Source: Salinirussus salinus (GTDB lineage Archaea; Halobacteriota; Halobacteria; Halobacteriales; Haloarculaceae). From it: a stretch of DNA of 64,000 nt. The notes beneath the pieces were generated by a model that was not told the DNA's origin, did not search any database, and saw only the letters and a list, made by a program, of their open reading frames with translations. The translations under genes were made by a program, and so were the position numbers. Location of the stretch: contig NZ_WOWO01000003.1 of assembly GCF_009831455.1 (NCBI RefSeq), positions 372,001 to 436,000 of the forward strand. The letters run 5' to 3'. Shown piece by piece: positions 1 through 64,000 of the stretch (its first letter is position 1; each line of letters opens with the position of its first letter).

Positions 1-502
1 CGACGGCCTTCGGCCCCATGCCGGCAGCGTCGATCGCTGGGGTCGGCTCGGGGGGCTCGCACCGCAGCCGGAAGCCGTCGAGGTCGTAGTACTCGCCGTC
101 GTAGCTCACCCGCTCGCCGGCGAGCACCTGCTTTGCCACGTCGACGGTTTCGCGGGTGTACCGCAGGGGGTTGGCGAAGTCCTCGCCGTGCCAGTTCTCG
201 ATGACGATGGGGCCGGAGGGACCGAGCCCGAGCCGGAACCGCCCCCCCGAGACCTCCTGGAGGGTGGCGGCGGTCTGCCCGATGAGCGCGGCCGACCGGG
301 AGTAGATCGGCATGATCGAGGTGCCGATCCCGATCTCCTCGGTCCCGTGGGCGATGCTGGTCAGGACGGTGACGGCGTCCCGGCCCCAGGTCTCGGGGAG
401 CCAGGCGCGGTCGTAGCCCAGTCGCTCGGCGCGCTGGGCCTGCTCGACGAGGGTCTGGACGCTGGGCTGTGCGGCCACCGGGAGGAAGACGTCGCGTTTC
501 AC
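1..502 (-). CDS. LLM-class flavin/F420-dependent oxidoreductase, 3' part outside window
   Basis: The visible 167 N-terminal residues match the luciferase-like monooxygenase (LLM) TIM-barrel family: an opening strand (KRDVFLPVAAQPS), then GYDRAWLPETWGRD, an IGIGTSIMPIYSRSA segment and a GGRFRLGLGPSGP loop. Haloarchaeal members of this family usually bind F420 or FMN and oxidise or reduce small organic substrates; the substrate here is unknown. The gene runs off the left edge, so the C-terminal half is missing. I chose the GTG at 502 because a TATA-like box lies about 28 nt upstream, which suits a leaderless transcript. An in-frame GTG five codons earlier (517) is the alternative. It is transcribed away from the HAD hydrolase at 598. 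Confidence 0.85.
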   Translation of the reverse strand, partial: MKRDVFLPVAAQPSVQTLVEQAQRAERLGYDRAWLPETWGRDAVTVLTSIAHGTEEIGIGTSIMPIYSRSAALIGQTAATLQEVSGGRFRLGLGPSGPIVIENWHGEDFANPLRYTRETVDVAKQVLAGERVSYDGEYYDLDGFRLRCEPPEPTPAIDAAGMGPKAV

Positions 503-525
503 ACCGTGCCGGTCCACCCCCTCGC

Positions 526-534
526 CGAATAAGC
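526..534 (-). promoter_or_regulatory. TATA-like box for the LLM oxidoreductase
   Basis: On the minus strand this reads AGCTTATTC, centred about 28 nt upstream of the GTG at 502. That spacing fits an archaeal TATA box serving a leaderless transcript. Confidence 0.45.
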
Positions 535-597
535 TACCGGTAGCCGGGGACTGCGGTCCCGGTGCCCTCAAATACCCCCGGCTGGTGGGATACGTCC

Positions 598-1347
598 ATG
601 AGCGAACCCCCCGCGGAGTGGGACGCGGTCTTCTTCGACATCGGCGGTGTCATCGTCAGCCTCCCGGCGATCCGCGCCGGGTACGTCGACTACGTCGAGC
701 AGTTCGCCGCCGAGCGCGGCCTCGACCCCGAGCCCGCACTCGAGGCGTGGCGCGACCGTCTCGGCGAGCACTTCAAGGCTGCCGAGGGCCGGGAGTACCG
801 CTCGGCAGAGGAAGGGTACCGGAAGGCCTTCCAGCACATCGCCGACGGCGACATCGAGGAATCGGCGTGGCGTCCGGACTTCGAGCGGACGCTCCGGGCC
901 GCCCGCGAGCTGGAGCCGAACGCCGCCGAGACCATTCGGGGGCTCGACGACGCCGGCCTGTACCTCGGGATCATCTCCGACATCGACACCGCCGAAGCCC
1001 ACCGGATGCTGGAGGACCAGGGACTCGACACGGCCTTCGAGGGCATCACCACCTCCCAGGAGGTCGGCTACAAGAAGCCCGACGGGCGGATGTTCGAGGA
1101 CGCCCTCTCGACGGCCGAGCGCCACGGGGTCGACCCGGCCCGGTCGCTGATGGTCGGCGACCGCTACGAGCACGACATGCGGGGAGGGACGGAGGCGGGC
1201 CTGTGGACGGTCGCCTACGGCGGGACCGCCGCCGAGAACGCTGGTGAGCCCGGCGACGGCTACCGCGTCGACGACGAGTACGTCGACTTCGTCGTCGAGG
1301 ACCTCGCCGACGTCCTCGAGATCGTCGGCGCCGACGGCGGCGACTGA
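598..1347 (+). CDS. HAD-superfamily hydrolase (subfamily IA-like)
   Basis: A 249-residue haloacid-dehalogenase-fold protein, probably a small-molecule phosphatase. Motif I is FFDIGGVIVS with the nucleophile at Asp14. The usual second acid two residues later is Gly16, as also happens in YihX-type and epoxide-hydrolase N-domain HADs. Motif II is Ser127 in GIISDID, motif III the lysine pair KKPDG near 159-160, and motif IV GDRYEHD near 187-193. An alpha-helical cap fits between residues 20 and 105. An in-frame ATG at 562 would add 12 unconserved residues, so I took 598, where the family domain begins. The substrate cannot be read from sequence. Confidence 0.85.
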   Translation: MSEPPAEWDAVFFDIGGVIVSLPAIRAGYVDYVEQFAAERGLDPEPALEAWRDRLGEHFKAAEGREYRSAEEGYRKAFQHIADGDIEESAWRPDFERTLRAARELEPNAAETIRGLDDAGLYLGIISDIDTAEAHRMLEDQGLDTAFEGITTSQEVGYKKPDGRMFEDALSTAERHGVDPARSLMVGDRYEHDMRGGTEAGLWTVAYGGTAAENAGEPGDGYRVDDEYVDFVVEDLADVLEIVGADGGD

Positions 1348-1376
1348 GCGGGCGGCGCCGGGAGAAACGCGGTGGC

Positions 1377-2861
1377 CTACTCCAGCAGGTCGTAGTCGCG
1401 GTCCTCGTGCTGGACAGAGACCCACTTGGGCTCGACCATCTCGTCCATCACCCACTCGCCGTTGTACCGGCCCAGCCCCGACTCCTTCACGCCGCCGAAG
1501 GGGGCGTTGGGTTCGTCCTGGATCGGGTGGTCGTTGACGTGGACCATCCCGGCCTCGACCTGGTCCGCGAGTTCGCGCGCGCGGTCGAGGTCCCGACACT
1601 GAACCGCCGCGGCCAGCCCGTACTCGGTGTCGTTGGCGACCTCAATGGCTTCCTCCGTCGAGGACACTTCGATCACGGGTGCGACGGGGCCGAAGTGCTC
1701 GTTGCAGGAGGCGGCCATGTCGTTCGTCGCGTCCGAGAGGACCGTCGGCTCGACGAAGAGCCCCTCCGCCTCGCCGCCGGTTTCGAGCGTCGCGCCCTCC
1801 TCGACGGTCTGTTCGACGTACGCGAGCAGGTCGTCGCGCTGGCTCTCGTTGACCACGGGCCCGAAGTCGACGCCGTCCTCGGCGGGGTCGCCGACCGTCA
1901 GCGACTCGGCGTGCTCGACCAGCCGGTCGACGTACTCGTCGTAGACGTCCTCGTGGACGATGTGACGGTTGATGGAGATGCAGACCTGGCCCTGGTGGGT
2001 AAAGGAGCCGACGGCGCCGACCTCGGCCGCCTGCTCGACGTCGACGTCGGCGGTGACGACGTTGGGGCCGTTGCCCCCGAGTTCGAGCGCGGGGAGGGCG
2101 ATGCTGCTGCCGGCCTGGCTGGCGACCCGCTTGCCGACGCTCGTCGAGCCGGTGAAGGAGATGGTCCGCGGAATCGGGTGGCCAGCCATCCGGTCGCCGA
2201 TATCGGAGCCGCGGCCGGTGACGACGTTGACGACGCCGTCGGGGAGGCCGACCTCGTCGGCGACCCGCGCCAGCCACAGCCCGCCCGTGATCGGCGTGTC
2301 GGAGGCGGGCTTGACGACGACCGTGTTCCCGAGCACCAGCGCGGGCGCCAGCGCCCGCGTGGTCAGGTGGAGCGGGAAGTTCCACGGCGAGATGACCCCC
2401 ACGACCCCCACCGGCTCGTGGACGATGTGGTGTTTCTTGCCCTCGAAGAACTGGGAGTCCCGGACCTCCTCCTCGGGCGGCTCGAGTTCGAGCGCGGTCT
2501 GGAAGTCGACCATCGCGATGGTTGCCTCCTGGCCCGCTTTCCCCTGGGTGCTGCCGCCCTCCCGGACCAGGAGGTCGACGACCTCGGCGAGGCGGGCCTC
2601 GAACTCCTCGAGGAACGCGCCGACCAGTTCGACCCGTTTCTCCCGGCCCATCGCCTCCCACTCGGGCTGGGCCGCGTCGGCGGCCTCGTAGGCAGCGTCG
2701 ACGTCGTCCTCGGTCGCCGCCGGCACCTCCGCGACCGTCTCCCGTGTCGCGGGGTTCTCGACCGGGATCGTCTCGCCGCTTGACGGCCCGGTCCACTCGC
2801 CGTCGATGTAGAGTCTGCTCCACTCGGCGTCGGCTTCCGATGATTGTTTCGACATCGACAC
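1377..2861 (-). CDS. NAD(P)-dependent aldehyde dehydrogenase
   Basis: A 494-residue member of the aldehyde dehydrogenase superfamily, which oxidises an aldehyde to its acid with NAD(P)+. The catalytic set is complete: Asn161 in SPWNFPLH, Lys184 in VVKPASDTP, the cofactor loop FTGSTSVG near 236-243, general base Glu260 in LELGGNGP and nucleophile Cys294 in HQGQVCISI. The length is normal for the family. It lies in the same direction as the small membrane protein and the PaaG-like crotonase upstream, opposite to the ThDP decarboxylase at 4100. Oxidation of the aldehyde that such a decarboxylase would release is a plausible role, for example benzaldehyde or phenylacetaldehyde, but that is inference from proximity. 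Confidence 0.93.
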   Translation of the reverse strand: MSMSKQSSEADAEWSRLYIDGEWTGPSSGETIPVENPATRETVAEVPAATEDDVDAAYEAADAAQPEWEAMGREKRVELVGAFLEEFEARLAEVVDLLVREGGSTQGKAGQEATIAMVDFQTALELEPPEEEVRDSQFFEGKKHHIVHEPVGVVGVISPWNFPLHLTTRALAPALVLGNTVVVKPASDTPITGGLWLARVADEVGLPDGVVNVVTGRGSDIGDRMAGHPIPRTISFTGSTSVGKRVASQAGSSIALPALELGGNGPNVVTADVDVEQAAEVGAVGSFTHQGQVCISINRHIVHEDVYDEYVDRLVEHAESLTVGDPAEDGVDFGPVVNESQRDDLLAYVEQTVEEGATLETGGEAEGLFVEPTVLSDATNDMAASCNEHFGPVAPVIEVSSTEEAIEVANDTEYGLAAAVQCRDLDRARELADQVEAGMVHVNDHPIQDEPNAPFGGVKESGLGRYNGEWVMDEMVEPKWVSVQHEDRDYDLLE

Positions 2862-2934
2862 AATGGAGGGGCGGACAGGTGAAAACAGTTTTCGTGGCGT
2901 TGACCAGTTCGGGTGGGGCCGTCCGGCGGCCGGC

Positions 2935-3072
2935 TCAGAGCAGGCTGAACACGAGCAGCGGGACCAGGAACATGATGACGAACAGTACGCCGATGACGAC
3001 CCCGTAGCCGACGGCGGTCAGCAGTCCTGTCCGCACTGCCGGGTGGTCGAAGTCCGCGAGCGGGTTGTCCAT
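2935..3072 (-). CDS. Small single-pass membrane protein, 45 aa
   Basis: This very short frame encodes an acidic N-terminus (MDNPLADFDHPAVRTG) followed by one long hydrophobic segment from about residue 17 to the end. It sits alone between the aldehyde dehydrogenase and the crotonase genes, with clear gaps on both sides. The typical haloarchaeal acidic start and the clean hydrophobic helix suggest a real gene. I do not recognise a named function. Candidates are a membrane-anchored accessory peptide or a conserved haloarchaeal micro-protein. Confidence 0.6.
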   Translation of the reverse strand: MDNPLADFDHPAVRTGLLTAVGYGVVIGVLFVIMFLVPLLVFSLL

Positions 3073-3169
3073 ACACAGGTGTCCGCCCGGACCGTCTTAA
3101 ATGGTGTCGAACGAAACCGGGGTAGTCGGCCTGTCGGCGCGACCCGCAGGCACGACCCTGGCCCGACGC

Positions 3170-3964
3170 TTACCGCCCCTCGAACTCGGGCTCGCGGTCC
3201 TCGAGGAAGGCCTCGACGCCCTCGCGGTGGTCGTGGCTGTCGAAGACGACGCCCTGGGCGGCGGCCTCGTCGTGTAGCGCCTGCTCCAGGTCCTTCTCGA
3301 TGCCGTCCTGGATGAGCCGCTTGGCCCGGCTCAGCGCGACCGTCGGGCCGGCGGCGATCCGGTCGACCATGGCTCCAGCCTGGTCCTCGAACTCCTCGTC
3401 GGGGTAGACGTGGTTGAAGAGTCCGAGGTCGTCGGCCTCCGCGGCGCCGAGGATCTCGCCGGTGAACACCAGCTCCTTGGCCTTGTTGACGCCGACAACG
3501 CGCGGCAGCAGGTATGAGGTGCCGCCGTCGACGCTCAGGCCGACCTGGTTGAACACGAAGCCGATGCTCGCCGAGTCGCTCGCGAGCACGACGTCACAGC
3601 CGATGGCGAGGTTCGCGCCCGCGCCCACGGCGGGCCCGTCGACCTTCGCGACCGTGGGGTAGGTGCAGGTGACCAGTTTCACCATCGTCTCGCTGAGCCC
3701 GCGCTCGAGCTGGTCGACGGCCTCGTCCAGGGACTCGTCGCCCTCCAGTCGGTCTTTCATCCCCTGGATGTCGCCGCCGGCCGAGAAGGCCCCGCCCGCG
3801 CCCTCGACGACCACACAGCGGACGTCGTCCCGCTCCTCGACGGTGTCGAGGTGGTTCTCGATCCCCTCGGAGATGGGGCCGGTCACGGGGTTCATCCGGT
3901 CGGGCTGGTTCATCGTCAGTGTCGCTACGCCGTCCTCGACGTCGAGTAGTACTGCGTCGCTCAT
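3170..3964 (-). CDS. Crotonase-family enoyl-CoA hydratase/isomerase, PaaG-like
   Basis: A 264-residue crotonase-fold protein. The oxyanion-hole segments are present (SAGGDIQGMK near 61-70 and DGPAVGAGANLA near 109-120). The classical hydratase glutamate pair is absent: the region reads FNQVGLSVDGGTSYLLP, with an aspartate at about 146, which is the pattern of PaaG-type isomerases such as 1,2-epoxyphenylacetyl-CoA isomerase. It is therefore more likely an isomerase than a beta-oxidation hydratase. The start at 3964 gives the standard family N-terminus; much longer minus-strand reading through the next gene is a high-GC artefact. It is divergent from the ThDP decarboxylase at 4100, about 135 bp away, so they may share a control region. 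Confidence 0.85.
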   Translation of the reverse strand: MSDAVLLDVEDGVATLTMNQPDRMNPVTGPISEGIENHLDTVEERDDVRCVVVEGAGGAFSAGGDIQGMKDRLEGDESLDEAVDQLERGLSETMVKLVTCTYPTVAKVDGPAVGAGANLAIGCDVVLASDSASIGFVFNQVGLSVDGGTSYLLPRVVGVNKAKELVFTGEILGAAEADDLGLFNHVYPDEEFEDQAGAMVDRIAAGPTVALSRAKRLIQDGIEKDLEQALHDEAAAQGVVFDSHDHREGVEAFLEDREPEFEGR

Positions 3965-4099
3965 TGGTTGCCTCGTGGCCGGCCGACGCGCGCCGGGGAG
4001 TAAAAGCTTCCCTCGCTGGACGGTGGCGGGGGGCCCGTCCCGGTGTGTGGCGGCTACGCCAACTATTTTGCCCGTGGGGCGTGCAGAAGCGGACATCTC

Positions 4100-5797
4100 A
4101 TGACAGACAGCTACACCGGTGCGGACCTGTTTACCGACGCCCTCGAGGCCTACGACGTCGAGCACGTCTTCGGCAATCCCGGGACCACCGAACTCCCGAT
4201 CATGCAGTCCATCGTGAACAGCGAGCTGGAGTACATCCTGGGCGCCCACGAGGACGTCGCGGTCGGGATGGCCTCGGGCTACGCCGCCACCCGCCGGTAC
4301 CACACCGACGACGACCCGTCGATCAACCCCGCGGGCGTGGTCAACCTCCACATCACGCCCGGGCTGGCCCACGGGGTCGGCAACATCTACGGCGCCAGCT
4401 TCGCGGGCACGCCGCTCGTGGTGACGGCGGGCAACCACGAGCGCGACTTCCGTCACGAGGAGCCGCTTCTGTACGGCGAACTGGAGGAGATGGTCGACCA
4501 GTTCTGCAAGTGGTCCGACGAGGTGCTCGACGTCCGGGCGCTGCCCACGATGCTCCGGCGGGCCTTCCGGGTCGCCCTGACCCCTCCACAGGGGCCGGTC
4601 TTCCTCGGCCTTCCACAGGACGTGATGCTCCAGGAGACCGACCCCTCCGAGGTCGAGCCCCTGGGCCCGATCCCGTCGGCGGGGGCGGGCGACCCGGGCC
4701 AGGTCGCGGAGGCCGCCGACCTGCTCGCGGAGGCCGACGAGCCCGTGTTCGTGCTGGGCGACGAGGTAGCGCGCGCGGGAGGAGACGCCGTCGACGCCGC
4801 CGTCGACTTCGCGGAAGCCGCCGGGGCCGCGGTCTACGCCGAGGTGCTGGCCTGCGAGGTGAACTTCCCCGGCGACCACCCGCAGTGGATCTCCTACATG
4901 CCCGCCGCCGAGAGCCTCCTCCAGAGCCTGATGGACACCGACACGCTGGTCTTCGTCGGTACCTCCACCCACACCACGCTGATGCACCACGAGGACGACC
5001 TGGTGAGCCCCGACGCCACCTGCATCCACGTCAGCCCGGAGGCCTGGGAGGTCGGCAAGAACTACCACGCCGACGCGGCCGTCGTCGGCGACACCGGCCT
5101 CGTGATGGAACAGCTCGCCGACCGCCTCGAGGAACGGGTCTCCGAGCGCGAGCGCGAGCGCCGGCTCGACGTGGTCCGGGAGACCAAGGAATCGCTCTCG
5201 GAGTTGATGATGTCGATCAGCGTCGACGAGGCCGAGGAGGGCGAGAGCCGCGCGGGCAAACACGAACTCGTCGACGCGCTCCGGGAGGTCGCCCCCGACG
5301 CCTATATCGTCGACGAGGGGGTCACCTCCAAGTATCCCCTGCTGGTGCGCTGGCCGCTTGCCCCGCAGCAGTACATCTCGAACAAGGGCGGCGGCCTGGG
5401 CTACGGGCTACCGGCCTCAATCGGCGCGGCGCTCGCGGAGTCGATGCGCGATGAGCCCCGGGACGTGCTGGGCTACGTCGGCGACGGTTCGTACCTGTAC
5501 TATCCCCACGCCATCTACTCGGCCGCGCGGTACGACCTGGACCTGACGGTGGTCATCTCCGACAACCGCAACTACCGGATCCTCAAGAACAACACCGCGA
5601 ACATCTACGGCGGCGACGCCGAGGACTACGAGTACACGGGGATGGACTTCGAGCCACCGGTCGACCTCGTCGCGAACGCCGAGAGCCACGGCGCCGACGG
5701 CCACCTGGTGGAGACACCCGAGGAGATCGCCCCCACCGTCGAGGAAGCGATGGACAGCGAGGGCGTCGACGTGGTGGACGTGCTCGTCCACGACTGA
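4100..5797 (+). CDS. ThDP-dependent decarboxylase, benzoylformate-decarboxylase-like
   Basis: A 565-residue thiamine-diphosphate enzyme with the three-domain layout of acetolactate synthase and benzoylformate decarboxylase. The N-terminal PYR domain has FGNPGTTELP and the cofactor-activating Glu51 in GAHEDVAVGMASG. A central domain follows, then a C-terminal PP domain with the Mg/ThDP motif starting at GDGS (about 461) and closing at ISDNRNYRILKNN. The FGNPGTTELP opening and the DNxNYxIL ending are typical of the benzoylformate-decarboxylase branch, which non-oxidatively decarboxylates aryl 2-oxoacids to aldehydes. I chose ATG 4100 because earlier in-frame starts add non-conserved sequence. 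It is divergent from a PaaG-like gene, and an aldehyde dehydrogenase lies nearby. Confidence 0.88.
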   Translation: MTDSYTGADLFTDALEAYDVEHVFGNPGTTELPIMQSIVNSELEYILGAHEDVAVGMASGYAATRRYHTDDDPSINPAGVVNLHITPGLAHGVGNIYGASFAGTPLVVTAGNHERDFRHEEPLLYGELEEMVDQFCKWSDEVLDVRALPTMLRRAFRVALTPPQGPVFLGLPQDVMLQETDPSEVEPLGPIPSAGAGDPGQVAEAADLLAEADEPVFVLGDEVARAGGDAVDAAVDFAEAAGAAVYAEVLACEVNFPGDHPQWISYMPAAESLLQSLMDTDTLVFVGTSTHTTLMHHEDDLVSPDATCIHVSPEAWEVGKNYHADAAVVGDTGLVMEQLADRLEERVSERERERRLDVVRETKESLSELMMSISVDEAEEGESRAGKHELVDALREVAPDAYIVDEGVTSKYPLLVRWPLAPQQYISNKGGGLGYGLPASIGAALAESMRDEPRDVLGYVGDGSYLYYPHAIYSAARYDLDLTVVISDNRNYRILKNNTANIYGGDAEDYEYTGMDFEPPVDLVANAESHGADGHLVETPEEIAPTVEEAMDSEGVDVVDVLVHD

Positions 5798-5898
5798 CGA
5801 CCGCCCCGTCTCAGTATAACTTTAGCCGTGGATTTGCGGGCACGTCACTTCTTCATCAAACTGCCAAACGCAATCCATTGCTCTCACACGGTGCAAGA

Positions 5899-5917
5899 TA
5901 CAGAGCGCATAGTCAGC
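5899..5917. repeat. Copy 1 of a 19-nt motif repeated at 20231
   Basis: The sequence TACAGAGCGCATAGTCAGC here and TACAGCGCGCGTAGTCAGC at 20231-20249 agree at 17 of 19 positions, with further loose similarity just upstream (GTG and C/GAAGA). This copy lies in the 177-bp gap between two convergent genes, so a promoter role is unlikely here. It may be the worn end of a mobile element. Confidence 0.4.
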
Positions 5918-5974
5918 ATATGGTGAGGGGTGAGCGCGCACGGAGGACTACATCGAGTGGGACGAGTTCGCCCT

Positions 5975-6892
5975 CTATTCAGGGGCCGGAGTACGGGCAG
6001 TTGCCGCCTCGAAGGCGTCTGCGACGGCGACGGCTCCTTCGGCGAATCGTCTGAGTTCGTCGCCGTCCCGTATGGACGCCATCGTCTCGACGTACACCAT
6101 CGTCTCGTCACTCGGGATGTCCTTTAGGATAGCGTCCCCCATTCCAACCCCGAACATGGAACCCCCTGCCTCCTCGGTCAACCTGGCGGCCACGCCGGAC
6201 GCGTCCCCGACGGCAGCGATCTGGAAGTCTCGAATCGCGCGTAACGCCCTCCCCGACTGGCCCTCGCTGACGGCCTCCACGGCCGCAGGCGGGGTCCCCT
6301 TGAGAAAGAGGCCGTCCTCGGCGACGGCGAAGACCCCCTCCGCGCCGGAGTCGGTCTCGGACGTGTCGTCGATTCCGAGCATTCCGGACCCCCCGGCGCT
6401 GCCGTCCCCTCGGCTGGCTGGAGAGGCGATTACTCCCCCGTCTGCAGCGCCGGACAGTTCCGCCTCTACGATCGTGTACGTGACTCGATGAGTACTGGTA
6501 TCCCCATCGCTTCTGACTGACTGGTGTCTCCCCTCATTGCCCTGTTTCTCACGGCGATACACGTAGCGGATAGTGACGGGCCGGCCGTCGATGCTCCCCG
6601 TCAGTTCCAGTGCGCCATCGGACGAGCCGTCTCCGACTGGGCTGAGCCCCGCCTGCCGGCCCGCCGCTTCCCACTGCTTGGCCTCGTGTCGCTCCTGGAT
6701 GAAGCGGAGAACGAGCAACCCGGCAAAGGCGACTCCGATAGCGGCGATGAGTGCCCCATACGAACCACCTGGGAAGTCCGAGATGGTCAGCCAGGGCTCT
6801 GCCGCGCCGTCGCCGACGGCGAGCCCCGCCCAGATTACGAGTCCTATCCATGCGACCGCCGCTACCTTGTAAAGCGCTCCCTGCAGGTCCAT
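5975..6892 (-). CDS. Hypothetical two-helix membrane protein, 305 aa
   Basis: I do not recognise this family. The N-terminus has two membrane helices (about residues 8-26 and 46-63) with a short acidic loop between them. A soluble region of about 240 residues follows, with a basic patch (RYVYRREKQGNEGR near 110) and a glycine/serine-rich low-complexity stretch near 145-180. The rest looks globular and may face the cytoplasm. Its codons are less GC-rich than its neighbours, which hints at transfer or relaxed selection. A T/A-rich block at 6921-6930, about 33 nt upstream of the ATG, may be its TATA box. The gene is convergent with the ThDP decarboxylase. Confidence 0.75.
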   Translation of the reverse strand: MDLQGALYKVAAVAWIGLVIWAGLAVGDGAAEPWLTISDFPGGSYGALIAAIGVAFAGLLVLRFIQERHEAKQWEAAGRQAGLSPVGDGSSDGALELTGSIDGRPVTIRYVYRREKQGNEGRHQSVRSDGDTSTHRVTYTIVEAELSGAADGGVIASPASRGDGSAGGSGMLGIDDTSETDSGAEGVFAVAEDGLFLKGTPPAAVEAVSEGQSGRALRAIRDFQIAAVGDASGVAARLTEEAGGSMFGVGMGDAILKDIPSDETMVYVETMASIRDGDELRRFAEGAVAVADAFEAATARTPAPE

Positions 6893-7067
6893 GATCTCTC
6901 ACCAGCATCTGCCTGTACGGTTTTAAATCATTGGCTAGATACACTCTCTATATCGGTCACGTCTCTTCTGTCAGCGGGTCGTACTCTCCGCCCATTGTTG
7001 CGGTGACGGATCAGGAACAGGCTTGGAACACGACTCAGCCACCACCGCTCTCGGCCGCTGTCTCCCC

Positions 7068-7838
7068 TCACTCCCCGTCGAGCACGTGGTCCCGCACCTC
7101 AGGGAGCACCGTCTCGGCGCGGTTCTGGAAGACGTAGGAGGCGCGGCCGTCGAGCGGGGTCGGGTCGAGGTTGACCACCGCGAGCGTCGCGCCGCGGTCG
7201 GCGGCGGTCTCGGGGAGGCTCGCGGCCGGCTCGACGGTCAGCGACGAGCCGACGACCAGAAAGAGGTCGCTTCGCTCGGCGGCGGCGTGGGCCGTGAGGT
7301 GTGCGTACTCGGGCAGCGACTCCCCGAAGAGGACGCTGCCCGGCTTCAGCGGGCTCCCGCAGTCCGGGCAGGCCGGCGGCCGCTCGCCGCCCTCGGCCCG
7401 CTCGCGGGCGGGGTCGGCCGGGCCGCGGTACCGGCAGGCGGCCCCCGAACAGACGACCCGGTCCCCCGAGCCGTGGAGCTCGACCACGGCATCGTCGGGC
7501 GCGCCCGCCGCCTGGTGGAGCCCGTCGGTGTTCTGGGTGACGAGCGTGTCCACCGCGCCCGCGCGGACCAGGTCCGCCAGGCTCCCGTGGGCCGGGTTCG
7601 GGTCGGGGTCCGCGGGGAAGACCTCGCCGCGGGCGGCCAGCCAGTCGTTCCAGAACCCGCCGGGGTCGTCCTCGAAGCGCCGGATGTCGAACTGGTCGCG
7701 GTCGTACCGCTCCCAGATGCCGTCGTCGCTCCGGAAGTCAGGGATCCCGGAGGCCGTGCTCACCCCCGCCCCGGTCAGGACGGTCACCGCGTCGGCGTCG
7801 GCCACGGCGCGGGCGAGGAGTTCGGTCCGCTCGGTCAT
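7068..7838 (-). CDS. Sir2-family NAD-dependent protein deacylase
   Basis: A 256-residue sirtuin that would remove acyl groups from lysines using NAD+. The NAD-binding loops are GAGVSTASGIPDFRS (23-37) and TQNTDGLHQ (101-109), and the catalytic histidine is His122 in ELHGSGD. The zinc module has four cysteines, Cys130, Cys135, Cys157 and Cys160; the first pair is spaced CxxxxC rather than the usual CxxC. The SSLTVEPA segment near 198-205 is the usual ribose-binding region. The ATG at 7838 gives a family-sized protein. The gene diverges from the etf operon. Possible substrates in haloarchaea include acylated metabolic enzymes or chromatin proteins; none is shown here. Confidence 0.92.
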   Translation of the reverse strand: MTERTELLARAVADADAVTVLTGAGVSTASGIPDFRSDDGIWERYDRDQFDIRRFEDDPGGFWNDWLAARGEVFPADPDPNPAHGSLADLVRAGAVDTLVTQNTDGLHQAAGAPDDAVVELHGSGDRVVCSGAACRYRGPADPARERAEGGERPPACPDCGSPLKPGSVLFGESLPEYAHLTAHAAAERSDLFLVVGSSLTVEPAASLPETAADRGATLAVVNLDPTPLDGRASYVFQNRAETVLPEVRDHVLDGE

Positions 7839-8045
7839 ACCCGCACTGTCGGCCGAACGGCAACTAAACGTTGCGGGGGCCAGTGCGGGCCGAAGACCGC
7901 CGCGAGCGGAGGTCGTCACGGGCGAGGGCGGGGCGTTCGCGTGGCAGGGCGGGCGTGCCACGGCGGCCGAGAGCCGCCGTCCCGGGGCGCTCCGCGAACG
8001 ACGGAAAAAACCGCGCTACATCCGCGCTGTAGCGGGAACGGAAAC

Positions 8046-8054
8046 GCTTAATCC
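8046..8054 (+). promoter_or_regulatory. Promoter of the etfB-etfA-etfD operon
   Basis: GCTTAATCC preceded by purine-rich GGAAAC (BRE-like) is centred about 27 nt upstream of the ATG at 8077. This is the arrangement of a leaderless haloarchaeal promoter and supports that start. Confidence 0.55.
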
Positions 8055-8076
8055 GGAAGGTTCCAACCCAACGAGT

Positions 8077-8877
8077 ATGCGAGTGCTGGTAACAGTCAAG
8101 GAAGACGAGGTCGTCGACGACGAGTTCGAGATCGACGGGCTCGACATCGGCGAACAGTACGTCTCCTACGAGCTCAACGAGTGGGACGATTACGCGGTCG
8201 AGGAGGCCGTCCAGCTCAGCGAGGCCGACGAAGACGACGAGGTGGAGGTCGTCACCGCCACCATCGGCCCGGAGCGCAGCGAGGAGACCATCCGGCAGGC
8301 GCTGGCGAAAGGCGCCGACCGCGCGGTCCGCGTGTGGGACGACGACCTCGCGGAGGTGGACGTGCTCGACCCGACGATGAAGGCCCGGCTGCTGGCCGGC
8401 GTCGTCGAGGAGGTCGAGCCCGACCTCGTGCTCACGGGCGTGCAGGGCGGAGACGACGCCTTCGGCGCGACCGGCGTCGCGCTCGCCGAGACCGTCGACT
8501 ACCAGTGGGCCGCCGTCGTCAACGACCTCGACCTGGACGCCGACGCGGGGGTCGCCTCGGTCCACCGCGAGCTCGAGGGCGGGGTCGAGGAGCTGACCGA
8601 CGTCGACCTGCCCGCCGTGTTGAGCATCCAGACGGGGATCAACGAGCCCCGCTACGCCAGTCTGCGGGGGATCCGCCAGGCCCAGTCCAAGCCGCTCGAC
8701 GTCCACACGCCCGACGAGCTGGGTGTCGACGTCGCGGAGCTCGACAGCGCACTGACGCTGACCTCGATCGCCGAGCCCGAGTCCGAGAGCGACACCACGC
8801 TCTTCGAGGGTGACGCCGGCGAGCAGGCCGAGCAGCTGGGTGACCTCCTTGAGGACGAGGGGGTGGTCGAGGGATGA
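8077..8877 (+). CDS. etfB: Electron transfer flavoprotein, beta subunit
   Basis: A 266-residue EtfB/FixA protein, the AMP-binding half of the soluble heterodimer that collects electrons from acyl-CoA dehydrogenases. It shows the family start (MRVLVTVKEDEVV), the conserved LSEADEDDEVEVVTATIGP region, the LVLTGVQGGDDAFGATG segment and the late signature LPAVLSIQTGINEPRYASLRG. It is the first gene of a tight operon: its stop overlaps the etfA start by 4 nt (ATGA). Its likely donors include the glutaryl-CoA-dehydrogenase-like protein downstream and the acyl-CoA dehydrogenases at the right end of the window. Confidence 0.95.
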   Translation: MRVLVTVKEDEVVDDEFEIDGLDIGEQYVSYELNEWDDYAVEEAVQLSEADEDDEVEVVTATIGPERSEETIRQALAKGADRAVRVWDDDLAEVDVLDPTMKARLLAGVVEEVEPDLVLTGVQGGDDAFGATGVALAETVDYQWAAVVNDLDLDADAGVASVHRELEGGVEELTDVDLPAVLSIQTGINEPRYASLRGIRQAQSKPLDVHTPDELGVDVAELDSALTLTSIAEPESESDTTLFEGDAGEQAEQLGDLLEDEGVVEG

Positions 8878-9827
8878 GCGACGTTCTGACCGTCGCCGAG
8901 CACCGCCAGGGCGAGCTCCGCCCCGTCAGCCACGAACTGGTCACCGCCGGCCGCGAGCTGGCCGACGCCAGCGGCGGGGACCTCCACGTCGCGGTCATCA
9001 GCGGCGACGTCGACGCCTACGCCGAGGCGGTCAACCGCGCCGGCGTCGACGCCATCCACACCGTCGACCACGGCGAGGAGTTCAACCACGACGTCTACAG
9101 CCAGGCCGTCGAGCAGCTCTACGCCGAGCTCGACCCGCAGTACCTCGTGATGCCCCACACGGTCAACGGGCTGGACTACGCGCCCGCCGTGGCGACGTCG
9201 CTGGACCTGCCGCTTGCGACCGACGTCATCGACTTCAGCCACAACGGCTCGCTGTCGGTCACCCGCGAGACCTACGGCGGGAAGGTCGAGGCCGACATCG
9301 AGATCGAGGGTGACAACGCCGCGGTGACGCTGCGCCCGACCGAGTGGGAGCAGGCCACCGAGGCCGGCGACGCCGCGGTCGAGGCCTTCGACGCCGCCAT
9401 CGACGAGGACGCCGTCGGGTCGACGGTCACCGGCTTCGAGGAGGTCGCCGGCGGCGACGTCGACATCAGCGAGGCCGACTTCATCGTCTCGATCGGCCGC
9501 GGGATCGAGGAGGAGGAGAACCTCGACATGGTCTGGGACCTCGCGGACGCGCTGGGGGCGACGCTCGCTTCCTCCCGGCCGATCGTCGACAACGGCTGGC
9601 TCCCCCAGAATCGCCAGGTCGGTCAGTCCGGCAAGGTCGTCACTCCCGACGTCTACATCGCCATCGGCATCTCCGGTGCGGTCCAGCACCTCGCCGGCAT
9701 GAGCGGCGCCGACACCATCGTCGCGATCAACGAGGACCCCGACGCGCCGATCTTCGACGTCGCCGACTACGGCATCGTGGGTGACCTCTTCGAGGTCGTC
9801 CCCGAACTCACAGAGCTGTTCGAATAA
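8874..9827 (+). CDS. etfA: Electron transfer flavoprotein, alpha subunit
   Basis: A 317-residue EtfA/FixB protein that carries the FAD of the ETF heterodimer. The C-terminal FAD domain is complete, with [30 protein letters not shown] and [10 protein letters not shown], then [10 protein letters not shown], the usual flavin-contacting blocks. The N-terminal alpha/beta domain matches its EtfB partner. It overlaps etfB by 4 nt and its stop overlaps the etfD start by one base (TAATG), which points to coupled translation and a fixed 1:1:1 unit. Confidence 0.95.
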
Positions 9828-11896
9828 TGATCCCCCTACAGGCGGAGGTGACCCGGGAGACGTTCTGGCAGATCGGCCCGACTGGCAAGGCCGTCTTCTA
9901 CTACCTGGCGGTCGTTGCCATCCTCGTACTCCTCGTGGGGGTCGCCCGCCGGGTCAACAGCTACCGTGCCGCGAGCGAGGACCCCTTCGAGCGGGTCGGC
10001 TCCGTCTCGACGCGGCTCCGGAAGGGGATCACCGACATGTTCTCCAACCGGACGCTGTTCAGCGGGGACACCTTCGCCGGCCTCTGGCACATCTTCGTGT
10101 TCTGGGGCTTTCTGACCCTGCTCATCGCGACGACCATCCTCGGGATCGACATGGACTTCTGGCAGCCGGTGATGGGCGAGTCCTTCTTCGTCGGCGACTT
10201 CTATCTCTCCTACTCCTTCGTCGTCGACGCGATGGGGCTGCTCTTCGTCATCGGCATCGGGATCGCCATCTACCGCCGGCACGGCCTCTCGATGGAGCGG
10301 CTGTGGGGCGACCACAGCGGCAACGAGGACGTCCTCTTCCTGTGGACGCTGTTCGTCCTCGGGGTGGGCGGGTACGCCGTCGAGGCGCTGCGCATCCTCG
10401 GGCAAGGGTTCCCCTCCTTCGAGACCGTCTCCTTCGTCGGCTGGGGGCTGGCCTCGGCGTTCAGCGCCGTCGGCATCTCCGAGGGGATGGCGACCGCCGC
10501 CTACCCGGTCATCTGGTGGTCACACGCCCTGCTCGCGCTCGGCTTCGTCGCCTGGGTGCCCTACGGCAAGCCGTTCCACATGCTGGCCTCGGCGGCCAAC
10601 CTGATGACCAGCGACGACAAGGCCGGCGTCCGGCTGCCCGGCGTGCCCGCCGACGCCAGCCCCGAGGAGATCGGGCCCAGCGAGGTCGAGGACTTCTCCT
10701 GGAAGCAGACGCTGGACCAGGACGCCTGCACCAAGTGCGGGCGGTGTTCCTCGGCGTGTCCGGCAAACGCCTCCGGGCGCCCGCTTGACCCGCGGAAGGT
10801 CATCCTCGACATCAAGGAGTACCGCGAAGGCCGCTCGGAGCACGACGGGGACGTCCCGATCATCGCCGACGGCGGCACCAGCGTCATCGACGCCTCCACG
10901 ATGGAGTCGTGTATGTCCTGTATGGCCTGCATGGAGGCCTGTCCGGTCGACATCGAGCACCTGACCCACTTCACGGACATGAACCGCCGGCTGACGGAGT
11001 CGGGCCAGATGGACGAGAACGTCCAGGAGGCGATGATGAACGTCTTCCGCGAGGGCAACACCTTCGGCGACTCCGCGCGCACCCGGCCGGAGTGGACCGA
11101 GGACCTCGACTTCGAGGTGCCCGACGCCCGCGACCAGGCCGTCGAGTACCTCTGGTACGTCGGCGACTACCCCAGCTACGACGGCCGCAACAAGGAAGTC
11201 GCGAAGGCCCTGGCGCGGGTCTTCCACGAGGCCGACGTCGACTACGGGATCCTCTACGAGGACGAACAGACCGACGGCAACGACGTCCGTCGGGTCGGCG
11301 AGGAAGGCCTCTACGAGCAGCTCGTCGAGGAGAACAGCGAGGCCATCGGGGACTGCGAGTACGACACCATCGTCTGTACCGACCCCCACTCGTTCAACAC
11401 GTTCAAAAACGAGTACCCGGAGTTCGAGGCCTGCGGCTGGGGCGAGGAGGACGTCGCCCACTACACCCAGGTCGTCGAAGGGCTGGTCGAGACCGGCCGG
11501 CTCCGGGTGCCGGGCGCGCTCGACTACACCGTCACCTACCACGACCCCTGTCACCTGGGGCGGTACAACGACGAGTACGAGGCCCCCCGGAAGCTCGTCC
11601 AGGAGACGGGCTGTGACCTCCACGAGATGCCCCGCAACCGCGACAACTCCTACTGCTGTGGCGGTGGCGGTGGCGGCCTCTGGCTCGACCACGAGGAGGA
11701 AGAGAAACCCAGCGAGGAACGGCTGCGGGAGGCCCTGGAGGACACCCAGGCCGGCAGTGCCGTCGAGAAGTTCGTCGTCGCCTGTCCGATGTGCATGACG
11801 ATGTACGAGGACGGCCGCAAGACCGGCGGCTACGAGGACGACATCGAGGTCGTCGGCACGACGGAACTGCTGGCGGAAGCGCTGACGGCGTCCTGA
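9827..11896 (+). CDS. etfD: Membrane Fe-S oxidoreductase, ETF:menaquinone oxidoreductase type
   Basis: A 689-residue fusion of a NarI-like membrane part and a heterodisulfide-reductase-D-like part. About five hydrophobic helices occupy residues 20-260. Two [4Fe-4S] motifs follow, CTKCGRCSSACP and CMSCMACMEACP. A CCG-type cysteine-rich region closes the protein (HDPCHLG near 570 and SYCCGGGGGGLW). Proteins of this layout beside etfAB (EtfD in mycobacteria, EMO in fatty-acid-degrading anaerobes) pass electrons from reduced ETF to (methyl)menaquinone. The one-base overlap with etfA strongly supports that role here. No classical EtfQO (FixC/FixX) gene is seen in this window. Confidence 0.88.
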   Translation: MIPLQAEVTRETFWQIGPTGKAVFYYLAVVAILVLLVGVARRVNSYRAASEDPFERVGSVSTRLRKGITDMFSNRTLFSGDTFAGLWHIFVFWGFLTLLIATTILGIDMDFWQPVMGESFFVGDFYLSYSFVVDAMGLLFVIGIGIAIYRRHGLSMERLWGDHSGNEDVLFLWTLFVLGVGGYAVEALRILGQGFPSFETVSFVGWGLASAFSAVGISEGMATAAYPVIWWSHALLALGFVAWVPYGKPFHMLASAANLMTSDDKAGVRLPGVPADASPEEIGPSEVEDFSWKQTLDQDACTKCGRCSSACPANASGRPLDPRKVILDIKEYREGRSEHDGDVPIIADGGTSVIDASTMESCMSCMACMEACPVDIEHLTHFTDMNRRLTESGQMDENVQEAMMNVFREGNTFGDSARTRPEWTEDLDFEVPDARDQAVEYLWYVGDYPSYDGRNKEVAKALARVFHEADVDYGILYEDEQTDGNDVRRVGEEGLYEQLVEENSEAIGDCEYDTIVCTDPHSFNTFKNEYPEFEACGWGEEDVAHYTQVVEGLVETGRLRVPGALDYTVTYHDPCHLGRYNDEYEAPRKLVQETGCDLHEMPRNRDNSYCCGGGGGGLWLDHEEEEKPSEERLREALEDTQAGSAVEKFVVACPMCMTMYEDGRKTGGYEDDIEVVGTTELLAEALTAS

Positions 11897-11984
11897 CCGG
11901 CGCTCGCTTTCTTTCTCCACACCCGTCCACAACGCCGCCGACGTGGTGGCAAAGGTCTATGTGAGCGTAGTCGAATGTCGGGGT

Positions 11985-13148
11985 ATGCTGGATTACTACG
12001 GTATCGAAGAGGACCTCTCCGAGGAGGAGAAGATGATCCGGGACACCGCCCGGGAGTTCGTCGAGGAGGAGGTCCGCGAGGACATCGGCGAGCACTGGAT
12101 CGAGGGCACCTTCCCCACCGAGCTCATCCCGAAGATGGGCGAGATGGGGTTTTACGCCCCCAACCTCGACGGCTACGACCTGCCCGACGTCAGCGAGAAG
12201 GCCTACGGCCTGCTGATGCAGGAACTGGAGGCCTGCGATTCGGGGCTGCGCTCGATGGCCTCCGTCCAGGGGGCGCTGGTCATGTACCCCATCCACGCCT
12301 ACGGCAGCGAAGAGCAGAAAGACCGGTTCCTGCCGGACCTGGCGACCGGCCAGAAGGTGGGCTGTTTCGGCCTGACCGAGCCCGAACACGGCTCCGACGC
12401 CGCGGCGATGGAGACCACCGCCGAGGCTGACGGCGACGGCTACGTCCTCAACGGCTCGAAGATGTGGATCACCAACTCCCCCATCTCCGACGTTGCCGTG
12501 GTGTGGGCCCGGGACACCTCGGACCCGGACACGCCCGTCCGCGGGTTCCTCGTCGAGACCGACCGCGACGGCGTCACCACCAACAAGATCGACGAGAAGC
12601 TCTCCCTGCGGGCCTCGATCACCGGCGAGATCAGCCTCCAGAACGTCCACGTCACCGAGGACAACGTCCTGCCGGGCGTCGAGGGGATGAAGGGGCCGCT
12701 GTCCTGTCTCACCCAGGCCCGCTACGGGATCGCCTGGGGGGCCGTGGGCGCGGCCCAGGACTCCTACCGGACCGCACTCGACTACGCGACCGACCGCGAG
12801 CAGTTCGAGACGCCCATCGCCGGCTTCCAGATGCAACAGGACAAGTTCGCGGAGATGGCCACCCAGATCACCCTCGCCCAGCTGCTCGCTCACCGGCTGG
12901 CCGACCTGAAGGAGCGCGGCGACATGCGCCCCCAGCACGTCTCGATGGCAAAGCGCAACAACGTCCGGACGGCCCGCGACCAGTCCCGGATCGCCCGCGA
13001 GATCCTCGGCGGGAACGGGATCACGGCGGACTACTCGCCGATGCGTCACATGGCCAACCTCGAGACCGTCTACACCTACGAGGGGACCCACGACATCCAC
13101 ACCCTCATCCTCGGCGAGGACCTGACCGGCATCCCCGCCTACAGCTGA
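11985..13148 (+). CDS. Acyl-CoA dehydrogenase, glutaryl-CoA-dehydrogenase-like
   Basis: A 387-residue acyl-CoA dehydrogenase. Family landmarks are VGCFGLTEPEHGSDAAAMET (flavin/substrate loop), WITNSPISD, the ILGGNGI segment and a catalytic glutamate in TYEGTHDIHTLILG. That last block, ending in DLTGIPAYS, closely resembles glutaryl-CoA dehydrogenase, which oxidises and decarboxylates glutaryl-CoA to crotonyl-CoA in lysine, tryptophan and benzoate breakdown. Whether this one also decarboxylates is not provable from sequence. It follows the etf operon after an 88-bp gap and is an obvious electron donor for it. ATG 11985 gives the normal family start; an upstream in-frame ATG at 11943 does not. 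Confidence 0.88.
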   Translation: MLDYYGIEEDLSEEEKMIRDTAREFVEEEVREDIGEHWIEGTFPTELIPKMGEMGFYAPNLDGYDLPDVSEKAYGLLMQELEACDSGLRSMASVQGALVMYPIHAYGSEEQKDRFLPDLATGQKVGCFGLTEPEHGSDAAAMETTAEADGDGYVLNGSKMWITNSPISDVAVVWARDTSDPDTPVRGFLVETDRDGVTTNKIDEKLSLRASITGEISLQNVHVTEDNVLPGVEGMKGPLSCLTQARYGIAWGAVGAAQDSYRTALDYATDREQFETPIAGFQMQQDKFAEMATQITLAQLLAHRLADLKERGDMRPQHVSMAKRNNVRTARDQSRIAREILGGNGITADYSPMRHMANLETVYTYEGTHDIHTLILGEDLTGIPAYS

Positions 13149-13199
13149 GCGAGACGGGCTGGGTCGCTCCCGGTTTCCGCGCCCGGTCGTGTCGCGGCC

Positions 13200-13208
13200 T
13201 TTTATGTA
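13200..13208 (+). promoter_or_regulatory. TATA-like box for the 13231 gene
   Basis: TTTTATGTA is centred about 27 nt upstream of the ATG at 13231, fitting a leaderless start there rather than at the in-frame ATGs upstream. Confidence 0.5.
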
Positions 13209-13230
13209 TCCGGTCGGCCTACCGGGGAGT

Positions 13231-13494
13231 ATGCAATGGTCGAAGCTGCCGGGGACGGAGTGGGCGCCCCGGATCGGCGGTATCCCGACTGGCGTCGTCG
13301 AGTCGATGGGCCTCCAGCGCCTGCTCGCCGCGGTCGGTGCCCTGGTCGTGCTCGCGTTCGCCGCCGGGGCGCTGTGGGCGCTGGGTACCGAGACGCTCGC
13401 CTCGGGCCGGCAGGTCGCCGCCGTCGTCGCGCTGGTGGTCGCCGTCGGGTCGCTCGCGGCCGTCATCGGGTTCAGCGTGACGAGCACGGAATAA
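13231..13494 (+). CDS. Small two-helix membrane protein, 87 aa
   Basis: A hydrophobic protein with two predicted membrane helices (about 30-48 and 58-80) joined by a short polar loop, and a short N-terminal soluble segment with a tryptophan-rich start. I do not recognise a family. The well-placed TATA box argues that it is a real, independently transcribed gene. It precedes the DUF21 membrane protein by 81 bp in the same direction and might accompany it. Confidence 0.6.
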   Translation: MQWSKLPGTEWAPRIGGIPTGVVESMGLQRLLAAVGALVVLAFAAGALWALGTETLASGRQVAAVVALVVAVGSLAAVIGFSVTSTE

Positions 13495-13575
13495 TCGGCA
13501 GCGGCCCGCGTGTCGCACCGGTAGCCGACGCGGCCGCCGCGTAAACGGTTTCCCCGCGCCGCCGGTCGCGTCCGT

Positions 13576-14082
13576 ATGGTCGAGACACTCCTTCTGGGCG
13601 CGGTCGTGCTGGTCCCGCTGGTCGCGTTGAGCGCGTTTTTCTCCTCCAGCGAGACTGCGATCTTCTCGCTGCCGGCGGGTTCCGGCGAGGGGACCGACCC
13701 GGGCGACCCCGACGCGGCGACGCTCGCCCGCCTCCGGGCGGACCCGCACCGGCTGCTCGTGACGCTGCTCGTGGGGAACAACCTCGTCAACATCGCCGTC
13801 TCGTCGATCATCACGGTGCTGGCGACCCAGTATCTCCCGGCGACGGCGGCGGTGGCCGTCACGATCGTCGCCGGGAGCACGCTCATCCTCGTTTGCGGGG
13901 AGATCGTCCCCAAGGCCTACGGGCTGGGACACGCCCGGACGTGGGCGCTTCGGGTCGCGCGCCCGCTGGCGATGGTCGAACGGACCCTCGGACCACTGGT
14001 GTGGGTCTTCGACGGGCTGACCCGGCGGCTGAGCCGGTGGGTCGGCGGCGACGCCGACATCGAGGAACCGTACCGGGGGTGA
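13576..14082 (+). CDS. DUF21/CNNM-type membrane protein without CBS domains
   Basis: A 168-residue protein matching the DUF21 (CNNM) transmembrane domain: an opening helix, then the SAFFSSSETAIFSLP motif, a VGNNLVNIAVSSI helix and GEIVPKAYGLGHA. Full-length relatives (CorC/CNNM, linked to Mg2+ or other cation export) add a pair of CBS domains and a CorC domain. Here the protein stops directly after the DUF21 core, with no CBS remnant in the 93 bp before the next gene. Haloarchaea may have DUF21-only versions, so I call it a short family member, not a pseudogene. Confidence 0.78.
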   Translation: MVETLLLGAVVLVPLVALSAFFSSSETAIFSLPAGSGEGTDPGDPDAATLARLRADPHRLLVTLLVGNNLVNIAVSSIITVLATQYLPATAAVAVTIVAGSTLILVCGEIVPKAYGLGHARTWALRVARPLAMVERTLGPLVWVFDGLTRRLSRWVGGDADIEEPYRG

Positions 14083-14147
14083 GCTACCGTCCCGGCCCGA
14101 CTGGTCCGGTAAAAGACCCCCGCAACGACGGCCGAAAGCGGGACACT

Positions 14148-14155
14148 CTTTATCG
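14148..14155 (+). promoter_or_regulatory. TATA-like box for the J-domain gene
   Basis: CTTTATCG lies about 25 nt upstream of the GTG at 14176 and supports a leaderless GTG start. Confidence 0.45.
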
Positions 14156-14175
14156 ATGACACCCAACGAGGTACC

Positions 14176-14766
14176 GTGTCAGCGACGGTGAGCGCGGGGC
14201 TGCCATCGTGGCTCGTCGTCGGGGTCCTCCTGGGTGTGGCGGGGAGTCTCCTGGTGGCTGCGGCCTTCCTGGTGGCCGACCGGCTGTTCCCCGGCCGCGA
14301 GCGCGCGGGCGGACGCCAGTCCGGCGAGTCCCGGCGCCGGGCGGAGTTCCGGGAGTACCTGGACGCGATCGAGGAGCCCTACGCCGAGGACCACCCCGTC
14401 GAGGGACAGCCGGTCGCCTTCTACCTCCCGCAGCGGGACGTCGCGGTCACCTTCGACGCCCGCGCCTACTACCGGCTCGAGCGCTCCCCGACCCACCCCG
14501 TGCTCGTCGAACACGAGATGCCGGGCGCGATGCTCGGCGACCGCCTCCCCTTCGAGACGCCCGACCTCGAGCGGGAGCGTGACCTGGACCCGCTGGAGAC
14601 GGCCTTCGCCGAACTGGACGTGACTCCGGGCGCGACGCTCGAGGAGGTCAAGCGGGCCTACCGCCGGAAGGTCAAGGAGGTCCACCCCGACCAGGGCGGC
14701 GACGAGGAGGAGTTCCAGCGGGTGCGGGAGGCCTACACCACCGCCAAGCAGTACGCCGCCGACTGA
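14176..14766 (+). CDS. Membrane-anchored J-domain protein
   Basis: A 196-residue protein with one N-terminal membrane helix (about 12-35), a basic juxtamembrane stretch, a central region of unknown fold (60-135) and a C-terminal J-domain (about 145-196). The J-domain has the His170-Pro171-Asp172 triad that stimulates Hsp70 ATPase. There is no Gly/Phe-rich or zinc-finger region, so it is a class III J-protein, expected to recruit DnaK to the membrane. The central part carries the NPxxP-free sequence FYLPQRDVAVTFDARAYY, which I do not recognise. A TATA box fits the GTG start. It is convergent with the threonine-synthase-like gene. Confidence 0.8.
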   Translation: MSATVSAGLPSWLVVGVLLGVAGSLLVAAAFLVADRLFPGRERAGGRQSGESRRRAEFREYLDAIEEPYAEDHPVEGQPVAFYLPQRDVAVTFDARAYYRLERSPTHPVLVEHEMPGAMLGDRLPFETPDLERERDLDPLETAFAELDVTPGATLEEVKRAYRRKVKEVHPDQGGDEEEFQRVREAYTTAKQYAAD

Positions 14767-14775
14767 CCCGGTAAC

Positions 14776-15936
14776 TTAGATACCTTGTTTCATCAGGTGG
14801 CTCCGGAGGATGTCCTCCTCCTTGTTGCCGGTGGTGGGGTTGACCAGGACGACGATGTCGTCGGGGTCGAACGCACCCCGGTCGGCGAGCCGTCGGGCGC
14901 CGGCGACCGCCGCACCGCCGGTCGCACCCATCGTCAGCCCGCCCGCCGCGAGGTCGGTTGCGCCCTCCAGGAGGGCGTCGTCGCTCACCGCCGCGGCCCC
15001 GCCCCCGCTCGCCCGGAGTGCCTCAAGCACCTGCCGGCCGCCGGTCGGCTCGGAGACCTCCAGGGGACCGCAGATGGTGTCGGGATGCTCGACGGCCGTC
15101 ACCGTCTCCGCCTCGCGCTCGACGGCGTCGACCACCGGCGCACACCCCTCCGGCTGGACCGCGTACAGGCGGGGGGCCGCGTCGACCCGGTTGTGCTTGC
15201 GGAGGTCCCGAAACCCCTTGTGGAGGCCGACGGCGCCGGTCCCGTGGGCGGTCGGGTGGACGACGGCGTCGGGGGCGCCGTCGAGGTCGACCGCCTCGGC
15301 GAGTTCGTAGGCCAGGGTCTTGGCACCCTCGTGACGGTAGGGGTTCTCGAAGGGGGCCAGCGAGTACCAGTCCTCCCCCTGGTCCTCGAAGGCCGCGCGG
15401 GCGTCGGGGTACCGCCCCTCGACGACGGTCATGTCGCCGCCGTGGACGTTGATCATCGCCTTGTTGACGAAGGGAGTCCGCGAGGGGACGAAACTGTGGG
15501 AGGCCAGGCCCGCGCGGGCGGCGTGTGCGGCCGCGGCCTGCCCCCCGTTGCCGGTCGTCGGTAACGCGACGTCACTCGCGCCGGCCTCGCTGGCAGCGGT
15601 GACCGCGAGCGCCACCCCGCGGTCGACGAACGCGCCCGTGGCGTTTCGCCCCTCGTCTTTGACGTAGGCGGCCGCGACGCCCAGCTCGTCGGCCAGGGCC
15701 GGCACGGCGACCAGCGGCGTCCCGCCCGCCTCGAGGCTGACCAGCGCCTCGCGGCGGAAGGGCAACAGGGGAGCGTACCGGCCCAGACCGTGACCGGAAA
15801 ACTCCACGTCGCCGTCGTGGTCGTAGACGGCGTCGAGTAGCCCGCCGCACTCGGGGCAGCGGCCGGCCGCCGCGGGGTCGTGGGTCGTCCCGCAGTCGGT
15901 ACAGCGCAGCCCGGCGAAGGCCGCGGTCGTGTTCAT
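14776..15936 (-). CDS. Threonine-synthase-like protein lacking the PLP lysine
   Basis: A 386-residue fold-type II PLP-enzyme relative with an N-terminal zinc-ribbon (Cys12, Cys15, Cys27, Cys30), as in archaeal ThrC. Downstream come EGRNATGAFVDRG, TTGNGGQAAAAHAARAG, a threonine-synthase-like catalytic core and NPTTGNKEED at the C-terminus. In active threonine synthases the first motif ends SFKDRG, with the Schiff-base lysine. Here the codon at position 104 is GTC, valine, and I checked that the flanking frame is intact. The protein is therefore either not a PLP Schiff-base enzyme, uses another lysine, or contains a sequencing error. Catalytic activity is doubtful. The start at 15936 gives the zinc-ribbon at its normal place. 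Confidence 0.85.
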   Translation of the reverse strand: MNTTAAFAGLRCTDCGTTHDPAAAGRCPECGGLLDAVYDHDGDVEFSGHGLGRYAPLLPFRREALVSLEAGGTPLVAVPALADELGVAAAYVKDEGRNATGAFVDRGVALAVTAASEAGASDVALPTTGNGGQAAAAHAARAGLASHSFVPSRTPFVNKAMINVHGGDMTVVEGRYPDARAAFEDQGEDWYSLAPFENPYRHEGAKTLAYELAEAVDLDGAPDAVVHPTAHGTGAVGLHKGFRDLRKHNRVDAAPRLYAVQPEGCAPVVDAVEREAETVTAVEHPDTICGPLEVSEPTGGRQVLEALRASGGGAAAVSDDALLEGATDLAAGGLTMGATGGAAVAGARRLADRGAFDPDDIVVLVNPTTGNKEEDILRSHLMKQGI

Positions 15937-16075
15937 ATCCCTGCCACGGCCGCCGGCGACTAAGCCCTGTCCGTCTGCGGCCCGCATCTGCCCGCCACCC
16001 GCCGGCCGGCGGGTGACGCTCCTCGTCGCCGACCGGCTCCGTCCCCTTTTTGCCCGCAGGGCCGAACGGGCGAGC

Positions 16076-17362
16076 ATGCACACAGTCGTCGTCGGCGGCG
16101 GCCTCGCCGGCCTCGTCGCCGCCCGCCACCTCGCCGACCGGGGCGCCGAGGTCACCCTGCTCGAACGCCGCGAGACCGTCGGCGGCCGGGTCCACACCGA
16201 GCACGCCGACGGCTACACCCTCGACCGGGGCTTCCAGGTGCTCTTCACCGCCTATCCCGCGGTAGAGCGCGAACTCGACCTGGGCGCGCTCTCCCTGCGA
16301 CGGTTCCGGCCCGGCGCGGTCATCGCCCGTCCGGGCGAGCGCTCGACGCTGTCGGACCCGCTCCGGGACCCGCGGGCCGCGACCGCGACCCTGTTCAACC
16401 GGGACGTGACCACCGGCGACAAGCTCCGGCTGTTTCAACACCAGCGCCGGCTCAGGCGGACCGACCCAGAGGAGGCGCTTTCGGCCGACGATGGCTCCAT
16501 CGACGAGGCACTCGCCGACTGGGGCTTCTCCCGGAAGTTCCGGGACAACTTCGCCGCGCCGTTTTATGGGGGGATCACGCTCGACCGCTCGCTGTCGACC
16601 TCGAAGGCCGTCTTCGAGTACACCTTCAAGATGCTCTCGGAGGGCGCGACCGCGGTCCCGGCCGACGGGATGGGCGCGATCCCCGCCCAGCTCGCCGAGC
16701 ACGCCCGGGCCGCGGGCGCGACCATCGAGACCGGGCGGGAGGTGACAGCCGTCGACGCGGCCGGCGTCGACGACGCGGCGACCACCGGGAACAGCGGCGT
16801 CACGGTCGAGACCGCCGCGGAGACGCTCGACGCGGACGCCGCGGTTGTCGCGACCGACCCGCCGACGGCCCGGGAGCTGACCGGCGTGGCGGGGGTCCCG
16901 GCGGAGACGGTCGGCTGTGTCACCCTCCACCTCGCGCTTCCGGACACCCAGCGACTCGACACGGACCGGCGGATCCTGCTGAACGCCGCGGACGACCGTC
17001 CGAACCAGGTCGCGCCGATGTCCGAAGTGGCTCCCGAGTACGCCCCCGAGGGCCAGCAGCTGCTGAGCGCCACCTTCCTCGGCTCGCAGGCGGCCGACGA
17101 CACGACCCTCCTCGAGGAGGTCCGCGAGGCGCTGTCCTCGTGGTATCCGGAGAACCAGTTCGCGAACCTGGAGCGCGTGGCGGTCGACCGGGTCGACGTG
17201 GCCCAGTTCGCCCAGCCGCCGGGCTTCCGGGCGTCCCTGCCCGATGTCGATGACCCCGCGGGAGCGGTCTACCTGGCCGGTGACTACACCCGCTGGTCGT
17301 CGATCCAGGGCGCGATGGAGAGCGGGCGGCGGGCCGCGGCGGCCGTCCTCGACGGCCGGTAG
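16076..17362 (+). CDS. FAD-dependent oxidoreductase, phytoene-desaturase/amine-oxidase-like
   Basis: A 428-residue flavoprotein. The dinucleotide-binding start VVVGGGLAGLVAARHL (4-19) is followed by the acid at the end of strand 2 (LLERRETVGGRVHT), where the GGR motif is typical of amine-oxidase and phytoene-desaturase families. A C-terminal block, AVYLAGDYTRWSSIQGAMESGRRAA, contacts the flavin. The family includes carotenoid desaturases, protoporphyrinogen oxidases and amine oxidases; a carotenoid role is possible in a pigmented haloarchaeon but no carotenoid gene lies nearby. ATG 16076 places the Rossmann motif at its usual distance from the start. Confidence 0.88.
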   Translation: MHTVVVGGGLAGLVAARHLADRGAEVTLLERRETVGGRVHTEHADGYTLDRGFQVLFTAYPAVERELDLGALSLRRFRPGAVIARPGERSTLSDPLRDPRAATATLFNRDVTTGDKLRLFQHQRRLRRTDPEEALSADDGSIDEALADWGFSRKFRDNFAAPFYGGITLDRSLSTSKAVFEYTFKMLSEGATAVPADGMGAIPAQLAEHARAAGATIETGREVTAVDAAGVDDAATTGNSGVTVETAAETLDADAAVVATDPPTARELTGVAGVPAETVGCVTLHLALPDTQRLDTDRRILLNAADDRPNQVAPMSEVAPEYAPEGQQLLSATFLGSQAADDTTLLEEVREALSSWYPENQFANLERVAVDRVDVAQFAQPPGFRASLPDVDDPAGAVYLAGDYTRWSSIQGAMESGRRAAAAVLDGR

Positions 17363-17371
17363 CCGGGAGGA

Positions 17372-17530
17372 TTACGAGGGGTGGCCGCCCTGTCCGCCCT
17401 GCCCGTTTTCGTCTTCCCCGCCGTGGTCTTCCTCCCGGAGCGCCTCGGGGATGAAGTAGATCGAGGCGAGCAACAGCAGCAGGAGGACCAGCACCGTGAT
17501 GCCGACGAAGACGAGACCCATGTTCACCAT
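17372..17530 (-). CDS. Small membrane protein with acidic glycine-rich tail, 52 aa
   Basis: One hydrophobic helix (about residues 5-27) is followed by a charged tail rich in Glu, Asp, Gly and Gln (LREEDHGGEDENGQGGQGG). The gene lies between the flavoprotein and the phosphoesterase, on the minus strand. Codon 4 is also ATG (17521). No family recognised; the clear helix and halophile-type acidic tail make it a credible micro-protein. Confidence 0.5.
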   Translation of the reverse strand: MVNMGLVFVGITVLVLLLLLLASIYFIPEALREEDHGGEDENGQGGQGGHPS

Positions 17531-17588
17531 GTCTGTCCCTACTCCCGCTCTCCCTGAAAAGCGTGCCGGCTCCGACCCCCCGTTCGGC

Positions 17589-18293
17589 TCACAGCCGGTG
17601 ACGAAACTCCCCGAGCGGGGGAAAGGCGAGCGTCTCGCCGCCGGCCTCGTCGCGCACGACCGGCGCGAAGGCGTCGGCGTCGGTCACCAGCGGCGACATG
17701 AAATCGCCCGCGGACATGTCGTTGACCTCCACGCCCTGCAGGAGGCGGTTGAAGGCCGGCAGTATCACCACGTCCGCACCCCGGTAGACCCCCTCGGCAG
17801 CGAGATAGCAGGGCCGGCGCCGCCCCTCGATCGTCACCGTCGGATGGTCGTGGCCCACGATGTAGCGCCCGACGCCGTCTGGAACGTCGCCCTCGGGCTC
17901 GACGTGGCCGTGACAGACGAGGGTGTCGCCGACCCGGTAGCTGTCGGCCGTCGGTCCGTCCCAGACCGAATCGAGCATGGTGTCGTGGTTCCCCGGCGCG
18001 ACGGCCAGCCGCGTGCCGGCCTCGCGGGCGGCCGCGGCGAGTCCGTCGACGGTCTCCCGGACGGTGCGGGGGACGGTCCGGAACGAGTGCAGCAGGTCGC
18101 CGGCGACGACGGCCTCCCCGGGCTCGAACCGGGCGAGCAGCGCCTCGAAACGTTCGACCATGTCGGCCCCGTCGCCGACGGGAACCTCGACGCCGGAGTC
18201 GGCGCCGCGGCCGACGTGCAGGTCCGCGAGGACGAGGGTATCCTCGAGCAGGAGTGCCCGGTCGCGAAACCGGAGGTCGGCGACCGCGTCCAT
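17589..18293 (-). CDS. Calcineurin-like metallophosphoesterase (Mre11/SbcD-related)
   Basis: A 234-residue calcineurin-fold phosphoesterase of the archaeal Mre11/SbcD-related group. Metal-ligand motifs in order are DLHVGRG (Asp-x-His), GDLLHSF (Gly-Asp), GNHDTMLD (Gly-Asn-His-Asp), CHGHVEPEG and IVGHDHPTV (Gly-His-Asp-His). It is shorter than Mre11 and no Rad50 partner lies beside it, so it is likely a stand-alone phosphodiesterase or phosphatase. ATG 18293 is preferred over an in-frame GTG two codons upstream. It diverges from the 49-aa gene at 18417. Confidence 0.85.
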   Translation of the reverse strand: MDAVADLRFRDRALLLEDTLVLADLHVGRGADSGVEVPVGDGADMVERFEALLARFEPGEAVVAGDLLHSFRTVPRTVRETVDGLAAAAREAGTRLAVAPGNHDTMLDSVWDGPTADSYRVGDTLVCHGHVEPEGDVPDGVGRYIVGHDHPTVTIEGRRRPCYLAAEGVYRGADVVILPAFNRLLQGVEVNDMSAGDFMSPLVTDADAFAPVVRDEAGGETLAFPPLGEFRHRL

Positions 18294-18416
18294 ACCCACG
18301 CTCCGGGCGGGAGGGCGAAAGGCCTGACGACCACGGACGGCTCCGGCGAATCGACGCGGCCGTGGACGACGGCCGGAGTCGACGGGGCTTTCGGGCCGGC
18401 CCGTCTACGCCCGGAC

Positions 18417-18566
18417 ATGAGCACACCCACGGAGGCGGTCGCCGACTTCCTCGACCGGGCCGACAGCTGCTACGAGGAGTACGAGCAGGGGTACACCGAC
18501 GCCGACGCGACCCTCCGGAAACTGGGCGGCCATATCGAGGAGCTGCGGTCGGCGGTCGAAGAGTAG
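18417..18566 (+). CDS. Small acidic hypothetical protein, 49 aa
   Basis: A very acidic, largely helical small protein (MSTPTEAVADFLDRADSC, then a heptad-like LRKLGGHIEEL end). Its stop abuts the trkH stop without a gap (convergent). I considered the small exonuclease VII subunit and rejected it because the family motif is missing. The halophile-type composition favours a real gene; the function is unknown. Confidence 0.45.
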   Translation: MSTPTEAVADFLDRADSCYEEYEQGYTDADATLRKLGGHIEELRSAVEE

Positions 18567-20108
18567 TCAGGGCCGCCAGTACGACGGCGTGAGGACGACG
18601 ACGACCGAGATGATCTCCAGCCGGCCCAGCCACATGGCCAGCACCATCCAGCCCTTCGCCGGCGCCGAGAAGTCCAGGTAGCTGCCCATCGGGCCGACGA
18701 CGCCGAAGCCCGGGCCGACGTTGCCGACGGTGGCGATGGCGGCGCTCATCGCCTCCAGCGCCGACAGCTCCAGTTCGGGGTTCGTGACGCCGTCCAGAAA
18801 CAGGACGAACGTCGTCAGCACGAACAGCAACAGGAAGAGGAGGACGAACACGACCAGCCCCCGCAGCGTCGACTCGTCGAGCACCCTGCCGTTGACCCGG
18901 ACCGGCCGGACGGCCTCGGGATGGACGGTCGTGAACAGCTCCCGGCGGACGGCCTTGCCGACCAGCAACCACCGGATGACCTTGACCGACCCCGCAGCGG
19001 AGCCCGCCGACCCGCCCAGAAACATCGCAAAGAGGAGGAGGACCTTCGCGGCCTCGCTCCAGGTGTTGAAGTCCATGCTCGCGTAGCCGGTGGTGGTGAC
19101 GATGGCGGCGGTCTGGAAGGCGGCGTGGCGCGCGGCCCGCTCGATTTCGCCGGCGACCGGTGCGACCTCCTCGGCGACAGACGACAGCCCGATGTCGAGC
19201 CCGGCGTACAGCAGCGCCGTCACGACGGCGCCGAGCGCGACCATCGCCAGCAGGTACGACCGGAACTCCTCGTTCGCGAGCAGTCGCCGGGGCTGGCCCA
19301 CGACGGCGTACCAGAACAGCGCGAAGTTGGTCCCCGCGACGACCATGAAGGGGACGACCGCCCACTGGATGGCCGGCGAGAACGCTTCGACCGAGCGGGC
19401 CTCCGGGGAGAACCCGCCGGTCGGCAGCGTCGTCAGCGCGTGGGCGACGGCGTTGTAGACGCCCATCTCCGGGGCCATGCCGGCCAGGTGCAGCCCGTAG
19501 TAGACCAGTGCCGCGAGCACGGTAAAGCCCAGATAGATGAGCCAGAGGATGCGCGCCGTCTCGCGGATCTTCGGGGTGAGCTTGTCGATGCCGAAGCCGG
19601 GCGCTTCCTCGCGCATGACCGCCGCGCCGCCAACGGAGAGGTCGGGGAGGATGGCGACCATCAGCACCAGGATGCCCATCCCGCCGAGCCACTGGCTGAG
19701 CTGGCGCCACATGAGCATCGCGTGGGAGTGGGTGTCGAAGGAGATGTCACCGAGGACGGTCGCGCCGGTCGTGGTGAATCCGCTCATACTCTCGAAGAGG
19801 GCGTTCGCGGGCGCGGCGACGGTCCCGTTGCCCGCCACGAGATAGGGGATGGTACCCAGAAGCGGGACGGCCAGCCAGGTCAGCGCGACGAGCAGGAACC
19901 CCTCCCGGTGGCCCAGGTCGCGGTCGGGCGTGAGCCGCTCCAGACCCGTGCCGACGCCGACCGCAATCAGGATCGTGACCAGAAAGGGGAGGGGGTCCTC
20001 GCCGTAGACCAGCGCGACCAGCACCGGGACGGCGAGGGGAACGGAGAGGTAGCGGTAGACCGACCCGACGAGGCCGACGCTGACCCGCCAGTCGACGACC
20101 CGCGACAT
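18567..20108 (-). CDS. trkH: Potassium uptake protein TrkH
   Basis: A 513-residue TrkH/KtrB membrane protein, the K+-conducting subunit of Trk-type uptake. It has four M1-P-M2 repeats, each with a selectivity-filter glycine: SMSGFTTTGAT, TTLPTGGFS, VTTTGYAS and ATVGNVGPG. These systems are usually gated by cytosolic TrkA (RCK/TrkA-N) proteins; none is encoded next to it. K+ uptake is central to the salt-in strategy of haloarchaea. A TATA-like box at 20131-20138 sits about 27 nt upstream of the ATG, so the start at 20108 is well supported. Confidence 0.94.
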   Translation of the reverse strand: MSRVVDWRVSVGLVGSVYRYLSVPLAVPVLVALVYGEDPLPFLVTILIAVGVGTGLERLTPDRDLGHREGFLLVALTWLAVPLLGTIPYLVAGNGTVAAPANALFESMSGFTTTGATVLGDISFDTHSHAMLMWRQLSQWLGGMGILVLMVAILPDLSVGGAAVMREEAPGFGIDKLTPKIRETARILWLIYLGFTVLAALVYYGLHLAGMAPEMGVYNAVAHALTTLPTGGFSPEARSVEAFSPAIQWAVVPFMVVAGTNFALFWYAVVGQPRRLLANEEFRSYLLAMVALGAVVTALLYAGLDIGLSSVAEEVAPVAGEIERAARHAAFQTAAIVTTTGYASMDFNTWSEAAKVLLLFAMFLGGSAGSAAGSVKVIRWLLVGKAVRRELFTTVHPEAVRPVRVNGRVLDESTLRGLVVFVLLFLLLFVLTTFVLFLDGVTNPELELSALEAMSAAIATVGNVGPGFGVVGPMGSYLDFSAPAKGWMVLAMWLGRLEIISVVVVLTPSYWRP

Positions 20109-20130
20109 ACTCGAACAGCTTCCAGCAGCG

Positions 20131-20138
20131 GCTTAAGC
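20131..20138 (-). promoter_or_regulatory. TATA-like box for trkH
   Basis: GCTTAAGC on either strand, centred about 27 nt upstream of the trkH ATG; leaderless spacing. Confidence 0.45.
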
Positions 20139-20230
20139 GTGTCGTCACGGTTCTCGGGAGCCACACGCCGGTATCGTCGGGGCGCCCGCTAGCTTTGCTG
20201 TGTCCTTCCCGCAGGTGACAGTGTGACGAG

Positions 20231-20249
20231 TACAGCGCGCGTAGTCAGC
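20231..20249. repeat. Copy 2 of the 19-nt motif at 5899
   Basis: TACAGCGCGCGTAGTCAGC, 17 of 19 identical to 5899-5917. This copy lies about 100 bp upstream of the Na+/phosphate-symporter-like gene at the left edge of a lower-GC patch. It could be a regulatory site or a mobile-element remnant; the other copy is not near a promoter, which favours the second. Confidence 0.4.
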
Positions 20250-20350
20250 GCGGTCGGCAACCCGAAGGTAGATGTCCTGGCAAAATGAAAACCGTTTTGT
20301 ATGATATGTGATTCTCTACCGGCCGGTCGAACAGGGACGGATTTCCGCCC

Positions 20351-21442
20351 ATGAGCCCTCGATCGTCCCGTGTGTTCGACCGGCTCTCATCTGCCCGTCT
20401 TCCGCTCGGTGCAGTCGGAGTCATTCTGCTGTTCCTGTTCGCCGTCCACCTGTTGGGGACGGCGACGGAGGCCGCAGCACCGACCATCGAACGGGTGTTC
20501 TTTCAGGTCGTCGTTGGGGACGCCTCGGCGCTCGGGGTGAGCTGGCTGGGGGCGTACGTCCTCGCCAACGGGTCGGTGATCGCGGCGCTCGCTCTCTCGC
20601 TGTTCTCCGTCGATATCGTCTCTCCACCGCAGCTGTTCCTGATGGTCGCGGGGTCGCGGCTCGGCGCCGCGGCGGTCGTCGTCTTCATCGGCGCACTCGA
20701 TTACTTCCAGAAGAAGCGATACTCCCTGCGGAAAGCAGTCAGTATGGGTCTTCTCACCTTCCTGCTGACACTCTCGATATATCTCCCCGTCACGGTTCTC
20801 GGGTACGTCACGTCGCCCTATCTCCACGCGCCGTTTCGTGCTGCCAGCCGGGGTTGGACCATCGGATTCCAGCCACTGGCGGTATTCGATCCGTTCACGG
20901 TTGCCATCACGACCAGCATCGGGCCCGTACTCTCGGTTCTCGTGGCAGTCGGGATACTGTTCGGGAGCCTGAAGCTGTTCGACCGCCTCCTGACGAAGGT
21001 CGACACGGCGACCCTCCGTCAGCGATTCTTCAGCCAGTTCCAGCACGCGTGGGTGTCGTTTGCGATCGGCCTGGCGGTCACCACGGTCACGACCAGCGTC
21101 GCGTTCTCACTCGGCGTCATCGTTCCGCTGTACAACCGCGGCTACGTCGAACGGGACGAGCTCATTCCGTACGTCCTCGGTGCGAATCTCGGAACACTGT
21201 TCGATACGCTCGTCGTGGCAGTCGTCCTCGACTTGCCGTTTGGCGCCGCGGTCGTTCTCGAACTGCTGGCCATCGCGACGCTCGTGACGCTCGGGGCGCT
21301 CACCGTTCATGATACGTACAGTCGCTTCATCGCTACCGTTTACGACCGTCTCCTCGATGACCGAACGGCGTTTACCGCGTTTATCCTGATGCTCCTGCTG
21401 GTTCCACTCGCGCTTCTCCTCGTTCCGCTGGCTCTGCGATAG
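20351..21442 (+). CDS. Na+/phosphate-symporter-like membrane protein
   Basis: A 363-residue integral membrane protein with about eight to nine hydrophobic helices arranged as two related halves (AGSRLGAAAVVVFIGALDY near 97-115 and LGANLGTLFDTLVVAVV near 276-292). That pattern suggests the NptA-type Na+/phosphate cotransporter family, although the classical QSSSAT motifs are degenerate, so transport of phosphate is not certain. The gene has clearly lower GC (some stretches about 50%) than its neighbours. The region just upstream is A/T-rich (AAAATGAAAACCGTTTTG). It is followed, 93 bp later, by a uspA gene with similar composition. Confidence 0.65.
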   Translation: MSPRSSRVFDRLSSARLPLGAVGVILLFLFAVHLLGTATEAAAPTIERVFFQVVVGDASALGVSWLGAYVLANGSVIAALALSLFSVDIVSPPQLFLMVAGSRLGAAAVVVFIGALDYFQKKRYSLRKAVSMGLLTFLLTLSIYLPVTVLGYVTSPYLHAPFRAASRGWTIGFQPLAVFDPFTVAITTSIGPVLSVLVAVGILFGSLKLFDRLLTKVDTATLRQRFFSQFQHAWVSFAIGLAVTTVTTSVAFSLGVIVPLYNRGYVERDELIPYVLGANLGTLFDTLVVAVVLDLPFGAAVVLELLAIATLVTLGALTVHDTYSRFIATVYDRLLDDRTAFTAFILMLLLVPLALLLVPLALR

Positions 21443-21535
21443 ACCGCCGCTGTGGCGGGGTTACTTCGCAACCGTCTTCGCCCCCGGCGGCCGTCCGTGC
21501 GAGAGCCTAACACCCCCTCGGGTAGTAGGTGTCTC

Positions 21536-21958
21536 ATGGTCAACCACGTGCTCGTTCCGATGGACGATTCCCCGCTCGCCGAGCGCGCACTCGAGTTTGT
21601 ACTCGACGTTCACGCGGATGCTGAGCTCACCGTTCTCCGCGTCATCGACTACGTCGAGGAGAGTTACGGAGCCGAGATACTCGTCGGTCCCGAAACGATC
21701 CGGCAACGTGCAGCCGACAAGGCCGAGGAACTCTTCGACGAGGTCCGTGAGCGCGCCGCTGACCACGGGGAAGAAGTACGGACCGTCACGGAGTTCGGGA
21801 AACCGTCACGGGTCATCCCGGAGTACGCAGCGGAGCACGACGTCGACCTCATCGTGATGGGCTGTCACGGCAGGTCGCTTCTCTCCCGAGTTCTGCTCGG
21901 CGACGTCGCCCAGACCGTCGTCAGGGAGGCCCCAGTGCCAGTAACCGTCGTCAGGTGA
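21536..21958 (+). CDS. Universal stress protein, UspA family
   Basis: A 140-residue UspA-domain protein: VLVPMDDSPLAERALEF at the N-terminus with the ATP-site Asp, and the C-terminal nucleotide loop MGCHGRSLLSRVLLGDVAQ. The usual GxxG(9x)G(S/T) pattern has Asp in place of Ser/Thr after the last Gly, which may weaken phosphate binding. In haloarchaea UspA genes are often next to transporters, where they may modulate activity; here the partner would be the symporter-like gene at 20351. ATG 21536 gives the exact family N-terminus. Confidence 0.9.
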   Translation: MVNHVLVPMDDSPLAERALEFVLDVHADAELTVLRVIDYVEESYGAEILVGPETIRQRAADKAEELFDEVRERAADHGEEVRTVTEFGKPSRVIPEYAAEHDVDLIVMGCHGRSLLSRVLLGDVAQTVVREAPVPVTVVR

Positions 21959-22156
21959 CCCGTCGGTCGTCCCTGTGAACCCCACTGGTCTCCGAACGCC
22001 GGTTTCGCCGGCATGTGAGGGGAACCGGTCCAGTTCGGCTGGGGGCTTCGACAACTGACCCCGCGGTCAGAGACGGACTGGCGTCACACACGACAGGGGG
22101 ACCGGTGGCCGGAGGTGACGCCCGCCGGGCCCGAAACCGGGGCCGGGGGCACGGCG

Positions 22157-22582
22157 TCACTCGCCGCGAAGCAACCCCCGGATAGCACTGACCGCCTCCT
22201 TGAACGCGGAGACGTCCATCCTGTCGGCAGTAAAGAGCACACCGGCATCGTCTTCGAGGACCCTCACCACGAACCCGTTCTCGTGGAACCGGACGGTGAA
22301 GCTGTACGGTCCGATGTCCGACCCGGTCTCCCTGTGGGCGAGCGCCGTCCGAACCGGCCGCTCGGCGAACCCCACCTGTTCGAGGTCCACCAGCTGCGCC
22401 TTCGCCTCCCGGGCGACATCCCCGGACGCGTAGAGGTCCTGTCTGACGTACAGTACGTCGAACGCCGACGGGCTGAAATACACGACGCTCCGGAGGGTGT
22501 CCCCGAGACTGGTACGGGTGGCACTCACGAGACTGTCGGCCATGTCGGCGCCGACGGCTGTTTCGAATGATTCCGTGGTCAT
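22157..22582 (-). CDS. Haloarchaeal conserved protein of unknown function, 141 aa
   Basis: A small soluble alpha/beta protein. It has the sequence pattern of a common haloarchaeal family I recall as DUF7522 (unverified): an N-terminal helix (LVSATRTSLGDTLRSVVYFS), a segment DVLYVRQDLY, then SFTVRFHENGFVVRVLEDDAGVLFTAD split by short turns. The role of the family is unknown to me. A TATA-like sequence at 22601-22611 supports the start at 22582. Confidence 0.7.
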   Translation of the reverse strand: MTTESFETAVGADMADSLVSATRTSLGDTLRSVVYFSPSAFDVLYVRQDLYASGDVAREAKAQLVDLEQVGFAERPVRTALAHRETGSDIGPYSFTVRFHENGFVVRVLEDDAGVLFTADRMDVSAFKEAVSAIRGLLRGE

Positions 22583-22600
22583 ACGCGATACTATTGGTGA

Positions 22601-22611
22601 GGTATCATATC
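22601..22611 (-). promoter_or_regulatory. TATA-like box for the 22582 gene
   Basis: On the minus strand GATATGATACC, centred about 25 nt upstream of the ATG at 22582; leaderless spacing. Confidence 0.4.
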
Positions 22612-22723
22612 AAGCATTCCGGTGCCGACCCCCTCGACTGCCCGGTGCCGCGATTTTCCGTGAAAGAGGCCGTCTCCGGCCGGCTCGCTCGCCGGCAACC
22701 ACCTCACGCCCGGGTCGGCTGCG

Positions 22724-23233
22724 TTATCGTGTCGCCGGGCTGCCCGGCGAGAGGTGGACGTGAAAGAGCTTCCCGCACTCGGGTTCCCCGCAGACCGGGC
22801 AGGGCTCGCAGGGGTCGGGTTCGACGGCGTCCGTCGCTTCGGGTTCCCGGCCCGCCACGTCGACGTCCGCCGCCGTCACCAGCCGCGCCCCCGCGCGGTC
22901 GAGTTCGTACCCGTCCTCGACCTCCCGGACGAAGTGCTCGCAGACCCGCGAGAGGTGGTAGTTGAACCGCCCGGCGTCCGCCACGCCGACCGCCCGCCGC
23001 AGCTCGCTGAACGCCATCGGGTCCTCCGCTTCCGCGAGCGTCCGGAGGATGCGAACCCGGGTCTCCTCGGCCAGTACCGCCAGCGCGTCGCTGACCTCGC
23101 CGTCGGCGTCACCGGGCTCGCTGGCGTCGCCGCGGCCCTCGTCGTCGCTGGTTCCCTCGCCGCCGGCCCCGGCATCGGACCCGGCGTCGGACTCGAACCG
23201 GAGGTCGGTTCCGGACTCCTCGTTCCGTGACAC
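22724..23233 (-). CDS. Winged-helix transcriptional regulator (ArsR-like)
   Basis: A 169-residue protein with a long acidic, low-complexity N-terminal tail (1-45), a winged helix-turn-helix domain (about 47-115, VSDALAVLAEETRVRILRTL then FSELRRAVGVADAGRFNYHL) and a C-terminal metal-binding segment, CEPCPVCGEPECGKLFHVHL. The C-terminal Cys and His cluster suggests a zinc knuckle. Haloarchaea have many such regulators; longer relatives carry an extra domain between wing and knuckle, so this one looks compact. The target genes are unknown. It sits upstream of scpA in the same direction. Confidence 0.8.
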   Translation of the reverse strand: MSRNEESGTDLRFESDAGSDAGAGGEGTSDDEGRGDASEPGDADGEVSDALAVLAEETRVRILRTLAEAEDPMAFSELRRAVGVADAGRFNYHLSRVCEHFVREVEDGYELDRAGARLVTAADVDVAGREPEATDAVEPDPCEPCPVCGEPECGKLFHVHLSPGSPATR

Positions 23234-23329
23234 GCCCCTCCGTACGGCCGGACCCGAAAAGAGGGTTCCGAGACCTCCCAGCTACCGAAGCGGCCAGCGG
23301 ACGCACTGACGGAGCAGCGAGCGGCCGGC

Positions 23330-24370
23330 TCAGTCCGCGACGGCCTCGCCGGAGCCGCTGACGGCGCTGGGGTCCTGCACCCACAGGTCCCCGAACAGTT
23401 CGTCCTGCCGGAGGCGGACCCGGCCGCGATGGGAGAGAAAGAGCAACCCGAGAAACGTCTCCACGCGGGAGCCGCCGGCCTCCGAAACTTCCCGGTAGAG
23501 CACCTCCTTCCGGCCCGCCTCGTAGTGTTCCCGGACCGCCGCGTAGACGTCGTCGATCACCTCGTCGATGTCCTCGGTGTGCTGGGTGCCGGTCACGTCG
23601 GCGGCCGTGGGCTCGTCGTCCATCCGCACGTCGTCGGCCGCCCGGTAGTCCAGTTCCTGGGCGCCGCGCCGGAAGCCGCTGGGGGAGTCGCTGGTGTCGT
23701 ACTCCCGGGACTCTTTCCACCAGTTGTCGCGTTCGGCCTCTCGCAGGTCCCGGACCAGTTCGTCGAGCGTCCGGGGCATCCCGCGGGCCCGCTTGCGCTC
23801 CAGCCGGCGGTCGATCTCCGACTCCAGCGCGGCAAAGGGGTCCGGGCCCTCGCCCCCGACGGGCAACTCCCCGCCGCCCATCGCGGCCTCCTCCCAGGGC
23901 TCGGGCTCGGGCTCTTCCTCCTCGTCGTCGGCGAGCATCGCGTCACCTTTCATCCGCAGGAGCACGCTCGCATAAAAGAGCGCCCGACCCGAGGTGCGCA
24001 GGTCGGCCTCGTCCAGCCGGTCGAGGAACTTGTCGGTGACGGCGACGATGTCGATGTCCCAGGGGTCAATCTCCCCATCTTCGGCGAGCTGGACGAGCAC
24101 CTCGACCGGCTCGACCTCCTCGTCCTCCTCGGCCTCTGGCCCTCCGTTCTGCTGCCCGTCGCTCCCGGTCCCGTCTGCCAGGTCCGATACCGCTCCCACG
24201 TCGGCCCCAGCGTCGTGGCCGTTGGTTCGCTCGTCGACCGTTCCGTCCGAGCCACCGGGTGGCTCGCTGTCTTCCGGGTCGCTTCGCTCCCCGGTCGACC
24301 GTTCGGAATCGTCAGGCGGTTCCCGCTCCTCGTGACCCGCGATGTCCAGCGGGATGTCGTCCTCAGTCAT
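23330..24370 (-). CDS. scpA: Segregation and condensation protein A
   Basis: A 346-residue ScpA-type kleisin, which bridges the two SMC head domains in chromosome condensation. After an acidic disordered N-terminus (1-85) comes the SMC-neck-binding region VEVLVQLAEDGEIDPWDIDIV, a helical block with ALFYASVLLRMKGDAML, a long acidic linker, and a C-terminal winged helix (about 285-330, FLGLLFLSHRGRVRLRQDEL) that would bind the SMC cap. The start overlaps the smc stop by 8 nt, so they are translationally coupled. No ScpB gene is adjacent. Confidence 0.93.
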   Translation of the reverse strand: MTEDDIPLDIAGHEEREPPDDSERSTGERSDPEDSEPPGGSDGTVDERTNGHDAGADVGAVSDLADGTGSDGQQNGGPEAEEDEEVEPVEVLVQLAEDGEIDPWDIDIVAVTDKFLDRLDEADLRTSGRALFYASVLLRMKGDAMLADDEEEEPEPEPWEEAAMGGGELPVGGEGPDPFAALESEIDRRLERKRARGMPRTLDELVRDLREAERDNWWKESREYDTSDSPSGFRRGAQELDYRAADDVRMDDEPTAADVTGTQHTEDIDEVIDDVYAAVREHYEAGRKEVLYREVSEAGGSRVETFLGLLFLSHRGRVRLRQDELFGDLWVQDPSAVSGSGEAVAD

Positions 24371-27300
24371 CCGCAGGCACCTCCTTCCCGCCGCCCGAGA
24401 GGTCGATCCCGGTCACCGCGGAGATATTGTCGTCCTGCATGGTGACGCCGATGGCCCGCTCGGAGCGTTCGAGCATCGCCGAGCGGTGGGAGACGACGAC
24501 GAACTGCGCCTCGCCGGCCAGTTCGTCGACCATCTCGCCGACGAGTTCGGCGTTGGCGGCGTCGAGGAAGGCGTCGATTTCATCGAGCGCGTAGAAGGGT
24601 GCGGGGTTGTGCCGCTGGATGGCGAAGATGAAGGCCAGCGCGGTCAGCGACTTCTCGCCGCCGCTCATCGCCTCCAGGCGCTGGACTGGCTTGTCGCCGG
24701 GCTGGGCCTTCATCGTCAGCCCACCCTCGAAGGGGTCCTCGGGGTCCTCGAGGTGGAGGTGCCCGGTCCCGTTCGAGAGTCGCTCGAAGATGTCCTCGAA
24801 GTGACCGTTGATCGACTCGAAGGCCTCCATGAACGTCTCCTTCTTGCGGGCCTCGTAGCTCTCGATGCGCTCGCGGATCCCCTCGGCCTCCTCGACCATC
24901 GTTCCCTTCTTCTCGAGCAGGTCCTCGAGTTCGGCCTGCACCTCGTCGTACTCCTCGATGGCGAGCATGTTCACAGGTTCGAGGGCCTCCATCTCGCCTT
25001 CCAGCCGCTGGATCTCCGCCTCGACGGCCTCGTGGTCGGGGATCTCTTCGGGGTCGTACTCCCCGACCTCGGCCTCGAGTTCGTCGACCTCCCACGCCAG
25101 CCGTTCCTGCTCCTCGCGAGCCTCCGAGAGCTCGCTCTCGACGGCGTCGACCCGGGATTTGGCCTCGTCGCGGGCCTCGCGGGCCTCTGCCAGGTCGGCT
25201 TTCAGCCCCTCGCGGTCGGCTTTCAGGTCGGCGATCTGGTCTTCGAGCTCCGCGACGGCCTCCTCCTTCTCGGCCAGCAGCTCCTCTTTCTCCGCGATCC
25301 CCTCCCGTAGCTCCTCGGCCTCTTCCTCGGCGGCGGCCTTCCGGTCCTGGGCGGCCTCGATCTCCTCGCGGAGGTCCTCGATGGCCTCCTCGGCGTACTC
25401 CTTCTCCAGTTGCAGTTCGTTCAGCTCGGCGTCCAGCTCCTCCTTCTCGGCCTCGAGGTCGTCGATGTCCTCCCGGAGTGACTCCGCCCGTGCGGTCAGC
25501 TCGGGTAGTTCGGAGTCCTCGACTTCCGCCTCCAGGCCGGCGATCGTCGCCTCGATCTCGGCGATCGCGTCGTTTTTCTCCGCAATTTCGGCCTCCAGCT
25601 CGTCCATCCGGTCGGAGACTTCCGTGCGCTCGGCCTCGATCTCCTCCAGGCGCTCGCCGAGCTCTTCGATGCGCCCCTCGGTCTCCGCGATGTCGTCCTC
25701 GCGGCGTTCGATTTCGGCCTCGAGGTCCCGGACCTGCTCGGCGGCCTCGGCCTCCCGGTCGCGGGCGTCGTCCAGCCGACTCTCGACGTCACGAAGCTCC
25801 TCCCGCACGTCGGCCCGCTCGTCTTCCAGTTCGGTGATCCGCTGGGCGACCCGCTCGAGCTTGCCGGTCGTCCCCGAGAAGGAGTACCGCGAGCCCGAGG
25901 TCGACCCGCCGGTCATCGCGCCCGACTTCTCGACGAGGTCGCCGTCCAGGGTCACCAGCCGGAACTGGCCCATCAGGTCCCGTGCCGTTTCGATGTCCTC
26001 GACGACCAGTGTGTCCCCGAGCACGTAGGAGAACACGCCCGCGTACTCGGGGTCGAAGTCGACCAGCTCGTAGGCGAAGTCGACCACGCCCGGCCGGTCC
26101 GGGAGCGGGGGGAGCGACCGCTGCCCCATCTCCGTCAGCGGCAGGAAGGTCGCGCGGCCGGCGTTGCGGGATTTCAGGTACTCGATACAGTGCTGGCCCA
26201 CGCTGTCGTCGTCGACGACGACGTTCGCCAGCCGGCCGCCGGCCGCCGTCTCACAGGCCGTGGCGTACGCCTCGTCGACGCTGCCAAGCTGGCCGACCGC
26301 GCCGTGGACGCCGTCGACGTCGGCGTTCAACACCGTCGTGACCGCGCGGCCGAAGGAGGAGTCGCCGGACTCGCCGGCCTTGGCCTCGAGTTCGGCGTAC
26401 TCCTGCTGGGCGGCGGTGAGGTCGTCCTCGACGTCGTCGAGTTCGTCCTGGAGCTCCCGTTTCTCCGTCCGGAGGTCGTCGACCACCTCCTCGATGGCCT
26501 CGCGGTTCTTCTCGGCCTTCTCGAGTTCGACCTCCAGGTCCTCGACCTCCGCTTCGAGTTCCGGGATCCGCTCCTCCAGCTCCTCGATTTCGGCTTCGGT
26601 CTCGTCGTACTCGTCGGAGCGCCGGCGGGCCTCGTCGAGCAGCCGGTCCTGCTCGCGCTGGAGGTCGTTTTTCTCGCCCTTTGCGGCCTCCAGGGCCTCC
26701 TTCTCGGCTTCGAGTTGCTCTTTGACCTCCTCGAACTCCTCGCCGACCTCGTCGATCCGGGCCTCGACGGTCTCCAGGTCCGCTTCTGTCTCCTGGATGT
26801 CGGCCTGGATGGACGATTTGGCGACCTTTCGCTCGCGGATGTCGCCCTCGAGGTCGTCGATGGTCTCCTGCTTGCCGTCGATCTTCACGAAGGCCTGGCG
26901 ACGGTCGTTCTCGGCCTCCTCGGCGCGCTGCTTGGCGTTCTCGACGCTGTCCTCCAGGCGGGCGATGTCGCCCTTTATCTCCTCGATCTCCCGTTTCAGT
27001 TCCAGCTGTTCGTCCTCGCCTTTCCGCTCGATCTCGGCGTTGAGATCCTCGAGCTCCTCCTCGAGGCGCATCACCGTCCCCTGGCGTTCATCGAGCGTCG
27101 CCTGCCGTTCCTCGAGGGTGGCCTCCAGGTCCTCGATCCCCTCCCCGACCGCCGCGAGTTCCTCGCGTTTGTCCTCGAGTTCGGCGGCCTTCCGGTAGCT
27201 CTCGTACTCGGCCTTCTCGTCGCGCAGGTCCTGGTACCGGAGCGCCGTCTCCCGTTCGTCCTCCAGCTGGTCGAGGCGGGTCTCCTTCTCCTCTATGCGG

Positions 27301-27938
27301 AGTTCGGCCTCGTCGATCCGGTCCTCGACGACCTCCAGTTCCTCGAAGGCCTCCTCCTTCTTGGCGTCGAACTGGGCGACGCCGGCGATCTCGTCGACGA
27401 TCTCCCGGCGGGACCCGGCGGTCATGTTGATGATCTCGGTCACGTCGCCCTGCATCACGACGTTGTACCCCTCGGGGGCCACGCCGGCCTGCTCGAGCAG
27501 GTCCCGGATGTCTCCCAGGTTCACCGACCGGCCGTTGATGTAGTAGTAGGAGTAGTAGTTCTCCTCGGTCTCCTTGACCCGGCGACGGATGGCGACCTCG
27601 TCGACGTCGCCGACGTCCTCGGTGCCCGCTGCCGAGACGACCGCTGCGCGGTCGAGCGTCCGGTCGGTGTTGTCGAGGATGACCTCCACGCTGGCCTCGC
27701 GCTCGCCCTCGAAGGAGTCGCCCTCCTGGTGGCCGGGGTTGTAGATGAGGTCGGTCAGCTTCTCCGCGCGGATGCCCGAGGTGCGTGCGAGCCCGAGCGC
27801 GAACAGCACGGCGTCGATGATGTTCGACTTGCCCGAGCCGTTCGGGCCGCTGACGGTCGTGAAGTCCTCGTAGAAGGGGATCCGCGTTTTCCGGCCGAAA
27901 CTCTTGAAGTTGTCAAGGACGAGCTCTTTGATGTGCAT
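24363..27938 (-). CDS. smc: Chromosome segregation ATPase SMC
   Basis: A 1,191-residue SMC protein. The N-terminal head has Walker A GPNGSGKSNI (31-40). Two long coiled-coil arms (about 170-500 and 680-1030) surround a hinge near 520-660 that includes GRLANVVVDDDSVGQHCIEYL split around a conserved glycine. The C-terminal head carries the ABC signature MSGGEKSLTALAF and Walker B YALDEIDAFLDAAN. Together with ScpA it loads on DNA and extrudes loops. It follows the small coiled-coil gene at 28235 after 24 bp and overlaps scpA, making a three-gene operon. Confidence 0.97.
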   Translation of the reverse strand: MHIKELVLDNFKSFGRKTRIPFYEDFTTVSGPNGSGKSNIIDAVLFALGLARTSGIRAEKLTDLIYNPGHQEGDSFEGEREASVEVILDNTDRTLDRAAVVSAAGTEDVGDVDEVAIRRRVKETEENYYSYYYINGRSVNLGDIRDLLEQAGVAPEGYNVVMQGDVTEIINMTAGSRREIVDEIAGVAQFDAKKEEAFEELEVVEDRIDEAELRIEEKETRLDQLEDERETALRYQDLRDEKAEYESYRKAAELEDKREELAAVGEGIEDLEATLEERQATLDERQGTVMRLEEELEDLNAEIERKGEDEQLELKREIEEIKGDIARLEDSVENAKQRAEEAENDRRQAFVKIDGKQETIDDLEGDIRERKVAKSSIQADIQETEADLETVEARIDEVGEEFEEVKEQLEAEKEALEAAKGEKNDLQREQDRLLDEARRRSDEYDETEAEIEELEERIPELEAEVEDLEVELEKAEKNREAIEEVVDDLRTEKRELQDELDDVEDDLTAAQQEYAELEAKAGESGDSSFGRAVTTVLNADVDGVHGAVGQLGSVDEAYATACETAAGGRLANVVVDDDSVGQHCIEYLKSRNAGRATFLPLTEMGQRSLPPLPDRPGVVDFAYELVDFDPEYAGVFSYVLGDTLVVEDIETARDLMGQFRLVTLDGDLVEKSGAMTGGSTSGSRYSFSGTTGKLERVAQRITELEDERADVREELRDVESRLDDARDREAEAAEQVRDLEAEIERREDDIAETEGRIEELGERLEEIEAERTEVSDRMDELEAEIAEKNDAIAEIEATIAGLEAEVEDSELPELTARAESLREDIDDLEAEKEELDAELNELQLEKEYAEEAIEDLREEIEAAQDRKAAAEEEAEELREGIAEKEELLAEKEEAVAELEDQIADLKADREGLKADLAEAREARDEAKSRVDAVESELSEAREEQERLAWEVDELEAEVGEYDPEEIPDHEAVEAEIQRLEGEMEALEPVNMLAIEEYDEVQAELEDLLEKKGTMVEEAEGIRERIESYEARKKETFMEAFESINGHFEDIFERLSNGTGHLHLEDPEDPFEGGLTMKAQPGDKPVQRLEAMSGGEKSLTALAFIFAIQRHNPAPFYALDEIDAFLDAANAELVGEMVDELAGEAQFVVVSHRSAMLERSERAIGVTMQDDNISAVTGIDLSGGGKEVPADD

Positions 27939-27962
27939 TGGGGTGCTCGCGGGCCGCGCCGC

Positions 27963-28235
27963 CTACGCGATGATGATGTCCGAGTCCTCTGCCTCTTCGG
28001 TCTTCCCGTCGGCCGGCTCGGCTTTAGTACTGTCGGCCTCCGTGGGGTCCGTTTCGGGGTCCGACTCCGTCCCGTCGAACTCGTGTCCGGGGACGAAATC
28101 CAGCTCCTCGTCGACCGCGCTCTCGAGTTCGCGCACCCGGACCTTGCACTCGACGAGTTCGTCCGTCAGCCCCTCGACCGACGCCTCGAGCTCTTTGACG
28201 CGTGATTCCAGTTCCTCGACGCGGTTGCCGCACAT
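27963..28235 (-). CDS. Short coiled-coil protein upstream of smc
   Basis: A 90-residue protein with an N-terminal coiled coil (about 2-50; NRVEELESRVKELEASVEGL continues in heptads) and an acidic, disordered tail ending in SDIIIA. I recall similar short proteins beside haloarchaeal smc genes (DUF7518; unverified). Automated pipelines may call these bZIP factors, but a basic DNA-contact region is absent, so a structural partner of the SMC complex is more likely. The ATG at 28235 follows a purine-rich GGTGGG that could serve as a ribosome-binding site. The last hydrophobic III motif could be a docking peptide. Confidence 0.75.
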   Translation of the reverse strand: MCGNRVEELESRVKELEASVEGLTDELVECKVRVRELESAVDEELDFVPGHEFDGTESDPETDPTEADSTKAEPADGKTEEAEDSDIIIA

Positions 28236-28442
28236 GTGCCCCACCTTTCACCCCGTCCACATAAACGTGCGTCAGACATTGGTTCGCCAGCGGATACGTT
28301 CCACGCCGGCCCGCTCGGCGTCTCTCGCGCCACAACCCGTCCTCTTGGCCGACCGGACGGACGTCTCCACACCTGGAGGTGAAACGGGGGGCTGTCCCCG
28401 CGGCGCCGCTCCGTGACGGCCGGCGCCCGAACGGGTGCGTTA

Positions 28443-28451
28443 GCCTTTAGC
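28443..28451 (+). promoter_or_regulatory. TATA-like box for gatB
   Basis: GCCTTTAGC, centred about 27 nt upstream of the gatB ATG; leaderless spacing. Confidence 0.45.
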
Positions 28452-28473
28452 GAGCGGCTCCCGAACCCGGGGT

Positions 28474-29955
28474 ATGGCTCAGGTACAGGCCGACCGCGAC
28501 CTCGCCGTGGTCATCGGGCTGGAGGTCCACGTCCAGCTCGAAACCGACACCAAGATCTTCTGTGGCTGTTCGACCGGGGCCAGCGAGGAGCCCAACACCA
28601 ACACCTGCCCGGTCTGTCTCGGCCTGCCCGGCGCGCTGCCGGTCCTCAACGAGGGGGCCGTCGAGGCCGCCGTCAAGGTCGGCAAGGCGATCGACGCCTC
28701 GATCCCCGAACGGACCCGGTTTCACCGGAAGAACTACTACTACCCCGACCTCCCCAAGAACTTCCAGATCTCCCAGTACGACGCCCCCATCTGCCAGGAC
28801 GGTGAACTGGAGTTCGCCGTGGAGGGCGAGCGCCGGACGGTCGGGATCGAGCGAGCCCACCTCGAGGAGGACCCCGGCTCGCTGAAACACAAGGGCGGCT
28901 CCATCGACACTGCCGAGTACACCCTGGTCGACTACAACCGCGCCGGGACGCCGCTTCTTGAGGTCGTCACCGAGCCGGACTTCCGGGACGCGGGGGAGGT
29001 GCGCTCTTTCCTCGCGAAACTGGAGGAAGTACTGGAGTATCTGGGCGTGTTCGACGCCGAACGCGACGGCAGTCTCCGGGTCGACGCCAACCTCTCGGTC
29101 GTGGACGGCGAGGAGGTCGGCCCCGACGGGGAGATCGACGACGCCACCCTCGAAGCCGCGAACCGGACCGAGGTGAAGAACATCTCCAGTCACAAGGCGG
29201 CGGAGAAGGCTCTCTCCTACGAGGCCCAGCGCCAGAAAAACGCCATCGAGCGCGGGCGCGCGGTCGAGCAGGAGACCCGCCACTGGGACGAATCCCGCGG
29301 CATAACCGTCTCGATGCGCTCGAAGGAAGAGGAGAAAGACTACCGGTACTTCCGGGAGGCCGACCTCCCGCCGCTGGAGGTCGCCGACTGGAAAGAGCGC
29401 ATCGAGATCCCCGAACTCCCCGACGCCCGCCGCGAGCGGTTTCGCGAGGAGTACGGCCTCGGCGAGGAAGCGGCGGACAAGCTCACCTCCACCAAGCAGG
29501 TCGCGGACTTCTTCGAGGACGTGGCCGCGGCGTTCGACGCCGACCTCGCCGCCACGTGGGTCGCCGACAACCTGCTCGGCGAACTCAACTACCGCGACAT
29601 GGCGGTCACCGACGTCGACGACCGGCTGGACGAGATACAGCGGCTGGTCGAACTGGTGGCGACCGACGAGATCACCGCCAAGAACGCCCGCGAGACGGTG
29701 CTGCGCTCGATGCTCGACGACGGGCGCCACCCCGACACCGTCGTCGAGGAGGAGGGGCTGGGCAAGACCTCCGGCGACGAGGTCCAGGCGGCCGTCGAGG
29801 CGGCCATCGAGGACAACCCCGACGCCGTCGCGGATTACCACGACGGCGAGGAGGGAGCGCTGAACTTCCTGGTCGGCCAGGTGATGCAGGCCACCGGCGG
29901 GAGCGCCGACCCCGGCGACGTGAATCAACTCCTGCGCGAGGAACTGGAGTCGTAG
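28474..29955 (+). CDS. gatB: Asp/Glu-tRNA(Asn/Gln) amidotransferase subunit B
   Basis: A 493-residue GatB that, with GatA and GatC, converts misacylated Asp-tRNA(Asn) or Glu-tRNA(Gln) to the amide form. Markers are VIGLEVHVQLETDTKIFCGC (split as IGLEVHVQL and KIFCGC), the zinc-type cysteines CGCS and CPVCLGLPG, the NYYYPDLPKNFQISQYD block, DYNRAGTPLLEVVTEPD and the C-terminal YqeY-like tRNA-binding domain ending ALNFLVGQVMQATGG. Length is normal. GatA and GatC are not next to it in this window. It lies in the opposite direction to the SMC operon and is convergent with the MFS gene. Confidence 0.96.
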   Translation: MAQVQADRDLAVVIGLEVHVQLETDTKIFCGCSTGASEEPNTNTCPVCLGLPGALPVLNEGAVEAAVKVGKAIDASIPERTRFHRKNYYYPDLPKNFQISQYDAPICQDGELEFAVEGERRTVGIERAHLEEDPGSLKHKGGSIDTAEYTLVDYNRAGTPLLEVVTEPDFRDAGEVRSFLAKLEEVLEYLGVFDAERDGSLRVDANLSVVDGEEVGPDGEIDDATLEAANRTEVKNISSHKAAEKALSYEAQRQKNAIERGRAVEQETRHWDESRGITVSMRSKEEEKDYRYFREADLPPLEVADWKERIEIPELPDARRERFREEYGLGEEAADKLTSTKQVADFFEDVAAAFDADLAATWVADNLLGELNYRDMAVTDVDDRLDEIQRLVELVATDEITAKNARETVLRSMLDDGRHPDTVVEEEGLGKTSGDEVQAAVEAAIEDNPDAVADYHDGEEGALNFLVGQVMQATGGSADPGDVNQLLREELES

Positions 29956-29964
29956 CGGACGCGA

Positions 29965-31296
29965 TTACCGGTAGGCCTCGAACTCCTCGCCGAAGACGAG
30001 GAAGTAGCCGGTCCCGACGAGGCCGATGGCGGCCGCGAGCCCGAAGGCGACCTCGGGGCTCACGAAGTCCCAGAGATACCCCCCGAGGGCGGCGCTGGGG
30101 ATGACGACGGTGTTCCGCAGGAGGTAGTAGGTGCCCGTGACCCGGCCGCCGGCGTCGGCTTCTGCGGGGCCGACGACCAGCGCCTTGTGGGAGGGCAGGC
30201 CGGCGAAGCGCAGCCCCGAGAACGCGAAGACGAGCGCCATCGCGAGCGGGGTCGCGGGGGCGGCGATCAGCACCACGGGGAAGACAGCGTAGACGGCGAA
30301 TCCCAGCGCGACGACGGGCTTGAGCCCGACTCGCTCGGCGGCCTTCGCGGCGGGAGCCATCACCAGCAGGGCGACGGCCATCTCCAGGGAGAGCAGCAGC
30401 CCGAAGAAGGCCTCCGGCGAGAGCTCCAGCGCGTACGAAAAGCCGCCGACCGAGAGGGTCGTCTCCAGGCCCACGGCGTAGAGGTCCGTGACGACGAGGA
30501 TGAAGAAGACGTAGACCATCCCGTTGGCGAAGCGGACCAGCGTGTCGCCGACCAGAAGCGGACGGAGCGGTGGGGGCATCTCCCGGAGGTCCCGGCGGAC
30601 CCCCTCGAGGCCCGCAAACGAGTCGCCGACGGTGTCCGAACTGGCGTCGTACAGCAGGTGCTGGACGACGGTCCCGACCGCGCCGAACAGGACTGCCGCA
30701 GCGAGCACGTACCGGAAGCTCGTCGTGAAGACGGGGCTGAGGCCGATGAGGACCGTCGCCAGCGCCGGCCCCAGAAGGAAGGCGGTCCGGCGGAAGGTCT
30801 CGGTGCTCGCGAAGCCGGCCGCGAGCCGGGAGGGCTCGGTGGCCTGCTTCACGACCGCGAACGTCGCCCCGAGCCCCAGGGATTTCCAGGCCTGGGCGAG
30901 CAGGAGGCCGACGAACACCCAGACCCACGGCTCGACGGTCAGGCCGGCGACCGAGAGCGGCCCGACCGTCGGGGCGACGAGCCAGACCGCGAAGCCGGCG
31001 GTGGCGAGCAGGCCGAAGAGCGTCAGTGCCGTCCGCGAGCCGACCCGGTCGGAGATGGCACCGCCGGGGTAGGGGTAGACCGCCGAGACGACGTTGCTCG
31101 CCGTCCCGAACAGGCCGACGACGAAGCCCGACGCGCCCAGCAACTCGATGTACCGCGGGAGAAAGCGGCTGGTCATCTGGAAGGCGAGGCTGAAGGCGAA
31201 CATCGCAAGTGACAGCACGAGCACGTCCCGCTGGAGCGCGAAGAACTGTCGAAAGGCGTCGAGTGGTCCCGAGGGTTCGGCCCGCTCCCGTGCCAT
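29965..31296 (-). CDS. MFS transporter
   Basis: A 443-residue major facilitator superfamily protein with about 12 membrane helices in two halves. The loop between helices 2 and 3 has the motif-A pattern GGAISDRVGSRTALTLFG. A charged central loop (about 205-240) separates the halves. Such carriers use ion gradients to import or export small molecules; I cannot infer the substrate. The stop lies 9 bp from the gatB stop (convergent). The ATG at 31296 leaves a plausible cytosolic N-terminus of about 30 residues. Confidence 0.88.
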   Translation of the reverse strand: MARERAEPSGPLDAFRQFFALQRDVLVLSLAMFAFSLAFQMTSRFLPRYIELLGASGFVVGLFGTASNVVSAVYPYPGGAISDRVGSRTALTLFGLLATAGFAVWLVAPTVGPLSVAGLTVEPWVWVFVGLLLAQAWKSLGLGATFAVVKQATEPSRLAAGFASTETFRRTAFLLGPALATVLIGLSPVFTTSFRYVLAAAVLFGAVGTVVQHLLYDASSDTVGDSFAGLEGVRRDLREMPPPLRPLLVGDTLVRFANGMVYVFFILVVTDLYAVGLETTLSVGGFSYALELSPEAFFGLLLSLEMAVALLVMAPAAKAAERVGLKPVVALGFAVYAVFPVVLIAAPATPLAMALVFAFSGLRFAGLPSHKALVVGPAEADAGGRVTGTYYLLRNTVVIPSAALGGYLWDFVSPEVAFGLAAAIGLVGTGYFLVFGEEFEAYR

Positions 31297-31351
31297 CCTG
31301 TGAGTGCGGGTACGACCCGCGCCGCTTAGTGCGTACCGGTGACCCTGGCTG

Positions 31352-32146
31352 TCACTCCGCGCCGTTGACCCGCAGCCCGAACTCCGCGGCCAGGGTGTCG
31401 TGCCACTCCGCTTCCGGGACGGCGCGCTCGGTCTCCGTACCCTCCCGGTAGACCGTCAGCGTCTCGTGGTCGAGTTTCTTGTACCCTTCCCCGGTCCCGA
31501 CGGTGACGACCGGGTCGCCGGTGAACGGCGATTCGGGAGCCCTCGAGAGGTAGTCACAGGAGGCCCGGAAATAGGAGAGCTCGCGGGGCCGCTCCTGGAG
31601 GACGTACCGGTCGGTCCACTCCCCGCCGGGTTTGCGGAACTGTGTCAGGTAGCCCGCGTCGGGGCGGTCGCTGTCGACGACCCGCCAGTCGACCCCCGCC
31701 CGGTCGGTTCGTACTCCGCCAGCAAGCGGCAGCGGCCGGCGCAGCGGCGGGACCGCGAGCCCCACGTCCACGACGTAGCGCCGGTCGAGGTCGACGATGT
31801 TGGTGTGGTGGTTCGCTGGCGTGCCGACGCTCCCGTCCTCGTTGAGCACGCAGGCGGCGACCCGGTCGGCCTCGAACCCCACCGCGCGCAGGAGGCCGTG
31901 AAACAGCCCGTTGAGTTCGAAGCAGTAGCCGCCGCGCTCGCGGCCGACGACCTTCTCGTAGAGCGCGTCGGGGTCGAGAGTGACCCCCTCGCCGCGCCCC
32001 TCGGCGAAGGGGTCGCCGACGATCGAGAGGTTCTCGAAGGGGACGGTCTCGACGTGGGCCCGCTGGAGCCGGTGGAGACTCTCGAGGTCGGTGGTCACCC
32101 CCTCGGGGTCGACGCCGACCCGCCGGAGGTAGCGTGCCGCGTCCAT
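31352..32146 (-). CDS. Arylamine N-acetyltransferase (NAT)
   Basis: A 264-residue NAT-family enzyme with the complete papain-like triad: Cys75 in RGGYCFELNG, His114 in ANHHTNIVDL and Asp127 in YVVDVGLA. NATs move an acetyl or related acyl group from acyl-CoA to arylamines or hydrazines; some make amide bonds in secondary metabolism. Length is normal for the family. The upstream 600 bp holds a long inverted-repeat element instead of another gene. It may share an upstream direction with the zinc-ribbon gene at 33122, but the repeat separates them. Confidence 0.9.
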   Translation of the reverse strand: MDAARYLRRVGVDPEGVTTDLESLHRLQRAHVETVPFENLSIVGDPFAEGRGEGVTLDPDALYEKVVGRERGGYCFELNGLFHGLLRAVGFEADRVAACVLNEDGSVGTPANHHTNIVDLDRRYVVDVGLAVPPLRRPLPLAGGVRTDRAGVDWRVVDSDRPDAGYLTQFRKPGGEWTDRYVLQERPRELSYFRASCDYLSRAPESPFTGDPVVTVGTGEGYKKLDHETLTVYREGTETERAVPEAEWHDTLAAEFGLRVNGAE

Positions 32147-32227
32147 ACCCTCTCTTTCGTGCCGGTGTCCGTAACGGTTTGGCGTTCGGGCGATGCGGGT
32201 TGTTCGCTCACTCCCTTGACTGAAGAA

Positions 32228-32715
32228 CCGAGAACAGCAAGAAAGCCCCGACCGGTTCGACTCGGGGGGCTCTCACGGCTCCCTGCGGTCACCGTTCGAG
32301 CAGGCCGAGGTCTCCCTTCGGTCGACCTCGCGCTCGCTGCGGTCCTCACTCACTCCGTTCGTTGCGGTCCTTGCGTCACCGGGAGAGCGAAGCTCTCCCG
32401 AGCTCACGGCGGCTGCGCCGCCGTGAACGCCGTGCTTCCCGCAACGCCTCGCCCCTTTCAGTCCCGCCCGATCTGGACGTTCCAATTGGGCGCACGCTGT
32501 CGCGGCTCCGGCCGCGACGACACCGTGCGAGGGATGAGCGACTGAGCCCAGCGAAGGAGCGAATCGGCTGGGGAGGTCTGTGGCGCTGGGCGGGGCTGAA
32601 AGGGGCAAGCCGTTCGGCGACGGCGGCTGACGCAAGCACCGCAGTGAGTGCAACGAATGAGGAGCGCAGCGAAGCCCCCGAGCCGAACGGCTTGGGGCTT
32701 TCATGCTGCTCGACT
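32228..32715. repeat. Long nested inverted-repeat element, copy A
   Basis: This 488-bp non-coding element fills most of the gap between the NAT gene and the zinc-ribbon gene. Outer arms: GAGAACAGCAAGAAAGCCCC (32230) pairs with GGGGCTTTCATGCTGCTCG (32694), and the next bases (CCGGTTCGACTCGGGGGG) pair with CCCCCGAGCCGAACGG. Inner arms: GCCCCTTTCAGTCCCGCCC (32451-32469) pairs with its near-perfect complement at 32588-32606. Small perfect hairpins sit inside at 32381-32399, 32405-32425 and 32499-32518. Copy B (50785) shares the arms but has a much shorter centre. It looks like a MITE or other non-autonomous element. Open frames crossing it show no family likeness. Confidence 0.75.
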
Positions 32716-32739
32716 CTTTTTATCCGATGTATGATCCTA

Positions 32740-32747
32740 TTAAAAAA
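32740..32747 (-). terminator. T-run at the end of the zinc-ribbon gene
   Basis: Six consecutive T residues on the minus strand directly follow the TGA stop at 32748-32750, the kind of short U-run where archaeal polymerase releases. Confidence 0.45.
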
Positions 32748-33122
32748 TCAGCCCCGAAAGTCGAACCGCGGCGGGTCGATGTTCGGCGTCCGGTGGTCGA
32801 CGGGCCGGCCGTCCTCGTACCGGACGAAGCTGAGATAGAAGGTCCGCCCGCAGCCGTCCTTCTCCGGGTCGGGGTCGTTCGCGCCGCCGCCGTCGACCGG
32901 TCCCGCCGGCTCGGCGTCTCCGGTCGCCCTCTCGCCTCCGTTGCCCAGACAGACGAACTCGACGCCGTCTGCGGCCTCGATATCCTCGACGTCGTCGGTC
33001 GGGGCGGCGTACTCCCACCCCTCCAGGGGCTCGCGGCTGACGCACTTGTCGTCGAGATACCCCTCCCGCTCGACGCCAGTCACCGCCCCGCAGTAGGGGC
33101 AGTGGTACGTGACTTCGACCAT
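32748..33122 (-). CDS. Zinc-ribbon-like hypothetical protein, 124 aa
   Basis: A small acidic protein with an N-terminal metal site, CPYCGAVTG (Cys8 and Cys11), more cysteines at about 27 and 58 and another at about 91 (DGCGRTFYLSFV). The pattern resembles a rubredoxin-like or zinc-ribbon fold with an acidic, glycine-rich insert in the middle. No named family recognised. It diverges from alaX. Confidence 0.65.
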   Translation of the reverse strand: MVEVTYHCPYCGAVTGVEREGYLDDKCVSREPLEGWEYAAPTDDVEDIEAADGVEFVCLGNGGERATGDAEPAGPVDGGGANDPDPEKDGCGRTFYLSFVRYEDGRPVDHRTPNIDPPRFDFRG

Positions 33123-33234
33123 ACTCCCTGTAGGGGCTGGAGCGGTATAGCGTAGGCGCCTGGGTTCCGGCCCCACTCTCTCGCTTTCGACGACACCTGG
33201 TGCGTTTTTACTACCCCGACGCCAACCCCGTGGT

Positions 33235-33960
33235 ATGACGGAGCTGCTGTACCTGCCCGACGCCGACGGCATCACGGAGTTCGAGGCGACAGTCACGGAG
33301 GCGACCGAGGAGTACATCGTTCTCGACGGGACCTACTTCTACCCCGAGGGCGGCGGCCAGCCCGCCGACCGCGGCACGCTCTCCTGGGGCGGCGGCGAGG
33401 CCACCGTGCGCGACGTCCGGAAGAATCACGGCGACGTCCGCCACTACCTCGATACCCTCGAGGGCACGCTCCCCGAGGAGGGCGAGACGGTCGCCGGGGA
33501 AGTCGACGCCGAGCGCCGCGAGACACTCCGGCGGATGCACACCGCCCAGCACGTCGTCTCCCGGGTCGTCCTCGCGGAGTTCGACGCCACCACCGCGGGC
33601 AACCAGATCCACGAGGACCGCTCGCGGATCGACTTCGAGCCCGCCGACTTCGACGACGCCGACCTGGAGACTATCGAGACCGAGACCAACGCCGTCCTCG
33701 ACCGCGACCTGGCGGTCTCGAAGGCCGAGCGCCCTCGCGAGGAAGTGGAGCAAGAGACACCCGAGGGCCGCACCCAGCTGGACCTCATTCCGGACCACGT
33801 CGACCCGCTCCGGGTGGTCGAGATCGAGGAGTTCGACATCTGCCCCTGCGGCGGGACCCACGTCGACCGGCTTGGCGAGGTCGGGCACATCTCGATTCTC
33901 GACCGGACATCCAAGGGCGCCGACGTCGAGCGCATCGAGTTCGAGCTCGTCGACGCCTGA
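33235..33960 (+). CDS. alaX: Alanyl-tRNA editing protein AlaX
   Basis: A 241-residue stand-alone editing domain that hydrolyses Ser- or Gly-mischarged tRNA(Ala). It has the AlaRS-type YPEGGGQPADRG segment (36-47) and the zinc ligands His102 and His106 (MHTAQHV) with a later cysteine/histidine pair in CPCGGTHVD. The size fits the medium AlaX class, which includes the N-terminal beta-barrel (AlaX-M). Its stop overlaps the start of the alpha/beta hydrolase gene by one base (TGATG), so the two are probably co-transcribed. Confidence 0.93.
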   Translation: MTELLYLPDADGITEFEATVTEATEEYIVLDGTYFYPEGGGQPADRGTLSWGGGEATVRDVRKNHGDVRHYLDTLEGTLPEEGETVAGEVDAERRETLRRMHTAQHVVSRVVLAEFDATTAGNQIHEDRSRIDFEPADFDDADLETIETETNAVLDRDLAVSKAERPREEVEQETPEGRTQLDLIPDHVDPLRVVEIEEFDICPCGGTHVDRLGEVGHISILDRTSKGADVERIEFELVDA

Positions 33961-34736
33961 TGCCGACCCGACACGCCATCCCGGTCGCCGACGGTGAACG
34001 GGTGGTGGCCGTCCACCACGCGCCCGACGGTCGTGACGGCTCGCCCGGTGCAGGTGCGGACGGCTCGCCCTGGCTCGTCTTCTGTCACGGCTTTCTCAGC
34101 GACAAATCCGGCAGCTACGAGGGCCGGTGCGAGCGGGCAACTCAGGAGGGGTACCACGCCATCCGTTTCGATTTCCGGGGCTGTGGCGAGGCCGACGGCG
34201 ACTTCGTCGACCAGACGCTCTCGGCCAAGGTGGCGGACCTGCGAGCGGTGCTCGCGCACTTCGACCCCGACTCGGCAGTGCTGTTCGGCTCCAGCTTCGG
34301 CGGGAAGGTGGCCTTCCACACGGCGGCGGAGCTGGCAGTCGACAGCGGCCCCGGTGCGGAGGTCAACGACGTGGCTATCGAGGCCATCGCCACCCGTGCG
34401 CCCGTGACGTACAACCGCACCTTCGCGGAGGCCCGCCGCGAGGTCGAGCGGGAGGGCTCGCTCACCTTCGAGACGGGACAGACCATCGACGGCCGCTTCT
34501 TCGAGGACCTCGCCGACCACCCCTTCGCGGACGCGGTCGCGGCCGTGGACTGCCCGGTTCTGGTAGTCCACGGGACAGAGGACGAGTCGATCGACATCGC
34601 CGATAGCTTCGAGGCCGCGGCAGCGCTGGAGACTGACGTGTTGCTGGAGAAAGTGCAGGGGGAAGGACACCGGTTCTCCGAGGCGGGCGAGCGGCGGCTT
34701 CGGACGCGGTTGTTCGACTGGCTGGCGACGGTGTAG
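33960..34736 (+). CDS. Alpha/beta hydrolase
   Basis: A 258-residue alpha/beta-hydrolase-fold protein, likely an esterase or thioesterase. The oxyanion HG segment (FCHGFLSDKSGS) and the nucleophile elbow LFGSSFGGKVAF with Ser are clear. The acid is likely Asp in VVHGTEDESIDI, and the histidine is in EGHRFSEAGE near the end. The overlap with alaX (TGATG) suggests one transcript, but a shared function is not evident. Confidence 0.87.
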   Translation: MPTRHAIPVADGERVVAVHHAPDGRDGSPGAGADGSPWLVFCHGFLSDKSGSYEGRCERATQEGYHAIRFDFRGCGEADGDFVDQTLSAKVADLRAVLAHFDPDSAVLFGSSFGGKVAFHTAAELAVDSGPGAEVNDVAIEAIATRAPVTYNRTFAEARREVEREGSLTFETGQTIDGRFFEDLADHPFADAVAAVDCPVLVVHGTEDESIDIADSFEAAAALETDVLLEKVQGEGHRFSEAGERRLRTRLFDWLATV

Positions 34737-34782
34737 CGACCCCTCTGTGGTGCGGTCGCCGGCCGCACTCCCGGGGCGCTAC

Positions 34783-34790
34783 GCTTATGC
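34783..34790 (+). promoter_or_regulatory. TATA-like box for the SDR gene
   Basis: GCTTATGC, centred about 27 nt upstream of the ATG at 34814; leaderless spacing. Confidence 0.5.
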
Positions 34791-34813
34791 GGTCCCCACG
34801 AAACGGGTAGGCA

Positions 34814-35581
34814 ATGTCAGTGCTGGACCGGTTCAGGCTCGACGGGGAGACGGCGGTCGTCACGGGTGGCAACCGCGGGATCGGCTACGCCATCGCCGAG
34901 GGGCTGGCGGAGGTCGGCGCGAACGTCGTCGTCGCGAACCGCGACGCGGAGGCCGGCCGGGCGGCGGCCACGGACATCGCCGAGTCGACCGGCGCAGAGA
35001 CCCTCGCCGTCCCGGCCGACGTGACCGACGAGGCAGCCGTCGAGGCCCTGGTCGCCGAGACCGCCGCGGAGTTCGGCGGCGTGGACGTGCTCGTGAACAA
35101 CGCCGGCACCTCCTCCACCGGCCCGGCCGAGGAGATGGCCGTCGAGGAGTTCCGGCGGACACTCGAGGTCAACACCACAGGCGCCTTCCTCTGTTCGAAA
35201 CACGCCGCCCGCGAAATGAAGGAGGGCGACGGCGGCTCCATCATCAACGTCTCATCGATGTCTGCGTTTATGGCGAACTACCCCCAACACCAGGCCGGCT
35301 ACCAGTCCTCGAAGGCTGCCCTCGAAGGCATGAAATACCAGCTCGCCTCCGAGTGGGCCGAGTACGGGATCCGCGTCAACAACATCAACCCCGGCTACGT
35401 CGAGACGGAGATGCTCCCGCCCGAGGAGATGCGCCCGCCGCAGTGGCGCGAGGAGACGCTACTCGACCGTCTCGCCGACCCGGAAGAGATCGCGCCGCTC
35501 GCGGTCTACCTCGCCTCCGAGGCCTCCTCCTACGTGACCGGGACATCGGTGCTCATCGACGGCGGCTACCTCGTCCGGTAG
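34814..35581 (+). CDS. SDR-family NAD(P)-dependent oxidoreductase
   Basis: A 255-residue classical short-chain dehydrogenase. Cofactor motif TGGNRGIGYA (16-25), the NNAG motif near 95-98, and the catalytic Ser-Tyr-Lys set (Ser in NVSSMSAF, then YQSSK with Tyr and Lys) are complete. The conserved NINPGYVETEM (about 193) and C-terminal TSVLIDGGYLVR are typical of 3-oxoacyl-reductase/gluconate-5-dehydrogenase-like SDRs. The substrate is unknown; sugar acids or 3-oxoacyl thioesters are usual. It is independently transcribed according to the TATA box. Confidence 0.93.
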   Translation: MSVLDRFRLDGETAVVTGGNRGIGYAIAEGLAEVGANVVVANRDAEAGRAAATDIAESTGAETLAVPADVTDEAAVEALVAETAAEFGGVDVLVNNAGTSSTGPAEEMAVEEFRRTLEVNTTGAFLCSKHAAREMKEGDGGSIINVSSMSAFMANYPQHQAGYQSSKAALEGMKYQLASEWAEYGIRVNNINPGYVETEMLPPEEMRPPQWREETLLDRLADPEEIAPLAVYLASEASSYVTGTSVLIDGGYLVR

Positions 35582-35622
35582 CGGCGAGCGGCCCGGGGTC
35601 GTCCGTCCGTAGCTGCTCCGTC

Positions 35623-36111
35623 TCAGACCGTCGTCAACAGGTCGTAGAGGTCGGCCTCGGTCGCGTTGCCCTCCCGGACGGCCTCCCGTGGCGCGCGCGG
35701 GGCCGGTGCACTCTCGACGGCCTCGACGGCTTCCCGTGGTGCGTACCCCTGCCGGGCGAGCCAGGCCGCGCCCACCACGCCGGTCCGGCCGAGGCCGGCG
35801 TTGCAGTGGACGGCGACCCGGCCGTTCTCGGCCGCCCGGTCGAGGAAGTCGACCGTCTCCGCGAGCCGGTCGGGGTCGGGGAGGTGGCGGTCCTGGATGG
35901 GGAGGTGTGCGGTCTCGAAGCGGTCGCCGTAGGCGTCGGGCAGCCCCCAGCGCTTGCTCTCGCCCTCCGAGAGCAGGCAGACGACCGTCGAGACGCCGCT
36001 CCCGCGCAACAGTCCCGTCCAGTGCTCCAGGTCGGCGCCGAGGTGACCCGGCCGGCAGGCGCCACAGACCGGCTCGTCCTCCGCGAGCGGCCCGAAGTTC
36101 GCGGCGTTCAC
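35623..36111 (-). CDS. Dual-specificity (cysteine) protein phosphatase
   Basis: A 162-residue cysteine phosphatase of the atypical dual-specificity type. The signature C(x)5R loop is HCNAGLGRTG with Cys103 and Arg109. The general acid is probably Asp74 in LPIQDRHLP. Two further cysteines near the start (Cys16, Cys19) are an unusual addition. Substrates could be phospho-Tyr/Ser proteins or small phosphates. It is convergent with the SDR gene. Confidence 0.88.
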   Translation of the reverse strand: MNAANFGPLAEDEPVCGACRPGHLGADLEHWTGLLRGSGVSTVVCLLSEGESKRWGLPDAYGDRFETAHLPIQDRHLPDPDRLAETVDFLDRAAENGRVAVHCNAGLGRTGVVGAAWLARQGYAPREAVEAVESAPAPRAPREAVREGNATEADLYDLLTTV

Positions 36112-36234
36112 CGTCTCACCACCGGCTGCGTCGCCGGCCAGCCCCTCCGTGCGAGCGTCGTCATGGACGCCCGAACGGTCCCGAGCCTTGAATCCGTTCC
36201 GGCTCTCCCAAGACTGATACGCGGGTGCAAGCTG

Positions 36235-36819
36235 TCACTCCAGTTCCCGCGGGTCGAACGCTGCCGGGTGGATATCGCGCTCCTCGGTGGCCCGCGGGGC
36301 CGGCGTGTCGGTAAACGGCGTCGAGTCGGGGGCGGCGACCGGCGTCTCCCCCGCCTCCGCCGCGGGGACGAAGTCCCAGGAGTGGTAGTGGGTCCATCCC
36401 TCGGGCTCGAGGTCGGTGAGGTCGACGTCGTCGACGACGACGAAGTGCTCGACCGCGTCGGTGTGGTCCGTGTAGACCGACTGGACCAGCCGCAGCCGGT
36501 CCCGGCGGCTGGGGCTGGTCTCCGGCCGGGAGACGTCCTGCCCCGTCACCGGGTCGACGATGGTGCTGTCGACCTCGGGCGTCCGGAGGTCTGCCCGCAT
36601 CTCCTTGGCGGCCTCCACGCCCGGGACGGCGGCCTCCACCCGCAGGCGCTGGTTGCCGGTCGCCCAGACGTCAACGTCCGGACGCTCGTGGGCGAAGTGT
36701 TTCACCCACGACAGCGGGACCACCTCCTTCTCGGGGTGGGGGTTGACCGAGACGGTCCAGTCGCGGTCGAAACAGAGGACCGTTTCGGGGGGTGTGGGTC
36801 GGGACCTGGGTGTGACCAT
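36235..36819 (-). CDS. HAD-like protein of unknown role, 194 aa
   Basis: I see a HAD-like motif I, LCFDRDWTVSV, with Asp18, Asp20 and Thr22 (DxDxT/V), motif II likely WATGNQRLR near 52-60, and a possible motif IV acid pair VVVDDVDLTDLE. The C-terminal 50 residues are Pro/Asp-rich and probably disordered. It may be a small phosphatase, but motif III lysine is not clear. The gene is followed, 24 bp away upstream, by the hydroxyacid dehydrogenase in the same direction, so they may form an operon. Confidence 0.6.
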   Translation of the reverse strand: MVTPRSRPTPPETVLCFDRDWTVSVNPHPEKEVVPLSWVKHFAHERPDVDVWATGNQRLRVEAAVPGVEAAKEMRADLRTPEVDSTIVDPVTGQDVSRPETSPSRRDRLRLVQSVYTDHTDAVEHFVVVDDVDLTDLEPEGWTHYHSWDFVPAAEAGETPVAAPDSTPFTDTPAPRATEERDIHPAAFDPRELE

Positions 36820-36843
36820 GCCCGGGCTGGTCGGCCCGGTCGC

Positions 36844-37854
36844 TTATAGGTCGGGGTTGACGACGGTGTCGGGCCGCTCCCCGGCGAGCACGGCCTTGAT
36901 CTTCTCGGCGCCGGCCCGGGCGGCACGCGGCGGGTAGCCGTCGGTCGCGCTGGCGATGTGAGGCGTGACGTGGACGTCCGGGTGCGACAGCAGGGGTTCG
37001 TCCTCGCCGGGGGGTTCCTCCGCCAGCACGTCCAGCGCAACGCCCGCCAGCAGGTCTTCCGCCATCGCTTCCTGCAGCGCGGCCTGGTCGACGACCTTCC
37101 CGCGGCCCGTGTTGACGAGGTAGTCGCCGGCAAGCGCGTCGAGTTCGGCCGGTCCGACCATCCCCTCGGTCCGCTCGGTGAGTGGGGTATGCAGCGTCAC
37201 CAGCTCCGCCCGCTCGAACAGTTCCTCGCGGCCGACAAAGTCGACGCCCGCCGCCTCCATCTCGGCCTGGGTCACCCGGGGCCACCGGCCGGTCTCCAGG
37301 TCCCCGGTGACGTAGGGGTCGTAGCCGAGCACGTCCGCGCCGAAGGTCTCCGAGACCGCCCGCGCCACCCGCGAGCCGACGAAGCCCAGGCCGACGACCC
37401 CCACGGTGCGCTGGCCGAGCTCCAGCACCGGCTCGCGGGACCACTCGCCCTCGCTCGTTCGCTCCAGCCGGTCGGGCCACCCGCGCAGGAGCGTCACCAT
37501 CATCCCGACGGTGTGCTCGACGACCGCCGGCCCCGGCCCCTCGGGGTTGTGGACGACGACCACCCCGTTGCGTGTGGCGGCCTCCAGGTCGATGTGGTCG
37601 TAGCCTGACCCGTGGACGGCAATAACGTCGAGGTCGTCGGCCGATTCGATGACTGTCTCCGTGACCTCGCCAGCGCGCAGGAAGACGCCCGCTTTGCCGT
37701 CGAGCGCAGCCGACAGTTCGTCGTCCGCGCGGACGTGCAGCGTCCCCGGCGGGAGTTCGAGTTCCGAAATCGTGTAGTCGGGGCCGAGCGCGTCTGCGAA
37801 CGTCTCCACCTCGACGGGGTGAGAGGAACTGGAGACGACGAGTACGTCGGGCAT
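36844..37854 (-). CDS. D-2-hydroxyacid dehydrogenase
   Basis: A 336-residue NAD-dependent D-isomer-specific 2-hydroxyacid dehydrogenase. The NAD motif GLGFVGSRV is followed by the acidic LGYDPYV end of strand 2, which favours NAD over NADP. The catalytic set is Arg in NTGRGKVVD, Glu in LDVLAEEPP and His in VTPHIASAT. Family members act on glyoxylate, hydroxypyruvate, phosphoglycerate or lactate. It sits upstream of the HAD-like gene (24 bp) in the same direction. Confidence 0.9.
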   Translation of the reverse strand: MPDVLVVSSSSHPVEVETFADALGPDYTISELELPPGTLHVRADDELSAALDGKAGVFLRAGEVTETVIESADDLDVIAVHGSGYDHIDLEAATRNGVVVVHNPEGPGPAVVEHTVGMMVTLLRGWPDRLERTSEGEWSREPVLELGQRTVGVVGLGFVGSRVARAVSETFGADVLGYDPYVTGDLETGRWPRVTQAEMEAAGVDFVGREELFERAELVTLHTPLTERTEGMVGPAELDALAGDYLVNTGRGKVVDQAALQEAMAEDLLAGVALDVLAEEPPGEDEPLLSHPDVHVTPHIASATDGYPPRAARAGAEKIKAVLAGERPDTVVNPDL

Positions 37855-37965
37855 GACCCCGGTTCGACCGGGCCGGTGTTAGGTGTGTGGATCGCCACCG
37901 CGGGACTGCCGTCACCGCGGAGCTACCGTGGCTGCGGGGCCGTCGCGGCGACTGCGCGGCGCGGC

Positions 37966-38403
37966 TCAGAGCCGCGTTCGCATGCAGACCGCCGTCGCCG
38001 GACAGAGGTCCTCGAACTGCCTCGTCTCCCGGATGTCCGGAGGCGTATCCGACCGCTCGGTTTCCTCGTACCCGCGGTCCGCGAAGAAGCCCGCCGCGGT
38101 CGTCGTCAGCAGGTACAGCGCCTCCACGCCCTCGGCGCGGGCTATCTCCTCCAGCCCATCGCAGATGGCCGTGCCGATACCTGATTCCCGCTCCGACTCG
38201 CGGACGGCGACCGACCGGAGCAGTCCCGCGTCGCCGTACAGCTCCAGCCCGCCGGTTCCGACGACGCCGCCACCCGCGGCTGCGACGTAGAACTGTGCGG
38301 ACCCGGAGCGCACGTCCGCCGACGGGAGGCCGTTCGCCGCGAGGAGCCGTTCGACGTCGTCGAGCTGGCGCTCGCCGGCCGGTTCCAGCCGGAGGTCGGC
38401 CAT
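37966..38403 (-). CDS. arsN2: GNAT acetyltransferase, ArsN2-type
   Basis: A 145-residue GCN5-related N-acetyltransferase. The acetyl-CoA motif A is LLRSVAVRESERESGIG and the C-terminal half has LYLLTTTAAGFFADRGYEE, then a late LCPATAVCM block; these match the ArsN2 (arsenic-resistance-associated) subgroup. No arsenic genes (arsR, arsB, arsM) lie beside it, so the label marks likeness, not proven arsenic function. It is divergent from the amidohydrolase gene. Confidence 0.8.
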   Translation of the reverse strand: MADLRLEPAGERQLDDVERLLAANGLPSADVRSGSAQFYVAAAGGGVVGTGGLELYGDAGLLRSVAVRESERESGIGTAICDGLEEIARAEGVEALYLLTTTAAGFFADRGYEETERSDTPPDIRETRQFEDLCPATAVCMRTRL

Positions 38404-38496
38404 ACCCTGTGTTTCGGGCGGGCCGACAAAGACGCTGGTGGCGACGCGGCGTGAGCTCCCCGGTGCTCCGACCCCTCACCTGCCGGGCGACCGCCA

Positions 38497-38505
38497 TCTA
38501 TATGG
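38497..38505 (+). promoter_or_regulatory. TATA-like box for the amidohydrolase gene
   Basis: TCTATATGG, centred about 28 nt upstream of the ATG at 38529; leaderless spacing. Confidence 0.5.
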
Positions 38506-38528
38506 CCCGCCGCCTTCCCTGACAGGGC

Positions 38529-39464
38529 ATGTCACACGTCGTCGACGTTCACTCCCACTGGTGGGCGGAGGACTGGATCCCGGAGGCGTACTGGGAGGCG
38601 ATGACCGACATCATCGTCCGCGAGATGGAGAAGGGCGGCCGCGACCCCGACCGCCAGCGGGTCCGCGAGGAGTACATCCCCACCTACTGGGACCCGACCG
38701 GCGAGGAACTCCTGGAGCGGATGGACGAGGCAGGCATCGACCACCAGGTCGTCTTCGGACTCGACTGGGGGATCCCCCTGGGCGACCCGCCGCTTGCCGT
38801 CCGGGAGTACAACCGCAAGGTCGCGGAGTTCACCGGCGACCACGACGAGCTGACGGGCTTTGTCACTGTTGACCCGCGCCGGGAGTTCGCCGTCGAACAC
38901 GTCCGGACGGCGCTGGACGACTGGGGAATGAGCGGCCTGAAACTCCACCCCACGTCGGGGTTTCACCTCCACGACCCCGAGACCTACCGCCTGCTCCAGC
39001 TCTGTGACGAGCGCGACGTGCCCGTCCTGACCGACTCCGGACCGATCGCCGCACCGCTGTACAGCAAGTACTCCCACCCGACACACGTCGACGAAGTCGT
39101 CACGGACTTCCCGGAGCTGGACCTCGTCGTTGCCCACATCTCGCTTGGCTGGTGGCGAGACCTGCTCGCGGTCGCGGACGTGAACGTGAACACCCGGATG
39201 CGCGTGGACATCTCGGGCTGGCAGGGCCGCGCCGAGGAGTACCCGGAGGAGTTCGCCCGGGCGGTCCGCCGCTTTGTCGATGCGCTGGGGGCCGACCGGG
39301 TCCACTGGGGGACCGACGACCCCGCTTTCGACGCCGCCTACCCCAAGGAGGAGTGGCTCGAGGCCACCCGCGCGCTGGCCGACCGCGAGGACGAACACGC
39401 GCTCACGGAGGCCGAACTCGAGCAGGTACTGGGTGGGGGTGCGGCCGGGTTGCTGGGGCTGTGA
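38529..39464 (+). CDS. Amidohydrolase-family TIM-barrel protein (ACMSD-like)
   Basis: A 311-residue amidohydrolase-2-type enzyme. Metal ligands are visible in order: His8 and His10 (DVHSHWW), a later histidine in LKLHPTSGF, another in VVAHISLGWW, and an aspartate in WGTDDPAFD. Relatives include ACMSD and resorcylate decarboxylases as well as hydrolases, so a decarboxylase or a C-C hydrolase are both possible. It starts a plus-strand run that continues with hydroxyacyl-CoA dehydrogenase and thiolase, but each has its own TATA box. Confidence 0.85.
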   Translation: MSHVVDVHSHWWAEDWIPEAYWEAMTDIIVREMEKGGRDPDRQRVREEYIPTYWDPTGEELLERMDEAGIDHQVVFGLDWGIPLGDPPLAVREYNRKVAEFTGDHDELTGFVTVDPRREFAVEHVRTALDDWGMSGLKLHPTSGFHLHDPETYRLLQLCDERDVPVLTDSGPIAAPLYSKYSHPTHVDEVVTDFPELDLVVAHISLGWWRDLLAVADVNVNTRMRVDISGWQGRAEEYPEEFARAVRRFVDALGADRVHWGTDDPAFDAAYPKEEWLEATRALADREDEHALTEAELEQVLGGGAAGLLGL

Positions 39465-39522
39465 CCGTCCGGCGGCCCGGCCGGCGGTGAGTGAGGGTCA
39501 CCCTCGCCACGCCCTCTCACAG

Positions 39523-39531
39523 GTTTTATGC
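39523..39531 (+). promoter_or_regulatory. TATA-like box for the 3-hydroxyacyl-CoA dehydrogenase gene
   Basis: GTTTTATGC is centred about 28 nt upstream of ATG 39555. That decides the start: the in-frame ATG at 39528 lies inside the box. Confidence 0.55.
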
Positions 39532-39554
39532 CGGTGCTCGGAGTCCCGTCGGAC

Positions 39555-40754
39555 ATGGTCGTAGACATCGACGACATCCAGGAGGTCGCAGTCATCGGCA
39601 GCGGACAGATGGGGCGCGGTATCGGCGCGGTCGCCGCGCTGGCCGGCTACGACGTCGCTATCAACGACATCGACGAGTCCCAGCTCGAGGAGGCCCGCGA
39701 GCAGATCCAGTGGTCCTACGAGAAAGCCGCCGAGAACGACCCCGACGTGACCGAGGCCGACACCGAGGCGGCCTTCGACCGGATCTCCTTCACCACCGAC
39801 CAGGAGGAAGCGGTCGCGACCGCCGACTTCGTGACGGAGGCCGCCGTCGAGCAGCAGTCGGTCAAGGAGGACATCTTCGAGACGCTCGACGAGGTCGCTC
39901 CCGAAGAGGCGATCCTCTCGACGAACACCTCCGGGCTGAACATCACCCGGCTCGCGGAGGTCACCGACCGCCCCGACCAGGTCGTGGGCACCCACTGGTT
40001 CAACCCCCCGATGCTGATGGACCTGGTGGAGGTCATCATGACCGAGTACGCCCCCACGGAGGTCGGTGATACCGCCGAGGCGCTCATCGACTCCTTCGGC
40101 AAGACGCCGATCCGCTGCAAGATGGACATCCCCTCCTTTATCGTGAACCGGCTGATGCGCCCCTACGGCGAGGGGGCCGCCTGGATGGTCTACCGCGGCG
40201 AACACTCCATGCGGGAGGTCGACTCCGCGATGAAGTACAAGGAGGGGTTCCCGATGGGGCCCTTCGAGCTCGCGGACTACACCGGCGGCATCCAGATCCG
40301 CGTCGAGGGCGAGGGCGACCATTTGGAAGACGACCGCCCGATGGCATACGACACCGAAGTGTGTCCCATCCTCCACCAGCTCTACGAGAAGGGCCGCTAC
40401 GGCCGGAAGGCCGGCGCCGGCTACTACGACTACAGCGACCAGGACGAGCCCGACATCCCCGTCGACGCCGGCCAGGGCTTCGACACGCTGCTGGTGTGGG
40501 CGCCCATCGTCAACGAGGCCGCGAAGATGGTCGAGAACGACGTCGCCAGCGTCGAGGACATCGACACCGGCGCCCGGCTGGGCGGCAACTGGCCGATGGG
40601 GCCCCTCGAGAAGGCCGACGAGGTCGGGCTGGAGACCGTGCTGGCGAAGCTGACCGAGGTGGCGAGCCGCCACGAGGACACCAACAAACTCGCCGAGACA
40701 CTGCCCTGTGACCTGCTGGTCGAGAAGGCCAAAAACGGCGAGACCTTCTACTGA
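39555..40754 (+). CDS. 3-Hydroxyacyl-CoA dehydrogenase
   Basis: A 399-residue NAD-dependent 3-hydroxyacyl-CoA dehydrogenase, which oxidises the hydroxyl formed by enoyl-CoA hydratase. N-terminal NAD motif GSGQMGRGIG (15-24), acidic NDIDES end of strand 2, and the catalytic His in VGTHWFNPP with the helix Glu following. Two C-terminal 3HCDH domains come after about residue 185 (SFIVNRLMRPYGEGA and a second copy beginning near 300), as in long bacterial/archaeal HBDs. It is followed by the thiolase gene 128 bp downstream, giving a dehydrogenase-thiolase pair of beta-oxidation or butyrate-type metabolism. Confidence 0.93.
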   Translation: MVVDIDDIQEVAVIGSGQMGRGIGAVAALAGYDVAINDIDESQLEEAREQIQWSYEKAAENDPDVTEADTEAAFDRISFTTDQEEAVATADFVTEAAVEQQSVKEDIFETLDEVAPEEAILSTNTSGLNITRLAEVTDRPDQVVGTHWFNPPMLMDLVEVIMTEYAPTEVGDTAEALIDSFGKTPIRCKMDIPSFIVNRLMRPYGEGAAWMVYRGEHSMREVDSAMKYKEGFPMGPFELADYTGGIQIRVEGEGDHLEDDRPMAYDTEVCPILHQLYEKGRYGRKAGAGYYDYSDQDEPDIPVDAGQGFDTLLVWAPIVNEAAKMVENDVASVEDIDTGARLGGNWPMGPLEKADEVGLETVLAKLTEVASRHEDTNKLAETLPCDLLVEKAKNGETFY

Positions 40755-40882
40755 CCCGGCAAGCGGGGGCGGCCCGCTGCTAAAATCAATTCGGATTGAC
40801 ACGTACGCGTCCGGGTAGACGGCAACACTGGCCCCTTTCCGGTGAGTATTGCGTCCACGTCGTGATTGGTCGAGGTGCAACC

Positions 40883-42019
40883 ATGAATACGCCAGTCATC
40901 GTAGAAGCGGTGCGAACGCCGCAAGGAAAGGAGGACGGAGTTTTCGCGGACGTGCGCAGCGAGGACCTGTCGATCCCGCTGGTCGACGAGATGCTCGCCC
41001 GGACGGGGCTCACCGGCGAGGAAGTCGACGACGTCGTCTGGGGCTGTGCCCAGCAGCGCGACGAGCAGTCGACCAACATCGCCCGCCAGATCGCCATGTT
41101 CTCCGAGCTCGGCGAGGAGGTTCCGGGGACGACGGTCGACCGCCAGTGTGCCTCCTCGGCGCAGGCGATCATCCAGGCCGCCGACCAGGTCCGCGCGGGC
41201 ACCCGGCAGGCGATCGTCGCCGGCGGCGTCGAGAACATGAGCCGCGTGAAGATGGGCGGGGGCTCCGGCGAGATGTACCCCGGGCTCGACGAGCGCTACG
41301 GGATGGAGAACCTCCCGATGGGCCAGACCGCCGAGAAGGTCGCCGAGGAGTTCGGTGTCACCCGCGAGGAGCAGGACGAGTACGCCGTCCGCAGCCACCA
41401 GCGCGCCCACGAGGCCACCGAGAGCGGGAAGTTCGCCGAGGAGATCGTCCCGATCGACAACGGCGAGGAGGTCATCGAGAAAGACCAGGGGATCCGGCCC
41501 GACTCCGACATGGAGACGCTTGCGGGGCTGCCGACCGTCTTCCGCGAGGACGGCACGGTCACGCCCGGCAACGCCTCCCAGATCTCCGACGGCGCCGCCG
41601 GCGTCCTGATCACCAGTGAGGCGCTGGCCGAGGAGCACGACCTCGATATCCTGGCGGAGGTGGGCACCCACCACGTCCACGGCGTCGACCCCACCATCAT
41701 GGGGATCGGCCCCGTCCCCGCGACCGAGGGGCTGCTCGAGCGCGCCGGCACCGAGATCGACGACTACGGGCTGGTCGAGCTCAACGAGGCCTTCGCGAGC
41801 CAGGTCATCGCCTCGAAGCGCGAACTCGGGATCGACGACGAGATCCTCAACGTCAACGGCGGCGCCATCTCGATCGGCCACCCGCTGGGCTGTTCGGGCG
41901 CGCGCCTGCCCGTGACGCTCATCCACGAGATGAACCGCGAGGACGTCGACCGCGGGATCGCCACGGAGTGTGTCGGCTTCGGCCAGGGCGCGGCCATCGA
42001 GTTCAAGCTGCCGAACTGA
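40883..42019 (+). CDS. Acetyl-CoA C-acyltransferase (thiolase)
   Basis: A 378-residue degradative/biosynthetic-type thiolase. The acyl-accepting Cys89 lies in VDRQCASSAQAI, the catalytic His in ISIGHPLGCSGAR, and the second Cys in TECVGFGQGAAI. NExFA appears as LNEAFASQ. The start ATG at 40883 has a good ribosome-binding site (GAGGTG about 10 nt upstream) and an AT-rich block at about 40789-40803, so this gene is probably leadered, unlike its neighbours. Its 3' end has been duplicated downstream. It acts after the 3-hydroxyacyl-CoA dehydrogenase. Confidence 0.94.
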   Translation: MNTPVIVEAVRTPQGKEDGVFADVRSEDLSIPLVDEMLARTGLTGEEVDDVVWGCAQQRDEQSTNIARQIAMFSELGEEVPGTTVDRQCASSAQAIIQAADQVRAGTRQAIVAGGVENMSRVKMGGGSGEMYPGLDERYGMENLPMGQTAEKVAEEFGVTREEQDEYAVRSHQRAHEATESGKFAEEIVPIDNGEEVIEKDQGIRPDSDMETLAGLPTVFREDGTVTPGNASQISDGAAGVLITSEALAEEHDLDILAEVGTHHVHGVDPTIMGIGPVPATEGLLERAGTEIDDYGLVELNEAFASQVIASKRELGIDDEILNVNGGAISIGHPLGCSGARLPVTLIHEMNREDVDRGIATECVGFGQGAAIEFKLPN

Positions 42020-42188
42020 GTCACGCCGCTGACCTTCCGTATTTTTCGCCCACGTTTTCGACGAGCGGTGGCTTCGCCACCCGAGGAGAAAAGGTGGTCG
42101 AGCCAGGGCGCGGCCATCGAGTTCAAGCTGCCGAACTGAGTCACGTCGCTGACCTTCTGTATTTTTCGCCCACGTTTTCGACGAGCGG
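41982..42188 (+). repeat. Tandem duplication of thiolase 3' end and trailer (87 bp, period 120)
   Basis: Positions 41982-42068 and 42102-42188 are 85 of 87 identical, differing by C/T at 42026/42146 and 42038/42158. The first copy carries the real thiolase stop (42017-42019) and the trailer with a T-run (42042-42046). The second repeats the last dozen codons, a second stop (42137-42139) and the T-run. The 33 bp between them holds a small hairpin (GGTGGC...GCCACC). The period, 120 bp, keeps reading frame. Two transitions in 87 bp point to a fairly recent event. Confidence 0.9.
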
Positions 42189-42208
42189 GGGGCTGTGAGC
42201 GTTGCGGC

Positions 42209-42216
42209 AAAAAAAA
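42209..42216 (-). terminator. T8 run downstream of enoyl-CoA hydratase gene
   Basis: Eight Ts on the minus strand after GCGCGGGC, starting about 16 bp beyond the TAG stop of the enoyl-CoA hydratase gene; a likely archaeal U-run terminator. Confidence 0.5.
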
Positions 42217-42231
42217 GCCCGCGCCGTCTGC

Positions 42232-43026
42232 CTACTTCCCCTGGAACTCGGGCTCGCGGTCCTCGTTGAACGCGGCGGCGCCCTCCTCGAAGTCTTCGGT
42301 GCTCAGCAGGGTCTCGAACATGGTTCGGTCGTGGGCGATCCCCTCCCGGAGCCCGGTCTGGGTGGCCATCTCGGCGGACTCCTTGAGCGCCTGCAGCGAG
42401 AGGGGTGCCTGGCCGGCCAGGTCGGTGACGAACTCCTCGACCGCGTCGTCGAACTCGTGGTCGGGGTAGACGTCGTGGATGACCTCGGCGTCGCTCATCC
42501 GCTCGGGCGGGAAGTGCTCGCCGGTCATGGCGATCTCCTTTGCCAGTCCCGGTCCGGCGAGCTTCGTGATGTACTGCACGGCCCCGGCACCCGGCAGTAG
42601 TCCCAGATCCACCTCGGGGAGGCCAAAGCGGCTGGACTCGCTCGCGAACCGGAAGTCACAGGCCAGCGAGAGTTCGAACCCGCCGCCCAGGCAGTAGCCG
42701 TCGATCTTCGCCACCACGGGCGCGGGGAACTCCCGGACGAACTGGTAGAGGCCGGGGTCGGAACTCCCTCCGGCGGACTCGTCGGAGAAGCCGCCGATGT
42801 CCGCCCCGGCGGAGAAGGCGCGGTTCCCGGCGCCCTCGATGACGACCACGCGGAGCGCGACCCCGTCGGCGTCCTCGTTGTGGGCCTCGAGTTCCTGCAT
42901 GGCCGCGAGCACGTCCGTGCGGATCTGGTCGTTGAGCGCGTTCAGGGCGTCGGGCCGGTCGAGCGTGACGGTGCCGACGCCGCGGTCGCCGTCCCAGTCG
43001 ACCTGGACGGTCTCGTAGTCGCCCAT
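42232..43026 (-). CDS. Enoyl-CoA hydratase
   Basis: A 264-residue crotonase with the full hydratase set: oxyanion segments SAGADIGGF and DGYCLGGGFELS, catalytic Glu in FGLPEVDLGLLPGAG and the second Glu in GLAKEIAMTG. Hence it should hydrate 2-enoyl-CoAs, the step before the 3-hydroxyacyl-CoA dehydrogenase encoded on the other strand. It is convergent with thiolase and diverges from the metallo-beta-lactamase gene. ATG 43026 gives the normal family length; an upstream in-frame ATG adds about 34 unconserved residues. Confidence 0.92.
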   Translation of the reverse strand: MGDYETVQVDWDGDRGVGTVTLDRPDALNALNDQIRTDVLAAMQELEAHNEDADGVALRVVVIEGAGNRAFSAGADIGGFSDESAGGSSDPGLYQFVREFPAPVVAKIDGYCLGGGFELSLACDFRFASESSRFGLPEVDLGLLPGAGAVQYITKLAGPGLAKEIAMTGEHFPPERMSDAEVIHDVYPDHEFDDAVEEFVTDLAGQAPLSLQALKESAEMATQTGLREGIAHDRTMFETLLSTEDFEEGAAAFNEDREPEFQGK

Positions 43027-43171
43027 CTCAGACGCCCCCCTGGCGTCGTGCGGTTCGCTGGCTGTGCCGTCGCGTCTGTTGAGACGGTGACATGGCTCAT
43101 GCCACCGCCAGCGGCGACATAAAGACACCGGTCACGCGCATTCCGAAATACGTTTGTTCGGGTGACGTGCA

Positions 43172-44197
43172 ATGCGAACGATGGACAGGATCTCGCTGTC
43201 GAACACGGCTTTCGAGGGGAACAACAACGCGTACCTGCTGCAGAGCAACGGGACCACGGCGATGGTCGACACCGGCGACGCGACCGAGGCGACCCGCGAA
43301 CACCTGGAGGAGGAGCTCGCCGAGCGCGGGCTCACCTTTGCGGACATCGACGTCGTCTTCCTCACCCACTTCCACGGCGACCACACCGGGCTGGCGGCGA
43401 CCATCCAGGAGGCGAGCGGTGCGACCGTCTACGCCCACGAGGACGACGCCGCGCTGATCAGCCAGGACCCCGAGGCCCAGGAGGAGATGGAGGAGCTACA
43501 GCTCAACTACTTCGACGAGTGGGATATCCCGGAGGACCAGCAGGCGGTCCTGAAGTCCATCATGCACGAGGACAACGGCCTGTTCGGCGCCGGCCCCGAC
43601 GTCGAGCCCTTCGCCGACGGCGACACCTTCCAGGTCGGCGACTACGAGATAACTGCCCGCCACACGCCCGGCCACGCCCTCGGACTGGCGAGTTTCGAGC
43701 TGACCGTCGACGGCGAGAACGTCGTCGCCTCGGGCGACGCGCTCCTGCCGGTGTACACGCCCAACGTCGGCGGCGCGGACGTCCGCGTCGAGGGCGCACT
43801 CGGAAAGTACCTCGAGACGCTGCTGGAGTACATCGAGGCCGACTACGACCGCGCCTGGCCGGGCCACCGCGACCCCATCGAGGACCCCGCCGCCCGCGCG
43901 GCGACCATCATCGACCATCACGAGGAGCGAGCCTGGCGCGTGCTCGACGTGCTCCGGGAGCGGGGGCCGTCGACGCCCTGGGAGATCAGCGCCGAACTGT
44001 TCGGCGACCTCGAGTCGATCCACATCCTCCACGGCCCCGGCGAGTCCTACGCCCACCTCGAACACCTCGAGGCCGACGGCTACGTCACCCGGGAGGGCAA
44101 GGAGTACCGCCTGACCGACGCCGCTCGCGAGCGGATGGAAGAGATCGACGACGAGCGCTGGCCGCTGGTCGACCAGGACTACGAGCACACCCTCTGA
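43172..44197 (+). CDS. Metallo-beta-lactamase-fold hydrolase with C-terminal winged helix
   Basis: A 341-residue protein in two parts. Residues 1-235 form an MBL fold with the zinc motif THFHGDHTG (His66, His68, Asp70, His71), a later TPGHALG histidine, SGDALLP and a final PGHRDP histidine. Residues about 250-335 look like a winged helix (ERAWRVLDVLRERGP and YAHLEHLEADGYVTREGKEYRLT), comparable to the C-terminal domain of LACTB2-type hydrolases. Roles in this class include nuclease and thioesterase. ATG 43172 or 43181 can both serve as start. Its neighbours are CoA-metabolism genes. Confidence 0.85.
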   Translation: MRTMDRISLSNTAFEGNNNAYLLQSNGTTAMVDTGDATEATREHLEEELAERGLTFADIDVVFLTHFHGDHTGLAATIQEASGATVYAHEDDAALISQDPEAQEEMEELQLNYFDEWDIPEDQQAVLKSIMHEDNGLFGAGPDVEPFADGDTFQVGDYEITARHTPGHALGLASFELTVDGENVVASGDALLPVYTPNVGGADVRVEGALGKYLETLLEYIEADYDRAWPGHRDPIEDPAARAATIIDHHEERAWRVLDVLRERGPSTPWEISAELFGDLESIHILHGPGESYAHLEHLEADGYVTREGKEYRLTDAARERMEEIDDERWPLVDQDYEHTL

Positions 44198-44271
44198 GCC
44201 GGGCACGCGAAGCGCCACCGCGGGCCCCACTCCGTCCGAAGCTTCAAGCCCGGCCCGGCTGTCGCCGGAGC

Positions 44272-45504
44272 ATGGAGTATCCCCTCTCTGACGTCCGCGT
44301 CGTCGACTGCGGGCAGGTGATCGCCGGCCCGCTGTGTGCCTGTTTCATGGCCGACCTCGGCGCCGACGTGGTGAAAGTCGAGCCGCCGGACGGCGAACTG
44401 TTTCGGCCGGAGGACGCGACGGGCGAGGAGTACGACGGCGCGCGCACCATCGACGGCGAGCCGTTCAGCCCCTCGTTCGAACTGTACAACCGCAACAAGC
44501 GCGGCGTGACCGTCGACCTGAAACGCGAGCGCGGCCGCGGGGTGATGTACGACCTGCTCGACGACGCCGACGTGTTCGTCCAGAACTGGCCGCCCGGCGT
44601 CGCCGAACGGCTGGGGCTGGGCTGGGAGACGCTGCGCGAGCGCAACCCCGACCTCGTCTACGCCCACATCACCGGCTACGGCGAGACCGGTCCCCTCGCG
44701 GAGTACCCCGGGATGGACACCATCGCCCAGCACATCTCCGGCTTTTCCTCCATACTGGGGTACGACGACGACCGCCCGCCGATCCGCTCGCAGTCCTCGC
44801 TGGCGGACTACATGGCCGCCTTCTCGGCGCTCTCGAGTTCGCTGGCGGCGCTGTATCACCGCGACGTCAACGACGCCGGCGGGCAGAAGGTCGACGTCTC
44901 GCTGCTTGAGGCGCTGGTCCACAACGTCGACGGCGCCTTCGAGGTCTACAACAACCAGGGCGAGGTGCCCCAGCCCGGCGGGCGCAACGCCTACTCCAGC
45001 CCCGACATGCTCTACGGGGCGGCCCGGGCGGCCGACGGGTGGGTCTGTGTCGCTCTGCTCCTGTTCTCGGACCGGGTCTGGGACGCCTACCGCGAGCTGG
45101 TCGACCGGCCGGAGCTGACGGGCAAGGAGAAATACGAGGACCGCGCGGGCCGGATGGACGACGCCGCGGAGCTGAGCGCGGCCTTCGAGGAGTGGCTGGC
45201 CGACCGGTCCGTGGCGGAGGCCGTCGACACGCTCAACGACGCCGGCATCCCTGCCGCCAGACACAACGACATCGGCGAGGCCGCCGAACTGGACCACATG
45301 GCGGCCCGCGATGTGTTCCGGGCCATCGAACACCCCACCTTTCAGGAACTCACGCTGACGTCGTCGCCGCTGTCGCTGTCGGAGACGGGCATCGAGGAAC
45401 CCGAGCACGCGCCGCGGCTGGGCGCGGACACCCGCGCGGTGCTGGCCGACGCCGGCTACGACGAGGAGGAGATCGCCGCGCTCGAAGCGGACGACCTCAT
45501 CTGA
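44272..45504 (+). CDS. CaiB/BaiF-family (class III) CoA transferase
   Basis: A 410-residue family III CoA transferase that moves CoA between acyl groups. Hallmarks are the N-terminal VVDCGQVIAGPLCACFMADL block, GADVVKVEPPDG, the NRNKRGVTVDLK segment and the catalytic Asp in EYPGMDTIAQHISG, with RSQSSLADYMAAF following. Formyl-CoA, mesaconyl-CoA and carnitine-CoA transferases belong here; the actual pair of acids is unknown. It follows the MBL gene by 74 bp in the same direction and is convergent with the double-hotdog dehydratase, which could act on its product. Confidence 0.91.
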   Translation: MEYPLSDVRVVDCGQVIAGPLCACFMADLGADVVKVEPPDGELFRPEDATGEEYDGARTIDGEPFSPSFELYNRNKRGVTVDLKRERGRGVMYDLLDDADVFVQNWPPGVAERLGLGWETLRERNPDLVYAHITGYGETGPLAEYPGMDTIAQHISGFSSILGYDDDRPPIRSQSSLADYMAAFSALSSSLAALYHRDVNDAGGQKVDVSLLEALVHNVDGAFEVYNNQGEVPQPGGRNAYSSPDMLYGAARAADGWVCVALLLFSDRVWDAYRELVDRPELTGKEKYEDRAGRMDDAAELSAAFEEWLADRSVAEAVDTLNDAGIPAARHNDIGEAAELDHMAARDVFRAIEHPTFQELTLTSSPLSLSETGIEEPEHAPRLGADTRAVLADAGYDEEEIAALEADDLI

Positions 45505-45524
45505 CCGCCCGGGAGCGCCCTCGC

Positions 45525-46586
45525 TCACTCCGGGGGCAGCCGTGCCGCGCAGTCGCCGCTGACCAGCCGCGTCCCCGCCTCGTTCGTGACGGCGATGTCG
45601 GCCTCGACGGTCGCGCCCTCGCTCCCCTCGTCGACGGCCGTGACCTCGCCGCTGGCGGTGACGGTGTCGCCGGGCCAGAGCTGTTCCTCGAAGCGGACCC
45701 GAAAGTTCGACACGTTCGCCAGCCCGAACCAGTCCGCGACGAAGTGGGCCGCGTAGCCCGCGGTGAGCATCCCCTGACCGAAGACGCTCCGGCTCCCGGT
45801 CGCGTGAGCGTAGGGCTCGGAGTAGTGGACGGGGTTGAAGTCGCCGCTGGCGCCGGCGTACTTCACGAAGTCGGGGCGCTGGACGTCCTCGACGGTCAGT
45901 TCGGGGCCGGCGTCTCCGACGGCCACCTCCCCGGCGGTCCGGACCGGCTCGCCGGTCATGGTCGTCCCCTCCTCGGGGTCGAGGTACCGAGTGCGGTCCT
46001 CCCGTTCTATCTGCTCGCCGTCGGTGGCTGCCGTCTTTGCGCTCGCGCGGCCGTCGCCGGTCCCGCCGTCGCCGCCCGCGTCGCCGTCCCCGTCGTCGCC
46101 GCCGACGGACTCCTCGGTCTCGATGGCCGTCGACCGGTCCGTGACGACGAGGTCGCCGCCCTGGTCGTAGTAGGCAGTCTCGTACTCGACGAAGGTCATG
46201 GTTCCGCCCCGCCCTCCCTCGCGCTGGTAGACGTCGGCGAGCGTCGTCTCCCCGTCCAGGACGTCGCCGGCCACCAGCGGGCGCTCGAACTCGTAGGCCT
46301 GCTCGCCGTGGATGATGACGGGTTCGAGCCCGAGGTCGAAGCCGGTCCCCTCGACGCCCTCCGGGCGGTTGTGCGGGAACGCCGACACCCGGGTGAAGGT
46401 CAGCGGCGCCGGGACCGCGTCGAAGCCCCGCTCCCGTGCAGCGTCGGGGTCGTAGTGGGCGGGGTTGTCGTCCCGGACCGCGCGGGCGAATTCCGCGACC
46501 TTCCCGGGCGCGACCCGCAGCCCCTCCACTGTCTGCTTCGACTCGCCGACCATCGCCTCCAGGTCCTCGAGCGGTTTCGTCGGCAT
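45525..46586 (-). CDS. MaoC-family dehydratase, double hotdog
   Basis: A 353-residue protein with two hotdog domains. The N-terminal one has DDNPAHYDP (about 40-48), the C-terminal one GDFNPVHYSEPYA (about 245); both keep the Asp-x-Asn-Pro-x-His hydratase motif, which is notable because such duplicated forms usually keep only one active copy. An acidic Gly/Asp linker (about 168-185) joins them. The family hydrates enoyl-CoAs, for example in methylaspartate or mesaconate metabolism. Its convergent neighbour is a CoA transferase, so an acid-CoA-specific role is likely. Confidence 0.85.
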   Translation of the reverse strand: MPTKPLEDLEAMVGESKQTVEGLRVAPGKVAEFARAVRDDNPAHYDPDAARERGFDAVPAPLTFTRVSAFPHNRPEGVEGTGFDLGLEPVIIHGEQAYEFERPLVAGDVLDGETTLADVYQREGGRGGTMTFVEYETAYYDQGGDLVVTDRSTAIETEESVGGDDGDGDAGGDGGTGDGRASAKTAATDGEQIEREDRTRYLDPEEGTTMTGEPVRTAGEVAVGDAGPELTVEDVQRPDFVKYAGASGDFNPVHYSEPYAHATGSRSVFGQGMLTAGYAAHFVADWFGLANVSNFRVRFEEQLWPGDTVTASGEVTAVDEGSEGATVEADIAVTNEAGTRLVSGDCAARLPPE

Positions 46587-46686
46587 TACGCTCGCCCCCC
46601 GCGTCGTCGGCTGCTGGTGTGTGTCTGCATCGCTTCGGCGTGCGGGGGAACGGGACAAAAAGGCACCGGGGCCGTCGGCTGTCTCC

Positions 46687-47991
46687 TCAGCCCTCGCCAT
46701 CCCGCTCGGCGTCGGCGAGCGTGACTGTCGAATTCCCGGAGGGAGACTCGTAGACGACGACGGCTCGGTCGACTTCACCCACCTCGACGGCCAGCGAGTC
46801 GCCGGGCGCGAGCGTCCCGTCACCCGGGTCGACGGTCTCGCCGTCGGCCCAGACCCTGACCCGGGCAAGCGGGAGCGGGTCACCGGCGACGTGTTCGACG
46901 GTCATCCGGTCGCCCGACAGCGTCGCATCCAGAGAGGCGAGCGGCGGGTCGACCCCGCCGCCCGGCTCCTCGACGGGCGCGAGCGTCGCAACCTCGACCG
47001 CGCGGCCGTCCCGGCGCACCGCCAGCGACTCGGCGTCGTCGAGCAGCCCCTGGATACCGTTGACCGTGTAGGCGTCCTCGAGTTCCGACGGCGTCGTCGG
47101 TGCGGCCTCGGGGACGTAGAGCCAGTACCGCTGGACGAGGTCCCCGTCGCTGACGGACTGGCCGACGCCGACGCGGACACCGGCGAGGGTTTCGTCGGCG
47201 AAGAAGTCGGCCAGGGGCGGCCTGAGCGCCGACGCCGCCCCCATCCTGTCGACGGTCGTCGGCGGCCGGGCGGCGACGAACAGTGGCCAGCCCAGGCTGT
47301 CGGTGTACCGCCGGTAGACCGACGACTCCTCGTGGAGGCGGGGGCGCTCGCCGCGGGCCGTCGCGAACAGGGTGTCCGCCTCCTCGCGGAACCGCTCCGC
47401 CGGCGCCTCGGCGTCGACCGGCTCGTCGCCGCCGACGACGGCGCCCTCGCTGACGGCGAGATACGCCCAGACTCCATCGCCCTGCCTGCGGTAGTAGCCG
47501 ACCCCCTCGCGGGTCGCGTATCGCTCGAAAGCCGTCGGTCCGAGCCGCGACTCCACGTCGCTGCGGGCGAAGGAGCCCAGATAGACGACGTTCGACGACA
47601 GGCCGACCAGCATCCCCTCGAGTTCGCCGTACTCGATGCCGACGTAGCCGCCGAACATGGCCCACGAACTCACCCCCTCGTAGACGTCGGCCGGCAACGC
47701 CTCGCGGCGCTCGCGCAGGCGGGCGATGTTGTACGCGGCGTCGAACCCCCCGCGTTGCTCCCCGGTTCCCGGGACCCAGTCCCGGTAGGTCGGCTCCGGC
47801 ACCGACAGCGACGGGAAGGGGGGGAGGTCGGCCCGCCGGACGGTGCCCCGGTCGCTCGCCGTGGATTCGGAAGCGGGCGTCGCGTCCGTGCGCGGCTGCG
47901 ACCCCCCGGCCAGGCTTCCGCAGCCGGCGAGCCCGGCCGCGAGCGGGACGGCCGCGGCCAGCAGCCGCCGGCGCGTCGTCCGTGGCTCCAT
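46687..47991 (-). CDS. Tat-exported lipoprotein of unknown function
   Basis: A 434-residue exported protein. The N-terminus has a twin-arginine signal (TTRRRLLAAA) and a lipobox ending in LAGC with Cys24, after which a Ser/Thr/Asp-rich linker follows. The mature protein is a mixed alpha/beta domain I do not recognise. Its last 90 residues (MTVEHVAGDPLPLARVRVWA...VVVYESPSGNSTVTL) resemble the C-terminal beta part of haloarchaeal type-IV-pilin-like proteins. It would be anchored on the outside of the membrane. The TATA box at 48015-48022 supports the ATG. Confidence 0.8.
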   Translation of the reverse strand: MEPRTTRRRLLAAAVPLAAGLAGCGSLAGGSQPRTDATPASESTASDRGTVRRADLPPFPSLSVPEPTYRDWVPGTGEQRGGFDAAYNIARLRERREALPADVYEGVSSWAMFGGYVGIEYGELEGMLVGLSSNVVYLGSFARSDVESRLGPTAFERYATREGVGYYRRQGDGVWAYLAVSEGAVVGGDEPVDAEAPAERFREEADTLFATARGERPRLHEESSVYRRYTDSLGWPLFVAARPPTTVDRMGAASALRPPLADFFADETLAGVRVGVGQSVSDGDLVQRYWLYVPEAAPTTPSELEDAYTVNGIQGLLDDAESLAVRRDGRAVEVATLAPVEEPGGGVDPPLASLDATLSGDRMTVEHVAGDPLPLARVRVWADGETVDPGDGTLAPGDSLAVEVGEVDRAVVVYESPSGNSTVTLADAERDGEG

Positions 47992-48014
47992 ACCCCGTCC
48001 GACCGCGGGAGCGT

Positions 48015-48022
48015 GATAAGCG
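48015..48022 (-). promoter_or_regulatory. TATA-like box for the lipoprotein gene
   Basis: On the minus strand CGCTTATC, centred about 27 nt upstream of the ATG at 47991; leaderless spacing. Confidence 0.5.
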
Positions 48023-48118
48023 TAGTGTTGCTATCGGGGCCGGATACGCCGGCACCGGCCGTGGTCTCGCGGCCGCTGGTGAGCCAGACTCAAGTAGGCG
48101 CGCGGCCCTGTCCCAACC

Positions 48119-49558
48119 ATGACAACGGCTCACGACCGAGAGGGCGGGTACGACTGCTCGTTCGTCGCGGACCTGTTGCCCGACGAGCAGGTCTCCTTCG
48201 GCGACTCCGCGGCAGAGAACCACGCCGGCGACTGGGGGACCGCAGAGGACGAACAGGTCCGACCGGACGTCGTCGTCTTCCCCGAGTCGACCGAGGACGT
48301 CTCGAACATCGTTGCGGCCGCCGCCGAGCGCGGCGTCCCGGTCACGCCCTACGCCGCCGGGACCGGGCTCAGCGGCGGCGCGACCCCCGCCCAGCGGGGG
48401 ATCAGCCTCGACACCACCCGGATGAACCGGGTCCTGGAGGTCCGGCCCGACGACCTTCAGGTGGACGTTCAGCCCGGCATGGTCGGCGAGGACCTCAACG
48501 AGGCGCTCGCTAGCTACGGGCTGACGCTGCCCTCGCTGCCGACGTCGGGGGACATCTCGACCATCGGCGGGATGCTCTCGACGGACGCCTCCGGGATGAA
48601 CACCGTCAGGTACGGCAAGGTCGGCGACTGGGTGCTCGAACTCGAGGTGGTGCTCGCGGACGGCTCGGTCGTCGAGGTGGGGAGCAAGGCCGTCAAGTCC
48701 TCCAGCGGCTACAACCTCAAGGACCTGTTTGTCGGCAGCGAGGGCACCCTGGGGATCATCACGCGCGCGACGATGCAGCTGGCGGGCATCCCCGAGCAGA
48801 CCCGCGCAGGGCGGGCCGTGTTCGACTCGCTCGACGACGCCACCGCCGCCGTCCACGACGCCGTCCAGTCCGGCGTGGACCTGGCGGCCATCGAACTGCT
48901 GGATGACACCACCGCGAAAGTCGCGAACGCCTACTCGGATACGGATCTCCCGGACAAGCCGCTGGTCTTCTTCGAGTTCCACGCCAACCACGGGGTCGAC
49001 GAGGAGGTCGCCTTCTTCGAGGCGGTGCTGGAGAGCCACGGCGTCGAGCGCTTCGAGGTCGCCGAGGACGAGGCCGAGATGGAGGAACTCTGGGCGGCCC
49101 GTCACGACCTGGCCTACGCGGTCAACGAGTACGACCCCGACCGGATCCCGGTGGGGCCGGAGGACATCGTCGTCCCGATCAGCGCCTACCCGGAGATCAT
49201 CCGCTTCGCGAAGGAGGCGGCCAGCGAGGCCGGCTTCGAGTCCTTCTGGTTCGGCCACGCCGGCGACGGCAACGTCCACGGCGGTATCCTCACACCGAAG
49301 GACGACCCCGAGGCCATCGAGCGCGCTCGCGAGGTGACCGACCGCATCTTCGAGCGCACTATCGAACTCGGCGGGACCATCACCGGCGAGCACGGCACCG
49401 GGCAACACGAGAAACGCGCCCACATGGAGCGCGAACACGGCCCCGTCGGCCTGGCGATGATGCGCGCGGTCAAGCAGGCCATCGACCCACAGGGGATCAT
49501 CAACCCCGGGAAAGTCATCCCCGAGGAGGCCACGGGCGACGAGGGGCCGTTCAGATAG
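48119..49558 (+). CDS. FAD-binding oxidase, D-lactate/glycolate dehydrogenase type
   Basis: A 479-residue GlcD/Dld-type flavoprotein that oxidises 2-hydroxyacids to 2-oxoacids. The PCMH FAD domain has PYAAGTGLSGGATP, PTSGDISTIGG and GSEGTLGIIT; the C-terminal FAD-oxidase domain has FGHAGDGNVHGGI and GTITGEHGTGQHEKRAHM, the metal/substrate His-rich loops. D-lactate, glycolate and D-2-hydroxyglutarate are the usual substrates. Electrons may go to ETF or directly to a quinone. It is convergent with the Ldh2-family dehydrogenase. Confidence 0.92.
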   Translation: MTTAHDREGGYDCSFVADLLPDEQVSFGDSAAENHAGDWGTAEDEQVRPDVVVFPESTEDVSNIVAAAAERGVPVTPYAAGTGLSGGATPAQRGISLDTTRMNRVLEVRPDDLQVDVQPGMVGEDLNEALASYGLTLPSLPTSGDISTIGGMLSTDASGMNTVRYGKVGDWVLELEVVLADGSVVEVGSKAVKSSSGYNLKDLFVGSEGTLGIITRATMQLAGIPEQTRAGRAVFDSLDDATAAVHDAVQSGVDLAAIELLDDTTAKVANAYSDTDLPDKPLVFFEFHANHGVDEEVAFFEAVLESHGVERFEVAEDEAEMEELWAARHDLAYAVNEYDPDRIPVGPEDIVVPISAYPEIIRFAKEAASEAGFESFWFGHAGDGNVHGGILTPKDDPEAIERAREVTDRIFERTIELGGTITGEHGTGQHEKRAHMEREHGPVGLAMMRAVKQAIDPQGIINPGKVIPEEATGDEGPFR

Positions 49559-49596
49559 GCGGGCAGCGCCCGGCGGCCCCACTTCCCTGCTTGCCG

Positions 49597-50709
49597 CTAC
49601 TCGGGCGCCACGGGCGCGACGATGTTCTCGTCGACGCCGTGCTCGCGGGCCAGGTCCGCGAGCTGCTCGCGGATCCGCTCGGGAACGGGGATCCCCTCGC
49701 GCTCGTACTCGGCTTTGACGTCGTGTTCCATCCGGCCGGGGAGGTAGGCCCGGTCGACCCGGGTCCCGGTGCCGGCGCTGATGGCATCGGAGTACTCCGT
49801 CTCGTCGAGATACTCCTCCAAGGCGAGCAGGCGAGCCTCGTGGGCCTCCCGGGTGGTGAACGCAAGCGGGTCGAAGACGGTGAAGGCGGCGGCGTTCTCG
49901 TACCGGGAGTCGGGCTGTGGCGTGACGGGGCTGTCGCTCCAGGTCGCCGCGAACAGCTCCGCGACGAGCATCAGTCCCGTCCCCTTGTAGCCCGCGGTCT
50001 GGCCACCGAGCGGCGCCAGCGCGCCCCGTTCTTCCTCGTTGAACTCGTCGGGGTCGAGCACCGGCTCGCCGGCCTCGTCGACGGTCCACTCGGGGTCGAT
50101 CGAGTCCGACTCGCCGGCCATCTGCCGGACGTTGACCTTCCCGTAGGCCACCTGGCTGGTCGCCATGTCCATCACGACGGGGTGGTCGAGCGCGTCGAAG
50201 CCGGGCAGCCCGAAGGTCAGGGGGTTGGTGCCGAACTTCCGTTCGGCGCTGCCGGCCGGCGCGACCGGGTTGCCCGAGGTCATGTTCGTGAAGCCGACGA
50301 AGCCCAGCCCGGCGGCGGCAGCCTGCTCGGCGAACCAGCCCACGCGGCCGATGTGGGTGGCCTTCCGGAGCCCGACCGTTACCGACGGATGGTCGCCCTC
50401 GCGCACGCGGTCGATGGCGAGGTCGGTCGCCGCGCGGGCGACCGCGTGGCCGAAGGCGTGGTTGCCGTCGACGTGGACTGCTCCCCCGCGGTCGGCGACG
50501 ACCTCGTGGCGCGCTGCGGGCTCCAGATGTCCCTCGAAGGCCCACCCGAAGTAGTCGGGGATGAGCTGGACGCCGTGTGAGGGGTGCCCGCGCAGGTCCG
50601 CCGCGACCAGCGAGGCCGCGACCGTCTCCGCGACCCCCTCGTCGGCACCGGTCTCGGCCAGCACCGCGGCCGCGAACCGCTCGAGTGCGTCACTGTCGAT
50701 CCGTCCCAT
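49597..50709 (-). CDS. Malate/L-lactate/ureidoglycolate dehydrogenase family (Ldh2)
   Basis: A 370-residue NAD(P)-dependent dehydrogenase of the Ldh2/MDH2 fold, unrelated to the Rossmann LDHs. Family markers are ADLRGHPSHGVQLIP with the catalytic His, the ATHIGRVGWFAEQAA segment, SGNPVAPAGS, FGTNPLTFGLPG and a later GYKGTGL lysine. It interconverts a 2-oxoacid and a 2-hydroxyacid. Its position between a D-lactate-type oxidase and a ThDP enzyme points to 2-hydroxyacid metabolism. Its start faces the structured repeat in the shared upstream region. Confidence 0.91.
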   Translation of the reverse strand: MGRIDSDALERFAAAVLAETGADEGVAETVAASLVAADLRGHPSHGVQLIPDYFGWAFEGHLEPAARHEVVADRGGAVHVDGNHAFGHAVARAATDLAIDRVREGDHPSVTVGLRKATHIGRVGWFAEQAAAAGLGFVGFTNMTSGNPVAPAGSAERKFGTNPLTFGLPGFDALDHPVVMDMATSQVAYGKVNVRQMAGESDSIDPEWTVDEAGEPVLDPDEFNEEERGALAPLGGQTAGYKGTGLMLVAELFAATWSDSPVTPQPDSRYENAAAFTVFDPLAFTTREAHEARLLALEEYLDETEYSDAISAGTGTRVDRAYLPGRMEHDVKAEYEREGIPVPERIREQLADLAREHGVDENIVAPVAPE

Positions 50710-50784
50710 ACGCCACCCTCCCGCGGCGCCGTCTTAGTCCTGTCCCCGGTCGTGTTTAGTTAGGGATTCGTGCTGCTACGGGTA

Positions 50785-51108
50785 CCGAGAACAGCAAGAA
50801 AGCCCCCGCTCGCTCGGCTATTCCGACTCGCTGCGCTCCTCGGCTCGCTTCGCTCGCCTGCGGTGCTTGCGTCGTCTCAGACGCCGAGCGAGCGGCCCCT
50901 TTCAGTCCCGCCCAATTTGGCTGTCCAGGCTGGGCGGGACTGAAAGGGGCGGCCTGTTCGACGATGGCGGGCGTTCACGGCGGCGCAGCCGCTGTGAGCT
51001 CGGGAGAGCGAAGCTCTCCCGGTGACGCAAGCACTGCAGCGACCGTAGGGAGCGAAGCGCGCAGCGAGTCCCCCGAGTCGAACAGGCCGGGGCTCTCTTG
51101 CTGTTTTC
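50785..51108. repeat. Long nested inverted-repeat element, copy B
   Basis: A 324-bp element between two divergent genes. Outer arms: GAGAACAGCAAGAAAGCCCC (50787) with GGGGCTCTCTTGCTGTTTTC (51089). Inner arms: GCCCCTTTCAGTCCCGCCCA (50895-50914) and its perfect complement (50931-50950), separated by a 16-nt loop. It shares the arms and the hairpin cassette (50976-50996 and 51002-51020) with copy A, but the cassette lies in the right arm here and in the left arm there, so the two are in opposite orientation. The rest of the 486-bp gap (50710-51195) holds no gene that I can support. Confidence 0.75.
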
Positions 51109-51161
51109 AGTCCCTCTGGCAGTACGATTGCGTGACTAGATACGACCTAGCCCGCCGTCCC

Positions 51162-51171
51162 AACAGTTATG
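51162..51171 (+). promoter_or_regulatory. TATA-like box for the second ThDP gene
   Basis: AACAGTTATG is centred about 29 nt upstream of the ATG at 51196. The in-frame ATG at 51169 lies inside the box, which argues against it. Confidence 0.45.
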
Positions 51172-51195
51172 GAACGGCCCGGCACAGGTGGGCGC

Positions 51196-52824
51196 ATGAA
51201 CGTCGCCCAGGCCGTCGCGCACACCCTCAAGGAGGAGGGCGTGGAGTACCTGTTCACCTACCCGATCAACCCCATCATCGAGGCCGCCGCGGCCGTCGAC
51301 ATCCGCCCCATCCCCGTCCGCCAGGAGCGGGTCGGGCTGCACATGGCCGACGCCTTCTCCCGCACCACCGCAGGCGAGGAGATCGGCGTCTTCTGCATGC
51401 AGTTCGGCCCCGGCGCCGAGAACGCCTTTCCGGGGGTCGCGCAGGCCTACGGCGACTCCGTCCCGCTGGTCGTGCTGCCGATGGGCTACGAGCGCAGCAA
51501 GACCGAGGTCGACCCCAACTTCGACGCCTCCGACAACTACGACCAGGTGACCAAGACCTGCGAGCAGGTCACCGACCCCGACGAGGCGGTCAACGCCGTC
51601 CGGCGCGCGTTCAACAGCGCCCGCAACGGCCGCCCCCGGCCTGCGCTCGTGGAGTTCCCGATGGATGTCTTCGGCGAGGAGGTCGGGGACATCGAGTACA
51701 GCCCGCCGACCGAGAACCGCCCGGCGCCGGACCCCCGGCGGGTCCCCGAGGTGGCCGACGCGCTCCTGGATGCGGAGGACCCGGTCATCTGGGCCGGCCA
51801 GGGTGTCCACTACGCCGAGGCCTGGGACGCACTCCGGGAGGTCGCCGAACTGCTGGAGGCGCCGGTCGCCACCAGCCTCCAGGGGAAAAGCGCCTTCCCC
51901 GAGACCCATCCGCTCTCGCTGGGTGTGGGGGCGCGCTCGATGCCCACGCCCGTCCGGGAGTACCTCGAGGAAGCCGACCTGATATTCGGGGTCGGCTGTT
52001 CGTTTACCCGTACCCTCTACGCCGCCGACATGCCTGAGGATGCGACCATCGTCCACTCGACGCTGGACCCGGCGGACATCGACAAGGGGCTGGCCGCCGA
52101 CCTCGCGCTGGTCGGAGACGCCAAGCTGACCCTCGACGCGCTCCACGGGGAACTCGACGGCCGAATCGACGGCGGCCGGGGCCGTTACGACGACCTCGCC
52201 GAGGATATCGCCGACCGGCAGGAGGCCTTCCTCGAGGAGTGGGAGGACAAGCTCACCTCCGAGGAGGTGCCCCTGACGCCGTACCGCGTCATCCACGACC
52301 TCCAGGAGACCGTCGACGTGAGCGAGACGGTCATCACCCACGACTCGGGCAGCCCCCGCGACCAGCTCGCCCCCTTCTGGCAGCCCGAGGAGCCGCTTTC
52401 CTACATCGGCTGGGGGAAGACCACCCAGCTCGGCTACGGGCTCGGGCTGGCGATGGGCGCGAAGCTCGCCCACCCCGACAAGCTCTGTATCAACGTCTGG
52501 GGCGACGCCGCCATCGGGATGACCGGGATGGATTTCGAGACCGCCGTCCGCGAGGAGATACCGATCCTCTCGATACTGTTCAACAACTTCTCGATGGCCT
52601 GCGAGATCGACCTGCTCCCGACCGCGACCGAGAAGTTCGACACGACCGACATCTCGGGCAACTACGCCGACATGGCCGAGGCCTTCGGCGGCTACGGCGA
52701 GCGCGTCGAGCAACCCGAGAACATCGTGCCCGCCATCGAGCGGGGCATCGAGCGGACCGAACAGGGGACGCCGGCGGTGCTGGAATTCATCACCTGCAAG
52801 GAGACCGAATACCCGGAGATGTAG
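51196..52824 (+). CDS. ThDP-dependent enzyme, acetolactate-synthase/oxalyl-CoA-decarboxylase-like
   Basis: A 542-residue thiamine-diphosphate enzyme. The PYR domain starts NVAQAVAHTLKEEGVEYLF, and its cofactor Glu lies in VRQERVGLHMADAFSR. After a central domain the PP domain has the Mg/ThDP motif GDAAIGMTGMDFETAV ending at NNFSM. It lacks the exact acetolactate-synthase signatures, so a decarboxylase or another 2-oxoacid-processing enzyme is possible. It diverges from the Ldh2-family gene. ATG 51196 rather than 51169 agrees with the promoter. Confidence 0.88.
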   Translation: MNVAQAVAHTLKEEGVEYLFTYPINPIIEAAAAVDIRPIPVRQERVGLHMADAFSRTTAGEEIGVFCMQFGPGAENAFPGVAQAYGDSVPLVVLPMGYERSKTEVDPNFDASDNYDQVTKTCEQVTDPDEAVNAVRRAFNSARNGRPRPALVEFPMDVFGEEVGDIEYSPPTENRPAPDPRRVPEVADALLDAEDPVIWAGQGVHYAEAWDALREVAELLEAPVATSLQGKSAFPETHPLSLGVGARSMPTPVREYLEEADLIFGVGCSFTRTLYAADMPEDATIVHSTLDPADIDKGLAADLALVGDAKLTLDALHGELDGRIDGGRGRYDDLAEDIADRQEAFLEEWEDKLTSEEVPLTPYRVIHDLQETVDVSETVITHDSGSPRDQLAPFWQPEEPLSYIGWGKTTQLGYGLGLAMGAKLAHPDKLCINVWGDAAIGMTGMDFETAVREEIPILSILFNNFSMACEIDLLPTATEKFDTTDISGNYADMAEAFGGYGERVEQPENIVPAIERGIERTEQGTPAVLEFITCKETEYPEM

Positions 52825-52887
52825 ACCCGGGCCGGCCGGAGCCGCCCGGAGGACAACCTTTTCTTGTCGACGGGCGCTCGAAGGGAC

Positions 52888-53838
52888 ATGGACATCGAGG
52901 AGGCGAGCCGACGCTGTGAGGAGGTCTTCACCGAGGTGGAGGCCGCGGTCGTCACCGGCCGCCCGTTCCTGGAAACCGTCTTTCTGGGCATTCTCTCGCG
53001 GGGACACGTCCTGCTGGAGGACGTCCCCGGCACCGGCAAGACGCTGACCGCCCGGAGCATCGCGACGGCGCTCGGCATGTCCTTCTCGCGGGTGCAGTTC
53101 ACCCCCGACCTCCTGCCCGCGGACCTGACGGGCACGCACGTCTTCAACGAGCGCGACCGGACCTTCGAGTTCAACGAGGGCCCCCTCTTCGCGAACGTCG
53201 TCCTCGCAGACGAGATCAACCGTGCGCCGCCAAAGACGCAGTCGGCCCTGCTGGAGGCCATGGAGGAAGGGCAGGTGACGACGGACGGCGAGACTCGCGA
53301 CCTGCCCGACCCCTTCTTCGTCATCGCGACCCAGAACCCCGTCGAGCAGGAGGGGACCTTCGAGCTCCCGGAGGCCCAGGTCGACCGGTTCGTCGCGAAG
53401 GCGAGCATCGGCTACCCCGACGCCGAGGGCGAGCGGGAGCTGCTCTACCGCCGGGCCGACCGCTCGGCGCGCAGCCCCTCCGTCGAGCCGGTCCTCTCCG
53501 CCGAAGGGGTCACGGCGCTCCAGCGCGTCCCCGAGGCGGTCCGGGTCGAGGACGACCTGGTCGACTACATCTCGGCGGTCTGCCGGGAAACACGCGAGGA
53601 CCCCCGCGTCACCGTCGGTGTCTCCCCCCGGGGAACGCAGCGGCTGTTCGAGGCCGCCCGCTCTCGAGCTGTGATCGAGGGCCGGGAGTACGTCACGCCC
53701 GACCACGTGACGGCGGTCGCCCGTCCGGTGCTCGCCCACCGGCTCGTGCTGACCGCCGACGCCCGCGTCAACGACGTCGCCAGGGAGTCGGTCGTCGAGG
53801 ACGTCCTCGACGAGGTGCCGGTCCCGACGGTCGACTAG
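52888..53838 (+). CDS. MoxR-family AAA+ ATPase
   Basis: A 316-residue MoxR-type AAA+ protein, a chaperone-like ATPase thought to mature or regulate partners such as the DUF58 protein encoded next to it. Walker A is DVPGTGKT (45-52), Walker B VVLADEINRAPPKTQ (about 105-119), and the sensor region RVTVGVSPRGTQRL and arginine finger follow the family. Unusually it is convergent with the DUF58/DUF4129 genes, not in their operon: its TAG stop overlaps the CTA (stop) of the opposite gene by one shared trinucleotide set. Confidence 0.92.
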   Translation: MDIEEASRRCEEVFTEVEAAVVTGRPFLETVFLGILSRGHVLLEDVPGTGKTLTARSIATALGMSFSRVQFTPDLLPADLTGTHVFNERDRTFEFNEGPLFANVVLADEINRAPPKTQSALLEAMEEGQVTTDGETRDLPDPFFVIATQNPVEQEGTFELPEAQVDRFVAKASIGYPDAEGERELLYRRADRSARSPSVEPVLSAEGVTALQRVPEAVRVEDDLVDYISAVCRETREDPRVTVGVSPRGTQRLFEAARSRAVIEGREYVTPDHVTAVARPVLAHRLVLTADARVNDVARESVVEDVLDEVPVPTVD

Positions 53839-54404
53839 TCGAGCGCCGCGACCAGCAGGACCGCGGCCACGAGCAAAAAGAGCAGCGCCGCCACCGGTCG
53901 GCCGCCGGCGCCGGCCAGGTAGACCCCGTAGGAGAGCCCGACGGTCACGACGCCGACGCCGGCGCTCGCGAGCGCGCGGGTCGCCTCCAGTCGCTCCGTC
54001 CCGGCGTCGCGGCCGAGCTGCTCGCCGACGCTCACTGCGGTCGTGGCGACGTCCCAGGCGACGGCCGCGGCCGCCGCGCCGACCAGTACCGGCCCGACCG
54101 GGGCGCCCTCCGCCCCCGCGAGGACTGCGCCGGCGAACAGGCCACTCGCGCCGAGTGTCACCGCCGTCCGCGACCCGCGTGCCAGCCCCGCCGCGAGCCC
54201 GAGGAGGCCGGCCACGCCGACGAGCAGGCCGGGCGAGGTGTAGAGCCCGCCGGCCAGCGCGGCGACCAGCGCGGGCACCAGGGCGAGGCCGGCCCCTGTC
54301 CGACTGGGGCGGCGGTCGACCGTCACCGTCCCGGTGTCGGGCGCTCCCTCGGCGTCGGCAGCCGGGTCGACCGACCGCCCGTCCGTCGCCCTCTCGTCCG
54401 TCAT
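53835..54404 (-). CDS. Polytopic membrane protein of the MoxR/DUF58 locus
   Basis: A 189-residue hydrophobic protein with about five helices from residue 38 onward and an acidic soluble N-terminus (1-35). I recall a similar small membrane partner in haloarchaeal MoxR loci (DUF7519; unverified). Its start overlaps the stop of the DUF58 gene by 4 nt (ATGA), so they are translated together. Its stop overlaps the moxR stop on the other strand. Function unknown. Confidence 0.75.
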   Translation of the reverse strand: MTDERATDGRSVDPAADAEGAPDTGTVTVDRRPSRTGAGLALVPALVAALAGGLYTSPGLLVGVAGLLGLAAGLARGSRTAVTLGASGLFAGAVLAGAEGAPVGPVLVGAAAAAVAWDVATTAVSVGEQLGRDAGTERLEATRALASAGVGVVTVGLSYGVYLAGAGGRPVAALLFLLVAAVLLVAALD

Positions 54405-56449
54405 GGTCCCTCCCGGCGGTTCGAGCGCGCGAGCGCGAGGTCGACCGGCTCGTCGGCCGCCCAGTCGACGACGGGGATCCCCCGGCCCCGGAGTTCGCGC
54501 AGCCGGAGTCCGCGGGCGACCCGCGCGAGCCGGTGGCCGGCGGTCCGGTCGGCCGTCGGGTCGGGACTGAGCACCGTCACCGGGTAGCCGTACTCGTCGA
54601 GCCACCGGGCCAGGTCGGCCCCGCGGCCGTCACACAGCGGCGAGACGAAGACCACCTGCGTCCCCGCCGAGAGCCGCCGGCGCAGGCGGCTCCGCCCCGC
54701 CGCGACCGTCATCGCGTCCTCGCGGGGCACCGGCGAGAGGTCGGGGTGGGTGGCGAGCAGCTCGCGGACCCGCTTCTCGTGCTCGACGCCGGCGCCGGGT
54801 GCGAGCCAGCAGGTCGCCGAGGGAAACGCGGCGACGCCGACCTGGTTGCCCGTCGCGGTCAGCGAGCCGTAGAGCCGGCCGGCAGCCTCCACCCCGCGGT
54901 CGAGCGCGTGGGGCGTGTCCGGGTCGGGCGCGGCGTAGGAGGGGTCGCGGGCGTCGACCACGACCATCACCGTGGCGGCCTGCTCGGAGCGGAACTCGAC
55001 GGTGCTGAGCTCGCCCGTCCGGGCCCGCCGGTTCCAGTCCACCCGGCTCAGCGCGTCGCCGGGGCGGTACTCCCGGGTGGCGTAGAACTCCAGGCCGGCG
55101 CCGGCGGTGTCGGTCTCGACCCGCCCGGCGAAGCGAGCGGCCCGCTGGCGCAGCGGGACCGGCTCGGTCGTCGGCCGCAGCGTCGGCCGGCACGTCACCG
55201 TCGTCTCCGGGCCGACCAGCCGGGTCTCCTCGACGCTCCCGGTCAGGTCCTTGGCTATCACCGCGGCGGGACCGAACGTGTGGACGCCCCGGCCCGCCCC
55301 GACCTCGTACTCGAAGGTCACGTCCTCGCCGGCCCGAAGTGCCGTCCCGTGGCGCGGCGACCCCCCGGTGACCGACAGCCCCTCGGGGACGCTGTCCACG
55401 ACCCGCACGTCCGCGACCGGGCGGTCGCCCTCGTTGGTGACGGTGACCGTCACCGTGACGGTCTCCCCGGGGTCGGGTTCCCCGGAGTCCAGCGAACGCC
55501 CGACCGACAGCTTCTCTGCCGCCTCACCGCCGTCGGCCGGACCGTCGCTTGCGGGCGCACCGGGCCCCAGCGGTGTCGCCCGGGCGTAGGCGGCGAAGCC
55601 GATGCCGGCCGCCCCGGCAAGCAGCGCCGCCGGCTCCGAGGTGAGGACGCCGGCGGCGATGCCCACGAGGGCAACGGCGCCGACCCCCTGCCAGCGGTTC
55701 GTCGGACCTGCCGCCCGAAGGACGGCGGCGGTCCCGGACCTGCCGTGTCCCTCGCGACGGCCGGCGTCGCCGTCCCGCTCCGCAGCGCTCCCGCCGTCGG
55801 CGGTCCGGGCGGCCCGCTCGCGGGTGACAGAGAAGGGGCTGGCGGAGAAACCCTCCGGCGGCTCCCCGGGGAAGGGGGCGGCGTCCCCGTCGGGCCGGGG
55901 GTCCAGCCCCGCCCGCTCCGCGATGGCGCTGACGGCGTGGCGCACCTTCCGGTGTTTCGGGACGCCGCCGGCGACGACCCGCCGGAGGAGGCCGGGCGAC
56001 GGGGGGTCCGGGCCGTCCTCGCCGGCGAGGTAGGCGGCGGCGTAGCCGTCGTCTGTCCAGGTTCCTTCCTCGACGCGGCGTTCGGCCTCGGCCTCGCTCA
56101 GCCCCTCGTACTGGACGAGCACCTCGACGGCCGCGGCCCGGAGCCCCCGGACCGCCTGGTTGTACGGGAGCCGACCGGCGGCGAAAAACCCCCCGAGTGC
56201 GTCCCGGAGGTCCTCGCCCGGTGGCGGCGTCGGCACGCGGTACTCGGGGTCGGGCGTGACGGCCTCGTCGAGGTCGACCCCGCTGCGGAGTGTCACCTGC
56301 CGGGCGGCGAGTACGAGCACCACCACGCCCAGCGCGGTGACGAGCGCCCGGTCGAAATCGAGACCCAGCAACCCCGGCGAGACGGCGACGGCCACGCCGA
56401 CCGCCAGCGCGAGCAGCCCCGCCGCGAGCGCGAGGAGCCTGCGGTTCAC
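54401..56449 (-). CDS. DUF58-domain protein fused to an N-terminal membrane module
   Basis: A 682-residue protein with apparently two joined units. Residues 1-215: two helices (about 5-50) then a soluble region with QYEGLSEAEAERRVEEGTW, the pattern I recall as a separate haloarchaeal protein (DUF7269; unverified). A charged linker (about 215-245) leads to two helices (about 250-290), a CARDB/DUF11-like beta domain (VTVTVTVTNEGDRPVADVRV) and then the DUF58 core with YRPGDALSRVDWNRRARTG and a VWA-like half. DUF58 proteins are MoxR partners. It overlaps both operon neighbours by 4 nt. Confidence 0.82.
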   Translation of the reverse strand: MNRRLLALAAGLLALAVGVAVAVSPGLLGLDFDRALVTALGVVVLVLAARQVTLRSGVDLDEAVTPDPEYRVPTPPPGEDLRDALGGFFAAGRLPYNQAVRGLRAAAVEVLVQYEGLSEAEAERRVEEGTWTDDGYAAAYLAGEDGPDPPSPGLLRRVVAGGVPKHRKVRHAVSAIAERAGLDPRPDGDAAPFPGEPPEGFSASPFSVTRERAARTADGGSAAERDGDAGRREGHGRSGTAAVLRAAGPTNRWQGVGAVALVGIAAGVLTSEPAALLAGAAGIGFAAYARATPLGPGAPASDGPADGGEAAEKLSVGRSLDSGEPDPGETVTVTVTVTNEGDRPVADVRVVDSVPEGLSVTGGSPRHGTALRAGEDVTFEYEVGAGRGVHTFGPAAVIAKDLTGSVEETRLVGPETTVTCRPTLRPTTEPVPLRQRAARFAGRVETDTAGAGLEFYATREYRPGDALSRVDWNRRARTGELSTVEFRSEQAATVMVVVDARDPSYAAPDPDTPHALDRGVEAAGRLYGSLTATGNQVGVAAFPSATCWLAPGAGVEHEKRVRELLATHPDLSPVPREDAMTVAAGRSRLRRRLSAGTQVVFVSPLCDGRGADLARWLDEYGYPVTVLSPDPTADRTAGHRLARVARGLRLRELRGRGIPVVDWAADEPVDLALARSNRREGP

Positions 56450-57378
56450 GCTCTCCCCTCCGGTCGGTCGTCGCCGTCGTCGTCTCCCTCGACTGTCTCC
56501 GCGTACTGCGCCTCGATCCGGCGGAAGACGTCGGCTGCCCGGTCCTCGTAGTTCTCCGGGGGGGCGTCCCCGTACCGCACGTCCTCGAACAGCCGGGTGA
56601 GTTCGTGGACGTCCTCGCCGCCGAGCCCGGCGTCGACGGCGGCCTCGGCGAACTCGCCGGGCGTGCTCGTCTCCGGCTCCTCGACGTCGAGCAGGTCGGT
56701 CATCTCCCGCCAGGCCCGGTAGACCTCGTTGTCGGCGGCACCCGACTCCAGCCGGTCGGCTGCGCGCCCGGCCGCCCGCCCGACCGCCGCTGCCCGGCCG
56801 TCGTCGGGGTCGGCGACCTCTTCGACACCCGGTTCGCCGCTTTCCCCCTGCACTCGCCGGACCACGAGCACGACGCCGGCGAGCGCGAGCCCGAGGACCG
56901 CAAGGAGCCCGAGCGGGAGCGACGGCGACGAGGTCTCGCCGGCGTCGCCGCCACCCGGCGGGCCGCCGGGCGTCGACCCGCCGCCGATGAACCCCGGCTG
57001 CCCGGGTGAGGTGCCCAGCGAGAGGTCACCGAGCACGACGAACAGGAGGTAGGCGAGTACGCCCGCCACCACGAACGGGACCGCGACGGCGACGACCCGC
57101 CTGAAGAGGTCGCGCTCGAAGACGGCCGCGTAGACCAGCAGCGCGACGAGGGTCAACACCAGCGCCAGCAGAATGAACTCGACGAAGGGGACGTCGAACG
57201 TGGTCGGCTCGGCCGGGTCGGGCTCGGGCAGGGGGATGAGGCTCCCGTTGCCCCCGCCACCGCCGCCGCCCGACCCGGCCGCGGAGCTGTCGCTCGTGGA
57301 GGTCAGGGTCGCGGCGGCGAACCCGACCGCCAGCAGCCCGAGCACGGCGGTGGCGGCCGACGTGAGCGTATCTTTCAT
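56446..57378 (-). CDS. DUF4129-domain membrane protein
   Basis: A 310-residue protein: a signal or first helix (about 5-25), a glycine-rich loop, three more helices (about 65-85, 95-115, 155-175), then a cytosolic C-terminal DUF4129 region with VYRAWREMTDLLD, TPGEFAEAAVDAGL and LTRLFEDVRYGD. DUF4129 proteins belong to transglutaminase/MoxR loci and may help envelope assembly. It is the first gene of the operon that continues with DUF58 and the small membrane protein. Confidence 0.82.
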   Translation of the reverse strand: MKDTLTSAATAVLGLLAVGFAAATLTSTSDSSAAGSGGGGGGGNGSLIPLPEPDPAEPTTFDVPFVEFILLALVLTLVALLVYAAVFERDLFRRVVAVAVPFVVAGVLAYLLFVVLGDLSLGTSPGQPGFIGGGSTPGGPPGGGDAGETSSPSLPLGLLAVLGLALAGVVLVVRRVQGESGEPGVEEVADPDDGRAAAVGRAAGRAADRLESGAADNEVYRAWREMTDLLDVEEPETSTPGEFAEAAVDAGLGGEDVHELTRLFEDVRYGDAPPENYEDRAADVFRRIEAQYAETVEGDDDGDDRPEGRA

Positions 57379-57516
57379 CGGTCAGGGCTGTGGCGCGCCC
57401 GGCCCGGTGCCAGCGGGCACGGCTCCCGCCCGGACGCGCGGAGGGCACACGCTCGCTGCAAGCGCGAGGAGCGACATAAACGCTTGGCACCCCACAGCTG
57501 TGACTCCAGCCCCGAC

Positions 57517-58005
57517 TCAGAGTGTGGTCTCGGTGCCACACTCGGTGCAGGTAAACTCGAAGCGGCCCTCGCGGGTGAGCGCGGTCGCGTGGGCCCGCTC
57601 CTCGCCGCAGTCGTCGCAGTAGACCATCGACTCGAGGTCCTCCCAGTCGTGGCTCGCGCCCGGCGCGCCCAGCGCCCACCCGACGACATCCTCCTCGGCG
57701 TCCTCGGGGACGTAGCCGGTCTGGAACTCGCCGGGGGCAAAGCGGATGACCTCGCCGGCGTCGACGGTCACCGTCTCGCGCTCCTCCCCGACGGCGAACT
57801 CAGCGGTCCCGGATTCGACGTAGAAGACCTCCTCCTGGTCGTGGTGGGTGTGCAGGCCGCCGGAGAAGGAGTCCCCGGGCGCGAGCTCGAAGTAGTTCAT
57901 CGCGAAGTGCTCGGTGCCGAGCGCCCGCGAGACCGGGCGGCGCACGTCGTGAACCTCCAGCGGATTGACCTCGACTTCGACCTCGTCGATGGTGACTTTC
58001 TCCAT
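57517..58005 (-). CDS. Cupin-domain protein with C-terminal zinc-ribbon
   Basis: A 162-residue protein with a single cupin barrel (about 25-110): GLHTHHDQEEVFYVESG supplies the two His and one Glu, the later GEFQTGYVPED a Gly-His-like position where the usual histidine is replaced by Thr/Tyr. The C-terminal part has CDDC and CTEC pairs (about 128-158), a zinc-ribbon that is an unusual addition to a cupin. It may be a metal-dependent isomerase, oxygenase or a sensor. It is divergent from the crotonase gene at 58127. Confidence 0.8.
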   Translation of the reverse strand: MEKVTIDEVEVEVNPLEVHDVRRPVSRALGTEHFAMNYFELAPGDSFSGGLHTHHDQEEVFYVESGTAEFAVGEERETVTVDAGEVIRFAPGEFQTGYVPEDAEEDVVGWALGAPGASHDWEDLESMVYCDDCGEERAHATALTREGRFEFTCTECGTETTL

Positions 58006-58126
58006 GTGGGCCCGTCTCCGGCCGCGGTCCTAACCCTTTGGGTCGGCTCGGGCGCCCCGGTGCCGGTCCCGGGTCCCGCCGGCTGCGTGCGCAATCTTCT
58101 TTTCCCGCGGCACACCCCGTCAGGGT

Positions 58127-58942
58127 ATGGCAGACAGTGACGACCCGACCGGGAGCGAGGCAGTCCTGACCGACAGAGCGGGCCACGTGGGGCTGGTGAC
58201 GCTGAACCGCCCGGAGGCGATGAACACCTTCAGCACCGGTCTGGCGACGGCGCTGGACGACGCGCTGCTGGAGCTCGAGGCCGAGGAGGCGGTACGGGCG
58301 GTCGTGGTCGACGGTGCGGGTGAGGCCTTCTCGGCCGGGATCGACCTCTCGGAGCACCGCGAGTTCGACGGCGAGGCCGAGTACGAGGAGTGGGTGACCC
58401 GGATGGAACGGCCCTTTCTGACCCTCGCGGAGATGGAGACGCCGGTCGTCGCGGCGGCCCACGGCCACGCCGCCGCCAACGGGATCGGCCTGGTGGCGGC
58501 GTGTGACCTCGCCGTCGCCGCGGAGGGGACGCAGCTGGGCGCGACCGCGCCGAAGGTCGGCCTCTTCTGTATGGGCCCGGCGGTGCCGCTGATGGGCGCG
58601 GTCACCCGCAAGCGGTGTCTCGAACTCCTGCTGACCGGCGACCTGATAGATGCCGAGACCGCCCGCGAGTGGGGGCTGCTCAACCGCGTGACCGAGCCCG
58701 GCGAGCACGTCGAGGGGGCGATGGACCTGGCCGAGACCATCGCCGCAAAGAGCCCGGCGGCCGTCCAGCGGGGGAAGCGTGCGTTCTACCAGATGGACGG
58801 CATGCCCTACGCCGAGGCGCTCTCGCACTCGAACGAGGAGTTCGCCGCGCTGTGTACGACGGCCGACGCCGAGGCCGGGATCGAGGCCTTCCTCGACGGA
58901 GAGCCGCTCGGAGCCGACGAGTGGCCCAGCGGCGGGGACTGA
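58127..58942 (+). CDS. Crotonase-family protein, ECHDC3-like
   Basis: A 271-residue crotonase-fold protein. Oxyanion segments are present (SAGIDLSEH and HGHAAANGIG). The position of the classical first catalytic glutamate reads APKVGLFCMGPAVPLM, matching the ECHDC3 subgroup, whose members lack that glutamate and whose reaction is unknown; the second glutamate is retained in LELLLTGD. It is unlikely to be a normal enoyl-CoA hydratase. The acyl-CoA ligase gene begins 56 bp downstream in the same direction, so they may work on the same acyl-CoA. Confidence 0.85.
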   Translation: MADSDDPTGSEAVLTDRAGHVGLVTLNRPEAMNTFSTGLATALDDALLELEAEEAVRAVVVDGAGEAFSAGIDLSEHREFDGEAEYEEWVTRMERPFLTLAEMETPVVAAAHGHAAANGIGLVAACDLAVAAEGTQLGATAPKVGLFCMGPAVPLMGAVTRKRCLELLLTGDLIDAETAREWGLLNRVTEPGEHVEGAMDLAETIAAKSPAAVQRGKRAFYQMDGMPYAEALSHSNEEFAALCTTADAEAGIEAFLDGEPLGADEWPSGGD

Positions 58943-58998
58943 CGCCGGAAGGGGCAACATTTTCACCCAGGCCCACGATCGCTGCGGTAGGTGGTAGC

Positions 58999-60594
58999 AT
59001 GAAACAGGAGATGACGACGCTCGACTTCCTGGACCGCGCGGTTGACATCTACGACGACGTGACGGGAGTCGTCGCCCACGACGGGACGGAGTACACCTAC
59101 GCCGAGGTGGGCGAGCGGGTGAACCGGCTGGCAAACGCCCTGGCGGCCCGCGGCGTCGGGCAGGGCGACCGGGTGGCGCTGCTCGCGCCCAACACCCACT
59201 ACTTCATCGAGACCCTGTACGCGACCAACACGCTCGGGGCCGTCTTCGTCCCGCTGAACTACCGGGTCCAGCCCGACACCGTCTCCTACATCCTCAACGA
59301 CTGCGAGGCCGCGACAGTCATCGCGGACTACGACTTCGCACACAAGGTGGAGGCCGTCCGCGGCGAGGTGCCCGCGGAAACCTTCGTCGGCTACGAGGCC
59401 GACGACATCGACGGCGACTGGGCGGACTACGAGGCGGTGCTCGCCGACGCGTCCCCGGAGGCACCGGAGCGCCCCGAGATCAGCGAGGACGACGACGCCA
59501 GCATCAACTACACCTCCGGCACCACGGGCGACCCGAAGGGCGTGGTGCGGACGCACCGGACCGAACACTGGCACGCCCTGGTGCTGAACCAGCACATGGA
59601 GATCCGCGACGACGACACCTACCTGTGGACCCTGCCGATGTTCCACTGCAACGGCTGGGGGCACACCTACGCGCTGACGGGGACGGGCGCGACCCACGTC
59701 TGCCAGCGCACCTTCGACGCCGCCGACACCTTCCGGCGGGTCCGGGAGTACGACGTGACGTTCATGTGCGGCGCGCCGACGGTGCTGAACAACCTGATCC
59801 AGTACCACGACGAACACGACATCGGGACGACCGGCGACCGCGAGGTGCGGCTCGCGACCGCGGGGAGCGCGCCCGCCACCGCGACCATCGAGACCGTCGA
59901 GGACGAGTTCGGCTGGCGGATCATCCACATCTACGGGCTCACCGAGACCGCCCCGATCATCACCACCTCCAACTCCCCGCGCCGGCTGGCCGAGCACGGT
60001 CGCGACCTGAAGATCAAGCAGGGCTCGGAGACGCTGTGCACCGAGGTCCGGGTCGTCGACGACGACGGCGAGGACGTCCCCCGGGACGGCCAGACGGTCG
60101 GCGAGATCGTCGTCCGGGGCAACCAGGTGATGGACCGGTACCTGAACAAGCCCGAGGCCACCGAGGAGGCCTTCAACGCCCGCGCCGAGGGCTACTTCCA
60201 CACCGGCGACCTCGCGGTCTGGGACGAGAACGGGATGGTGGCCATCCAGGACCGCAAGAAGGACATCATCATCTCCGGCGGCGAGAACATCTCCTCGATC
60301 GAGCTCGAGGACACCCTCTACGACCACCCCGACGTCGGGAAGGCGGCGGTGGTGCCGGTCCCCAGCGAGGAGTGGGGCGAGACGCCCAAGGCCATCGTCG
60401 TCCCCGCACCCGGCAGCGACCCCAGCGAGGAGGACATTCTGGAGTTCTGTGACGACCGGCTGGCCGGCTACAAGACGCCATCGAGTGTGGACTTCGTGGA
60501 GGACCTGCCGGAGACCGCGACCGGCAAAGTCCAGAAGTACGAGCTCCGCGACCGGTACTGGGGCGAGGAGGACCGGATGGTCGGCACGCAGTAG
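58999..60594 (+). CDS. Acyl-CoA synthetase (AMP-forming ligase)
   Basis: A 531-residue ANL-superfamily adenylating enzyme that activates a carboxylic acid with ATP and CoA. Motifs: phosphate loop YTSGTTGDPKG, the aromatic IYGLTETAP, the GYFHTGDLAVWDENG hinge region, RKKDIIISGGENIS and the C-terminal lysine in TATGKVQKYELR. The family likeness is to medium/long-chain or 3-methylmercaptopropionate-type ligases; the acid is unknown. AGGTGG about 10 nt before the ATG suggests a leadered, ribosome-bound start, unlike the leaderless genes nearby. Confidence 0.93.
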   Translation: MKQEMTTLDFLDRAVDIYDDVTGVVAHDGTEYTYAEVGERVNRLANALAARGVGQGDRVALLAPNTHYFIETLYATNTLGAVFVPLNYRVQPDTVSYILNDCEAATVIADYDFAHKVEAVRGEVPAETFVGYEADDIDGDWADYEAVLADASPEAPERPEISEDDDASINYTSGTTGDPKGVVRTHRTEHWHALVLNQHMEIRDDDTYLWTLPMFHCNGWGHTYALTGTGATHVCQRTFDAADTFRRVREYDVTFMCGAPTVLNNLIQYHDEHDIGTTGDREVRLATAGSAPATATIETVEDEFGWRIIHIYGLTETAPIITTSNSPRRLAEHGRDLKIKQGSETLCTEVRVVDDDGEDVPRDGQTVGEIVVRGNQVMDRYLNKPEATEEAFNARAEGYFHTGDLAVWDENGMVAIQDRKKDIIISGGENISSIELEDTLYDHPDVGKAAVVPVPSEEWGETPKAIVVPAPGSDPSEEDILEFCDDRLAGYKTPSSVDFVEDLPETATGKVQKYELRDRYWGEEDRMVGTQ

Positions 60595-60642
60595 CCGGAC
60601 CCGAGCGACACGCATTTGTCCGTCACCGGCCATCGGACGGCC

Positions 60643-61329
60643 ATGCCGCTGGTCGCCGAGTTCGACATCGGCTGTGAACACCTCCCTTTTGTCGGCGTCG
60701 CGTCCACGGTCCCCGACGCGACGATGGTGCTCACGCTGCAGTTCAACCACGACGAACTGCCGCTGTTCATCCTCTCCGTGACCGACGGCGACCGCGAGAC
60801 CGTCGAGGACGCCCTGGCGGACGCCGCCGTCGCCGGCGAGTACACCGTCCTCGGCAGGGCGGGTGAGACCCGTCGCTACCAGGTCAAGCCGGGCCGGAGC
60901 CTCGAGGAACACCTCGGGCCACACCTCGACGACCTCTCGGGACTCGAAGCGCTGGCGACGACCGACGCCGTCATCGAGCGCATCGAGGTGCTCCGGACGG
61001 GCTGGCGCCAGTCCGGCTGGTTCGCCCACCGGGAGGCGTTCGACGCCTTCCGCGAGTTCTGGCAGCGCAACGCCGGCTTCCGTCTGCACCGTCTCACGCG
61101 TGCGGGCGACCCCGAACCGCCCGGCGACGGCCTCACAGACCGCCAGCGCGAGGCGCTGCGGACGGCCTACGAACTCGGCCACTTCGAGATCCCGCGGAAG
61201 GCGTCGCTCGAAGACGTCGCCACGGAACTGGACATCTCCGCGTCGTCGGCCTCCGAGCGCCTGCGCCGCGCACAGACACAGCTGGTCGAGGAGACCGTTG
61301 CGACGACGTGGCCGCCGCTCCCGGAGTAG
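60643..61329 (+). CDS. Bacterio-opsin-activator-type HTH regulator
   Basis: A 228-residue regulator of the haloarchaeal Bat/HTH_10 class. The C-terminal HTH (about 172-225) reads LTDRQREALRTAYELGHFEI then LEDVATELDISASSASERLRR. The N-terminal 160 residues are a compact alpha/beta domain expected to sense a signal or bind a partner; a repeated HTH-flanking start and family fit are clear. It follows the acyl-CoA ligase by 48 bp in the same direction, so it may control that gene or be co-transcribed with it. Its ligand is unknown. Confidence 0.88.
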   Translation: MPLVAEFDIGCEHLPFVGVASTVPDATMVLTLQFNHDELPLFILSVTDGDRETVEDALADAAVAGEYTVLGRAGETRRYQVKPGRSLEEHLGPHLDDLSGLEALATTDAVIERIEVLRTGWRQSGWFAHREAFDAFREFWQRNAGFRLHRLTRAGDPEPPGDGLTDRQREALRTAYELGHFEIPRKASLEDVATELDISASSASERLRRAQTQLVEETVATTWPPLPE

Positions 61330-61377
61330 TGCGCGACAGGCGGGGTGGTCGACGCGACCGGGCTCGACCGCTCCCGG

Positions 61378-62169
61378 CTATCTCCCGAGGAAGGCGTCGA
61401 CCTCGGCGGAGACCAGTTCCGGTGCCTCGCCCGGGCCGCTGTGGCTCACGCCGTCGAACTCGACGAGGCGGCTGCGGGGAAGCGCCTCGTGGACGGCGCG
61501 GGCGCTCTCGCGGAGGAAGTCCGGCCCGTCGGTACCGGTCAGGACCAGCACGGGGGCGTCGACGTTGAGCCGGTCGGGGAGCCGGTACTGCTCGACGGCG
61601 CGGTTCATCCGGACCACCTCCTCGGCGAGTTCGACGCAGTCGGGCCAGACGGGCCACTCCGCCAGCCACGCGTCGAGGTCGTCGACGCCGTCGGAGTGGA
61701 GTACCTGCTCGACGTAGCGTTTGACCGCCTCGCGGCGGTTCCCCTCGGCGATGAGTGCCTCCATCCGTGCGGCGAGGTCGGCCGTCTCGCGGTAGTCCTC
61801 CGGGAGGACCGCCGGCTCGTAGGCGACGACGGCCTCGACCGCCGTCTCCGTCGCGGCCTCGACGGCGGTGAGCGCGCCGAAGGAGTGGCCGAACAGGACC
61901 GGGTCACCGTCGACCGCGCTCGCGAGCGCGTCGACGTACGCCGTCTCGCGCGCCAGCACGTCCTCGGGGCCGGTCTCCGTCAGGTCGTCGAGACAGGTAC
62001 CAAAGCCCGGTCGCTCGGGGACCACGGCGCTGTACCCTTCGAGATGCGGGATGACCGGGTGCCAGTACTCCCGCGGGGCCATCCCCCCGTGAAGCAGGCA
62101 CAGCGGTTGCCCCTCGCCGTGGCGTTCGTAGGCGATCTCGGTTCCGTCTGCGGACTGTGTCGTCGGCAT
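61378..62169 (-). CDS. Alpha/beta hydrolase
   Basis: A 263-residue alpha/beta-hydrolase with an HGG oxyanion turn (LLHGGMAPREYW) and nucleophile elbow VLFGHSFGALTAV. The acid appears in VLTGTDGPDFLRE and the histidine in FDGVSHSGPGEAP. The group includes esterases, haloperoxidase-type enzymes and lactonases. It is convergent with the Bat-type regulator. A CTTAG-containing box at 62196-62203 is about 30 nt upstream of the ATG. Confidence 0.88.
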   Translation of the reverse strand: MPTTQSADGTEIAYERHGEGQPLCLLHGGMAPREYWHPVIPHLEGYSAVVPERPGFGTCLDDLTETGPEDVLARETAYVDALASAVDGDPVLFGHSFGALTAVEAATETAVEAVVAYEPAVLPEDYRETADLAARMEALIAEGNRREAVKRYVEQVLHSDGVDDLDAWLAEWPVWPDCVELAEEVVRMNRAVEQYRLPDRLNVDAPVLVLTGTDGPDFLRESARAVHEALPRSRLVEFDGVSHSGPGEAPELVSAEVDAFLGR

Positions 62170-62195
62170 GCACCCGTCCGTTTTCGAGGGACCGG

Positions 62196-62203
62196 CCTAA
62201 GCC
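62196..62203 (-). promoter_or_regulatory. TATA-like box for the 62169 hydrolase
   Basis: On the minus strand GGCTTAGG, centred about 30 nt upstream of the ATG at 62169. Confidence 0.35.
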
Positions 62204-62305
62204 GCTCTCTCAGCCATTCGGCCGTTTATATAGGGGTGCTTTCGGACCGGGGGAGCGACGCGAGCAGCGACGGAGTGCCCGACGCTGCCGGAAACGAGCG
62301 CGGCC

Positions 62306-63448
62306 TCAGTCCAGCAACTGGCCGGCGATGGTGTTCCGGAGCACCTCGCTGGTGCCCTCGTAGATCTCGTTGAGCTTGGCGTCCCGGAAGAACCGCTCCA
62401 TCGGGAAGTCCTTCACGTAGCCGTAGCCGCCGTGGATCTGGATGCCCTCGTTTGCCACCTCGCGGGACACCTCGGAGGCGTACAGTTTCGCCTGGGCGGC
62501 TTCCTTGGCGAAGCTCTCGCCGCGGATCTTCCTGTCCGCCGCCGAGTGCATCAGCAGGCGGGCGGCCCGCGTCTTGGTGTCCATGTCCGCGAGCTTGTGC
62601 TGGATGGCCTGGAAGTCGCCGATCCGCTGGCCGAACTGCTCGCGCTCGCCGGCGTACGCCAGGGCTTCGTCGAGTGCGGCCTGGGCGATCCCGACCGAGC
62701 GGGCGGCGATGGTGATCCGGCCGCCATTCAGTGTCTCCAGGGCCTGGACGAACCCGCGGCCCTCCTCGCCCAGCCGGCGGTGCTCGGGGACGTGCATGTT
62801 GTCGAAGCGCAACTCGGCGGTCGGACAGCCCTTGTCGCCGAGCTTGTCCTCGGTCCCCTCGACGACGAAGCCGTCGTCCTCCTCCGGCCGGACGATGAAG
62901 GAGGAGATGCCCTTGTTGCCGGCGTCGGGGTCGGTCTTGGCGAACACGGTGACGGTGTCGGCCACCGAGCCGTTGGAGATCCACAGTTTCCCCCCGTCGA
63001 TGACGTACTCGTCGCCGGCCTTCTCGGCGGTCGTCTCCATGGCGGGGACGTCGCTGCCCGCGCCGGGCTCCGAGAGCGCGAAGGCGCCGACCTCCTCGCC
63101 CTCCGCGAGGGGGGTCAGATACTCCTCTTTCTGTTCGTCGGTGCCGTACTCGTAGACCATGTTTCCGGCAAGCGAGATGTGGGCCGCGACGACCGTCCCG
63201 AGCCCGCCCAAGCCCCGGGAGATCTCCTCCAGGGCAATGGGGTAGGAGTGGTAGTCAAGGCCGGCACCGCCGTACTCCTCGGGGAAGGGCATCCCCATCA
63301 GCCCCAGGTCGGCCATCTGGTCGACCAGGTCCCAGGGGAACTCGTCGGTCTCGTCGATCTCTTTGGCGCGCGGGACGACCTCCTCGTCGACGAACTCCGC
63401 GACCATCTCCTCGATCTGGCGTTGCTCTTCGGTGAGCGAGAAGTCCAT
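62306..63448 (-). CDS. Acyl-CoA dehydrogenase (short/medium chain type)
   Basis: A 380-residue acyl-CoA dehydrogenase with FAD and substrate motifs GAFALSEPGAGSD, WISNGSVAD, the REQFGQRIGDFQAIQHKLADM helix pair, and the catalytic glutamate in LNEIYEGTSEVLRNTIAG. The position of the glutamate marks the short/medium-chain type. It would donate electrons to EtfAB encoded 54 kb away. ATG 63448 starts with the standard FSLTEEQRQI; an upstream in-frame start adds 29 residues outside the fold. The TATA box at 63471-63480 supports it. Confidence 0.93.
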   Translation of the reverse strand: MDFSLTEEQRQIEEMVAEFVDEEVVPRAKEIDETDEFPWDLVDQMADLGLMGMPFPEEYGGAGLDYHSYPIALEEISRGLGGLGTVVAAHISLAGNMVYEYGTDEQKEEYLTPLAEGEEVGAFALSEPGAGSDVPAMETTAEKAGDEYVIDGGKLWISNGSVADTVTVFAKTDPDAGNKGISSFIVRPEEDDGFVVEGTEDKLGDKGCPTAELRFDNMHVPEHRRLGEEGRGFVQALETLNGGRITIAARSVGIAQAALDEALAYAGEREQFGQRIGDFQAIQHKLADMDTKTRAARLLMHSAADRKIRGESFAKEAAQAKLYASEVSREVANEGIQIHGGYGYVKDFPMERFFRDAKLNEIYEGTSEVLRNTIAGQLLD

Positions 63449-63470
63449 ACCGGCGTCTTGGGACGCGGGG

Positions 63471-63480
63471 ACATTAGTAT
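63471..63480 (-). promoter_or_regulatory. TATA-like box for the acyl-CoA dehydrogenase
   Basis: On the minus strand ATACTAATGT, centred about 28 nt upstream of the ATG at 63448; leaderless spacing. Confidence 0.5.
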
Positions 63481-63574
63481 TCGCGTCTCGGCTGGCTGGT
63501 CCACGGCCCGCGCCGGAGAACCGCGACGGCGGCATGACGAGTCGAGTCCGGTGTGGCCGGCCGGGGCGGGAAGC

Positions 63575-64000
63575 CTACTCCCCGAAGTGGGTCAGCGCCT
63601 CGAGTTCCTCGGCGGGGACGTCCTCGAACAGCTCGCGGGCGATGGTGCGGCGGTGGACCTCGTCGGCGCCGTCGACGATCCGGAACGCACGGACCGACTC
63701 GTAGAAGTCCGCGAGCGGGAGGTCACGGGAGACGCCGGTGCCGCCACAGAACTGCAGGGCGGTGTCGATGGCCTCCTGGGTGGCGTTGGCGGTGAAGACC
63801 TTGGCCATCGAGACGCCGATGCGGGCCTCGTTGCCGGCGGCGATCTCCGCGGCGACCGTCCGGACCAGCGACCGGGCGGCGGCGAGCCGGGTGCGCTGGT
63901 CGGCCAGCTCGAAGCGGGGATACTGCTTCTCCGAGAGAGCCGTCCCGAAGGCGTCGCGCTCGCTCATGTACGCGGCTGCGATGTCGAGCGCCCGCTCGGC
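63575..64000 (-). CDS. Acyl-CoA dehydrogenase, ACAD10/11-like, 5' part outside window
   Basis: The C-terminal about 142 residues of an acyl-CoA dehydrogenase. The frame is open to the right edge (encoding AERALDIAAAYMSERDAFG there), so the start lies beyond 64000. The closing block CGGTGVSRDLPLADFYES followed by RAFRIVDGADEVHRRTIARE has Asp where most family members have the catalytic Glu, the mark of the ACAD10/11-type group, which acts on branched or hydroxylated acyl-CoAs. It points the same way as the dehydrogenase at 63448, which begins 127 bp beyond the stop of this gene. Confidence 0.87.
   Translation of the reverse strand, partial: AERALDIAAAYMSERDAFGTALSEKQYPRFELADQRTRLAAARSLVRTVAAEIAAGNEARIGVSMAKVFTANATQEAIDTALQFCGGTGVSRDLPLADFYESVRAFRIVDGADEVHRRTIARELFEDVPAEELEALTHFGE

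Follow-up and report, generated by a model that had tools for sequence, protein, structure and literature searches.

Haloarchaeal intergenic repeats as probable IS6-type MITEs carrying a conserved, putative structured RNA unit

Two repeats, copy A and copy B, lie 18.5 kb apart in a 64,000-nt stretch of the Salinirussus salinus genome (the window; contig NZ_WOWO01000003.1, positions 372,001 to 436,000). We propose that each is probably a non-autonomous archaeal 'IS6'-type transposon (MITE) carrying a conserved structured RNA unit, here in two head-to-head copies. The nested inverted repeats were found to be two head-to-head copies of one ~115-nt folding unit, and the outer and inner inverted repeats exist because this unit is duplicated head to head. 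What a preliminary description had presented as terminal plus internal inverted repeats are really where two homologous units have their conserved ends, 3' and 5', and the true termini lie ~40 nt further out. That description had left open a MITE-like transposon or a structured RNA/DNA element family. Both turned out to be right together, the first by the tips, the 8-bp target-site duplications (TSDs) and an empty site, the second by covariation and strand-specific wobble, while the anatomy had to be redrawn.

The individual parts of the two repeats were largely as first described. The outer arm GAGAACAGCAAGAAAGCCCC is present on the + strand at 32230 and 50787, 2 nt from the starts first given, with its near complement in copy B at 51089-51108 on the - strand; none of 100 dinucleotide shuffles produced an outer-arm match, placing these matches far beyond chance. 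The inner arm GCCCCTTTCAGTCCCGCCC has one mismatch in copy A (32451-32469/32588-32606) and is perfect in copy B (50895-50913/50932-50950). A small hairpin cassette (CACCGGGAGAGCGAAGCTCTCCCG...) is indeed common to the two copies, in inverted orientation, and inspection of the ORFs gave no credible protein inside either. The arms had been taken for the element termini, however, and this is wrong, as copy B extends from ~50748 to 51147 with tips GGTCGTGTTTAGTTAGGG/GGTCGTATCTAGTCACGC. The whole element measures 400 bp (50748-51147; tips GGTCGTGTTTAGTTAGGGAT and, as reverse complement, GGTCGTATCTAGTCACGCAA), with IS6-type tips at 50748-50765 (+ strand) and 51130-51147 (- strand). Its left folding unit, D2 (50778-50913, - strand), reads outward as GGGCGGGACTGAAAGGGGC-X..X'-GGGGCTTTC, scores 127.2 bits (cmsearch R1) and is itself a member of alignment A1. 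An 18-nt centre (50914-50931) separates it from the head-to-head right D2 unit (50932-51117, + strand; 82.1 bits, cmsearch R1), which contains an inserted hairpin cassette at 50968-51027 with an inverted counterpart in copy A at 32378-32432. The flanks of copy B, CTGTCCCC/TAGCCCGC, indicate that its target duplication has decayed. Copy B occupies the gap (50709-51199) between an Ldh-like oxidoreductase gene (50709, - strand) and a gene for a thiamine-pyrophosphate enzyme (start at 51169 or 51199, + strand). As these neighbours start divergently on either side of it, their promoters may now be provided by the ends of copy B.

Copy A is recognisable from 32230 to 32711, its outer termini having decayed to leave no clear tips or target duplication. 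It begins with a left D2 unit with inserted hairpins (32230-32469, - strand), of which the covariance model sees only the core at 32332-32379, and ends with a right D2 unit (32588-32722, + strand; 135.6 bits, cmsearch R1, and 2.8e-26 in the whole genome). The centre between them had been called variable and is not merely that, consisting of an 18-nt spacer (GATCTGGACGTTCCAATT, 32470-32487) and a second conserved domain, the 5' domain D1 (32488-32587, + strand; GGGCGCACGCTGTCGCGG..CGTGCGAGGGATGAGCGA..CGGCTGGGGAGGTCTGTGG).

The repeat is abundant. Instead of the two copies first reported there are dozens in the 3.37-Mb genome that contains the window, where CAGCAAGAAAGCCCC (outer motif) and GCCCCTTTCAGTCCCGCCC (inner motif) occur dozens of times. 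A covariance model was built from the MAFFT/RNAalifold alignment of 64 units, and a whole-genome search with it (33 candidates scored) found at least 32 units at E<=0.001; 19 copies have two recognisable outer ends and the remaining copies are partial. Counting copies across haloarchaeal genomes, as had been proposed, returned many: the model matches 84 of 117 genomes of the order, in 37 of the 49 haloarchaeal genera sampled, and had no match in 85 archaeal genomes elsewhere in the phylum, outside the order. An exact search for the paired inner arms returned 117 stretches in genome contigs, all 80 among the matches listed being haloarchaeal. A viral or phage origin was rejected, there being no matches in IMG/VR and INPHARED. 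According to the preliminary description, a lack of other copies in any genome would have reduced the repeat to a local rearrangement or a known element. Although the tips do resemble known IS6 ends, we find a local rearrangement, or decayed ends of a known IS that mean nothing further, scarcely credible: it is refuted by dozens of copies per genome in dozens of genera and by the covariation described below, and the conserved interior is unrelated to IS6 genes.

Alignment of the outer flanks revealed a further conserved tip, ~GGYNGTGTTTAGTTWRGCAG, 31-49 nt outside the outer arms. In the window genome, exact 8-bp direct repeats stand exactly at the tips in 3 of the 19 paired copies (TTCGCCAC, GCGCGGAC and CAGCGGCG). 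This alignment had been suggested as a way to find TSDs, and across genomes 9 of 31 copies with two good tips have an 8-bp duplication, matching at 8/8 positions in six and at 7/8 in three; no matching duplications were found when flanks were permuted between the elements of this set. In most copies no TSD can be recognised, and at both window copies it is eroded. Further support for mobility is provided by an insertion in another genome (G035) with the TSD CACCGGAT, which is absent from the syntenic intergenic site in six congeners, where the site runs through uninterrupted. The elements span about 180-540 bp between the outer arms and hold no transposase gene or credible ORF. Archaeal IS6-type members have 8-bp duplications and GG ends in which position 7 is a G (PMC6807381). 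IS6-type elements of the order, measured in the same way as the repeat elements, also had 8-bp duplications; the ends of the ISH17-like group are GGCACTGTCTAGTT.., and the terminal inverted repeats (TIRs) of a second, ISH14-like group are GGTCGTGTTCAGATAAGC or GGCGGTGTTAAGTTAAG. The tip consensus of our elements, GGTCGTGTTTAGTTAAGC, matches the ISH14-like GGTCGTGTTCAGATAAGC at 16 of 18 positions. The tips, the 8-bp duplications and the empty site in relatives together identify the elements as archaeal IS6-type MITEs, and the transposase mobilising them is probably ISH14-like. A match between the arms and a known IS end had been expected to reduce the repeat to a known element; the tips do match IS6 ends, but rather than refuting the proposal the match names the likely mobiliser.

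Other sources of mobility were considered and rejected. IS1595 is another family with 8-bp duplications, and at the two IS1595 loci whose TIR and TSD could be resolved the ends read CGCTC..., unlike the element tips. A PATE (IS605-related, with neither a terminal inverted repeat nor a target duplication) does not fit elements that have both. An autonomous element with the same long arms was also sought in four other genomes, where all exact GTGTTTMGTTWAGCAG tips found were part of this repeat family and no gene-bearing IS carried one. A BLAST search of plasmids with a 50-nt element end gave no match. The IS6 element seen in the window genome itself is of ISH17 rather than ISH14 type; it looks intact (contig C4, 541566-542246; loci L069 and L087), with a full-length 228-aa transposase frame and the TIR GGCACTGTCTAGTT, and there is a second, weak match.

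To describe the interior, 136 pairs were parsed, in which each half follows the plan GAAAG-CCCC-X-...-X'-G-CCCC-TTTC. X and X', about 12 nt each, are different in almost all copies and yet still complementary, with 2448 of 2604 cells forming Watson-Crick pairs. Most mismatches in X/X' are A.C when read inward (79, against 15 G.T), and this holds for the two halves of an element alike; on the outward strand the A.C mismatches become G.U. Such an excess of outward G.U in both halves is the mark of a fold on the outward G-rich strand, in each half separately, and the same wobble signature argues against DNA palindromes and against one transcript across both halves. Facing R/Y positions of the inner arms are nearly independent (GC 41, AT 35, GT 32, AC 28), and because they combine almost freely the inner arms look like the homology of two inverted copies and not like a selected stem. 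A four-way-junction RNA spanning both halves was rejected on these two observations.

Changes on both sides were seen in 23 of the 32 pairs of the RNAalifold consensus for the 64 units, whose MAFFT alignment used no structure. In 144 distinct aligned copies, 97.7% of cells pair, compared with 30-45% when partners are slid, and double changes occur in 26 of 32 pairs, but this larger alignment was fitted to the model and the unfitted figure of 23 is the safer one. On the outward strand the wobble count is 107 G.U against 19 A.C, and one pair is CG in 86 copies, UG in 43, UA in 11 and CA in none. The closing stem P1 is invariant in the paired copies owing to the way the search was constructed; in copies found with the model it covaries between genera (GAAAG/CUUUC, GGAAG/CUUCC, CAAAG/CUUUG). 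The outward unit reads 5'-GGGYGGG-ACU-(P1: GAAAG)-GGG-(P2 of ~12 bp, then P3)-GGG-(P1': CUUUC)-3', in which P3 has a conserved G.A-type internal loop, and it is optionally preceded by the ~100-nt domain D1. At three loci (L012:2794-2829, L018:2717-2752 and L034:2464-2498) there are deletion derivatives that have intact ends but no P2 stem, only a tiny loop closed by P1.

Conserved covariation is what had been asked of an RNA role. It is present beyond the controls and comes with strand-specific G.U, which shows selection on each unit to fold as a single strand, the outward G-rich one. The inverted pairs of units in many genomes, the shuffling of halves between copies and the hairpin cassettes nested in the arms would also be expected of a plain foldback MITE, in which DNA processes (cruciform extrusion, inter-arm gene conversion, hairpin repair) maintain the long inverted repeats and a folded single strand plays no part. 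We nevertheless consider this quite improbable: complementarity within a unit covaries independently of the other unit, the wobble is strongly strand-specific with the same sign in both halves, partnerless solo units keep the fold, unpaired motifs are conserved, and the inner-arm R/Y position is nearly independent across the pair.

The folded strand is most simply inferred to be RNA. If the strand were single-stranded DNA, its fold would show the same covariation together with G.T wobble, and a G-quadruplex hairpin of DNA acting in replication, recombination or transposition would be consistent with the presence of copies in either orientation to genes. A point against RNA is that the 16-28 nt centre of the paired form leaves no room for a normal promoter. 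However, the best matching mobiliser is a DDE transposase with 8-bp duplications, which needs no single-stranded DNA hairpin, and conserved internal-loop motifs that resemble tandem G.A are typical of RNA, making the DNA reading unlikely in our judgement.

Sequence outside the helices of the putative RNA is also conserved. Four GGG runs, GGG-Y-GGG before P1 and a GGG/GGG pair facing each other between P1 and P2, are formally unpaired in the model, and the full set of 12 G is kept by 141 of 150 aligned copies; among copies whose loci were not chosen by exact pattern, 37 of 45 keep it. These runs could form a three-tetrad G-quadruplex between P1 and P2. The haloarchaeal cytoplasm contains molar K+. 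G4 structures have been visualised in the DNA and RNA of Haloferax volcanii (PMC12873603).

The head-to-head pair around 15-28 nt is found in the window family and several others, while in other families the unit is mostly solo. One solo, in genome G218 (L301), has both tips and the exact TSD GGGAGCGG; solos in several genera have no recognisable IS6 tips and may have spread otherwise. Many solos lie directly after a stop codon in the sense direction and copies are intergenic, as a cis-acting gene-end element (a transcription terminator or 3' UTR stabiliser) would be, but such a function appears very doubtful. In a set of 40 solos, 23 have a sense and 16 an antisense gene upstream, with every orientation class seen and no consistent bias, there is no conserved T-run after the unit, and copy B has a divergent gene start on each side. 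In copy A, as in about half of the window-genome copies and in solos of another genus, the unit is preceded by D1, and at L014 two D1-D2 units stand tail to tail. D1 also occurs without an adjoining D2, as its own head-to-head pair (L284:626-870), and a similar D1 pair is present at L071:2635-2848. An SRP-RNA (Alu-like) origin of D1 was suggested by a look-alike sequence and rejected for want of an Rfam SRP match. TATA-like boxes ahead of D1 in one genus are too near D1 to be convincing promoters. Several copies, among them L009, L025 and L027, contain small hairpin cassettes of changing sequence nested in the arms as if inserted at a preferred spot (for example TCTGCTC-ACGG..CCGT-TCGCACGG). 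In one genus (L252, L274, L291), variable copies of a ~27-nt repeat like CCGGTGACACCAGCCACCGGGAAAC are found upstream of the unit, and in some genomes of one genus (L292-L297) tandem partial repeats of the unit 3' end, each with TTTATAAGCGA, lie downstream of it.

Our proposed mechanism is that an ISH14/15/29-like transposase would act in trans on the GGYNGTGTTYAGWTAAGC tips and leave an 8-bp duplication. The outward G-rich strand of each unit would fold as P1-P2-P3, and its four GGG runs, two in front of P1 and two facing each other in the internal loop, could assemble into a three-tetrad G-quadruplex held between P1 and P2. With the head-to-head layout, transcription from either flank would presumably yield one correctly oriented unit. 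Our best guess is that the element is a mobile RNA gene whose structured RNA is bound by an RNA-binding protein of the host. More tentatively, and as a possibility we do not favour strongly, the elements may represent a class of archaeal mobile RNA genes. Their conserved RNA would contain a natural G-quadruplex of three tetrads, clamped by a helix on either side and suited to the molar K+ of the haloarchaeal cytoplasm. A borrowed IS6-type transposase would have spread these genes to dozens of loci per genome, with selection keeping them at many of these loci, so that they would be to prokaryotes what functional SINEs are elsewhere.

Prokaryotic MITEs are usually regarded as parasitic DNA with an interior that is free to drift. 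The element interior described here covaries across about 37 genera and ranks among the commonest structured elements in haloarchaeal genomes, and the repeat has more the look of a mobile RNA gene than of junk DNA. If transcribed, it would be a large unrecognised archaeal RNA family with a candidate G-quadruplex core, and one would then ask whether selection for the RNA unit comes from the transposon or from the host. The family would also explain part of the palindromic intergenic repeats in haloarchaeal genomes. Over the element, Rfam 15 gave sub-threshold matches only and no family above the gathering threshold, the sole match above it being a nearby tRNA. Searches of the literature by sequence and by theme found no description of the element; their scope did not extend to subscription papers or ISfinder, so it may have been mentioned earlier as a repeat.

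As mobile DNA, the elements are a new MITE family with a structured payload. Spinach and Mango are laboratory-selected RNA aptamers with a G-quadruplex between two helices. The layout proposed for the unit is alike, with G runs in an internal loop between helices, but the unit is natural and mobile and its layout is inferred from sequence. The archaeal IS6-type insertion sequences ISH14, ISH15, ISH17 and ISH29 (PMC6807381) share the tip GGYNGTGTTYAGWTAAGC and the 8-bp duplication with the elements, which in contrast lack a transposase gene and have only the outer ~18 bp in common with them. PATEs and SMRs of Haloquadratum (PMC3119063), and REP/REPIN-like elements, are likewise small palindromic mobile repeats without a transposase; PATEs, however, have no TIRs or target duplications and SMRs cause no duplications (PMC3119063), whereas the elements here have both TIRs and duplications. 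Also close in kind are the haloarchaeal MITEs of the Haloquadratum survey (PMC3119063), which like our elements are short, transposase-free and intergenic, with TIRs related to a known transposon and with target duplications. Those MITEs are defined by their ends only, whereas the elements described here have a covarying structured interior that is common to many genera.
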